Source of the DNA: Myxococcota bacterium
GTDB lineage: Bacteria > Myxococcota_A > Polyangia > HGW-17
Reading direction: 5' to 3'
Assembly: GCA_018821305.1 (NCBI GenBank)
Contig: JAHJMN010000145.1
Location: 1-38,599, forward strand
Length of the DNA: 38,599 nucleotides
Shown here: positions 1 through 38,599 of the stretch, one piece after another
Position numbering within the stretch: the first letter of the stretch is position 1
Layout of the letters: the number at the start of each line of letters is the position of its first letter
Program-made: the position numbers and the translations under genes
Notes under the pieces: model-generated
Told to the model about the DNA's origin: nothing
Databases searched by the model: none
The model's input: only the letters and a program-made list of their open reading frames with translations

Positions 1-35
1 CGCTGAATGATGATGATTTTTCTATGATTCTGAGT

Positions 36-190
36 GGCATTTCCGTCACCTCCTTTGGTAACGAAAACCCACCTGGCTGCAGGGCATCTGTCAACGACTG
101 AAACCCCGAAGGGGCGCCGCAGGCGGTCTTGACAGATGTCATGCAGTCAGGTATTTGAAAACGGCAAACAAAGGAGGCAACGGAAATGCC
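36..190. repeat. 155-bp imperfect palindrome (long hairpin)
   Basis: The outer arm at 36-60 (GGCATTTCCGTCACCTCCTTT) is mirrored at 167-190 by AAAGGAGGCAACGGAAATGCC. An inner arm at about 71-94 (CCTGGCTGCAGGGCATCTGTCAA) is mirrored at about 128-152 by CTTGACAGATGTCATGCAGTCAGG. The GC-rich centre carries a small CCCCGAAGGGG hairpin. Weaker pairing extends outward to about 26 and 200. No ORF of note lies within it, so a miniature inverted-repeat element or REP/BIME-like structure is likely. No second copy was seen in the window. The arms contain AAAGGAGG-like strings, but no start codon is suitably placed after them. Confidence 0.75.
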
Positions 191-216
191 GGTTCTGAAT
201 TGAAAGCGATCCTGAT

Positions 217-295
217 GCCACAAAAACACTTACCTTCAAAGTAACCGCCCCTGCCCCCTGATTGCCTGTTTTGCTGACTACCTGGTTACCTGAAA
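217..295 (+). repeat. 79-bp direct repeat, copy 1 (partner at 14737-14815)
   Basis: This stretch matches 14737-14815 in the same orientation with about six mismatches over 79 positions, starting at GCCACAAAAACACTTACC. Its second half (CCTGATTGCCTGTTTTGCTG) resembles the CCTG-rich core of the family 1 elements found elsewhere in the window. It may therefore be a fragment of a related element. The remaining bases between 296 and 420 show no gene. Confidence 0.7.
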
Positions 296-420
296 TTATT
301 TATTAAGACTTCATTTAAAAGCTCTTTTGTAAATAGTTTCAACTGATCAAAACCCCTGTGACGGTGTACTAGTTACTGTACTGTAATATGATTTTTCAAA
401 AATAACGTCGGCCTTATGCT

Positions 421-586
421 CAGGACAGTAACTTATTAGTTCGTGTCCTGAAATTCGCTTCGCGAAGAATTTTATTAAAAATTCTATCCTGCCACTAGTA
501 ATATTTTCAGCACCTTGCGGTTACTGTCCTGAGCAAAAAATCGGCGAAAAATTTGTTTTATTGTATTACAGGACAGTAACTTATTA
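421..586 (+). repeat. Family 2 palindromic element, copy 1
   Basis: Bounded by CAGGACAGTAACTTATTA at both ends, this ~165-bp stretch matches the reverse complement of 27111-27264 closely. It contains two small hairpins: TTCGCTTCGCGAA, and AGAATTTT paired with AAAATTCT. An inner GGTTACTGTCCTGAGC lies near 519. An additional AGTTACTGTACTG at about 370 suggests nested or partial copies upstream. The element ends only about 10 bp past the stop codon of the minus-strand gene at 595, so it lies at that gene's 3' side. No coding capacity was seen. Confidence 0.8.
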
Positions 587-594
587 GGTTGTTA

Positions 595-2673
595 TTATTT
601 TCTTATATCAAGGTTTATTGATGGGGGGAATGTGCGAGAAATTTCAATTATGTCTTCGGTATTCAGGTCATTGTTTTTAATACTCAAGTTCTTAAGGTTT
701 TTAAGATACTTCAATTTGTCAATTTCAACTTTGGGCAAAATATTGTTTGTAAGATCGAGATCTTCAACATTGTTTAAAAATTCGAGTTTTTCAATTTTTT
801 CCAGTTGTAAATATTTTAAAGTTAAGTTCCTGAGTTTTTTAAGGGGACCGAGATTTTTTAAATTCTTAACCGCTAGACTGGATAGATTCAATTCCGTTAT
901 TTCAACTTCAGGAGAGAATTGAATATCTCCTGTGTCTTTCATATTAATATTATATATATGAACATTTGTTAAATGCTTGCACCTACCAAGAGATTTAAGA
1001 AATCCCTTGTTGCCTACATCGAAAAATCCTAATGAAAAGTATTTAATTTTGTGGCATCGAAAAGGAAGTTCGATAATGGATTTGTAGTATCCTTTAGTTT
1101 CATAAGTGCCTTTTAAGATAACCTTCTCTAATGAAGGAAGGCTGAGTATTTCAGAAACTAAAATTCCGGGTATTTCAGTTTCTAATGTCTTTATAGTTTT
1201 CAGATTTTCCTGCTTTTTCCAGAAATTTAATGATTTTTTTATCAGGTTAAAGCGAGCTAAGTCAATCCTTTCGATATTTGATTGAGATTTTTGTTCCAAC
1301 ATAAGCTCACCATGTTCATATGCTCCATTGAGGTAAAAGTACTTTAGTTGAGGCATTCCATTGATAATATAATGATGCTCTGAGTTCTTACTGAAACTGA
1401 TGGAAATTGATCTGATGCTGGGATGAGATTTCATTTCAACGGGTCCATCGGGTTTTGTCGTTTCAATATATAATTTTTTCAACTTCCTGACGGACATCAC
1501 TGAAGACATGATTTTTTGATTGAAAATATCCGACGTCAGTTTTAGTGAAGTTAACCATTTCAATTCTGCAAGATGATTTAGAAATATTAGGTTTAATTTT
1601 TCTACTTCAATTGATAAGTGTTTTATATTTATTATTTTTTTCAACACCGGCGCTATTAATGCCTTGGGTAAATCTGGAATCGAAGCATAAATAATACCAT
1701 TAAGATCCGGAATATTTTTAAGGTCGATCGACTTATCAAATATGACAAATTTTACTTTTGTTTTATCATTGAACACAGAAAGTGGCGTACTTTCGACTTC
1801 TCTTTCTTTGTATAAAAAGATTTCCAGATTCCGCAGCCTGCTTAAAGATGTAAAATCGGGTTTACTCATCTTTATACATCCGCACTCGTTATATATAATT
1901 TTCAGATTTCTTAAATTTTTAAACTCAGAAACCCATTTAATTACTGTCTCAATTTTAAATCCGTAATCATGTTGACCAGTTACAGTTATAGTTAAATATT
2001 CAACGGAAAGAACAGGAGTGAGTTCTTTTAATAGTTTCGCTGAATTGGCATTTATTGAAAGTGTAAGTCCTTTCAGTTTTCTTATATTTGAAAGACTCTT
2101 GAATAACGATAAAAGCTCTTTCGTTTTTTTTGGGATAGACACATAACTATATGATAACCATTTAAAATCCAGATGAAGGTCAATGGATGTTTTTGAAATA
2201 AATTCAATAAATGTTTCAACATTTGTTCCCGAGAAAGGTATATTTGTTATTGCAAGATGCTCTATATTCTTCAAATTCCTGTAGAATAGAGGATTTTCAA
2301 ATATATTGCTTTCATTACACCAGTTCAGTGTAAGGTTATCATATTTTGAAGACTCGAGTTGTTTTAAAATGTCTGAATTATTTTGAAGACATGAATTGTA
2401 AGATGGGTGAAATTCTTCATTTAAGAAATGTCCCTCCGGTGAGTTCTCAAAAAATGCTGTTGAGTGTGTCATATAGTCATGTTCTGTCATGAGGAACTGA
2501 CTGTTATTTACATTACCAAGAAACAGTTTTCTGCCTGGTTTTTTATTTCTGTTTGTATCCTGAGATTTCTTTTCCGGCAGCAGCGGATTATCTTCAGTTT
2601 TGTCTCTGCCAACTAGTGAGCATGATGAGACAATTGAAACAAAAGTCATGAATGTTATTAACAATTTAAACAT
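595..2673 (-). CDS. Leucine-rich-repeat-like lipoprotein
   Basis: The predicted product is a 692-residue envelope lipoprotein. I place the start at the ATG at 2671-2673, because the product then opens with a typical lipoprotein signal peptide (MFKLLITFMTFVSIVSSC) with the lipidated Cys at residue 18. The longer in-frame start at 2754 would bury the signal peptide and overlap the aldolase gene. Most of the protein is a regular series of short units of the type 'L-x-x-L-x-x-L-x-L', clearest near the C terminus (NLRNLTLKYLQLEKIEKLEF and following). This indicates a leucine-rich-repeat solenoid. No catalytic domain is visible. Ser follows the Cys, so outer-membrane sorting is plausible under the Lol rule. 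It follows the threonine aldolase gene by 37 bp on the same strand and could be co-transcribed. No good ribosome site lies immediately upstream. A binding or scaffold role is inference only. Confidence 0.85.
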   Translation of the reverse strand: MFKLLITFMTFVSIVSSCSLVGRDKTEDNPLLPEKKSQDTNRNKKPGRKLFLGNVNNSQFLMTEHDYMTHSTAFFENSPEGHFLNEEFHPSYNSCLQNNSDILKQLESSKYDNLTLNWCNESNIFENPLFYRNLKNIEHLAITNIPFSGTNVETFIEFISKTSIDLHLDFKWLSYSYVSIPKKTKELLSLFKSLSNIRKLKGLTLSINANSAKLLKELTPVLSVEYLTITVTGQHDYGFKIETVIKWVSEFKNLRNLKIIYNECGCIKMSKPDFTSLSRLRNLEIFLYKEREVESTPLSVFNDKTKVKFVIFDKSIDLKNIPDLNGIIYASIPDLPKALIAPVLKKIINIKHLSIEVEKLNLIFLNHLAELKWLTSLKLTSDIFNQKIMSSVMSVRKLKKLYIETTKPDGPVEMKSHPSIRSISISFSKNSEHHYIINGMPQLKYFYLNGAYEHGELMLEQKSQSNIERIDLARFNLIKKSLNFWKKQENLKTIKTLETEIPGILVSEILSLPSLEKVILKGTYETKGYYKSIIELPFRCHKIKYFSLGFFDVGNKGFLKSLGRCKHLTNVHIYNINMKDTGDIQFSPEVEITELNLSSLAVKNLKNLGPLKKLRNLTLKYLQLEKIEKLEFLNNVEDLDLTNNILPKVEIDKLKYLKNLKNLSIKNNDLNTEDIIEISRTFPPSINLDIRK

Positions 2674-2710
2674 TAACGGAATTTTTGAATTAAAAATTAC
2701 AGGCTCCCCT

Positions 2711-3751
2711 TTATTGAAAGTATCTGGATGTTTTTCGGATAATATCTGCGGCATTGCGGATCATTTCTTCGGAAATATCAAGGTGTGTGACCATTCTAAC
2801 TTCTTTTCGGCCTGTTACCGAAGTTTTGAGGCCCATTTCAAACAGTTTTTCCGCAAACTGTTTGTTTGAAACATGGAGGCCACTTACATCAAAATAAACC
2901 ATGTTTGTTTCCACAGGCCAGACATTGATTCCGGGAATATCAGAAATAAGTTGACCTAAAAGTGCTGCATTTGCATGGTCTAAAGCAAGGCGCTCGACAT
3001 TATGTTCCAGTGCATAAAGCGCTCCCGCGGCAATGATCCCTGCCTGCCTCATAGCTCCGCCAAGCATATGCTTGTATCGCCATGCTTTTTCGATAAAATC
3101 CCGGCTCCCGGCTAAAGCTGCCCCAACCGGTGCTCCAAGGCCTTTTGAAAAATCAATCCAGACACTGTCGAAGTGCCCGGAATATGCAGCAGCGCTGATT
3201 CCCGATTTAACCGAAGCATTGAGAAGCCGGGCTCCATCCATGTGACATGCAAGGCCATGGTTGCGAGCTTCTGTTGTTACATCGCGTATTTGATCCAGTG
3301 ACCATATGCGTCCGGCTCCGAGATTTGTGGTTTGCTCAACGATGAGCAATGAAGAAACCCCCATGTGGTTATCTTTTTCACGTACCGCATGTCTCACATC
3401 CTGAGCCGTAAAAACACCCCGGTCTCCCTCAATTGCCGTGACTCCAACGCCGCTCACAACAGCGTATGAATTGGATTCAAAATTCCTTACGTGGGCTGTC
3501 GTGTCCATTATGAGCTCATCCCCGGGCCTCGTGTGCGTTTTAATGGCAATATGATTACACATGGCTCCGGATGGGAGAAACATTGCGGCCTCTTTTCCCA
3601 GAAGAGATGCCACCTTTTCACAAAGTGCATTTACCGTCGGATCCGCACGTTGCTGTTCATCACCAACGGCGGCAGAAGCCATGAAATTCCTCATTTCCGC
3701 TGAGGGAAGAGTTTGTGTGTCACTATAAAGATTAATAATTTCCTGTGTCAT
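2711..3751 (-). CDS. ltaE: Low-specificity L-threonine aldolase
   Basis: The product is a PLP-dependent fold-type I enzyme that cleaves L-threonine or allo-threonine to glycine and acetaldehyde in the cytoplasm. The 346-residue product has the usual family length. It shows the DTTAHVRNFESN region, HMDGARLLNA (substrate and cofactor binding), and the Schiff-base lysine in DFSKGLGAPVG at about residue 203, followed by the family-typical KHMLGGAMRQAG. The start at 3749-3751 is chosen because AAGGAG lies about 10 nt upstream and the protein then begins MTQEIINLYSDTQT, aligned with known aldolases. The longer in-frame extension to 3916 has no support. It is divergent from the methyltransferase gene at 3963, with a 211-bp shared upstream region. 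Family assignment is secure; exact stereospecificity is not readable from sequence. Confidence 0.95.
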   Translation of the reverse strand: MTQEIINLYSDTQTLPSAEMRNFMASAAVGDEQQRADPTVNALCEKVASLLGKEAAMFLPSGAMCNHIAIKTHTRPGDELIMDTTAHVRNFESNSYAVVSGVGVTAIEGDRGVFTAQDVRHAVREKDNHMGVSSLLIVEQTTNLGAGRIWSLDQIRDVTTEARNHGLACHMDGARLLNASVKSGISAAAYSGHFDSVWIDFSKGLGAPVGAALAGSRDFIEKAWRYKHMLGGAMRQAGIIAAGALYALEHNVERLALDHANAALLGQLISDIPGINVWPVETNMVYFDVSGLHVSNKQFAEKLFEMGLKTSVTGRKEVRMVTHLDISEEMIRNAADIIRKTSRYFQ

Positions 3752-3915
3752 TGAGGGCTGTCTCCTTCTGGTATCAGGGTCTGTGAGACACTGAGTATCT
3801 GAAAAATAACTGAAAATAAATTTATAAATAAGGGAAATCAACTCTAATAAACAAGATCTGCTCGACAAAAATGCTTTTCCATAATATGGAGTACAAAGAA
3901 AAAACGGACTTTCCA

Positions 3916-3943
3916 TTGGAAATTCGTTTTAAATCTCTATAAC
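3916..3943 (+). promoter_or_regulatory. Candidate sigma-70-type promoter for the 3963 gene
   Basis: TTGGAA at 3916-3921 and TATAAC at 3938-3943 are separated by 16 bp and lie 20 bp before the ATG at 3963. The transcript would have a very short leader, which fits the absence of a clear Shine-Dalgarno sequence before that ATG. Confidence 0.4.
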
Positions 3944-3962
3944 TCTTAATTACGGTGTATTT

Positions 3963-5201
3963 ATGGCAGACAAAAGAAAACCCGCAGATAAAAAACCTCA
4001 AACCCTCGTACGGAAAAAATCCGGTGTAACTGTTCAGGATCCCACCGCGAAAGCTGTTCAGTCTGGGCATCCCTGGATTTTCCGCAATACACTGACTCTG
4101 GAAGATCAAACCTTCTCCGACGGTGATATGGTTGATATAAATGATCGAAACGGGCGCTTTATAGGCCGCGGTGTGTGGAACAGCGAAAGTTCCGTTGCTC
4201 TGCGCGTTGTTACAAGGGATTTCAACGCACCTTCGGGCTCTGATTTTCACCTTTATGCTATTAACCGGGCAGTTGCCAGACGGCAGAGCTTCACAGGTAG
4301 TGGAGTAACCAACGCCTACCGGCTTGTGCACGCTGAAGCTGATATGTTTCCAGGACTCACAATCACAAGGTACGGAAGTTGGCTTCTGGCAATAGTTTAC
4401 ACGGAAAGTGCAAAAGTTACGCTGGGAGTGATTGCCGACTACCTTCTGGCTTTGCCGGATATCAAGGGCATTTATTTCCAGCAGCGCCTGCGACCTTCCG
4501 GGGAAAAAGGGGCACCACCGGAACCATCAAGACTTTATCGCGGTGAGGAAGCTCCCGTAGAGTTTGAAGTAATGGAAAACGGTCTTAAATTCCTCATTGA
4601 CATCACCGCACCAATGTCCGTAGGTCTCTTCCCCGATTATCGCCCGGGGCGAGTTTTAACGGGAGAACTTTCTGAAGGCAGGCGGGTTTTGAATCTTTTC
4701 AGTTATACGGGAGCATTCAGTGTTTATGCTCTCGCAGGACGTGCTTCGGAAGTAGTAAGCGTTGATATAAATCAAAAAGTAAATACTAAAGCTATTCAGA
4801 ACTGTGAAATCAATAATCTAAAAGTTAATCCTATAGATTTCATGACGGAAGACGCCATAAAAGCCGTCAGTCTCCTCGCTTCAAGAGGTCGCCGATTTGA
4901 GTTGGCCATTATAGATCCCCCCACATTTGCCACGGGTCCCCGTGGAAACTGGAGTGTTGAACGCAGTTATCGCACACTTTTAAGAGAACTTTCATCGGTA
5001 ATGGAACCTGATGCCATGGTTTTATGTACGGCAAATACACAGAAACTTTCCATGGAAGATTTCGAGCGCATAATAGCTGCCGGTTGGGGTGGTCGTCACG
5101 CTACAATAGTAAAACGCTTGTCTCTTCCCGAAGATTACCCGGAAATTCCAGGATTCAATGAAGGAAACTACCTCAAATCCCTCATGATCCGGCTGGACTG
5201 A
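3963..5201 (+). CDS. RlmI/RlmK-family class I SAM-dependent rRNA methyltransferase (COG1092 type)
   Basis: The product has 412 residues. An N-terminal basic tail is followed by a PUA-like domain (about residues 15-95, containing DRNGRFIGRGVWN). A linker domain comes next, then a Rossmann methyltransferase domain with motif I around VLNLFSYTGAFSVYALAGRA, an acidic SAM contact in VVSVDIN, and motif IV DPPTF starting at residue 318. This is the architecture of RlmI, which makes m5C in 23S rRNA. In RlmI a catalytic Cys lies in the strand after motif IV (FSC). By eye, the aligned position here is Asn in CTANTQ. The base or atom modified may therefore differ from m5C, and I give no gene symbol. The stop codon overlaps the next gene's ATG by one base, so translation is probably coupled. 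Divergent from the aldolase gene. Confidence 0.88.
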   Translation: MADKRKPADKKPQTLVRKKSGVTVQDPTAKAVQSGHPWIFRNTLTLEDQTFSDGDMVDINDRNGRFIGRGVWNSESSVALRVVTRDFNAPSGSDFHLYAINRAVARRQSFTGSGVTNAYRLVHAEADMFPGLTITRYGSWLLAIVYTESAKVTLGVIADYLLALPDIKGIYFQQRLRPSGEKGAPPEPSRLYRGEEAPVEFEVMENGLKFLIDITAPMSVGLFPDYRPGRVLTGELSEGRRVLNLFSYTGAFSVYALAGRASEVVSVDINQKVNTKAIQNCEINNLKVNPIDFMTEDAIKAVSLLASRGRRFELAIIDPPTFATGPRGNWSVERSYRTLLRELSSVMEPDAMVLCTANTQKLSMEDFERIIAAGWGGRHATIVKRLSLPEDYPEIPGFNEGNYLKSLMIRLD

Positions 5202-6592
5202 TGCCCTGCGATTTTCTACGATCTGAAACAGGAACAATTTACAAAACCGCGCCTTCGGGAATGCTTCTCGCATGTCCGTCGCCCTACTCCATGGCCATGT
5301 CTTCCCTTGGTTTTTCAGGAATTTATCAGACAGTTAATGCTCATCCCCAGTGGTTTTGCGAACGTGTAACTTCGGACTGTCGAAAAAACTCCATGGAATC
5401 AGGTCGAAATCCCCGGGAATTCGGAGTAATCGGGTTTTCTGTAAGTTACGAACTTGAGATTCCTGAAATCATCCGGATGCTTCATGACTGGTCCATCCCC
5501 CTGCGCAAAAGCCACCGGGATAGCACATACCCCCTTTTAATTGCTGGAGGAGCGCTTACAACTATTGTACCCGGGCTTCTGGTTGAGATTTTCGATATTG
5601 TTTTTACGGGAGATGCCGATACTAACTTTCAGATTTTTCTTGACAGCGCCTGCATCTCAGACCGGCAGGAACTTCTAACTGCTCTTGGCAAGCACGATGG
5701 TATCTACACCTGTTTTTCCGACTATTTATCTCCGTGGAAGTTCGTTTACGAAAATGTACGTGGCATAACTACTGCTGTTCATTCGGATCTCGCACAATTT
5801 GGAAACCGGGTTTTAACAGAAGTAAACCGCGGATGCTCAAGAGCTTGCAGTTTCTGCACTATCGGACGCAGCGGATCATCCCGGCGATGCTCATTTCTGC
5901 CACTTGAGCAAGTCAAACAGAACATTGGGGATGCCAGTGCCACTGGACTTGTGGGAGCTGCTGTCAGTGATCATCCGGAAATCCTTGATATTCTGGAGTT
6001 TTGCAGGCAAAAAAATATCAACGTGAGTCTTTCAAGCCTTCGGGGAGATCGCCTTACTCCCGAAATGCTAAAGCTTTTAGCTGATACGGGAACCAAGATT
6101 CTGACCACCGCAGCGGATGGAGCATCGCAGAATATCCGTAACGCTATACATAAAGGGATCACTGCAGAGCATATTATTTCCGCCGCACAGGTAGCAAAAG
6201 AACTGGGAATCTGGAAGTTAAAAATATATGAAATCATTGGCCTTGCCGGTGAAACAGAAGAAGATATCCGGGAAATGGCAGATTTTGCTCTGACCCTGAG
6301 TCGCATTATTCCTGTTTTCATGACGATAAGCGTATTTGTCCCCAAGCCTTTCACTTTACTTGCAGATGATGCTTTTCCAGACAACGGGGAAATAAAACAC
6401 AAAATTCGAACATTCCAGCGTCTTGTTAAGGGAAAAATCACATTAAAAACAACATCATGGAACGAAGCCGCCTGTGAGTACCTTATTGGAAAACTATCGG
6501 AAGCAGCACTTGATATTATTGAAAGACATGCTCTGGAAAATACATCAGTTTCTGCCCTTCGGCGGGATCTCTTTTCTCTCTTATCGGATTAG
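5201..6592 (+). CDS. Radical SAM protein with N-terminal B12-binding-like domain
   Basis: The product has 463 residues. The N-terminal ~160 residues look like the cobalamin-binding-type Rossmann domain of COG1032 proteins (GVIGFSVSYELEIPEIIRML, then LLIAGGALTTIVP and VFTGDAD). The DxHxxG motif that ligates cobalt was not found, so B12 may not be bound by His. A radical SAM core follows, with the 4Fe-4S motif C212-SRA-C216-SF-C219 and the usual strand/helix pattern. A C-terminal region extends past FVPKPFT. Its ATG shares one base with the stop of the upstream rRNA methyltransferase gene. That suggests an operon and possibly an RNA- or ribosome-related role, which is inference. The TAG stop (6590-6592) is also the first three bases of a family 1 repeat element. 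The substrate cannot be assigned. Confidence 0.85.
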   Translation: MPCDFLRSETGTIYKTAPSGMLLACPSPYSMAMSSLGFSGIYQTVNAHPQWFCERVTSDCRKNSMESGRNPREFGVIGFSVSYELEIPEIIRMLHDWSIPLRKSHRDSTYPLLIAGGALTTIVPGLLVEIFDIVFTGDADTNFQIFLDSACISDRQELLTALGKHDGIYTCFSDYLSPWKFVYENVRGITTAVHSDLAQFGNRVLTEVNRGCSRACSFCTIGRSGSSRRCSFLPLEQVKQNIGDASATGLVGAAVSDHPEILDILEFCRQKNINVSLSSLRGDRLTPEMLKLLADTGTKILTTAADGASQNIRNAIHKGITAEHIISAAQVAKELGIWKLKIYEIIGLAGETEEDIREMADFALTLSRIIPVFMTISVFVPKPFTLLADDAFPDNGEIKHKIRTFQRLVKGKITLKTTSWNEAACEYLIGKLSEAALDIIERHALENTSVSALRRDLFSLLSD

Positions 6593-6836
6593 ACCGCTTA
6601 CAGAATAATACGGTTGTGACTCGTTTTAAAGAAATGCTTCAGGAATGAGCCCCCTGTTTTCCTGTTCCTGCTACTGATTTCCTGTTTCCCTGAAATTTTA
6701 AACAGGAATTCAGGTAGTCAGGCAAACAGGATCAGGATCAGGTCATAAACATTCAACATCAAAGAATAATTACAAATGGCAGGATGAAAACATACACTTT
6801 TCACTTTTCGATCGTATTACTCCGAAAGCGGATTAG
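6590..6836 (+). repeat. Family 1 palindromic element, copy A
   Basis: This ~247-bp element begins TAGACCGCTTACAG at the stop codon of the radical SAM gene. It ends at CGGATTA, giving imperfect terminal inverted repeats of about 25 bp around ACCGCTT and AATAATACG. The core is a run of CCTG units (6658-6695) followed by CAGG units (about 6703-6744), which can pair as a large hairpin. A conserved internal stretch, CATTCAACATCAAAG then AATTACAAATGGCA, lies before the right end. No ORF is encoded. The same family occurs at 9394, 16206, 23966, 35559 and 38269. Between the element and the ATG at 6970 no gene was seen. Confidence 0.9.
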
Positions 6837-6969
6837 AATTCCTGTTTGAGGGTGAATCTTTGTGAAAAATCAGAAAAAAATGGGGATTTCTCCAAAATTT
6901 ATGGTAAAAATTCTATGTTTATATTTTGTTAATCGGTTCTTCGCGAGCTGCAATTCCGGAGGTTTTCTT

Positions 6970-8352
6970 ATGAAAAAACTTTTATTAATTCTCAGCATGT
7001 TTTCCCTCATAGCCTGCAATGACCCACCACGGGATGACAACAATGAGTGGAATAACATAAATAATTCCAATAACTCCAATATTCATGAGGATAAAGACGG
7101 CGACGGCTATTCTCAGGCTACCGGTGACTGCGATGACAATGATAAAAATGTAAATCCCGGAATGCAGGAACTGCCCGGAGACGGAAAAGACAATAACTGC
7201 GACGGTTTTACCGATGACGACTACGATAGCGATGGCTTCGGTTCCGCTGTGGATTGTGACGATCACAATCCCAATGTAAATCCACGAGCTGTTGAAATCT
7301 GCAATGACGGCATCGACAACAACTGTAACGGCCTTATCGACCTCGAAGAAAGCGACGATGACGGTGACGGTTTTTCTGAGTGTCAGGGGGACTGTAACGA
7401 CAACGACCCGAAAATCAGCCCCAATGCCGTTGAACTTGTAGGCGACAACAAAGACAACAACTGTAATGGCGCCGTAGACGAAATTGAAGATCCCTGCGAC
7501 TGTGAACGTAACGAAGTTGGCGGTGCATTGAAAAATGTTGGTCCTAACGCTTCCGTTGCCAGTGCTCTGGGTCTTTGCAACGATGCCGTTTTTACATCAC
7601 CAGTTCAGGTAACAGGCGCAGCCAGCTACGCCGTTGTTAGTTACGACGAAATGGGTGTCACTCCTAACGCAAACGGCTGGGGGGTAATCCGTCCCATAGC
7701 TCCGAGAATCATCGATCCTGAAGTCGATCCCGTACTTCCCACCAGTTGTCAGTATGTTGTTTTATTCACTGGTGAAAAACTCAACCCGGATCCTCAGGGG
7801 GAAGATTTATTTTCTGATTATGAAATGGATCTTAACTACTCATGTACAGATCCTGTATCCTACATAGATAATGCAGAACCGGATGACGTAGATTCTGAGT
7901 GTCATGATCTGACCCAGGTTAAAATGATTATACACACTCCCCCCAACGTAACTAGTCTTGCATTTGACTTTCTGTTTCTTTCTTCTGAATACCCGGAATA
8001 CGTAGGTACAGCATTTAACGATACATTCTATGCAATCATGGGTAAAAATACGGGAGATGCCACACATATCAACATAAGTTTTGACGGAAATGGAAAAGCT
8101 ATCACAGTAAACAACGACTATTTTGAAGAGCCACCTAACCTCAGTCAGCCAATAACAGGTACCGGCTATGAAGGCACCATAGGTTCCACAACAGGTTGGC
8201 TCACCACAAAAACTCCAATTGAACCAAACACTGTTTACGAAATCATTTTCTCAATTCACGATGAGGGCGACGGTGTACTGGATAGTGCAGTAGTAATCGA
8301 CAATGTTCGCTGGGGCTTTGACGACGTTGAAGGGCCCATCACCGTAGACTAA
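6970..8352 (+). CDS. Lipoprotein with MopE-type Cys/Asp repeats and choice-of-anchor-L-like domain
   Basis: The product has 460 residues from the ATG at 6970. A GGAGG at 6958-6962 and a clear lipoprotein signal (MKKLLLILSMFSLIAC, Cys16) fix this start over the longer frame from 6862. Residues ~40-165 hold three repeats of the MopE 'putative metal-binding' type. Each has an acidic DxDGDGY-like segment, a GDCDDND-like segment, NP, then a DNNCxG segment (DGKDNNCDG, DGIDNNCNG, DNKDNNCNG). Such Ca-binding-like repeats are common in myxobacterial and related surface proteins. The C-terminal ~280 residues resemble choice-of-anchor-L domains: an N-terminal NASVASALGLC region, FLFLSSEYPEYVGTAFNDTF and DSAVVIDNVRWG. 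The protein is probably displayed on the outer membrane or cell surface. It is followed 44 bp later by the UDP-sugar epimerase gene. Function in adhesion or surface structure is inference. Confidence 0.88.
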   Translation: MKKLLLILSMFSLIACNDPPRDDNNEWNNINNSNNSNIHEDKDGDGYSQATGDCDDNDKNVNPGMQELPGDGKDNNCDGFTDDDYDSDGFGSAVDCDDHNPNVNPRAVEICNDGIDNNCNGLIDLEESDDDGDGFSECQGDCNDNDPKISPNAVELVGDNKDNNCNGAVDEIEDPCDCERNEVGGALKNVGPNASVASALGLCNDAVFTSPVQVTGAASYAVVSYDEMGVTPNANGWGVIRPIAPRIIDPEVDPVLPTSCQYVVLFTGEKLNPDPQGEDLFSDYEMDLNYSCTDPVSYIDNAEPDDVDSECHDLTQVKMIIHTPPNVTSLAFDFLFLSSEYPEYVGTAFNDTFYAIMGKNTGDATHINISFDGNGKAITVNNDYFEEPPNLSQPITGTGYEGTIGSTTGWLTTKTPIEPNTVYEIIFSIHDEGDGVLDSAVVIDNVRWGFDDVEGPITVD

Positions 8353-8396
8353 CTTTCCTCTCCCATTTCCTTAAAATATAACTATAGGAGCACAGT

Positions 8397-9368
8397 ATGG
8401 ATTTTTTAAATAATATTTCCCGTGACACTCTATTTCTTGTAACTGGCGGGGCCGGCTTTATTGGTTCTAACATAGTGGAAACCTTGATTTCTCTCGGCTT
8501 TAAAGTCCGGGTGCTGGACAATTTTTCCACGGGAAAACGCACTAACCTTCAAGATTTCATCAATAATGATCGTTTCGAACTCATTGAAGGAGATATCCGC
8601 TCTGAGGAGACTTGCTTTAAAAGTTGTGAAGGTGTTACTTATGTACTTCATCAGGGGGCTTTAGGAAGCGTTCCCAGATCCGTAAAGGATCCCATTACAT
8701 CTCATAATGTCAATGCTACCGGAACGCTGAACATGCTCTGGGCCGCAAAAGAAAGCGGCGTTAAACGTTTTGTTTATGCTTCTTCTTCTTCTGTTTACGG
8801 GGATAATCCGGATTTACCGAAAATTGAATCTAACCTGGGCAATGTCCTGAGCCCCTATGCTGCTACAAAGCTCTCAAATGAACATTATGCCCGGCTTTTT
8901 TACGAACTCTACGGATTCGAGACCGTAGGGCTTCGATACTTTAATGTTTTTGGAAAACACCAGGATCCCCACAGTGTGTATGCTGCAGTGATCCCGATTT
9001 TCCTGAAACAACTTCTCGCGGGAGAATCTCCCCTTATTCATGGTGACGGTGAACAAAGCAGGGACTTTACATATATAAAGAATGTAATTCAGGCTAATCT
9101 TCGCGCCTGCATTGCTTCATCCGATGCCTGCGGTCGCGCTTACAACATCAGTTGCGGTGATCGCACGAGTCTCAACGAACTTTATTCCGTCCTCACAGAT
9201 AATCTTGGCATTGATATAAAACCCACGTACGGCCCCCCCCGCGCTGGAGACATCAAGCATTCTCAAGCTGATATTTCACTTTCCGTCAAGTATCTCGCCT
9301 ACAAGCCTGAAATCCGCTTTGCTCAAGGAATCGCCCTCACCATAGACTGGTACAAAGCCAACCTCTGA
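8397..9368 (+). CDS. UDP-N-acetylglucosamine/glucuronate-type 4-epimerase (WbpP/TviC-like)
   Basis: The product is a 323-residue extended short-chain dehydrogenase that interconverts C4 epimers of UDP-HexNAc-type sugars for surface polysaccharide synthesis. It shows the NAD-binding TGGAGFIGSN motif at residues 16-25, LDNFSTGKRTNL, and LHQGALGSVPRSVKDPIT, a signature close to WbpP and TviC. It also has the serine cluster ASSSSVYGD, catalytic Tyr154 and Lys158 in PYAATK, and a C-terminal SGDVRHSQAD-like stretch (AGDIKHSQAD). The usual Ala in the HQAALGSVPRS motif is Gly here. A GGAG lies 7 nt before the ATG. It is the only recognisable sugar-nucleotide gene in the window, so it is not part of a visible polysaccharide cluster. 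N-acetylated versus uronic substrate preference cannot be settled by inspection. Confidence 0.9.
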   Translation: MDFLNNISRDTLFLVTGGAGFIGSNIVETLISLGFKVRVLDNFSTGKRTNLQDFINNDRFELIEGDIRSEETCFKSCEGVTYVLHQGALGSVPRSVKDPITSHNVNATGTLNMLWAAKESGVKRFVYASSSSVYGDNPDLPKIESNLGNVLSPYAATKLSNEHYARLFYELYGFETVGLRYFNVFGKHQDPHSVYAAVIPIFLKQLLAGESPLIHGDGEQSRDFTYIKNVIQANLRACIASSDACGRAYNISCGDRTSLNELYSVLTDNLGIDIKPTYGPPRAGDIKHSQADISLSVKYLAYKPEIRFAQGIALTIDWYKANL

Positions 9369-9393
9369 CAACTACTTTCTTCCCAATAAAATT

Positions 9394-9680
9394 TAGACCG
9401 CTTGCGGAATAAAAGGATCGAAACGGGAAAAGTACTTGTTTTCATGCTGCCATTTGTAATTATGGTTTGATGTTGAATGTTTATGACCTGATCCTGCTCC
9501 TGCTCCTGTTTGACTGACTAACTGAGTTTCTGTTTAAAATTTTCAGGAAAACAGGAAATCAGTAGCAGGAACAGGGAGGCAATTTTTGCTTTGCAAAAAT
9601 GCAAGGGGAAAACAGGGGGCTTTTTCCTGAAGCATTTCTTCAAAACGAGTCACAATCGTATTACTCCGCAATCGGACTTA
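9394..9680 (-). repeat. Family 1 palindromic element, copy B (with extra hairpin)
   Basis: A full-length copy of 287 bp, inverted relative to copy A. It runs from TAGACCGCTTGCGGAAT at 9394 to TCGGACTTA ending at 9680. Compared with copy A it carries an extra ~30-bp palindrome (GCAATTTTTGC and GCAAAAATGC around 9579-9603), which is shared only with copy C. It fills almost all the gap between the 3' ends of two convergent genes (epimerase, stop 9368; DNA methyltransferase, stop 9693). No gene is seen here. Confidence 0.9.
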
Positions 9681-9692
9681 GATTGGAACAGG

Positions 9693-10559
9693 TCATTTCT
9701 TGGGGGTTTTGCGAATGGTTTTTGCGGCAGTGGACTGGGCAGGGCGGTAGGTTTTCACCACAGTCTGAGCTTCTTCTTCATCGCGGAATTCATATCGTTT
9801 TTTCGCAATTCCGAGATATTCTTCATTGATGTCAATTCCGATGAATTTTCGATCGAGGAGAGCTGCTGCCACGCCGGTGGTTCCACTCCCTGAAAACGGG
9901 TCGAGAACTGTATCTCCCGGACGGGATGCAGCGGTAATTATACGTTTAAGCAGGGAAATCGGTTTTTGGGTTGGATGGTTTCCGAAACGCTTTTCAATTT
10001 TCCGTGGGGGAGTGATGGACCACAGAGACTGCATCTGTTTTCCTTCGTTTTCTTCTTTCATCGCCTGATAATTGAAATAATGCCGGGAATCCTGATCTTT
10101 TGCGGCCCAGATAATGCTTTCCGTCGCATGAGTGAAATAACGACAGGCCAGATTTGGCGGGGGATTTACTTTAAACCATGCAATTTCATTGAGTATTTTC
10201 ATGTCAAGCTGCTGCATTGCAAAACCGATACTGAATATGACATGATGGGTTCCGGAAACAAAAATTGAACCTCCCGGGCGTACAATTCGCTGGCATTCTC
10301 TAAGCCATTCAACATTATAGGCATGATTCAGGTCCGCGCCCCGGGATACATCCCATTCTCCCTTGTCAACACTTGCTCGTTTTCCGCTTTTACAGGTATA
10401 TCCACCATTTGAGAGAAAATATGGTGGATCTGCAAAAATGAGATCGATACTGGAATCGGGCATGGACTTGAGAATCTCAAGGCTGTCCTGTTTGTAAAGC
10501 ATGAAATCACGCTTGTCGTTCATGTACCATGGAAAAGCATCCATAAAGAAAAGTGTCAT
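9693..10559 (-). CDS. Solitary DpnA-like N6-adenine DNA methyltransferase (probable GATC type)
   Basis: The product is a 288-residue beta-group methyltransferase. Catalytic motif IV (D44-PPY) lies in IFADPPYFLSNGG, near the N terminus. The SAM-binding motif I (D220-PFSGSGTTG) is C-terminal. The body follows DpnA (M.DpnIIB of Streptococcus pneumoniae) closely: SVDKGEWD, NPPPNLACRYFTHATESIIWA, HYFNYQAMKE, and HPTQKPISLLKRII. DpnA methylates adenine in GATC. The specificity assignment here is by family resemblance only. The last ~30 residues form a basic tail that I recall as unusual for the family. The start at 10559 has GGAGG six bases upstream. No restriction endonuclease or second methyltransferase gene adjoins it, so it is an orphan enzyme. 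It could act in epigenetic regulation, strand marking or protection. Five GATC sites cluster just upstream of it. Confidence 0.92.
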   Translation of the reverse strand: MTLFFMDAFPWYMNDKRDFMLYKQDSLEILKSMPDSSIDLIFADPPYFLSNGGYTCKSGKRASVDKGEWDVSRGADLNHAYNVEWLRECQRIVRPGGSIFVSGTHHVIFSIGFAMQQLDMKILNEIAWFKVNPPPNLACRYFTHATESIIWAAKDQDSRHYFNYQAMKEENEGKQMQSLWSITPPRKIEKRFGNHPTQKPISLLKRIITAASRPGDTVLDPFSGSGTTGVAAALLDRKFIGIDINEEYLGIAKKRYEFRDEEEAQTVVKTYRPAQSTAAKTIRKTPKK

Positions 10560-10591
10560 GTATCCTCCGGGTCAAATTCAAATCAAGCCCA

Positions 10592-10617
10592 ACTTTCGGA
10601 TTTCTGTATCTGAAAGT
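10592..10617. promoter_or_regulatory. Inverted repeat in the methyltransferase leader
   Basis: ACTTTCGGAT (10592-10601) and ATCTGAAAGT (10608-10617) form a stem of nine pairs with one mismatch and a 6-base loop. It lies 33 bp before the methyltransferase start. It could be an operator or an RNA hairpin in the leader. No T-run follows on the minus strand, so a terminator is unlikely. Confidence 0.35.
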
Positions 10618-10662
10618 CAGAATTAAAAAACTTGCGCTGACCCAAATAGGATACACACTTGA

Positions 10663-10735
10663 GATCTCACCACAAATTTCAGATCAGAAATGATCGAAAC
10701 AACTGATTTTAAAGTACTTTGATCACAAGTAGATC
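10663..10735. promoter_or_regulatory. Cluster of five GATC sites between dam-type gene and ppdK
   Basis: GATC occurs at 10663, 10682, 10692, 10721 and 10732, five times within 73 bp, against about one per 256 bp by chance. Two sites sit in AGATCT palindromes (GAGATCTC at 10661). On the minus strand a weak promoter-like pair, TTGTGG then TATCCT with 16 bp between, spans the GAGATCTC site. Adenine methylation could therefore feed back on the methyltransferase gene. This is a hypothesis. The 10560-10910 gap holds no convincing gene. Confidence 0.4.
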
Positions 10736-10805
10736 TCAGAAAGAAATATTGGATGAATTCTTCCAGAATTTGTGCTATATAGAGCTCCCTGATTGAGAAA
10801 CGTCT

Positions 10806-10834
10806 TTGACAGTTTTTTAATCTTTTTGTAATAA
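10806..10834 (+). promoter_or_regulatory. Strong sigma-70-type promoter for ppdK
   Basis: TTGACA at 10806-10811 and TAATAA at 10829-10834 are separated by exactly 17 bp. The -10 box lies 76 bp before the ppdK ATG, giving a leader of roughly 70 nt. AAGGAG at 10900-10905 is the ribosome site. Confidence 0.6.
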
Positions 10835-10910
10835 AAACGGTATCTTTACGATGTATTTTAACAGTGGTTTTTAACTGAATGAATCTCATTTCATAAAACA
10901 AGGAGTAAAT

Positions 10911-13583
10911 ATGGCAAACTTCAGAAATACGTATTTTTTCGCAAAAGGTCAGTCTTATCCTGAATTCAAAGATATGACCAAAGATGAACTCAAGTCCCTT
11001 CTTGGTGGCAAAGGTTATGGTCTTTATCTAATGACCTGTGAACTGGATCTTCGCTGCCCTGCAGTTCTGAATCTCCCCACTTTCCATTCTCATAATCTTG
11101 AAAACGGAAACCTCAAAGCATCCCTCGTGGAGGAAATCCGCACAGGGCTTCGTCAGATGGAAGAGAACACCGGTAAAAAGTTCGGTGATGCAGCTAATCC
11201 ACTCCTTGTAAGTGCACGTTCCGGCGCCAAATTTTCAATGCCCGGTATGATGGACACAATTCTCAATATCGGTCTCAACGATAATATCGTGAACACTCTG
11301 GCCGTTGGTGACAAAGCTCGTTTCTGGCTGGATTCATATCGTCGTCTTCTTCAGATGTACGGTGATGTTGTTGAACAGATTAAAGACGAACAAGGCGAAG
11401 ACCCCTTTGAGCACTGCCTTGACAGTTTCAAAAAGGAAATGAACGCGAAAAACGACCTCGAACTTGGAGTCGATGCCCTTAAAGAACTCATCAATCGCTA
11501 TAAAGCTATTTATGCAAAATACGGCAATAATTTCCCACAGGATCCAATCGAGCAGGTTGTCCATTCCGCTGAAGCTGTTTTCCGCTCCTGGAACAATGAC
11601 CGTGCAGTGTTTACCCGTCGTCAGGAAGGTATTTCCGATGACCTTGGCACCGCTGTAAACATTCAGGAAATGGTTTTTGGAAATAAAAACGAACGTTGCG
11701 CTACAGGCGTTTTCTTTACACGAGACAAATCAACAGGTATCAAATCCGAAGATCACCTCGACGGAACCGTTCTCTTCCAGGCTCAGGGTGAAGACGTCGT
11801 CGCCGGCATCCGTAACTCACTGCCTTTAGAAGCTCTTCGTGATCATTCCGAGCAGGTTTTCCGTGACATTTATGAAGAAATGAAATCAACGGGTTCAAGA
11901 CTCGAAAAAACCCTTAAAAACATGCAGGATACTGAGTTCACCATCGAAGAAAAAGATGGAACTCCTCTTCTTTACTGGCTCCAGATTCGTGATGGAAAAC
12001 GCAGTGCAAAAGCTGAATCCGTAATCGCCGTTGCTATGCAGCGCGAAGGAATCGTTACAAAAGAGCAGGCCGTTTTAATGGTAAATCCTGAAAGATTTGA
12101 AGAACTTTTGTTCCCACAGATCGAACCCAAACACCGCAAGGAAGCTGTTTTAATGACCAAGGGCAGCGCTGCAAGCCCCGGGGCTGTAAGCGGTAAAGTT
12201 GTTTTCACTCAGGATGAAGCTCTTGACCTCGCCGGAAAAGGCGAAGACGTTATTCTCGTTACCGTAATGACAAGTCAGGAAGACGTAAGGGGTATGAAAG
12301 CCTCCCGTGGTATTCTTACTTCCACAGGTACAAAAGTATCCCATGCAGCCATTATGGCTACAGCCTGGGGTATTCCCGCTGTTGTAGGTGCCAGTGAGAT
12401 TTTAATTAATAAAAAAGAACGCACCTTCAATGCTGGTGATTTCACAGTAAAATGTGGTGATGTCATTACAATTAATGGCGCAACCGGTGAAGTATTCCAG
12501 GGTAAAGTTCCTACAACTATTCCCACGGAACTTGAAGAAAGCGCTCAGCAGATTCTTGACTGGTCTGCGGAAATCAAAGCCATGGACGTTCGCGCCAACG
12601 CTGAAGCCGCTGAAACTCAGCCTGCATACAACAATGGTGCTCGCGGTATCGGCCTCTTCCGCACAGAACATATGTTCCTTGGAGACAGACTTCCCTACAT
12701 TCAGGCAGTTTTGTTTGGTAATGATGCAGCAGCAAGTGCAAAAGCTCTTGAGAAAATTTATGAATTTTCCAAAGATGACTTCAAACATTCCATGAAGGTC
12801 ATGTCCGGTCACGGTGTAACAATCCGTCTTTTAGATGCTCCTTTACATGAATTCTTCCCCCACGGAAGTGATCTTGAAAAAGAAGAAAACCCCATGCTCG
12901 GACATCGCTCCGTACGTATGGCCATCACTAATCCCGAAATTCCAAGAGCCCAGATTAAAGCTATTTTAGAAGCTGCACGTGAACTCAGAGCTGAAGGATT
13001 TGATCCCAAACCGGAAATCGAAGTTCCCCTCGTAATCATTCCCAGAGAAGCTCTTGAAATTAAAAAGGTTGCATGTGAAGTTGCTACGGAAATCCACGCA
13101 GCCAGCGGTTCCTGGGTACCATATGCTTTCGGTATAATGGTCGAAACTCCTGCTGCCGCCCTTTCCGGCAAAGCAATGGTTGAAGCTCTCAGCACTCCAG
13201 TTCCCGGATTTGCAAAAGAAGCTCATCCCGTTCACGGTTTTGCTTCCTTTGGTACCAACGACCTGACCCAGACTACTCTGGCAATCAGCCGCGATGATGC
13301 TGACAAGTTCCTTCCTCACTATGTTGAACACAATTTCTTCGATCGTCATCCCTTCATGTCAATTCATCCAATGGTGGAAAGACTTGTTCGTACTTTCGTT
13401 GAAGAAGCCCGCTCCGTTGATCCTGGTTTTGAAACCTTTATCTGCGGTGAGCATGGTGGTGATGTATACACTATCGAAAGACTGCACCTTATCGGCCTCA
13501 CCGGTATTTCCATGAGCCCGGGCAAAGTCTATCGCTCAATAATCAAAGCAGCTCAGTCCCAGATCAAATCCCCCCGCAAATAA
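10911..13583 (+). CDS. ppdK: Pyruvate, phosphate dikinase
   Basis: The product has 890 residues, the full family length. PPDK interconverts pyruvate + ATP + Pi with PEP + AMP + PPi in the cytoplasm, in gluconeogenesis or PPi-linked glycolysis. The N-terminal ATP-grasp domain begins KGQSYPEFKD and contains GGKGYGLYLM, LLVSARSGAKFSMPGMMDTILN and SWNNDRAVFTRR. The central phosphohistidine swivel domain has the catalytic His478 in STGTKVSHAAIMA. The C-terminal TIM-barrel PEP/pyruvate domain ends with the proton-donor Cys845 in CGEHGGD. The motif after it reads ISMSPGKVY instead of the more usual CSPFRVP, a variant worth noting. AAGGAG lies 5 nt before the ATG. It appears monocistronic, with its own strong promoter and a hairpin downstream. 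Confidence 0.97.
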   Translation: MANFRNTYFFAKGQSYPEFKDMTKDELKSLLGGKGYGLYLMTCELDLRCPAVLNLPTFHSHNLENGNLKASLVEEIRTGLRQMEENTGKKFGDAANPLLVSARSGAKFSMPGMMDTILNIGLNDNIVNTLAVGDKARFWLDSYRRLLQMYGDVVEQIKDEQGEDPFEHCLDSFKKEMNAKNDLELGVDALKELINRYKAIYAKYGNNFPQDPIEQVVHSAEAVFRSWNNDRAVFTRRQEGISDDLGTAVNIQEMVFGNKNERCATGVFFTRDKSTGIKSEDHLDGTVLFQAQGEDVVAGIRNSLPLEALRDHSEQVFRDIYEEMKSTGSRLEKTLKNMQDTEFTIEEKDGTPLLYWLQIRDGKRSAKAESVIAVAMQREGIVTKEQAVLMVNPERFEELLFPQIEPKHRKEAVLMTKGSAASPGAVSGKVVFTQDEALDLAGKGEDVILVTVMTSQEDVRGMKASRGILTSTGTKVSHAAIMATAWGIPAVVGASEILINKKERTFNAGDFTVKCGDVITINGATGEVFQGKVPTTIPTELEESAQQILDWSAEIKAMDVRANAEAAETQPAYNNGARGIGLFRTEHMFLGDRLPYIQAVLFGNDAAASAKALEKIYEFSKDDFKHSMKVMSGHGVTIRLLDAPLHEFFPHGSDLEKEENPMLGHRSVRMAITNPEIPRAQIKAILEAARELRAEGFDPKPEIEVPLVIIPREALEIKKVACEVATEIHAASGSWVPYAFGIMVETPAAALSGKAMVEALSTPVPGFAKEAHPVHGFASFGTNDLTQTTLAISRDDADKFLPHYVEHNFFDRHPFMSIHPMVERLVRTFVEEARSVDPGFETFICGEHGGDVYTIERLHLIGLTGISMSPGKVYRSIIKAAQSQIKSPRK

Positions 13584-13616
13584 TTCTCATTGAATTTTTG
13601 AAAATACGTTAAATTT

Positions 13617-13643
13617 CAGAGTTATTTTCAACGAATAACTCTG
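13617..13643. terminator. Perfect 10-bp hairpin between convergent genes
   Basis: CAGAGTTATT, a 7-base loop, then AATAACTCTG. It lies 33 bp after the ppdK stop and overlaps the last codons of the convergent lipoprotein gene. There is no strong T-tract on either side, so it is a possible bidirectional terminator or 3' stabilising hairpin rather than a classic intrinsic terminator. Confidence 0.45.
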
Positions 13644-14494
13644 GTCATCTCATTATCAAAAAACACGCTGTAACGATCGTATTTACCCTTGGCATTTTTA
13701 TATAAACCAAGAATTTCAATTTTATTTGTACGTGGAATAATTGTGATTGAGCAGTCGCCCTGTTCTTTTATTGTGGTTTTTTCATCCACGCAGGTGTAGG
13801 TGGTTGTGCATTTTTTAGAGGAACCCTTGAACTGATTCTCCATGAAAATATCCACAAAGGCTTTAACGGCCAGGGGTGGTGTAACTTTGTTTAAATTTGT
13901 ACAGTTTTGCTGAGCTCCGGCAGAACTCAATTGAATTTTTACAGGGTCTTTTGACGGCAGGTTGACAGTGGCGGTTCCACACACATTTTTTGTCGTACAA
14001 ACGGAAACAAGATAAGACCCTGCTTTAGCAGGTTGCTCCGAACAACAACTGGACTTTCCTTCTTCCTGCTTGTTCCATACTATAATGCTGTTATTCCACT
14101 CAAAAGTAAAAGATTTTCCTGGTTCAATGGATACTTCTTTATGAGGAGGCTGATCCTGCACCATGCACTCACCTTTACATCTACAGTTGCAGCCACCTGT
14201 TTCAAAATAGGGGTAAATACTATTTTTAATGACTTCAGATAGATTCCGGGGAACAACCCGGAAAGGTTTGTGCTTACCCCAGGTGATATCGAGGGAGTGT
14301 TTTTCCTTTGTGTCATTTTCAACAATGAAAACGGTTTTTTCAATGTTTTCAACACTTTTTACTGCAGAAGTCTTTTGAGATTGTGACGGCTTTTGCTCTT
14401 TTGGAGGTGCAGGTTTTCCGTTAGTGTTTGATTTGTCATTACTTTTGCTGCAGGAAATGAGACTTAAAAAACAAAAAATAGATATAATTTTCAT
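13628..14494 (-). CDS. Cys-rich lipoprotein of unknown function
   Basis: The product has 288 residues. It begins MKIISIFCFLSLISC, a clear lipoprotein signal with Cys15, after a strong GGAGGAG 5 nt upstream. A Lys/Pro/Ser/Gln-rich linker (about residues 16-45) leads to a predicted beta-rich body with ITWGKHKPFRVVPRN and VSIEPGKSFTFEWN. The body has an unusual cysteine set: GGCNCRCKGEC, SSCCSEQP, a CTTKNVCGTATV strand pair and a C-terminal CTTTYTC. At least ten cysteines in an envelope protein suggest several disulfides or metal binding. I recognise no family. It is convergent with ppdK and shares a hairpin with it at the 3' end. Confidence 0.8.
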   Translation of the reverse strand: MKIISIFCFLSLISCSKSNDKSNTNGKPAPPKEQKPSQSQKTSAVKSVENIEKTVFIVENDTKEKHSLDITWGKHKPFRVVPRNLSEVIKNSIYPYFETGGCNCRCKGECMVQDQPPHKEVSIEPGKSFTFEWNNSIIVWNKQEEGKSSCCSEQPAKAGSYLVSVCTTKNVCGTATVNLPSKDPVKIQLSSAGAQQNCTNLNKVTPPLAVKAFVDIFMENQFKGSSKKCTTTYTCVDEKTTIKEQGDCSITIIPRTNKIEILGLYKNAKGKYDRYSVFFDNEMTRVIR

Positions 14495-14736
14495 GATTCT
14501 CCTCCGCTCGTTGAATGTAAAAATATTAATATTCGAAAAACTGCTCTACCATTAGATTTTGCAACAGGTAGTTCGAACTTTTACACAATACGGTCTTGAA
14601 TCGATTTTCTATCAAAATAAGTTCAAGTCAAATTTTTAATGAGTACCTCAATACATGGATTCTGACAGGTAGAACTGGAAAATACACTGGAGCCAGCTAT
14701 AGTTGTTCTTGTCGCTCATTACATTTCGCTCTTGTT

Positions 14737-14815
14737 GCCACAAGAACACTTACCTTCAAAGTAAACGCCCCTGTCACCTGATTGCCTGTTTTGCTGACTA
14801 CCTGATTACTTGAAA
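14737..14815 (+). repeat. 79-bp direct repeat, copy 2 (partner at 217-295)
   Basis: Begins GCCACAAGAACACTTACC and matches 217-295 with about six mismatches in the same orientation. Just before it, TGTTCTTGT at about 14705 can pair with ACAAGAACA at about 14740. The 14495-15068 gap holds only this repeat, the family 3 element at 14857 and A/T-rich unique sequence. No convincing gene is present. Confidence 0.7.
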
Positions 14816-14856
14816 ACAGTTGCCGTCTTTACGATTTCCTTCGGAAATGCGTTTTA

Positions 14857-14957
14857 GACATTAAGAATGAAGACCCTTAAATTATTGTAGTGTTCTGAAT
14901 AGCATGTTTTCCTGAACATGCTCAATTTTGATAAAAATTGAATTTCAGGACACGAAC
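14857..14957 (-). repeat. Family 3 palindromic element, copy 1
   Basis: This 101-bp stretch is the near-exact reverse complement of 19765-19865. It contains two perfect hairpins, AGCATGTT/AACATGCT and CAATTTT/AAAATTG, and ends in the shared terminus TTTCAGGACACGAACT. It lies about 110 bp before the DUF454 gene. Confidence 0.85.
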
Positions 14958-15068
14958 TAAAGGAGTTAAAAACGGATAATGATCATATGACAGGATACGA
15001 ACAATTTCATTGACTTTTTAATCTGGAGGATTAGAAAATTCCCGCCGTCAAAGATACTGGAATATAAA

Positions 15069-15563
15069 ATGCGTACTGGTACTGGTTTAGAAAGTGACAA
15101 GATGTTAAACAACGAAACTGGTGAATATCATAGGATATCTACCTTCAAACGACTTATTTATGTTACTATCGGTTTGATTTCTCTCGGACTTGGAGTAATC
15201 GGTATTTTTCTTCCCATACTGCCAACAACTCCTTTTCTTCTGCTGAGTGCATGGTGTTTTGCAAAAAGCTCAAAACGTCTGTATGACTGGCTTCACACTA
15301 ACAGGCTTTTTGGTGAGTATCTTCGGAGATACAGGGCAGGGGAAGGTATTGCTCTGAAATCAAAAATCTTTGTTATCACTCTTTTATGGGCAACGCTGGC
15401 CTTTTCAGCTTTCTATGCTGTACCGGACAGACTCTGGCATGTGAAGATTTTCCTCGGAGTCGTCGGAATCGCAGTGACAACCCACCTTCTGTGGATCCCC
15501 ACCTTCCACCCTCCACGCAATATTAAAAGATTAAAAGACAAATCTGAAGCCAGTGGAAAATAA
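15069..15563 (+). CDS. DUF454 (YbaN-type) inner-membrane protein
   Basis: The product has 164 residues with the DUF454 pattern. A first membrane segment (YVTIGLISLGLGVIGIFL) runs into the family hallmark PILPTTPFLLLSAWCFAKSS. YDWLHTNRLFGEYLRRYRAG follows, then two further hydrophobic segments (IFVITLLWATLAFSAFYAV and VKIFLGVVGIAVTTHLLWI). The family is widespread and its role is unknown. The start at 15069 has only a weak ribosome site (CTGGA). The ATG at 15102 is an alternative that would remove 11 polar residues. Its last 33 bases overlap the 3' end of the convergent gene below, so the two messages are complementary there. Confidence 0.85.
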   Translation: MRTGTGLESDKMLNNETGEYHRISTFKRLIYVTIGLISLGLGVIGIFLPILPTTPFLLLSAWCFAKSSKRLYDWLHTNRLFGEYLRRYRAGEGIALKSKIFVITLLWATLAFSAFYAVPDRLWHVKIFLGVVGIAVTTHLLWIPTFHPPRNIKRLKDKSEASGK

Positions 15564-16100
15564 GAAAACATCGGTTATTGTTTTATTACTTTCCAGGAAT
15601 TTTTTCTGAAAATTATATGAAATATCCAGCTCAACAAAACGATACAGATGAATAATTAATCCAACAGGAATATTGATAAATTTATATTTTTCATCATCAA
15701 TTTCGTCATAACCGTATTTTTCGGATAGAGAAATTCGCCCAAATCCAACTGTCAATCCTGTATAGAAAAGTTTGTATCGGAAATTAACCCCTATACCATA
15801 ATTATTATAAGCATTGGATGCCAGTAGCGGATCGTCTTCAAAAGCATCTTCCCCTTTTGCACCATCAAAAACAAATTCAGTCATGGCGGAAACATACACC
15901 CAATCTGTGATGCGATAACCAAAGTGCAAAGAAATCCCAAGGTTAATATAATCATAATCATCATAACGCTCGCTGAGATCCTGAGTCTGATGATGAAAAA
16001 GACCAGAAACTTTGAAAAAGAAGTTTTTCCCTTTATTCGGGGTTATTTCAGTCTGAGGTTGAGAATAAAGAATAGTAGCGCAAATAAGATAAATAAGCAT
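15531..16100 (-). CDS. Putative outer-membrane beta-barrel protein
   Basis: The product has 189 residues. A short signal peptide (MLIYLICATILYSQ) is followed by alternating-hydrophobicity strands rich in aromatic residues. Examples are YINLGISLHFGYRITDWVYV, YGIGVNFRYKLFYTGLTVGF and FVELDISYNFQKKF. It ends in FRFVF with the C-terminal Phe typical of barrels inserted by BamA. AAGGAG lies 8 nt before the ATG. It is convergent with the DUF454 gene and overlaps it by 33 bp. No specific family is recognised; an OmpA-like 8-strand barrel is possible. Confidence 0.75.
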   Translation of the reverse strand: MLIYLICATILYSQPQTEITPNKGKNFFFKVSGLFHHQTQDLSERYDDYDYINLGISLHFGYRITDWVYVSAMTEFVFDGAKGEDAFEDDPLLASNAYNNYGIGVNFRYKLFYTGLTVGFGRISLSEKYGYDEIDDEKYKFINIPVGLIIHLYRFVELDISYNFQKKFLESNKTITDVFLFSTGFRFVF

Positions 16101-16146
16101 AGCAAACTCCTTCAGTATCTTGAATAGTTCAAACCAGAGCTAGAGT

Positions 16147-16170
16147 CCATGTTAAGATAACATGGTTTTT
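16147..16170 (+). terminator. Hairpin plus T-tract (intrinsic-terminator-like)
   Basis: CCATGTT, loop AAGAT, AACATGG, then TTTTT. This is a textbook 7-bp stem and T-run on the plus strand, but no plus-strand gene ends just before it; the nearest is DUF454 at 15563. It lies 47 bp upstream of the minus-strand barrel gene. An operator role for that gene is an alternative. Confidence 0.4.
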
Positions 16171-16205
16171 ACAGTTCGCAATTTACAAAACTATTTTTAA
16201 TTGTA

Positions 16206-16481
16206 TATACAGCTTTCTGAGTAAAAGGAGCGAAATCGCAAAGTGAAACGAAATTTAAGTCCTTTTGTAATTATGCATTGATGTTGGATGTTTACGTCCT
16301 GCCACTGATGCTGCTCCCTGACTACCTGTGTCCCTGTTAAAAAGTCAGGGACACAGGAAATCAGTACCAGGAACAGGGAGGCAATTTTTGCTTTGCAAAA
16401 ATGCAAGGGGAAAAGCAGGGGCTATTTCCTGAAGCTTTTCTTTAGAACGAGTCAGTATCGGATTACTCATGAATCGGTCTA
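16206..16481 (-). repeat. Family 1 palindromic element, copy C (with extra hairpin)
   Basis: A 276-bp copy, inverted relative to copy A, from TATACAGCTTTCTGAG to GAATCGGTCTA. Like copy B it carries the extra GCAATTTTTGC/GCAAAAATGC hairpin at about 16380-16405. The left terminus is the most diverged of the full-length copies. It lies 37 bp beyond the stop codon of the toxin gene. The rest of the 16101-16518 gap shows no gene. Confidence 0.88.
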
Positions 16482-16518
16482 AGATGAAATTTTTGAGAAT
16501 AAAAAGAATGAGATATTA

Positions 16519-16779
16519 TTACTCGTAATGAGTCCACATTCTTAGAACTTTTACTGTCTCAATGTCATCGAGAACCTGATAAACCAGCCTGTGCTGAATG
16601 TTTATTCTGCGGGAAAAGGAACCGGTCAGATCACCCGTGAGTTTTTCAAAAAGTGGTGGGGACTTAAGTGGATTTTCTGAGAGAATTGCGAGAAGCTCAA
16701 CAACTTTGCTTTTAAGCCCTGATTGCTTGATTTTCTCCGCATCTTTAAGAGCCTGTTTTGTAAATACAATTTTCCACAT
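16519..16779 (-). CDS. yoeB: YoeB/Txe-family mRNA interferase toxin
   Basis: The product has 86 residues and the RelE fold. YoeB cleaves mRNA at the ribosomal A site when freed from its antitoxin. FTKQALKDAEKI at the N terminus, SPPLFEKLTGDLTGSFSRRI and the closing RMWTHYE are diagnostic. Glu45, Arg64, His84 and Tyr85 fall at the positions of the E. coli YoeB active-site residues (Glu46, Arg65, His83, Tyr84), so the toxin looks intact. Its ATG overlaps the antitoxin stop (TAATG), which gives coupled translation. A family 1 element lies beyond its 3' end. Confidence 0.93.
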   Translation of the reverse strand: MWKIVFTKQALKDAEKIKQSGLKSKVVELLAILSENPLKSPPLFEKLTGDLTGSFSRRINIQHRLVYQVLDDIETVKVLRMWTHYE

Positions 16780-17018
16780 TACCAGTCGAGCTCACTGCAT
16801 TCCTCAATGGGTGTATTCATTCCTTCAATTATTGATTCCCGCATCCTTGGAATGGATACGAGGTACAGAGTTTCTTGAATTGCTCTCCAGTCTTCTTCAG
16901 AGAGAACAACAGCAGATGAACGTTTTCCTTTTATTATTACAGGAATATGATCTGTTGCTACGGAATCTACTATTCCAAATAGTTTTGAGCGAGCTTCACT
17001 GACAGTATAAACAGTCAT
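16779..17018 (-). CDS. yefM: YefM/Phd-family antitoxin
   Basis: The product has 79 residues. The N-terminal DNA-binding half starts MTVYTVSEARSKLFGIVDSV and continues with PVIIKGKRSSAVVLSEEDW, the standard YefM/Phd pattern. The acidic C-terminal tail (ending PIEECSELDW) should wrap the toxin. The start at 17016-17018 is chosen because AGAGGT lies 7 nt upstream and the protein then begins as YefM does. A longer frame to 17066 would run through the operator. It is expected to repress its own promoter together with the toxin. Confidence 0.93.
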   Translation of the reverse strand: MTVYTVSEARSKLFGIVDSVATDHIPVIIKGKRSSAVVLSEEDWRAIQETLYLVSIPRMRESIIEGMNTPIEECSELDW

Positions 17019-17034
17019 TATTATTACCTCTGTA

Positions 17035-17066
17035 TCTATACGTACGGAAAAACGTACGAAAGTCAA
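17035..17066 (-). promoter_or_regulatory. Toxin-antitoxin promoter with tandem CGTACG operators
   Basis: CGTACG occurs at 17041-17046 and 17053-17058, 12 bp apart. The sites lie between a -35-like TTGACT (complement of 17061-17066) and a -10-like TATAGA (complement of 17035-17040). The 20-bp spacing between the boxes is long for sigma-70. Tandem short palindromes between promoter boxes fit autoregulation by a YefM dimer. Confidence 0.55.
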
Positions 17067-17104
17067 GAACGGGGATTGTTTTTGTTGATTTTGAGCTTTG
17101 AGAT

Positions 17105-18082
17105 TTATGCGCCGATGGTGGCTACCATAACAGCTTTAATGGTGTGCATGCGGTTTTCAGCCTGGTCAAATACGCGGGATGCTTTGCCTTCGAAAACTTC
17201 TTCGGTAACTTCGAGGGCGCCACAGTCTTTTGACATGTCTGTATCGGCATTGTGGAACGCCGGGAGGCAATGCAGGAAAATAGTATCTTTGCGACCAGTC
17301 ATGGCCATCATTTCACTGTTTACCTGATATGGTTTGAGCAGTGCAAGTCTTTCATTCCACTGAGCTTCTTCGCCCATGCTTACCCACACGTCTGTATAGA
17401 TTACCTGGGCACCTTTTACGCCTTCGGCAACATTGTCCGTAAGAGTAAAGCGACCACCTGTTTCTGCTGCGATTTCGCGAGCTTTTCCGATAAGGTCTTC
17501 ATCGGGGAGCAGGCTTTTGGGAGCAACAATGCGTACATCCATACCCATTTTCATGCCACCGATTAAAAGGCTGCGGGCCATGTTGTTGCGTCCGTCGCCG
17601 GTATAAGCAAAAACGATATCTTTCAGATGGCCGAATTCTTCCATGATAGTAAGGAAGTCGGCGAGAATCTGTGTTGGATGATACATATCTGTAAGGCCGT
17701 TCCACACGGGAACGCCTGCATACTGAGCCAGTTCCTCAACAACGTCCTGAGAAAATCCTCGGAATTCAATGCCGTCAAAATAGCGGCCTAAAACCCGGGC
17801 GGTATCCTTTACGGTTTCTTTTTTGCCGAATTGAATATCGCCTTTTCCGAGGTATTCAGGGAAAGCACCTTCATCGTTACATGCAACAACAAAAGCGCAG
17901 CGGGTTCGTGTGGAAGCTTTTTCGAAAATCAGAGCCACATTCTTGCCCTCAAGCAGTTTGTGACGGATTCCCGTAAGTTTGTCTTCCTTGAGTTTTTTTG
18001 AAAGAGTGAGAAGAAACTGGATTTCCGACGGGGAAAAGTCCAGAAGTTTCAGAAAATGTCTACCACGAAGATTTACAGGCAT
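17105..18082 (-). CDS. argF: Ornithine carbamoyltransferase
   Basis: The product has 325 residues. It transfers carbamoyl from carbamoyl phosphate to ornithine to form citrulline in arginine synthesis. Carbamoyl-phosphate-binding STRTR is at residues 57-61 ([11 protein letters not shown]). HPTQILADF and the ornithine/catalytic HCLPAFH (271-277) are both intact. The N terminus ([16 protein letters not shown]) matches the family. Two adjacent ATGs follow GGAGG. The second (18082) has the better spacing of 5 nt; the first would leave only 2. It is the last of three same-strand genes after lgt and tsaE, with a 160-bp gap that may hold its own promoter. No other arginine gene is nearby. Confidence 0.95.
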
Positions 18083-18242
18083 CATAACCTCCAGTTAAAC
18101 GGTGGGAAAACACCGGAATTAAATTTCCAGATCCTTTTAAACTGAATTTCACATGGACTCAAGCTGAATAAAAAACCCTGAAAAAAAAGGGGAGGAAAAA
18201 AGCATTTGTATGGATGGCGGGCCCATTTGGAAAAAAATGGAT

Positions 18243-18734
18243 TCAGTTTTTGGGGAAAGCTTTAGACAGGCGGTCGTTCCAGGCTTCGAAAGTGGCGGTT
18301 TTCAGGATTATTGTCCGGGTGTTTTCGGAAGTTTTAAGAATTTCAATAATAAGTGCATCCGGTGGAATTGTTTCCGGGAAAAGGTCCCACCATTCACAGA
18401 CGGTTATGTTTCCTGAGCGAATGATTTCAAAGAAATCAAGTTCGATGAGTTCGTCTGATTCCCCAAGCCGATATAAATCCATATGATAATAAATGAGATC
18501 ATCAAGATGGTGCTCGTTGATAAGCGTGAAAGTTGGAGATGCGATGTAGTATTCATCTCCGAGGCCAGCGCCCTTTGCGATACCTTGAGCCATGCGGGTT
18601 TTTCCAGCGCCGAGGTTGCCGGTTAAAGCAATATTGTCGCCACCGTGCAGCACACTGCCCAGAAGTTGGGAAATTTCAAATGTAGATTCTTCGGATTCAC
18701 TTAGAAACTGTCTGATTATTTTGATTTCCTGCAT
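18243..18734 (-). CDS. tsaE: tRNA threonylcarbamoyladenosine synthesis ATPase TsaE
   Basis: The product has 163 residues. TsaE is the ATPase that acts with TsaB and TsaD to make t6A37 in ANN-decoding tRNAs. The Walker A motif GNLGAGKT spans residues 39-46. The family motif SPTFTLINEHH and the DLYRLGESDELIELDFFEI region follow, and VCEWWDLFPE is near the C terminus. Its first 38 bases overlap the end of lgt, with CAGGAAA directly before the ATG. No other plausible in-frame ATG precedes the Walker motif. Confidence 0.94.
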   Translation of the reverse strand: MQEIKIIRQFLSESEESTFEISQLLGSVLHGGDNIALTGNLGAGKTRMAQGIAKGAGLGDEYYIASPTFTLINEHHLDDLIYYHMDLYRLGESDELIELDFFEIIRSGNITVCEWWDLFPETIPPDALIIEILKTSENTRTIILKTATFEAWNDRLSKAFPKN

Positions 18735-19695
18735 TTTCCTGTTCCACCTTCACTGAAGGCTTTTTAATATAGATCCATATGCCTATTGCGCCAACAAACA
18801 AGCTGATGAGTTGGGAAGTGCTCAGATACAGCAGGCTTCCGCGGGGGTCGTTTCGGAAAAACTCGAAAACGAAACGCTGCAAAGCATACCCGACAAGGAA
18901 AAACGCAAGTACTTGCCCATCCCATTTTTTTCTGGTCCTGATGACAAAGTACGCCAATAGGAAAATAAGCAGATTTGAACCGGCATGATAAATCTGCGTG
19001 GGGTGAACATGTTTTGAAAACTCTGCCGTGGGTTCGATGAGTCCCGCTTTCATGTGGTCTTCCCAGGGGCCAAGCCAGCGACCGTAGCGGATTCCCCATG
19101 GAACTGAAGTTATTTTCCCGTAGCAGCAACCGTTCAGCAGGCATCCGGTACGGGCAATAAACAGCCCGAGAGGCATGATCCAGCCGAAAACGTCCATGAC
19201 TTTCCAGGGCGGAAGTTGAAACCTCCGCAGATACCAGATGACAAAAAGGGCGGCGAAAATGAAACCGCCATAGAAAACGAGACCTCCGCGCCAGACTTTA
19301 AATGGAGTCAGGCAGTCACGCTCGGGGTAACACTTTGATTTTTCCGTATCACATTGAAAACCATCACCGCACTGGCTGTCTTTGGTGCAGACCGAAACTT
19401 TTGGTCCGCCTTTTCCCTGGGGAACTTCTACTTTTTTCGGTGCGATGCACAGATTGACGTAGTCTTTGAATTGCCCATCAGCAATAATGTGCAAAAACCG
19501 TGCTCCAAAAAGCGAAACTACAACGATGAAAATCCCCATGTCGTAGAGACGAAGCGGGCTTATGTGCAATTTTCTTGCGGCGCGTTCAAGTAAAATTAAA
19601 CCAACGATGAACGCTACGGCGAGCATTGTAAAATATGCGGGAAAAGTGATTCTTCCGAAAAGGGGTAGTGTAAATTCTAAAAGTAATGGCTTCAT
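18697..19695 (-). CDS. lgt: Prolipoprotein diacylglyceryl transferase with Cys-rich insertion
   Basis: The product has 332 residues. Lgt attaches diacylglycerol from phosphatidylglycerol to the lipobox cysteine of prolipoproteins in the inner membrane. Multiple membrane segments are present. The Lgt signature appears as LFIARTGCLLNGCCYG (residues 178-193), a known variant of the GRIGNFINGE type. HPTQIYHAGSNLL and ALQRFVFEFFRNDPRG follow. The unusual part is residues 83-128, a periplasmic-side loop with six cysteines (83, 103, 109, 115, 122, 128), including CTKDSQCGDGFQC. This resembles the small disulfide-rich modules common in myxobacterial secreted proteins. It reads straight into KVWRGGLVFYGGF, the normal continuation. 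It overlaps tsaE by 38 bp. Seven predicted lipoprotein substrates are encoded in this window. Confidence 0.93.
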   Translation of the reverse strand: MKPLLLEFTLPLFGRITFPAYFTMLAVAFIVGLILLERAARKLHISPLRLYDMGIFIVVVSLFGARFLHIIADGQFKDYVNLCIAPKKVEVPQGKGGPKVSVCTKDSQCGDGFQCDTEKSKCYPERDCLTPFKVWRGGLVFYGGFIFAALFVIWYLRRFQLPPWKVMDVFGWIMPLGLFIARTGCLLNGCCYGKITSVPWGIRYGRWLGPWEDHMKAGLIEPTAEFSKHVHPTQIYHAGSNLLIFLLAYFVIRTRKKWDGQVLAFFLVGYALQRFVFEFFRNDPRGSLLYLSTSQLISLFVGAIGIWIYIKKPSVKVEQENAGNQNNQTVSK

Positions 19696-19752
19696 TGGTA
19701 AAAAAAATCAACTTAAATCGTGTCGAAAGATTTATTAAAAATCCTCACAGGC

Positions 19753-19923
19753 CATTAACTGAATAGTTCGTGTCCTGAAATTCAATTTTTATCAAAATTG
19801 AGCATGTTCAGGAAAACATGCTATTCAGAACACTACAATAATTTCAGTTTCTTCATTCTTAATGTCCTGTGTTGAAATTTTCGTAAACCCGAAAAAGTTG
19901 GTATCACAGGACATTAACTGAAT
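19753..19923 (+). repeat. Family 3 palindromic element, copy 2
   Basis: A ~171-bp element flanked by a 13-bp direct repeat CATTAACTGAATA at 19753-19765 and 19911-19923. The shared terminus AGTTCGTGTCCTGAAATTC begins at about 19765. It is followed by the hairpins CAATTTT/AAAATTG and AGCATGTT/AACATGCT. Positions 19765-19865 match 14857-14957 inverted. CACAGGACATTAACTG closes the right end. It occupies most of the lgt-nadB divergent gap (19696-20019), so it supplies much of both upstream regions. Confidence 0.85.
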
Positions 19924-20019
19924 AACACAGTTGATCGAAATCTCACAAGGTAATAATACTGGTTGGGTGCCGGACTTTGCCCTGTAGTGTGGAAGGTAGT
20001 CACAAAGGATGGTTTTTAT

Positions 20020-21624
20020 ATGAGAATGCCGAAAGTTATTGATACGGATTATCTCGTTATCGGAAGCGGACTTGCAGGTCTTTATTTTGCTGCACACGCA
20101 TCGGAGCACGGACGGGTTACAATTATTACAAAACGCGGTTTGCGGGATGGAACAACATTTTTAGCTCAGGCGGGCATTGCCAGCGTTTTAGGAGATGATG
20201 ATTCCTTTGAAACACATATTGCAGACACTCTGACCACGGGGGCTGGTCTTTGCAACGAAAATGCGGTGCGCCTTACTGTAGAGAGTGGACCTGAACGCAT
20301 TAAAGACCTTATGGACAACTTCGGTGTTCAGTTTTCCGAACATTCTGACGGGCGACTGGACCTTGGTCTTGAAGGAGGTCACACCCGGCGGAGAGTCGCT
20401 CACATTCAGGACTTCACAGGGGAGGGACTCATGTTCAAACTTGAAAATGCTGTTCGTTCCAATCCCAAAATCACAATTCTGGAAAACACTATGGCCGTGG
20501 ATTTGCTCTCCAATGCGAAGTACGGTAAATCAAACTCGGTTTTCGGAGCATTTATCCTTGACCGCAACACAAATACAATTGACACGGTCATAGCAAAAGC
20601 CACGGTAATTGCCTCCGGGGGAGCCGGAAAAGTTTATATTTACACATCCAATCCAGACACTTCAAACGGTGACGGTATCGCCATTGCCTACCGGGCTGGT
20701 GCGGAAGTGGAAAACATGGAATTTTATCAGTTTCATCCTACCTGTCTGTATCACCCCAGTGCCAAAAGTTTTCTTATTTCCGAAGCACTCCGTGGTGAAG
20801 GAGGTATCCTGCGACGCGCTGATGGTACAGCCTTCATGAATTCTTATCATGATATGGCGGAGCTTGCTCCAAGGGATGTTGTGGCCCGGGCCATTGATAC
20901 GGAACTGAAAAAGTCCGGTGATGACAGCGTATTTCTCGATATGACACACCTTGATGGTGACTTTCTCACAAAACGATTCCCCAACATCAGCCGGAAACTT
21001 CTGGAATTCGGCATTGATATGACAAAAGTTCCGATTCCCGTTGTTCCGGCGGCTCATTACTGCTGTGGTGGTATTAAAGTTGATGATTCCGGGCGCACAA
21101 ATATTCCCAATCTCTACGCCATCGGGGAGGCATCCCACACGGGTCTTCATGGGGCATGTCGTATGGCTTCAAACAGTCTACTCGAAGCCCTTGTCTACGC
21201 ATACAGGGCGGCTCAGGAAGTTAAAAACAGTACTCTGGAGCGTCCACAGGAAATTATTCCCTGGAAAAGCGGGCATGCAGTATCATCCGATGAAGGTGTC
21301 GTCGTTTCTCACAACTGGGACGAAATCCGGCGGACCATGTGGAACTACGTGGGCATTGTGCGTACGGATAAACGACTTTCCCGGGCAAAAGCGCGTATTG
21401 ATCTCATCCGTGACGAAATCCGTAATTATTACTGGAATTTTTTAGTGACTCCTGAACTCCTTGAACTTCGCAATCTCGCTTTAGTTGCTGATTTGATCGT
21501 TTATGGAGCCCAGCGCAGACATGAAAGCCGGGGACTTCATTTTAATATGGATCATCCCCACCGAAGTGAGTTTTATCACCGCAATACACTCCTGTTCCGC
21601 GGTGTGGGACCGAGTCATTCATAG
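20020..21624 (+). CDS. nadB: L-aspartate oxidase
   Basis: The product has 534 residues. It is an FAD enzyme that oxidises L-aspartate to iminoaspartate, the first step of bacterial NAD synthesis. The N-terminal dinucleotide site is VIGSGLAGLYFAAHAS. The substrate loop GHTRRRVAHIQDFTGEGL, EFYQFHPTCLYHP, RDVVARAID and GRTNIPNLYAIGEASHTGLHG-type C-terminal FAD contacts all fit NadB. The closing helical domain contains DEIRNYYWNFLV. The start at 20020 is chosen because AAGGAT lies 10 nt upstream and MRMPKVIDTDYLVIGSG matches the family. A frame open to 19963 adds residues without support. nadA and nadC are not in the window. The lipoprotein gene begins 24 bp downstream and may share the transcript. 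Confidence 0.95.
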   Translation: MRMPKVIDTDYLVIGSGLAGLYFAAHASEHGRVTIITKRGLRDGTTFLAQAGIASVLGDDDSFETHIADTLTTGAGLCNENAVRLTVESGPERIKDLMDNFGVQFSEHSDGRLDLGLEGGHTRRRVAHIQDFTGEGLMFKLENAVRSNPKITILENTMAVDLLSNAKYGKSNSVFGAFILDRNTNTIDTVIAKATVIASGGAGKVYIYTSNPDTSNGDGIAIAYRAGAEVENMEFYQFHPTCLYHPSAKSFLISEALRGEGGILRRADGTAFMNSYHDMAELAPRDVVARAIDTELKKSGDDSVFLDMTHLDGDFLTKRFPNISRKLLEFGIDMTKVPIPVVPAAHYCCGGIKVDDSGRTNIPNLYAIGEASHTGLHGACRMASNSLLEALVYAYRAAQEVKNSTLERPQEIIPWKSGHAVSSDEGVVVSHNWDEIRRTMWNYVGIVRTDKRLSRAKARIDLIRDEIRNYYWNFLVTPELLELRNLALVADLIVYGAQRRHESRGLHFNMDHPHRSEFYHRNTLLFRGVGPSHS

Positions 21625-21648
21625 CGTTCAACCGAAGGGTAAATATTA

Positions 21649-23220
21649 ATGAAAATACATATATTATTTCTGCTTCTCTCTTCCTTACTGTTTGCCGGAT
21701 CCTGTGGCAAGTCGAAGAAAAAGGACGTTGTGGGGAACCCTGGTGAGAAAATATCAAATCCTTCGAAAACTGAAAAAACTGATAAAGAAGAGGAAGTATG
21801 GGTGTGGGAAGGGTCTTTCAATGTTTTAAAAGGAATAATAACTTCCGGCAGTGGTAAAAAGCCACCAATTCGAGGCGGGGAGAAGATTTCGGTTTTTGTT
21901 CATCTGGCAGGCCTTGAAAAAAATACTGATCTTAAAGCTAAAGTTCAGGTAGCTGGCCCCGAAGGCATCGTTTACACCGATGAGCGTACTTTGCTTGCGG
22001 CGGATCGAATAAAGAAAACAACGGGGATTGTGGGGGTCATTTTTACATCGGATGGGGCCTGGGTAAGCGGAAAATATTCCGTCGAAGTTAATCTTTCTCA
22101 GGGGGTTAAAAAAGGAAAGATTATTGCGCCTTTTACTCTTGAGTCCATTGCAACGGTTTCTTCAAGTTTTCAACTTGAAAACTTTGCGTTTCCTCAGGTT
22201 ATAGCTGCCGGCCGCACTTATCCAGCATATTTTCTCCTTCGGGGTATCTTTGGTGATTCAACTGTAAAGGCGTTTTTCGATACGAAAAAGAAGGATGGCT
22301 CCATAGTCAGTTCTGTTTCGAAAAAATGGGATTACAAAAATGGAACAAAACAGAGTATCTGGCAGGGAGTTGTTCTGACTGCTCCCGCTGACGAAGGGGA
22401 GTATCAGGTTCTGATTCGATTTGAAAAGGATAACAAAAAAATAAACACCGGGGAGAAAATCATCGTCAAAAGTGTTGCAAACATTGCAAATCCCATGGTT
22501 CTTACCAGTTCAGCTCAAATCCGCAAGCTGTTTTACCGTCAGGAAGAGGGCATTTTAGCAGCGATGATTTTCAGTGCGGAAGAAAAGGAAATGACACTGG
22601 ATATCGGCATTACGGGCCCCGATCGCGGAGTCTACCTCATTAACCGCGGAATAAAAGTAAAAGGTGGTCCCAAAGGTCATCCCGTGGCGCTGCCGTTTAC
22701 AGTGCCCGAATTTGCTCCTGCGGGGGATTATCACATTAAACTTCGGATTAAAGACGGTAGTGTCTTCACGGAAAATCAGATTCAATTCCGTGTGGGTGGA
22801 GAAGAATTGAAACCACCTTCATCCTACAGGGCGACAATGGTGGAACTGGGTAATAACGGGATTTTCACGAGCGTTTACGACAAACCATTATCAAACGGCA
22901 CTGTCTATGCGTCTTTTATCCTTGAGGGAATGAAAAACGATCGGAAAAAGCGTGCTGTTTCCGGTCAGGATCTTGAATTCATTGAAATCGATAACAGTTG
23001 TACGTTTTCAATATATAAACCGCTGATGGAAGCTCCGGAATTCAAAAGTAAACCTTTTGAAATCAAAGGAACGTATTACCACCAGGTTATGCGCCTGAGG
23101 GTAAATTCAGCATTCAAACCCCGTCCGCATCTCAAGGGCCGCTATACACTTCGCCTTGATTGTGAAGATAAAAAATCCGACCGCGCAACTCAACTCACAA
23201 AACCCGTCACCTTCAAGTAG
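21649..23220 (+). CDS. Multi-domain beta-sandwich lipoprotein, unknown function
   Basis: The product has 523 residues. The lipoprotein signal MKIHILFLLLSSLLFAGSC places Cys19. A Lys-rich linker (residues 20-45) and four similar units of roughly 110-120 residues follow. Each has a presentation strand and closes with a Gly-x-Tyr strand of the type seen in Ig-like or macroglobulin-like folds: SGKYSVEVNL, EGEYQVLIRF, AGDYHIKLRI and KGRYTLRLDC. No family was recognised. AAGGG lies about 10 nt before the ATG. It follows nadB by 24 bp without sharing an obvious function. It is probably an outer-membrane-anchored structural or binding protein. Confidence 0.82.
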   Translation: MKIHILFLLLSSLLFAGSCGKSKKKDVVGNPGEKISNPSKTEKTDKEEEVWVWEGSFNVLKGIITSGSGKKPPIRGGEKISVFVHLAGLEKNTDLKAKVQVAGPEGIVYTDERTLLAADRIKKTTGIVGVIFTSDGAWVSGKYSVEVNLSQGVKKGKIIAPFTLESIATVSSSFQLENFAFPQVIAAGRTYPAYFLLRGIFGDSTVKAFFDTKKKDGSIVSSVSKKWDYKNGTKQSIWQGVVLTAPADEGEYQVLIRFEKDNKKINTGEKIIVKSVANIANPMVLTSSAQIRKLFYRQEEGILAAMIFSAEEKEMTLDIGITGPDRGVYLINRGIKVKGGPKGHPVALPFTVPEFAPAGDYHIKLRIKDGSVFTENQIQFRVGGEELKPPSSYRATMVELGNNGIFTSVYDKPLSNGTVYASFILEGMKNDRKKRAVSGQDLEFIEIDNSCTFSIYKPLMEAPEFKSKPFEIKGTYYHQVMRLRVNSAFKPRPHLKGRYTLRLDCEDKKSDRATQLTKPVTFK

Positions 23221-23336
23221 TTTCTGTCCTGAAATATTTTTGAAAAATGCTTTTTGTCAATGTTGAATTTTAGAGGAATGCATACGGTGAAAGACAATCG
23301 CATTTTTGCTGTGCGACAGTATTTTTATTTCTAACT

Positions 23337-23936
23337 TCATTTCAGAGGTAGTCTCAAAGAAGAGCGAGTAAATAACTCCCATTGTTTGAGAAGAGCTTGA
23401 GCCTTTTCAGGATTTGTTTCACACAAGTGGGTAAGGTGAGCAACCTGTTCTTTTAATAAAAGCAAATAATCATAATCCAGGTCTTTGGGAATTAAGTCCA
23501 TAAGTCTACGCAAAGCAAAGAGTCCATCAGAATAATTCCCGATAACAACCAATGAATAGGCTATTACTTGTTGTGTATAAAGAATATCACTTTGTTTCCA
23601 TTTAATAAAATCTTCGGGACCTGATATTGTATTTAAATAAGGTAGTCCTTCTTCGCTTACTAATCTGGAAATAACACCCGACTCGGTCGTTCCCCATGAC
23701 GCACATCCACCTCCAAGTCGCTTACCAAAGTTAAAGACTTCAGTAGTTTGTGGGATGTATAGTGGTTGAATAAAAGCCCATACATATACCTTGTCAGGCT
23801 CTCTTGATTCTTCAAGGCATACTCCACGAAGAATTCTATCCAAAGGTTTATAAATCAATAAAGTGCCGTTATCATAGAAATCATTCATTTCTGATGTAAT
23901 TGAATGCAAAATTTTCTTTTTCTCTGATAATTTCAT
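23337..23936 (-). CDS. Unrecognised soluble protein, 199 aa
   Basis: The product has 199 residues with no signal peptide or membrane segment. GAGGA five bases before the ATG supports the start. The N-terminal half contains the distinctive FGKRLGGGCASWGTTESG. The C-terminal half is helical (a QVIAYSLVVIGNYSDGLFAL segment, then DYDYLLLLKEQVAHLTHLC) and could be TPR-like. It is separated from the small gene at 24112 by a truncated family 1 element. Both lie downstream of the large lipoprotein gene on the same strand. An immunity- or effector-partner role is conceivable, but nothing in the sequence demonstrates it. Confidence 0.7.
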   Translation of the reverse strand: MKLSEKKKILHSITSEMNDFYDNGTLLIYKPLDRILRGVCLEESREPDKVYVWAFIQPLYIPQTTEVFNFGKRLGGGCASWGTTESGVISRLVSEEGLPYLNTISGPEDFIKWKQSDILYTQQVIAYSLVVIGNYSDGLFALRRLMDLIPKDLDYDYLLLLKEQVAHLTHLCETNPEKAQALLKQWELFTRSSLRLPLK

Positions 23937-23965
23937 TTTTTCCTCGGATCGGGCGCTTTGAATTG

Positions 23966-24114
23966 TTATGTTAAATGCTTACCTGATTACCTGAATCTCT
24001 GTTAAAAAAATTCTGGTAAACAGGAAATCAGTAGCAGAAACAATAAATCAGGGGCTCTTTCCTGAAGCATTTCTTAAAAGCAAGTAACTATCGTATTACT
24101 CATGAAACGGTCTA
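23966..24114 (-). repeat. Family 1 palindromic element, copy D (truncated)
   Basis: About 149 bp, inverted relative to copy A. The end bearing ATCGTATTACTCATGAAACGGTCTA is intact and ends at the TAG stop codon (24112-24114) of the adjacent minus-strand gene. The far end is missing: similarity fades near 23966, before the start of the 23337-23936 gene. CCTG and CAGG units are still recognisable at about 23980-24035. Confidence 0.8.
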
Positions 24115-24357
24115 ATTCTGATCAAATATCTTGATAATATTATTATAATTTGGATATATTTTACAAATTTCAATTAGCGTTTCTCTGAATTCCTCTGTTT
24201 TGTCTTCAGGATCAAGCATTAAAAGAGGCAAATACTCTGCACAATCAAGTATTACAGGAAAACCTTCATAGTTCTCAAGACTTGAATAATGCCTCAAAAG
24301 CACAAATATATAATTAATAGATTTAAGTGCAGCTGCTTCCTTATTTTTTTTTATCAT
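24112..24357 (-). CDS. Unrecognised small protein, 81 aa
   Basis: The predicted product is 81 residues from the ATG at 24355-24357. A weak TAGG lies 7 nt upstream. A TTG start six codons earlier is possible. It is predicted helical (MIKKNKEAAALKSINYIF, then EEFRETLIEICKIYPNYNN), without a signal peptide. The TAG stop is also the terminal trinucleotide of family 1 copy D, so the natural C terminus may have been set or altered by the element's insertion. I recognise no family, and the coding signal is moderate because of its length. Confidence 0.55.
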   Translation of the reverse strand: MIKKNKEAAALKSINYIFVLLRHYSSLENYEGFPVILDCAEYLPLLMLDPEDKTEEFRETLIEICKIYPNYNNIIKIFDQN

Positions 24358-24473
24358 TTTCAAACCTAGCAACAAAACAAAAAAAAAACTGTTTTTATTT
24401 TAATTCTCTGCATGAGACTCGGAATCCAATGGTAAAAAGGGGCTTTTTCAAATTTGAAAAGATCGTTCAAGTG

Positions 24474-24508
24474 GTTCGTGTTCTGAGCAAAAAATCGACG
24501 AAACTTAA
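24474..24508 (+). repeat. Internally deleted family 2 remnant
   Basis: TTCGTGTTCTGAGC joined to AAAAAATCGACGAAACTTA. It combines the outer terminus of family 2 with its distal segment (compare 441-451 and 529-553), without the middle. It lies just past the 3' end of the minus-strand gene that stops at 24513. A perfect 16-bp palindrome, TTTTCAAATTTGAAAA, is at 24445-24460. Confidence 0.5.
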
Positions 24509-24512
24509 TGAT

Positions 24513-27008
24513 TTATTTTTCCGAGCCGTTTGTCTGGTTGATGAGGTTCTTTTCAACGTATTCGCAGGCGGTTGAGTCGCGCATACCGCATGCTGTTATT
24601 GTGGCAAACGGAAAAATGTCTTCTGCTCCTTTCAGCCCTTTCAGTTTTTTATCAAGGTGTCTTTGGACCAGACTTAAGCAACTGGGCCCACTTCCGCCAC
24701 TGCATGCTTTCCGGGCCAGAGAAATGTATTTTTCTTTGTCCTGTTTTACAACTTTCGCTTCCCAGTAAATTTCGCCGAGTTCGGTACAACTCAGGAAATG
24801 ATTTTTATCACATCCTTTTTCAAAAAGAGAAACTTGCTCTTTTGTAAAGTTACGGTCTTTTTTAGAACGATTGAGTTGCTGCCAGCATGTCTGATAAAGG
24901 TTATTTTCACAGGGTTTTGCCAGAATCGTTGCTGATTTCAGCCCTTCATACTTAAAACCATCTCCAATCCAGGAGTCGAGAAGTGAACATGCTGCATCAT
25001 CAGATTTCTGGCAAAGCAAGTCAGCGGCGGGGGCGACTTCACTGCGGATAGTTTTATCTAAAATGCCTTCGGCGACTTTGATGCCACGGATGAGTTCATG
25101 ACACATTCCGATGTTTCCTTTGAGACACTGATCCCGGAAAGAAATGAATAGTCCTTTGTCATAATCGGGAAAAACAGGGACGTAAAGGTTCTCAGGAGTA
25201 TCTGCATTGTTTTTAAGGAGCAACCTGATGTTTTCTGCGGCTTTCGGTTCCTCATCAATGAGGGACTGATAGAATTTTGTCATCGATGTGTTTCCAGCCA
25301 CAGGGCATAAATACTCCGCTAAAGTCAGCGGTCCGAGGGTTTTTATGATTTTTTTAATATTATTTTTGTAACTGTTGTTAAGGGGATTATCTCCAAGACT
25401 TATGGAACAGGAGTAAAAGGATAAAAGTTGAGCCATCTGTTCGTAACTGGAAGGAAGCTCATTCTTTTCGTTCTTTGCGGAAGTTCGATTGAAAAATTTA
25501 TAAATATGCTTTCCATATATTGCAGCGAGGGCCGTATTGAATTGAGCATCAATGTAGCCTGGAAGTTTTTCACCATATGGGCGGGCACGGAAGAAATCCT
25601 CAAAATGGCCTGTGTATCCAGCTAATGCAAGGACTTTGCTGAAACTGTGTTGGGGTGGAACAAATTCCAGATAGTCGTCTTTTATAATACTTTCAATGGT
25701 TTGAGGAGGGAAATCCGGCCAGTTGAAGGCAATAATGCTTCGAAGTTTGGATTTTGTGCGCATGCAACTTGTGCCGGATTTAAGAATTTTTTCTATAATT
25801 CCGGACTTCCGGAATTCCGGTGTGTTAAGTTCATTTAAAACCAGTTTGCATAAGCCGAAGGTTGATTCTTCCGGTTTCTCGAGATTACTGAGGGCTTTTC
25901 TATCGTGGAAGTGGCAATTTTTAGCTATCAAAGCAAGCCATGATTTCTGCTGTTCAAAAGGAAATGTTTTGATCTTTTTAATTACTGCATCGTTTTCCGT
26001 TGTGTCTTTCTTTGCGAATTTTAAGAGGTTCTCATTGATGATAGAAAAGTCTACATTATTAAAATCCGGGGAAAATTCCCGGTAAAATTGTAAACGGCGC
26101 CGGGCATCATCACGTTTTTCGGCAATGCCCTTCTCTTTGTAAAGCATGAAGAGACCATTCCATCCATAGGGGCACCGGGGGTGCTTTGCCAGCCATTTTT
26201 CTGTCTTTGTCTTTAAACCATCCCAGTCTTTTTCGGCCATGGATCTTGACGCATCATAAACATAGCTTTTAGGAACATCGGGGTAATTCATGTAGAGAAC
26301 TTTACCTACTTCAAGAATAAGATCTGGATGTTGCAGGGATATTGCACCACTGTACACCAGTTCAAGGATTTCGCGATCGGAAGAAAAAGATTTTAAAACA
26401 TATTTTAAAATTCTTGCGAATTTCCGTTTGAGAGCGGCCATTTGCCCCGGGCTCATAACATTAAAAACACCTTTTCCGTAACTGCCAAGATTTAAAACAG
26501 CTTTTCCTTCATATTCAAACATTTCGATAGTAGTTTGAATACGCTTTTTCCATGCCTGACGATTCTGGGGCTGAGTACAAATTGTCTGATCATAGAGTCT
26601 TAATGCAACATTCCAGAAATGATCCCGTACGACCATGTCCCCCATATTAATCCAGTTTCCGTTCGAATCATTAATGAATCCGGCTATGAGTTTTTCCAGT
26701 TCCCTTGCTTGAATAGAATAGAGATTATCCTCCGTAGCATTGGGGTTTTTCTTTGCTCTATCCGTTGAAATGTTTTTCATCACACGATAAACAATTACAT
26801 CGAGACCAATTTCCCAGTCTTTTCTTTCCCGGTGTTCGGATAAATGACGTATCTTGCAGTACAGCATATGGGGACTGGAGGATATACTTTCCCCGGATTC
26901 AAGATCTTTATCAGCGGTAGTCTTGCTGCCGGTGTAATTACCCTGATTAACGCATGAAATTAAGAAAATGATGGATATTAAAGTATAAATTTTAATCGAT
27001 GTTTTCAC
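24513..27008 (-). CDS. Large lipoprotein with C-terminal Sel1/Hcp-like Cys-paired repeats
   Basis: The product has 831 residues from a GTG start at 27006-27008. GGAGGAG lies 4 nt before this GTG, and it gives a clean lipoprotein signal (ending IFLISC, Cys19). The ATG seven codons earlier would place the ribosome site inside the gene. The middle looks like a helical TPR-type solenoid (WLAKHPRCPYGWNGLFMLYK and similar). The last ~220 residues carry regularly spaced Cys pairs typical of Sel1/Helicobacter Hcp repeats: CLKGNIGMC, LLCQKSDDAAC, PCENNLYQTC, CDKNHFLSC, ACSGGSGPSC and ACGMRDSTAC. Each pair probably forms a disulfide within a helical hairpin in the periplasm. The partner is unknown. It is divergent from creD across a palindromic element. 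Confidence 0.85.
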   Translation of the reverse strand: MKTSIKIYTLISIIFLISCVNQGNYTGSKTTADKDLESGESISSSPHMLYCKIRHLSEHRERKDWEIGLDVIVYRVMKNISTDRAKKNPNATEDNLYSIQARELEKLIAGFINDSNGNWINMGDMVVRDHFWNVALRLYDQTICTQPQNRQAWKKRIQTTIEMFEYEGKAVLNLGSYGKGVFNVMSPGQMAALKRKFARILKYVLKSFSSDREILELVYSGAISLQHPDLILEVGKVLYMNYPDVPKSYVYDASRSMAEKDWDGLKTKTEKWLAKHPRCPYGWNGLFMLYKEKGIAEKRDDARRRLQFYREFSPDFNNVDFSIINENLLKFAKKDTTENDAVIKKIKTFPFEQQKSWLALIAKNCHFHDRKALSNLEKPEESTFGLCKLVLNELNTPEFRKSGIIEKILKSGTSCMRTKSKLRSIIAFNWPDFPPQTIESIIKDDYLEFVPPQHSFSKVLALAGYTGHFEDFFRARPYGEKLPGYIDAQFNTALAAIYGKHIYKFFNRTSAKNEKNELPSSYEQMAQLLSFYSCSISLGDNPLNNSYKNNIKKIIKTLGPLTLAEYLCPVAGNTSMTKFYQSLIDEEPKAAENIRLLLKNNADTPENLYVPVFPDYDKGLFISFRDQCLKGNIGMCHELIRGIKVAEGILDKTIRSEVAPAADLLCQKSDDAACSLLDSWIGDGFKYEGLKSATILAKPCENNLYQTCWQQLNRSKKDRNFTKEQVSLFEKGCDKNHFLSCTELGEIYWEAKVVKQDKEKYISLARKACSGGSGPSCLSLVQRHLDKKLKGLKGAEDIFPFATITACGMRDSTACEYVEKNLINQTNGSEK

Positions 27009-27110
27009 GGTCTCCTCCTCGCAGGACACTATTGTATTTTATTTACAGCGAAGTTCAAATAATTTAAACTGATTTTTATTAGTCTATGAATTTTTTTTGA
27101 GTAATACGTA

Positions 27111-27264
27111 TTTAGTTACTGTCCGGAAATACCGAAAATCAAATTTTTCGCCGATTTTTGGCTCAGGACAGTAACCGCAAGGTGTTGAATTTATTACTAG
27201 TGGCCTGTTAGGATTTTTAATAAAATCCTTCGCAAAGCGAATTACAGGACACGAACTAGTTACT
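27111..27264 (-). repeat. Family 2 palindromic element, copy 2
   Basis: About 154 bp from TTTAGTTACTGTCCGG to ACACGAACTAGTTACTG. It matches the reverse complement of 421-586, including TCAGGACAGTAACCGCAAG, the AGGATTTT/AAAATCCT hairpin and the TTCGCAAAGCGAA hairpin. Its right end lies about 14 bp before the creD ATG and directly abuts that gene's ribosome site. It fills the creD-lipoprotein divergent gap. Confidence 0.85.
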
Positions 27265-27278
27265 GCCCTGGAGGTCAT

Positions 27279-28730
27279 ATGGACAATAAAGAAAATGAAA
27301 ATCTAGTAGACACTGAGCTGAATACTGAACTGAATCAGGAGGAGGTTCCCCCACCGCCTGAGCAAAATTACAAACAGCCTGATGATGAATTTCCCGAACA
27401 AATACAGTACCATACCAGACAAACAAATGAAACGCGCAAGACCGATATCAGTTCTTCCCTGACTATAAAAATTTTCATAATTGGTACTCTGGCCTGTGTG
27501 CTTTTCATTCCGGCCATGATAGCTGAATCATACATATCTGAGCGGAAAAGTCGCCGGGATAAAGTCGTAAAGGAAATAAGTGAAAAATGGGGCAGCAGCC
27601 AGATCCTCAAAGGACCCGTAATAATTCTTCCGTTCAAACTGACACCGGAGAGTGGGAGCAGCATTTCACAATTCGTTATCCTTCCTGAGAAACTGGACAT
27701 TGGTGGCAATCTGGAAACCGTAGTCCGATACCGAAGTCTGTTTCAGGCGGTGCTCTACAATGCAAAAATCAATATGGAAGGTAATTTTATAATTCCTGAC
27801 CTCAAAGAACTTGGAATAGATGAAAAGCTGGTGATGTGGGATAAAGCGTTTATTTCTATAGGTATATCCGACTTGCGCGGGATACGCGAAAGCGTTGTTT
27901 TCAATATTGATTCCGTACAGATAAAAGCTAATCCCGGGATAAGTTTCAATGGTATAGAAGGAAGGGGAATCAGCGGCCAGTTGAATCCACTGCAAGCCGG
28001 ACAGACCGTGAATTTTTCCTTCGACCTTGATCTTAACGGGAGTGAAGAACTTCAATTTACTCCCGTAGGCAGAACAACCGTTTTAAAACTTGCTTCAGCC
28101 TGGCCTTCACCAAGTTTTAACGGTGAGTTTCTTCCTGTATCAAGGAAAATTACAGATAAAGGATTCAATGCACAATGGAAAGTACTTCATTTAAACCGTG
28201 ATTTTCCGCAGTTCTGGCGTAAGGGTGATCATAACTTTAAGAATTCCGCATTCGGCTTAAAACTGAAATTAACAGCGGATATTTATCAGAAGAATATGAG
28301 GATCACAAAGTACGCAATAATATTTTTATTTTTTACATTTGCGGCATTTTTCTTTGCTGAGATTTTCCATCGCAGGCGTTTTCATCCCATTCAGTATTTC
28401 CTTGTGGGTACTGCAATTGTGATATTCTACAGCCTTCTTTTGTCATTCTCGGAACACATTACATTCAATATTGCCTATATAATTTCCGCAGGCATAATAA
28501 CCATTGTAATATCAGTCTATTCTGCTCTTATTACTCAGTCTTTGAAATTTCCGATAACCATAGGAAGCATATTGCTGACTCTGTACTCCTATCTGTTTGT
28601 CATTCTGCAGATGTCTGACTATGCTCTTTTAACCGGTAGTATTGGAATACTTATGGTTTTAACCCTTGTAATGTTTATGACTCGCCATATTGACTGGTAT
28701 AATCTCGAAAAAGTAACACCAAAAAAATAA
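27279..28730 (+). CDS. creD: CreD-family inner-membrane protein
   Basis: The product has 483 residues. It opens with a ~60-residue acidic, Pro-rich cytoplasmic tail (EEVPPPPEQN). A first membrane segment (IKIFIIGTLACVLFIPAMIA) runs into the CreD hallmark ERKSRRDKVVKEISEKWGSSQILKGPVIILPF. A large beta-rich periplasmic domain follows, then about five or six membrane segments from residue ~345 to the end. CreD (PF06123) in E. coli and Stenotrophomonas affects envelope integrity and beta-lactam response and is controlled by CreBC. No creB or creC is present here. GGAGG lies 5-6 nt before the ATG. The promoter must lie in or beyond a repeat element. Family assignment is firm; function in this organism is not. 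Confidence 0.9.
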   Translation: MDNKENENLVDTELNTELNQEEVPPPPEQNYKQPDDEFPEQIQYHTRQTNETRKTDISSSLTIKIFIIGTLACVLFIPAMIAESYISERKSRRDKVVKEISEKWGSSQILKGPVIILPFKLTPESGSSISQFVILPEKLDIGGNLETVVRYRSLFQAVLYNAKINMEGNFIIPDLKELGIDEKLVMWDKAFISIGISDLRGIRESVVFNIDSVQIKANPGISFNGIEGRGISGQLNPLQAGQTVNFSFDLDLNGSEELQFTPVGRTTVLKLASAWPSPSFNGEFLPVSRKITDKGFNAQWKVLHLNRDFPQFWRKGDHNFKNSAFGLKLKLTADIYQKNMRITKYAIIFLFFTFAAFFFAEIFHRRRFHPIQYFLVGTAIVIFYSLLLSFSEHITFNIAYIISAGIITIVISVYSALITQSLKFPITIGSILLTLYSYLFVILQMSDYALLTGSIGILMVLTLVMFMTRHIDWYNLEKVTPKK

Positions 28731-28737
28731 CCAGATT

Positions 28738-29184
28738 TCAGTTTTCTTTGTCGGTGGGGGCGTTGCGCTGTTTGTGCATTTCCATGTACTCACGCACGAG
28801 GTGTTTTACGAGGTATTCAAAGGACCATTTTTCGCTTATGGGAGTCAGAACCGCAAACAAAGGTGCGGGTAAATTAGAAGAACGGTAGTTTTTCATGAAT
28901 GCATGAAGCTCAGATTCAAGGAGGCCGCTCATGATTACCACGGGAGGATATTCAAGGTCCGTCTCCAAATCCCATTCGTTAGGTTTTTCAACAAGTTCCT
29001 CAAGCTTTATTTTTATGCTTTCGGGACCCACAAAAACTACCTTTGCCGGATCAATGCCTGCATTTTCCTGAAGATTCAGAAAATAGTTCCGTTGTTCCCG
29101 AGTAAACCCCGTCACCATGAGACATCTCGGACCATGCATTTTTTCTTCTGAAGTACCAAGTTTTTCAAATTCACCAGTAGTCAT
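28738..29184 (-). CDS. DUF3783-type protein
   Basis: The product has 148 residues and is soluble. It pairs a Rossmann-like N-terminal half (CLMVTGFTREQRNYFLNLQ, then KVVFVGPESI) with the DUF3783-like tail VVIMSGLLESELHAFMKNYR...LFAVLTPISEKWSFEYLVKHLV. The DUF3783 role is unknown. AAGGA precedes the ATG by 6 nt. Its stop lies only 7 bp from the convergent creD stop. It is 50 bp downstream of the 806-residue lipoprotein gene on the same strand, so co-transcription is likely. Confidence 0.72.
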   Translation of the reverse strand: MTTGEFEKLGTSEEKMHGPRCLMVTGFTREQRNYFLNLQENAGIDPAKVVFVGPESIKIKLEELVEKPNEWDLETDLEYPPVVIMSGLLESELHAFMKNYRSSNLPAPLFAVLTPISEKWSFEYLVKHLVREYMEMHKQRNAPTDKEN

Positions 29185-29234
29185 ATTATTCCTTCCAGAG
29201 GTTCTATTGGTTCAATCTTCGGTATTAACTTCTG

Positions 29235-31655
29235 TTAAAACGGGAGGGGGATTTTCCCGGATAATATGGGTCCGGCATAATCAGAAATCTTTACACGGCC
29301 AAGGAGGGGAACCTTTGTGTAAACTTCTGAAAGCACCCACATTCCGGAATCTTCATCCCGTCCATTTTTCTGCCAGGCGAAAGTGACATCGGCATAACGA
29401 TTACCTTTTGCGACCCAGAATTGAGCATAAATATACTTTGAACGCCAGTGAAATGCCTGATCCAGAAGTCTCAAATCACCGCCGGCGCCATTCTTACGAT
29501 TTTTCGATTTATCCTCTGATGCGGCACCATCCATGACCATGTCCACAACCATTTTTGGTGTCAGCGCGGGAACCTGCACTTTGAATTTCTGAAGCATGCG
29601 GGCAAAATCAGCATTTGTCATCTTACCTAGTACTTTTCGGGCGAATTGTGGAGCCATAAACGCCTGAAGTGACTTGACATCCTTTCTTAAAACGGAGAAA
29701 TACATGTTCACACCCAGAGGGAGCATCTCAATCATCTGAAACATATCCCGATTGCGGAAGGCCTTTTTACGTTTGAGCATTTCGTAAATTTCCGGGGGAT
29801 AAGACATACCCAGCGTTCCATCCTTTCGCTGTCGGAAATATACCGTGGCACCAGCGGTTTTAAGGATGTAAAAACCATCTTTTACTTTTAGACTCATGGC
29901 ATCTTCTTTGGATGCAGACGGTTTTTCATTGTAACTCATGGAAATACCAGACGTACTGAGGCGCTTTTTAAACTCGGTAACTACTCCCCGTCCAAGGGCA
30001 GAAATGTGTTTGCCCTGAAGTCTGAACAATTCTTTTAAGCCATGCTCCATGCGTTTTCCAAGGAGATCATCAAAGGACGACGTAAGGTATGCAGCATCCA
30101 TGGTGTAGAGGCCTTCGGAGAATCTTAACAGGGAAGGTAAAAGCAGACTAAGGCGCAGAATATCTTCCTGATCTATTAAAACTGTATCAATTTTCCATTT
30201 TCCACGGACTCTTCTCAGGTGAATCTTGAAAAGTTGATTTTTAAGTTTGAATGCAACATCGAAGACATCACTGGTCTTTTTGATATTCTCAAGGGTGAAT
30301 GCCTGCGTACCATCGGGTTTTACCGTGGGGGATTTCCCGGGTGATCGGTTTTTGATAATTGAAACGAAAAGCTCTTCCAGTTGATCCAGGGGAAAATTTA
30401 TTTTGAGTGGAATGCTCTTTAAAAGAGGACTTGACCATCGATCCGTCAGGAGATTTGCCGAATTCCGGAGAAATTCGCTTCGACCTTCCGGGGTTGCCAG
30501 ATCCGTTTTGCGGAAATCAGACGCAGTGCTCAGGAAATCCAGGATTTCCTTTGAATTGAGGTAGATACCCTTGAAATTGACACTGAAACTATCGATTGTA
30601 CCATTATTTTTAAGGGCAGCTTTCAGGGCAAAGTCCTTAATACCGATGTTAAACGAAAGTAATTGGGGGGTAATGTCCCACTTCAAATGAGACAAAATTG
30701 CGGGATCGAATGAACCAGCTTTTTGGGGAATGTAATCCGCCGAAGGCTGTTTTCCTGATTTCTTCAGGCGGCGTGCAAAACGCAAAACCATATCACCGTA
30801 ATCTTTAACTTCCGGCCACATTTCCATAAAAGACTGCACCGATTTCTCCAGATTAGATGATTTTACTGAAGAAATCAGGTGTCCGATGCGCTGGAAAAAC
30901 GGGAGAATCTGTGTAAGAACCAGTTTCTGCCTGCCCTTAATATCGAGTTGAATATCGAGAAGTTTCCACTGATCTTCATCCCTTGACAGACGACAGGTGG
31001 CAGTGAAAAACCCTGAAGAAACAGTGATTGTCCCGCCTTTTTTATCCGTCGCAATATTGAATCCTGATAGTTTAAAAGGCATTTTGATGGGTTTTGACAG
31101 TTTATTACTGTGTGATTTTTCGTCAAAACCATCAAAAAAAGCAGCTAATACCGGTAATTCTGAAGCGAGAGTCTTTCCCGTGTGAGCCTCATTCACTTTG
31201 CCGTGCTTCAGATCCCACCAGACCATTTTAAATGCTATGAAAATTCCAAGAGCATCACGGTAGGAAATCCGCATTTTCGGTGCTTTGATTATCAGGTCGT
31301 CCACTTTCCAGTCCCCGTCAATTTTCACCAGCATGAATTTCATGCGGCTTTTCCCAGCTTTAACCGTGAGGACACCGCGATTTCCTTTTGTTTTAAAACT
31401 GTCATATCCCTGTTTGGGAGCTTTCCCCTTCCCCTTCCCCGTATTACCGAAGTTGTTGATCATTTTCACTTCCGCAGGAGTGAGGTAATTGAAAAGTTTT
31501 GCAAACTCCGGAGTGGAATTAGCCTGTATCTTCGAGATATCCCCCTTCATCATCGCTGGACCGTAGTCATTTTTAAGCATCGAAGTGACGGAGATTAGGG
31601 TACATCCACTGTAAAATATTGATATGAAGGAAATTATTAAAAATCGTGCAAACAT
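29235..31655 (-). CDS. Large lipoprotein with repeated NTF2/SnoaL-like modules
   Basis: The product has 806 residues. The start at 31653-31655 gives a lipoprotein signal (MFARFLIISFISIFYSGC, Cys18) behind a GGCGGAT-like site. A 24-residue upstream extension is unsupported. The sequence repeats a module. The N-terminal unit (about residues 28-140) has DISKIQANSTPEFAKLFNYL and VKIDGDWKVDDLII. Later units end with EDQWKLLDIQLDI and RVRGKWKIDTVLI. The C-terminal unit has DVKSLQAFMAPQFARKVL. 'Short helix, APxFA, then a W-K-hydrophobic-D strand' fits NTF2/SnoaL-like or Mce-like lipocalin folds, but I cannot assign a known family. It might bind lipids or small ligands in the periplasm; this is inference. 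It is downstream of ilvE and upstream of the DUF3783 gene. Confidence 0.8.
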   Translation of the reverse strand: MFARFLIISFISIFYSGCTLISVTSMLKNDYGPAMMKGDISKIQANSTPEFAKLFNYLTPAEVKMINNFGNTGKGKGKAPKQGYDSFKTKGNRGVLTVKAGKSRMKFMLVKIDGDWKVDDLIIKAPKMRISYRDALGIFIAFKMVWWDLKHGKVNEAHTGKTLASELPVLAAFFDGFDEKSHSNKLSKPIKMPFKLSGFNIATDKKGGTITVSSGFFTATCRLSRDEDQWKLLDIQLDIKGRQKLVLTQILPFFQRIGHLISSVKSSNLEKSVQSFMEMWPEVKDYGDMVLRFARRLKKSGKQPSADYIPQKAGSFDPAILSHLKWDITPQLLSFNIGIKDFALKAALKNNGTIDSFSVNFKGIYLNSKEILDFLSTASDFRKTDLATPEGRSEFLRNSANLLTDRWSSPLLKSIPLKINFPLDQLEELFVSIIKNRSPGKSPTVKPDGTQAFTLENIKKTSDVFDVAFKLKNQLFKIHLRRVRGKWKIDTVLIDQEDILRLSLLLPSLLRFSEGLYTMDAAYLTSSFDDLLGKRMEHGLKELFRLQGKHISALGRGVVTEFKKRLSTSGISMSYNEKPSASKEDAMSLKVKDGFYILKTAGATVYFRQRKDGTLGMSYPPEIYEMLKRKKAFRNRDMFQMIEMLPLGVNMYFSVLRKDVKSLQAFMAPQFARKVLGKMTNADFARMLQKFKVQVPALTPKMVVDMVMDGAASEDKSKNRKNGAGGDLRLLDQAFHWRSKYIYAQFWVAKGNRYADVTFAWQKNGRDEDSGMWVLSEVYTKVPLLGRVKISDYAGPILSGKIPLPF

Positions 31656-31764
31656 TATTATCCGCCTGTACCAGCTTGAACTTTGAGTTTCATGAAGACC
31701 GCTAATTTCAATCCGCTCTATTCTCATAACTTATTGACTCTATATTGCTTTTTTAGAATATATT

Positions 31765-31888
31765 TTAATATCTTCTAAATTCCACATCTGCATTGAGTTC
31801 GGGAATCTTCAAACCTTTAAAACCGAAAGCAGTAATAAAGTTATCTTCAGAAGAGAGGATTGCAAGAAATAAATTCAGTTTGGAGCTC
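31765..31888 (-). pseudogene. Possible coding remnant after ilvE
   Basis: Directly after the ilvE stop, in a different minus-strand frame, the sequence reads like a genuine C terminus (SSEDNFITAFGFKGLKIPEL and NADVEFRR-Y) to a TAA at 31765. The frame is open only because it overlaps the ilvE end. No start codon with a ribosome site is seen, so it may be the tail of a decayed or rearranged gene. Confidence 0.25.
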
Positions 31889-32956
31889 TCACACTTCCAA
31901 AACCCAGTCAAAAGGATCAACTTCGGTTCCATATTGAATTCCCAGAAGTTTGTTGTAAATCTTCTCGGATACTCCACCAACGCCATCGTTACCGACAATA
32001 TATTCCTCACCCTTGAAAACAATACGGTTTACGGGGCTTATGATGGCGGCAGTTCCGCTACCAAAGACTTCTGTAACGGTTCCGCTCTGGATTCCACCAA
32101 TCAGTTCATCGATAGTAAAACGCTTTTCCTCAACGGGAATTTCCATGTGGCGGGAAATCTGGATTACGCTGTCTCTTGTGATACCTGCAAGAATTGTCCC
32201 CGTGAGGGGCGACGTAACGAGTTTTCCATCCATGACGGCAAAAATATTCATGGTGCCAACTTCTTCCACATATTTGCGTTCCAGTGCATCAAGCCACATG
32301 ACCTGCTGACAACCGGCGGCCCGGGCCTGAACCTGAGCTGACAGGGAAGCAGCGTAATTTCCAGCGGTTTTTGCACTACCGGTACCCCCCGGTGCGGCGC
32401 GAACGTAATCCGTAGAAACGAAAATCTTAACGGCCTTAAGTTGACCTTCCTGCTCGGGAAAGAACGATGCTACGGGGCATGCAATCATGAAAAACAGATA
32501 TTCTTCCGATGGCCTGACGCCTAAAACTGCTTCCGTGGAAATCATGGTTGGTCTGATGTAGAGGCTGTATCCCTTTCTATCGGGAACCCACTTTCGTTCA
32601 ATATCCACAAATGTTTTCAGTACTTCATTGAGAAAATCCGCATCCATGGGAGGCATCACCATACGTTTCGCACTGACATTCATGCGCCGGAAGTTATCAA
32701 TAGATCGGAACAACTGAATCCTGCCTGCGGCATTCCTGAACACCTTCATTCCTTCAAAGATTTCCTGCCCGTAGTGAAAACACATGGCGGCGGGATCAAG
32801 TTCAAGGGTACCGTGGGGGACAATGCGTGGATTTTTCCATTCGCCTTTCCATTCCATTAAAAACATATGATCCGTAAAATTCCGGCCGAATCCTAAAGTC
32901 GAATCGAAAGCCGGTATTTGTTTTAAATCTGTGCGTCTGGTAATCGAAAGCTGCAT
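31889..32956 (-). CDS. ilvE: Branched-chain amino acid aminotransferase (class IIa type)
   Basis: The product has 355 residues. It is a PLP fold-type IV enzyme catalysing the last step of Leu, Ile and Val synthesis or the first step of their breakdown, with 2-oxoglutarate. It belongs to the longer subgroup that resembles mitochondrial BCAT: FGRNFTDHMFLMEWKGEWKNP, HYGQEIFEGMKVFR, and SIYIRPTMISTEAVLGVRPS-type residues. The Schiff-base Lys196 lies in GSAKTAGNYAAS, and ALERKYVEEVGTMNIFAV and SPLTGTILAGITRDSV follow. AAGGAGG lies 11 nt before the ATG. The 233-bp gap to the lipoprotein gene downstream holds a possible coding remnant. No other ilv or leu gene is nearby. Confidence 0.95.
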   Translation of the reverse strand: MQLSITRRTDLKQIPAFDSTLGFGRNFTDHMFLMEWKGEWKNPRIVPHGTLELDPAAMCFHYGQEIFEGMKVFRNAAGRIQLFRSIDNFRRMNVSAKRMVMPPMDADFLNEVLKTFVDIERKWVPDRKGYSLYIRPTMISTEAVLGVRPSEEYLFFMIACPVASFFPEQEGQLKAVKIFVSTDYVRAAPGGTGSAKTAGNYAASLSAQVQARAAGCQQVMWLDALERKYVEEVGTMNIFAVMDGKLVTSPLTGTILAGITRDSVIQISRHMEIPVEEKRFTIDELIGGIQSGTVTEVFGSGTAAIISPVNRIVFKGEEYIVGNDGVGGVSEKIYNKLLGIQYGTEVDPFDWVLEV

Positions 32957-33150
32957 TTTATTGAGCCCTCCTTACGGTGACCATATTCACACTTCAATAT
33001 GCCTGTCAAGAAGTGGTTTATAAAATAATATTTGCTCGGTATATAAATAAATGATGAAAAAAGTTACCTTCAGGCTCCCGGATTTGTATAAAAAACTGGA
33101 AAAATATTTAAATGTTCAATAGAAATAGCTAATGTGTCTTTTCACATATC

Positions 33151-33176
33151 ACTGTCCTGAAATACAGGACACGAAT
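33151..33176 (+). repeat. Minimal palindrome built from the shared element terminus
   Basis: CTGTCCTGAAATACAGGACACG. Two facing copies of the CTGTCCTG / CAGGACACGAA terminus found in families 2 and 3 are joined without the interior. It lies 20 bp before the ATG of the TYSKS-repeat lipoprotein and could act as an operator or leader hairpin. Confidence 0.5.
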
Positions 33177-33195
33177 TACTTATATCAGGTGAATT

Positions 33196-33984
33196 ATGTT
33201 TAAACTTCTTTTTTCTTTTGCGTTATTAACAGTAATAACAGGATGTTATGACCCTTATACCGGGGAAGTTCATCTGGGTCAGCCTAGAGCATACAATCAA
33301 ACGCAACCCGCAGCGCAGCCAGCAACCCAACCTGCAGCGCAGCCCGAGCCTCCGCCACCTCCGCCTAAGCCTGCGACGGTGAACCTTGAGCCGGGGCCCG
33401 CACCGCTTTCTACCCCTGCACCGAATTCTCCAGAGAAAAAGACATACACCAGCGGTGATATGCGTGTTACGGTTTATAAAAGTAATCTTCCGGATCAGAT
33501 GAGAGCAGCGGTACACGAAATGCGTTTCCGCAGCATGTCCACAACTTATTCAAAAAGTTTTGACCGATGGTCCATTTCATCCACGAAGGGCTCCGGCTCA
33601 CTTTATACGACGTACTCTAAAAGTTATGATAACTGGACAGTGCGCCTACCCGGGAAAACGGGATACATTCGCACGGTTTATTCGAACAGTTATGACCGCT
33701 TTAAATTCGGGTCAATTACCATGTCCACAACCTACTCAAAAAGCTGGGACCGATGGACTGTCCGCGGTAAGGGAACCACGCTGCAAGTTTCCACTACCTA
33801 CTCAAAAAGTTGGGATAACTGGAAAATCAGCAGCTCAAAAGGCAGTATGTACGTTACCACAAGGTACTCAAAAAGCTTCGATAACTGGAAAATAAACGAC
33901 AACATGCCCAAAGAGGACATGGAAGTTAAAATTGCAGCGATTTTTACCTGTATTTTCAGTTCCTCCATCCCCGTGAAAAAATAA
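33196..33984 (+). CDS. Lipoprotein with Pro/Gln linker and six 22-residue Tyr-Ser-Lys-Ser repeats
   Basis: The product has 262 residues. The lipoprotein signal MFKLLFSFALLTVITGC gives Cys17. Residues ~36-80 are a low-complexity Pro/Ala/Gln linker (QPAAQPATQPAAQP, then PPPPPPKP), long enough to span periplasm or peptidoglycan. From residue 114 comes a repeat of the form (T)YSKSxDxW(K/T)(I/V). Its Tyr residues fall at 118, 140, 162, 180, 202 and 224, a 22-residue period broken once by an 18-residue spacing. Six such rungs suggest a small beta-solenoid or beta-meander with stacked Tyr and Trp faces. I know no family with this motif. After residue 240 a short tail (MEVKIAAIFTCIF) closes the protein. 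A conserved binding surface is inference. Confidence 0.85.
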   Translation: MFKLLFSFALLTVITGCYDPYTGEVHLGQPRAYNQTQPAAQPATQPAAQPEPPPPPPKPATVNLEPGPAPLSTPAPNSPEKKTYTSGDMRVTVYKSNLPDQMRAAVHEMRFRSMSTTYSKSFDRWSISSTKGSGSLYTTYSKSYDNWTVRLPGKTGYIRTVYSNSYDRFKFGSITMSTTYSKSWDRWTVRGKGTTLQVSTTYSKSWDNWKISSSKGSMYVTTRYSKSFDNWKINDNMPKEDMEVKIAAIFTCIFSSSIPVKK

Positions 33985-34101
33985 ACTGCACCCTCTGCAG
34001 ATTTTCCCTGAGCATTCAATTTATCTCTTGCCATGTTATTTTAAATGATTATCAGTTCAAATGCGGTTGGAAACAACTCAAACTACTGAAAGGTAAATAT
34101 T

Positions 34102-34632
34102 ATGGCTGACTACATTAAAATTAAGACTCCTAAAGCAGCGGATGCAGTGAAATGCGGCCTGTATCGTACAACAAAAGAACTAGGGCCTGCCGTTCCTGCT
34201 GGAGTTCTTGTTTACTACCACAACCATGGCGATCCCGGCCCCGGTGTTTATCCTCCGGAAAAATGGATTAACAATAAAGCTGTATTTTCCATGCGGGGAA
34301 TCCCACTGAAAAACTTAAACGATGCTTTCACTCTGGAGCCCCTTCCTTCCGAAGGTTTTTACCGTGTCACAAAGGATTTCTACTGCTGTGAAAATCACTG
34401 CCGCCTCATTGTGCGCGACACCCTCGTTCAACTTGGTTACAACGGAAAAGGCGAGCCCATTGTTTTCATTCCCGAATGGAATGATGACGGCGTCAGTTTG
34501 CCCGAGAGAGGTACTTTACTTGACGAAGAACGTCTGAATTATCTCAAACCTCTCAAACTCACTTTCAATTTCTCAAACAAAAACCATTCTGATGCTCCCG
34601 AGCCCGTAGAAGAAGAGCCCGCCGAAGAATAA
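34102..34632 (+). CDS. Unrecognised soluble protein, 176 aa, paired with a radical SAM gene
   Basis: The product has 176 residues with no signal peptide. It starts MADYIKIKTPKAADAVKCGL after AAGG about 9 nt upstream. Notable features are YYHNHGDPGPGVYPPEKWIN, a compact Cys/His cluster (FYCCENHCRLIV, Cys-Cys-x3-Cys with an adjacent His) that could bind metal, and an acidic C-terminal tail (EPVEEEPAEE). No family is recognised. It ends 11 bp before the radical SAM gene on the same strand, so the pair is almost certainly one transcript. It may be that enzyme's partner or substrate; this is inference. Confidence 0.75.
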   Translation: MADYIKIKTPKAADAVKCGLYRTTKELGPAVPAGVLVYYHNHGDPGPGVYPPEKWINNKAVFSMRGIPLKNLNDAFTLEPLPSEGFYRVTKDFYCCENHCRLIVRDTLVQLGYNGKGEPIVFIPEWNDDGVSLPERGTLLDEERLNYLKPLKLTFNFSNKNHSDAPEPVEEEPAEE

Positions 34633-34643
34633 CTGAGGCTGTT

Positions 34644-35561
34644 ATGAAACATATTTTCGGTCCCGTTGTAAGCCGGCGCCTCAAGCGAAGCCTCGGCGTC
34701 GATCTTGTTCCATTTAAAACATGTACACTGGACTGTGCCTATTGTGAATGCGGTCTCACGGACAATCAGACAGTGGAAATAAAAGAATGGGTGCCCACGG
34801 ACGAAGTCATCGCCGAATTAAAAGACTGGCTTTGTGCAAACGAGCCTCCGGATTACATAACTCTTGCAGGGAGCGGCGAACCTACCCTCCACAGCGGCAT
34901 AGGCGTAATAATTGATTTCATAAAAGATAATTACCCTGCCATAAAGGTCGCGATTCTCACAAATACAACCCTTTGTCATCTTGATGAAGTAATTAACCGT
35001 ATAAAAAGAGCAGATCTGATTCTGCCGTCCCTCGATGCCGTGAGTGAGGATGTTTTCCAGAAAATAAACCGTCCCCTTCCCGATATGAGTGCGGCCCTTG
35101 TCATTGAAGGGCTATCCAAGCTCGTAAATAATTTCACCGGGGAGATATGGCTTGAAATCTTCCTTTCCGAAGGCATAAACGACACCGATGAAGAATTGTT
35201 TAAACTTTCAAAGGTGGTATCGGACCTCGGGATAAAAACCGTGAACATAAACTCCCTTGACCGCCCCGCAGCGCTTCCCTGGGTTAAATTACTTTCACCA
35301 CAGCAACTGGCCCGGGCGGCATCATGGTTTGACAACGCCATCATCATTACGAGGGGCCAGAGTTCAGCCTGCACCCTGCGTCCAGCGGATTTAACCGGTG
35401 CAATAATATCTTCTTTACGCCGGCGGCCTCAGACTGCAGAAGATCTCTCATCTTCCCTCGGAGTAGATGTGGCAGAAATCACCTCCATCACCGAAAAGTT
35501 CATAGCATCGGGACACATCCACAAAGAAATCGTAAACAACCTCATATTCTACGGATTTTAG
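34644..35561 (+). CDS. Radical SAM protein (COG0731-like)
   Basis: The product has 305 residues. It begins with the group-typical FGPVVSRRLKRSLGVDLVPF, followed by the 4Fe-4S motif CTLDCAYC (C-x3-C-x2-C, about residues 28-35), LAGSGEPTLHSG, and VAILTNTTLCHLD. The barrel shows SLDAVSEDVFQKINRP and WLEIFLSEGINDTDEEL. The C-terminal ~60 residues look like a winged-helix domain (IISSLRRRPQTAEDLSSSLG). COG0731 includes wyosine-base TYW1 relatives, but this short form lacks the flavodoxin part and its substrate is unknown. The TAG stop at 35559-35561 is the terminal TAG of family 1 copy E. Confidence 0.88.
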   Translation: MKHIFGPVVSRRLKRSLGVDLVPFKTCTLDCAYCECGLTDNQTVEIKEWVPTDEVIAELKDWLCANEPPDYITLAGSGEPTLHSGIGVIIDFIKDNYPAIKVAILTNTTLCHLDEVINRIKRADLILPSLDAVSEDVFQKINRPLPDMSAALVIEGLSKLVNNFTGEIWLEIFLSEGINDTDEELFKLSKVVSDLGIKTVNINSLDRPAALPWVKLLSPQQLARAASWFDNAIIITRGQSSACTLRPADLTGAIISSLRRRPQTAEDLSSSLGVDVAEITSITEKFIASGHIHKEIVNNLIFYGF

Positions 35562-35803
35562 ATCAGCTTGCAGAGTAATACGATTGTCACTCGTTTTAAA
35601 GAAATGCTTCAGGAATGAGCCCCCTGTTTTCCTGACCCTGATGCTGATTTCCTGTTTCCATGAAATTTTAAACAGGGACTCAGGTAGTCAGGTAAACAGG
35701 GACAGGAACAGGTCATAAACATTCAACATCAAAGCATAATTACAAATGGCAGGATGAAAACATTCACTTTTCACGTTTCGATCCTTTTACTCATGAAGCG
35801 GTA
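35559..35803 (+). repeat. Family 1 palindromic element, copy E
   Basis: A 245-bp element in the same orientation as copy A and very similar to it over most of its length. It runs from TAGATCAGCTTGCAGAGTAATACG, sharing the stop codon of the radical SAM gene, to CTCATGAAGCGGTA. The CCTG/CAGG core is present and the extra hairpin of copies B and C is absent. It ends 30 bp before the sensor kinase reading frame, so the kinase promoter is in or very near it. Confidence 0.9.
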
Positions 35804-35832
35804 GAACGCATATAACTGTTTCAATCATTTGC

Positions 35833-38271
35833 TTGAAAATAAATTTCATCCGTAAAATCAAAATGTCAAACTGCTTTACTCATATTGCAATTTACCGATA
35901 TCCATATATGATTTCTCGGTCTGAACCGAAAATTTTAACAGGAATAGGTAGTGCTTTGCAAAACAGTAAGCAGTTTATCGAGTCTCTTTTAAATCTTACG
36001 CCTGCAATTCTATATATTTACGACATTGCCGAAAAGAAAAACGTTTACTCCAACGACGGAATAATGAATGTTCTTGGGTATTCTGCTCAGGAAATCAAAG
36101 ACTTTGGTGATGAACTTATCGTTTCTCTTATGCATCCGGATGATTTCACCAATTATGTTGCCACAATATTGCCCCGGTATAATGAAGTTGCCGACAGGGA
36201 AATAATAAAGCATCAATATCGTATGAAGCATCGGGATGGAAACTGGAAATACCTTGAAAGCAGTGAGCTTATTTACGGACGCGATACTGAAGGTAAGCCA
36301 ACGCAGATTTTTGGTCTGATAACTGATGTCACAGACATGGTTTCAGTTGAAATGCAGAGGAGCAGAACCGAAGAAGCACTGCGCGAAAGTGAAGAAAGAT
36401 ATCGGTCCCTTTTCAATGGTATGACCGAAGGCTTTGCCCTGCATCAAATGATTTATGATGATGATGGCAACCCCGTTGATTACAGATTTCTCGAGATAAA
36501 TCCAGCATTTGAGAAACTGACTGGTCTCAGAAGGGATGTTGTTTCTGGCAGATGTCTAAGTGAAGTTATTCCAGGAGAAGATCCGAAATGGGTAAAAATG
36601 TATGGCAGGGTTGCAATGAGAGGAGAGCCGTGTCATTTCGAAAATTATTCACAGGTATTGAATAAGCATTTTGAGGTTTTTGCCTATCGCCCGGCCCCTG
36701 ATCAGTTTGCGGTACTCTTTGTCGACATCACCGAGCGCAAAAATCATGAACAGGAGCTTAAAGAAAGCGAAGAACGTTTCAAAACACTGCACAATGCCTC
36801 CTTTGGCGGGATTACAATCCATGAAAAAGGACGTATTATTGAGTGTAATAATGGACTTGCCGAGATAACTGGTTATTCATACGATGAACTGATTGGAATG
36901 GATGGACTGCTTCTGATTTCGGAAGATACCCGTGAAACTGTTATCAAAAACATTACCAGTGGGTATGAGAAACCCTATGAAGCTATAGGTGTACGCAAAA
37001 ATGGCGAAAGATATCCAATCAGACTTGAAGCCCGGAATATTCCCTACAAAGGCAGGAATGTAAGAGTAACGGAATTCCGCGATATCACTGACTTTAAAAA
37101 TGCTGAAAAAGAAATGAGAGAACTTGAAAACAAGCTGCTTCAGGCCCAGAAAATGGAATCAATCGGGCGTCTTGCGGGAGGGGTAGCACATGATTTCAAT
37201 AATATGCTCGGTGTTATTATCGGACATTCAGAGCTTGCCCTGGATAAATCTGAACCCCATCAGCCTGTGCTTGAGGATTTGATAGAGATTAAAAAGGCGG
37301 CGGAGCGCTCTGCGAATCTTACTAGACAATTGCTGGCCTTTGCCAGAAAGCAGACCATAGCTCCAAAGGTTGTGGATATCAACCAGACCGTCGAAGGTAT
37401 GCTGCTCATGCTTCGAAGGATGATCGGGGAAGATATAGATATGCACTGGAAACCTTTCAGTGGTCAACTTCTGGTTTTAGTAGATCCCGCTCAAATTGAT
37501 CAAATCCTTGCAAATTTATGTGTTAACGCCCGTGATGCCATCAAAGGAGTTGGCCAGGTCATTATTGAGACCGAGTCTGTGGTTTTTGATGAACATTACT
37601 GTAGTATTCATGCGGGAGTCATCCCCGGGAAATATACTATGATTGCCGTCACGGACAATGGAACAGGAATGGACTCCGAGACCCTCAACCACTTATTCGA
37701 GCCATTTTATACGACAAAAGAAGCTGGTCATGGCACAGGTCTGGGATTGGCAACTGTATATGGTGCAGTAAAACAGAACAATGGTTTCATAAATGTTTAC
37801 AGTGAGGAAGGGCATGGTACAACTTTTAAAATTTACCTGCCGGAATACAAATTGGAAGTGCCACACTCTCAGGTAAAAGCGTCCGATGAAGTCCGGGGTA
37901 GTGGAACTGAAACTATACTTGTTGTTGAAGATGAACCATCAATATTGAGGATGGCCACTGTTATGCTCACAAAGTTCGGATACCGGGTGATTGGAGCAAG
38001 GAGTCCTCTTGAAGCAATTTCCATCGTTGAAAATAACCCCGGAACAATTGATTTATTGATTACTGACGTAATTATGCCGGGAATGAACGGACGGGAAATG
38101 GCAGAAAAACTGCTTTCGAAATATCCATCCATGAAAAGGATATTTATGTCCGGATATACGGCAGAAGTAATTGCTACCCGAGGCGTTCTGGAAGAAGGCG
38201 TAGAATTTATTCAAAAACCTTTCTCTTCAAAAGAACTTGGAACGAAAATCCGGCAGGTTCTGGATCAATAG
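35833..38271 (+). CDS. Hybrid sensor histidine kinase (PAS-PAS-PAS-HisKA-HATPase-REC)
   Basis: The product is 812 residues if read from a TTG at 35833. ATGs at 35863 and 35908 are equally possible because none has a good ribosome site. There is no membrane segment, so it is a cytoplasmic sensor. The three PAS domains are at about 45-170 (ending IFGLITDVTD), 185-305 (ending VLFVDITERK) and 312-425 (ending VTEFRDITDF). The HisKA domain carries the phosphorylated His453 in GGVAHDFNNML. The ATPase domain has NLCVNARDAI, DNGTGM and GTGLGLATVYGAV. The receiver domain has the acidic pair in VVEDEP, the phospho-acceptor Asp745 in LITDVIMPGMNG, and a conserved Lys in FIQKPFS. All catalytic residues are present. 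No separate response regulator adjoins it. Its TAG stop is the terminus of family 1 copy F. Confidence 0.93.
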   Translation: MKINFIRKIKMSNCFTHIAIYRYPYMISRSEPKILTGIGSALQNSKQFIESLLNLTPAILYIYDIAEKKNVYSNDGIMNVLGYSAQEIKDFGDELIVSLMHPDDFTNYVATILPRYNEVADREIIKHQYRMKHRDGNWKYLESSELIYGRDTEGKPTQIFGLITDVTDMVSVEMQRSRTEEALRESEERYRSLFNGMTEGFALHQMIYDDDGNPVDYRFLEINPAFEKLTGLRRDVVSGRCLSEVIPGEDPKWVKMYGRVAMRGEPCHFENYSQVLNKHFEVFAYRPAPDQFAVLFVDITERKNHEQELKESEERFKTLHNASFGGITIHEKGRIIECNNGLAEITGYSYDELIGMDGLLLISEDTRETVIKNITSGYEKPYEAIGVRKNGERYPIRLEARNIPYKGRNVRVTEFRDITDFKNAEKEMRELENKLLQAQKMESIGRLAGGVAHDFNNMLGVIIGHSELALDKSEPHQPVLEDLIEIKKAAERSANLTRQLLAFARKQTIAPKVVDINQTVEGMLLMLRRMIGEDIDMHWKPFSGQLLVLVDPAQIDQILANLCVNARDAIKGVGQVIIETESVVFDEHYCSIHAGVIPGKYTMIAVTDNGTGMDSETLNHLFEPFYTTKEAGHGTGLGLATVYGAVKQNNGFINVYSEEGHGTTFKIYLPEYKLEVPHSQVKASDEVRGSGTETILVVEDEPSILRMATVMLTKFGYRVIGARSPLEAISIVENNPGTIDLLITDVIMPGMNGREMAEKLLSKYPSMKRIFMSGYTAEVIATRGVLEEGVEFIQKPFSSKELGTKIRQVLDQ

Positions 38272-38516
38272 TAACAATCAGGCATAATAAAAGGATCGAA
38301 ATCTAAAGAGTGAATACTTGCTTCCGGTCTTTGTAATTATGCTTTGATATTGAATGCTTATGACCTGAGCCTGATCCTGATTGCCTGACTGCCTGAGTCC
38401 CTGTTTAAAATTTCAGGGATACAGGTAAGCAGTAGCAGGAACAGGAAACCAGGGGGCTCATTCCTGAAGTATTTCTTTAAACCGAGTCACAATCGTATTA
38501 CTCATGAAGCGGTCTA
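38269..38516 (-). repeat. Family 1 palindromic element, copy F
   Basis: A 248-bp copy inverted relative to A. It starts at the TAG stop codon of the kinase gene (TAGTAACAATCAGGC, a diverged terminus) and ends CTCATGAAGCGGTCTA at 38516. CCTG units (about 38364-38403) are followed by CAGG units (38414-38453). The remaining 83 bp to the window end show no gene. Confidence 0.88.
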
Positions 38517-38599
38517 GACACAATGCTGATCGGTTAGTGAACTTCCGAGTGAATTAGTCAATAAATACAATCTTGCATAATAATTACAGGCAGACAGGA

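Follow-up and report, generated by a model that had tools for sequence, protein, structure and literature searches.

A Myxococcota lipoprotein with six YSxS-aromatic-Asp-x-Trp repeats belongs to a family absent from the libraries searched and predicted to adopt a tubby-like, beta-flower fold

A stretch of 38,599 nucleotides from a Myxococcota bacterium (contig JAHJMN010000145.1; the whole stretch is referred to here as the window) contains an open frame at 33196-33981 on the plus strand for a 262-residue protein in which one short motif recurs six times. The questions raised by this locus are what kind of domain such a protein carries, and why its six motifs are so much alike.

The window gene and its repeats

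In translation the protein has a lipoprotein-type leader (MFKLLFSFALLTVITGC), a Pro/Gln/Ala linker and six repeats, which bears out the original prediction of a lipoprotein tied by a Pro/Gln linker to its membrane anchor. By the lipobox rule, Cys17 is presumably the site of lipidation, and a hydrophobic leader ending in [GS]C is present also in relatives L003, L004, L017-L020 and L022-L026. The linker is accepted as probably disordered on its composition alone, and the length of linker and spacer varies among relatives. The features of the locus are as follows.

33187-33192, plus strand: possible ribosome-binding site AGGTGA, just 5' of the start codon (sequence reading)
33196-33246, plus strand: signal peptide with lipobox ITGC, Cys17 being the presumed lipidated residue (translation)
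33247-33525, plus strand: low-complexity Pro/Gln/Ala linker and spacer, residues 18-110 (translation)
33526-33582, plus strand: predicted hairpin 1, repeat 1, Tyr118, residues 111-129 (AlphaFold2 domain-model strands 6-13 and 16-24)
33589-33648, plus strand: predicted hairpin 2, repeat 2, Tyr140, residues 132-151 (AlphaFold2 strands 27-35 and 38-46)
33655-33708, plus strand: predicted hairpin 3, repeat 3, Tyr162, an 18-residue unit with Phe for Trp, residues 154-171 (AlphaFold2 strands 49-57 and 60-66)
33715-33768, plus strand: predicted hairpin 4, repeat 4, Tyr180, residues 174-191 (AlphaFold2 strands 69-73 and 81-86)
33775-33834, plus strand: predicted hairpin 5, repeat 5, Tyr202, residues 194-213 (AlphaFold2 strands 89-95 and 103-108)
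33841-33903, plus strand: predicted hairpin 6, repeat 6, Tyr224, residues 216-236 (AlphaFold2 strands 111-119 and 122-131)
33919-33966, plus strand: C-terminal hydrophobic helix, the predicted filler of the barrel, residues 242-257 (AlphaFold2 helix 137-152, block pLDDT 93 and 92)

Matches to YSxS[WFY]Dx[WF] begin at residues 118, 140, 162, 180, 202 and 224, exactly at the six tyrosines originally listed, with spacings of 22, 22, 18, 22 and 22; when the residues of the domain were shuffled 20,000 times, no shuffle held more than one match (mean 0.0003 copies). The core had been called nearly invariant, which is true of the Asp (six of six) but only in part of the remainder: TYSKS is literally present in four of the six repeats, repeat 3 having VYSNS and repeat 6 RYSKS, and the final Trp is replaced by Phe in repeat 3. 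The DNA of the repeats differs too, the cores being 66% identical, so the repeats are not a fresh tandem duplication, as had been claimed. Codons at identical residues are the same in a fraction of 0.46 against 0.38 expected (z 2.2), and the same six units are found in distant relatives; on these grounds recent tandem duplication was rejected. On the minus strand the register that was read is full of stops, and of the frames of 90 residues or more on that strand at the gene, the longest (33226-33516) covers the leader and linker only. The hydrophobic segment that follows the last repeat (residues 242-257), which had gone unmentioned, is conserved and is central to the interpretation developed below.

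Profile searches gave no match of note for the window protein in Pfam, NCBIfam, PHROGs or PDB sequences, and none for the repeat itself. No profile of the beta-flower families PF21784, PF21785 or PF21786 matched it at E up to 10. Among the 35 members of the family alignment A3, none matched Bflower, Bflower_2, Bflower_3, LOR, Tub or Scramblase at E up to 0.1, and LOR (PF04525) gave no profile match in the window protein either. At the same threshold 17 Pfam families were hit by members of A3, none of them in more than three; PCC_BT (three of 35) was taken as chance, as were a weak alignment to the PDB sequence 8bgm 'Toxin' (E 0.026), a match to CylK (E 0.6), and NCBIfam TonB matches confined to the Pro-rich linker. 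The repeat had been put forward as possibly undescribed. Judged from these comparisons the sequence family is indeed separate and undescribed in the libraries searched (Pfam, NCBIfam, PHROG and PDB sequences), but its predicted architecture is already known (PMC10584680, 2023).

Predicted fold and its known relatives

A barrel of the Tubby type was proposed ahead of structure prediction, because twelve strands and a tail helix were found together in secreted proteins; the original expectation had been a stacked beta-solenoid. AlphaFold2 run with six sequences returned twelve strands and a helix at residues 137-152 of the domain (pLDDT 80.1, pTM 0.77), and with 35 sequences twelve strands, one hairpin per repeat, and the same C-terminal helix (pLDDT 84.8, pTM 0.85). 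Both models close the six hairpins into a 12-stranded barrel, and the solenoid was accordingly rejected; disorder of the domain was likewise ruled out by its mean pLDDT of 84.8.

When the 35-sequence model was compared with 997 chains using VIA-align, seven scored Z>=8 and the next best only 5.5. All seven are LOR/Tubby-type barrels or one designed protein: 1zxu (Z 10.4, 124 residues aligned at 3.1 A), the de novo designed ZZ4 (9lx4, Z 9.2), whose sequence is of course a designed one, and the Tubby/TULP1 structures 1i7e (9.1), 1c8z (8.8), 1s31 (8.8), 2fim (8.6) and 3c5n (8.6). Foldseek also placed 1zxu first (probability 1.00, TM 0.55/0.53), with E 0.011, and returned no match with E<=0.001, so the fold is assigned from the clear gap in Z and the full-length coverage rather than from a strong E-value. 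The 6-sequence model had ranked the porin KdgM first (4fqe, Z 9.6, 118 residues aligned at 2.7 A, with the helix left uncovered), followed by 1zxu (8.9), with Tubby/TULP1 at 7.8 and the membrane barrels 4e1t and 5g26 at 7.8 and 7.3. With the deeper model, and among the families that VIA-align lists, the porin, lipocalin and FABP matches of the first fold search fell to Z<=5.5 and were discarded. The closed barrel of twelve antiparallel strands that defines the Tubby-like and beta-flower architecture is thus predicted in both AlphaFold2 models, with Tubby and LOR structures as the best matches. The C-terminal helix is predicted with pLDDT of about 92, and the alignment to 1zxu, which extends through residue 152, would place it inside the barrel. 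On these models the fold is very probably tubby-like, that is, a six-fold beta-flower.

The name beta-flower was introduced in 2023 for hairpin barrels of four-, five- or six-fold symmetry; in that account, many have a C-terminal hydrophobic helix and some have lipoprotein signals, the resemblance to Tubby is pointed out, and three Pfam families, Bflower (PF21784), Bflower_2 (PF21785) and Bflower_3 (PF21786), are placed in clan CL0395 (PMC10584680). As described there, these families are, like the present one, bacterial and secreted or lipoprotein, with a symmetric ring of hairpins and a hydrophobic C-terminal helix, but they bear a semiconserved [DNEQ]xxG at the hairpin tips where the present 22-residue repeat has DxW (PMC10584680). 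Inspection by eye found no [DNEQ]xxG in the window domain, and the tip motif of the present family is [SDN]-[WYF]-D-x-W. A further trait ascribed to the Bflower families is a first strand circularly permuted with respect to Tubby, which alters the entry of the helix. Nearest in plan are the Bflower_2 members L058-L062, which likewise carry six repeats of uniform sequence and end in a hydrophobic segment rich in Phe. A search of Bacteroidota for the three families (90 genomes each) gave above-cut-off matches in 3, 5 and 3 genomes; comparison with hhalign, using profiles of 5, 2 and 3 rows that have little power, gave probabilities of 29.9 (the five Bflower_2 rows, through signal peptides only), 0.7 and 0.1. 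One Fluviicola genome (G428) contains both kinds of gene, Bflower_2 on contig C26 and the present family on C22.

The Tubby C-terminal domain and the LOR (LURP-one related) domain, also of clan CL0395, are likewise twelve-stranded barrels built around a hydrophobic C-terminal helix, and provide the best solved matches (1zxu and 1i7e), yet no sequence similarity to them was detected in the 35-member Pfam search. Tubby and LOR domains are cytosolic, whereas the present domain is secreted; Tubby domains bind phosphoinositides; and to our knowledge neither kind has obvious sequence repeats. An hhalign comparison with LOR, for which the profile had two rows only, gave a probability of 0.1, and the LOR domain was found in none of 140 genomes of the window's phylum and in two of 198 Bacteroidota, one of those two above cut-off.

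Distribution, origin and gene neighbourhood

In the window's own phylum the family is patchily distributed. Among 96 genomes near that of the window, itself included, three gave a match, all in the window's own family, where eight genomes were examined; and of 377 genomes drawn from the phylum two had a match, G002 and the genome of the window itself. Scanning named genomes gave four loci, in two Deltaproteobacteria MAGs, one uncultured Flavobacteriales bacterium and one Fluviicola. In the order to which Fluviicola belongs, Flavobacteriales, members occur in 50 of 399 genomes at E up to 0.001, counting a weak partial match in G795, and a wider Bacteroidota draw gave five of 395. These last include the degenerate L047-L049, in which six hairpins can be counted though the motif has faded; an alignment of L047-L049 with L046 and L040 joins A3 in hhalign at a probability of 99.9, L040 being also a row of A3. 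In viral contigs, none of 37 stretches with the pattern was confirmed as a member.

The repeat number is constant wherever the gene is complete. Each of the 58 complete members has its six anchor positions occupied, by Trp apart from isolated instances of Phe or Cys; the count is taken over 59 distinct genes, one of them cut by a contig end, represented by 71 aligned rows of which 12 were re-fetched. At the C terminus, members of A3 share a hydrophobic segment in which one Phe is invariant. A shortened third unit is common to the three Deltaproteobacteria proteins (window, L002 and L003), which indicates that the units have kept their places. In G001, a genome of the same genus, two contig ends fall within the repeats of the orthologue and divide it into L002 and L004, likely an assembly break caused by the repeats themselves. 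Elsewhere (L006:4944-6043) two members lie in tandem with overlapping stop and start, the second having strongly degenerate motifs but six Trp anchors; a gene for an ABC ATPase lies 3' of this pair, and the upstream genes resemble, by sight only, lpxD, lpxC/fabZ and lpxA. In an unrooted tree the window protein and its two Deltaproteobacteria relatives group with the Flavobacteriales protein L040 (support 96/93). This grouping, together with the patchy spread within the window's own phylum, suggests transfer from Bacteroidota into the window's lineage, as far as an unrooted tree can speak to direction.

The neighbours of the window gene are an aminotransferase (ilvE-like by sight), a 176-residue protein and a radical SAM protein; no ABC exporter was found among the 13 window proteins scanned. 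This arrangement is kept in G001 but was not seen in G002, and was judged uninformative as a guide to function. The 176-residue protein (window 34102-34632) has no Pfam match and adjoins a radical SAM gene in G001 too. Two frames of about 830 residues on the minus strand of the window (24513-27029 and 29235-31727) also have no Pfam match, at E up to 1e-5.

A different picture is presented by a group of Flavobacteriales with short proteins, in which the gene lies directly downstream of a gene for a 396-residue ABC-2 permease at 27 of 28 loci (26 of the 27 loci L073-L091 and L093-L100, the exception being L082, together with L035). Nine genomes of this group form one supported clade in the tree, and the other 19 were assigned to it by length and sequence. 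The permease gene is usually preceded by one for a 258-residue ABC ATPase; the order ATPase, permease, beta-flower gene is seen at L093:3033-5480 and 26 further loci. In all 26 pairs measured, permease and beta-flower genes are on one strand, and 21 of the 26 are spaced by -4 to 12 bases; in the outlier L100 the start is probably misplaced. Averaged pairwise over the 26 pairs, the beta-flowers are 0.49 identical and the permeases 0.72, so the two genes have stayed together through considerable divergence. PF12698 matches the permease, as does NF041647 below cut-off, and a further draw of 120 Flavobacteriales genomes contained the same permease in 27; there, none of the downstream frames examined matches the present family, and some loci have no such frame. 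Since the permease occurs in other Flavobacteriales without a family member downstream, the exporter does not need the beta-flower. A protein of about 456 residues is encoded nearby at eight of 36 loci; two of its copies were tested, and both have a T9SS sorting tail. Family members outside the short-protein group have other neighbours. That the beta-flower is the extracytoplasmic partner of the ABC-2 exporter in this one Flavobacteriales group is a serious possibility, though its chance is put at somewhat below even.

A uniform crown and what it may bind

AlphaFold2 places the turn of every hairpin at Y-S-K-S, between the two strands that a repeat contributes, and the motif thus caps the hairpin. 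The protein may accordingly be pictured as an envelope lipoprotein whose C-terminal 150 residues would close into a barrel, each repeat supplying one of the six beta-hairpins, around their own hydrophobic C-terminal helix, with YSxS-aromatic-Asp-x-Trp spanning each tip to give a crown of six chemically alike turns, each bearing an aromatic residue. Because strand A of repeat 1 heads away from the linker at the N terminus, the crown would be distal to the lipid anchor; from the order of the chain, the helix would enter at the opposite end. The crown could then act as a multivalent surface for binding on the side facing away from the membrane.

The core takes a distinct form in each protein, for example TYSKSWDRW, TFSEDWDNW-like forms, SYAENWDDW, TYTSEDWDYW or, in L040, SGSDAWKEW. 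Motif statistics were taken on 29 proteins, after L040 (register shift), L002 (partial) and the near copies L035, L023, L031 and L032 had been dropped from the 35. Over columns -8 to -1, the repeats of a single protein have a mutual identity of 0.633. The corresponding value was 0.421 (sd 0.008, highest 0.446) across 300 shuffles that swapped repeats between proteins with position kept and left the relatedness of the proteins uncorrected. Column -7 is identical at 0.92 within a protein and at 0.50 between proteins at the same position, and for column -4 the values are 0.87 and 0.54. Column W+2 does the opposite, at 0.18 within a protein and 0.34 at the same position across proteins, the behaviour to be expected of an interior residue adapted to its particular site. 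At identical residues, codon identity is 0.476 against 0.440 expected (2,629 pairs from the 29 proteins). Because the motifs are alike within each protein while their codons are nearly random, selection appears to maintain the uniformity of the ring; the conserved face is probably under selection, as was originally proposed, and the crown as a whole is probably under joint selection.

The main competing account of this uniformity is gene conversion or repeated duplication alone, with the crown having no joint function. Tandem repeats can convert, and old conversion followed by saturation of silent sites would fit the data too; moreover the codon excess reaches z 2.2 to 3.2 in four of the 29 proteins (window, L018, L024 and L029, the largest being L018 at 3.2), so that some gene conversion is possible. 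Residues agree, however, while codons are otherwise near random, and column W+2 keeps the identity of its position rather than that of its protein, from which it follows that units have not been overwritten whole. As a complete explanation, gene conversion is therefore doubtful. Joint selection explains the uniformity of the crown best, with the shuffle test read as one that does not correct for protein relatedness.

The motif has also changed along the family. On a tree built without the motif columns, the state of column -7 requires at least five changes and that of column -4 at least three; L018, with six Tyr and six Asn, lies inside a set of ten proteins with 100/99 support, the other nine of which are of the Phe type. 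The net charge of the six turns is +2 in the window protein and +3 in L003, with +5 over five turns in the partial L002, and reaches -19 in Flavobacteriales. With turn charges of +2 to +5 in some members and down to -19 in others, one common ligand for the family is doubtful. Within each of the Bflower_2 proteins L058-L062, too, the six repeats are uniform, and they differ between proteins; from this pattern, joint evolution of the petals may be general to beta-flowers.

By analogy with phosphoinositide binding by Tubby, lipid head groups or another envelope polymer can be suggested, tentatively, as the ligand. A rather different reading is of a surface domain that binds carbohydrate or calcium through its six repeats, with a small site at each SxDWD turn and with the ring lending avidity for a polymer such as a polysaccharide. 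Six alike turns bearing aromatic and acidic residues, with up to -19 net charge, would suit it, as would the several members that are lipoproteins and the loci that have a protein with a T9SS sorting tail nearby; but the six turns of the window protein, at +2, are not acidic, and no such site family was matched by the window protein in Pfam or NCBIfam, or by the 35 members in Pfam; this reading is rather unlikely. A small transmembrane outer-membrane beta-barrel, porin- or OmpX-like, with twelve strands and a plug helix, is very improbable: the leaders do direct family members to be secreted, and KdgM led and the invasin barrel 4e1t figured among the matches of the 6-sequence model, but with the deeper alignment the best membrane barrel is FadL (2r89) at Z 5.5, the window member has a lipoprotein anchor that a membrane barrel would not need, the strands, of 5-10 residues each, are short, and charged residues are frequent in the variable columns.

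The account of an envelope lipoprotein with a six-hairpin barrel and a crown that binds is, taken as a whole, the best explanation, and is held with some confidence though well short of certainty. In a bolder form, the six tips would evolve as one unit, all petals switching together (as in L018, uniformly Tyr and Asn within a Phe/Asp clade) and the charge of the ring being retuned from about +5 to -19 on a fixed barrel, and the ring would cap the ABC-2 exporter extracytoplasmically in one Flavobacteriales group; this full combination is distinctly unlikely. Later papers on the function of beta-flowers were not found in the literature searched.

The repeats of the window protein therefore represent a real and ancient family of known fold that is unlisted in the libraries searched, and the protein itself is most likely an envelope-anchored, ring-shaped, putative binding module. 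A sizeable family is thereby added to the bacterial side of the Tubby-like fold. Its six sequence repeats are in one-to-one register with six predicted hairpins, and this register gives direct sequence support to the view that such barrels arose by multiplication of one hairpin, an origin that Tubby itself scarcely reveals. A crown that is uniform and yet exchangeable makes the function of beta-flowers testable, and the exporter operon, combined with that interchangeable crown, offers a direct way into it.
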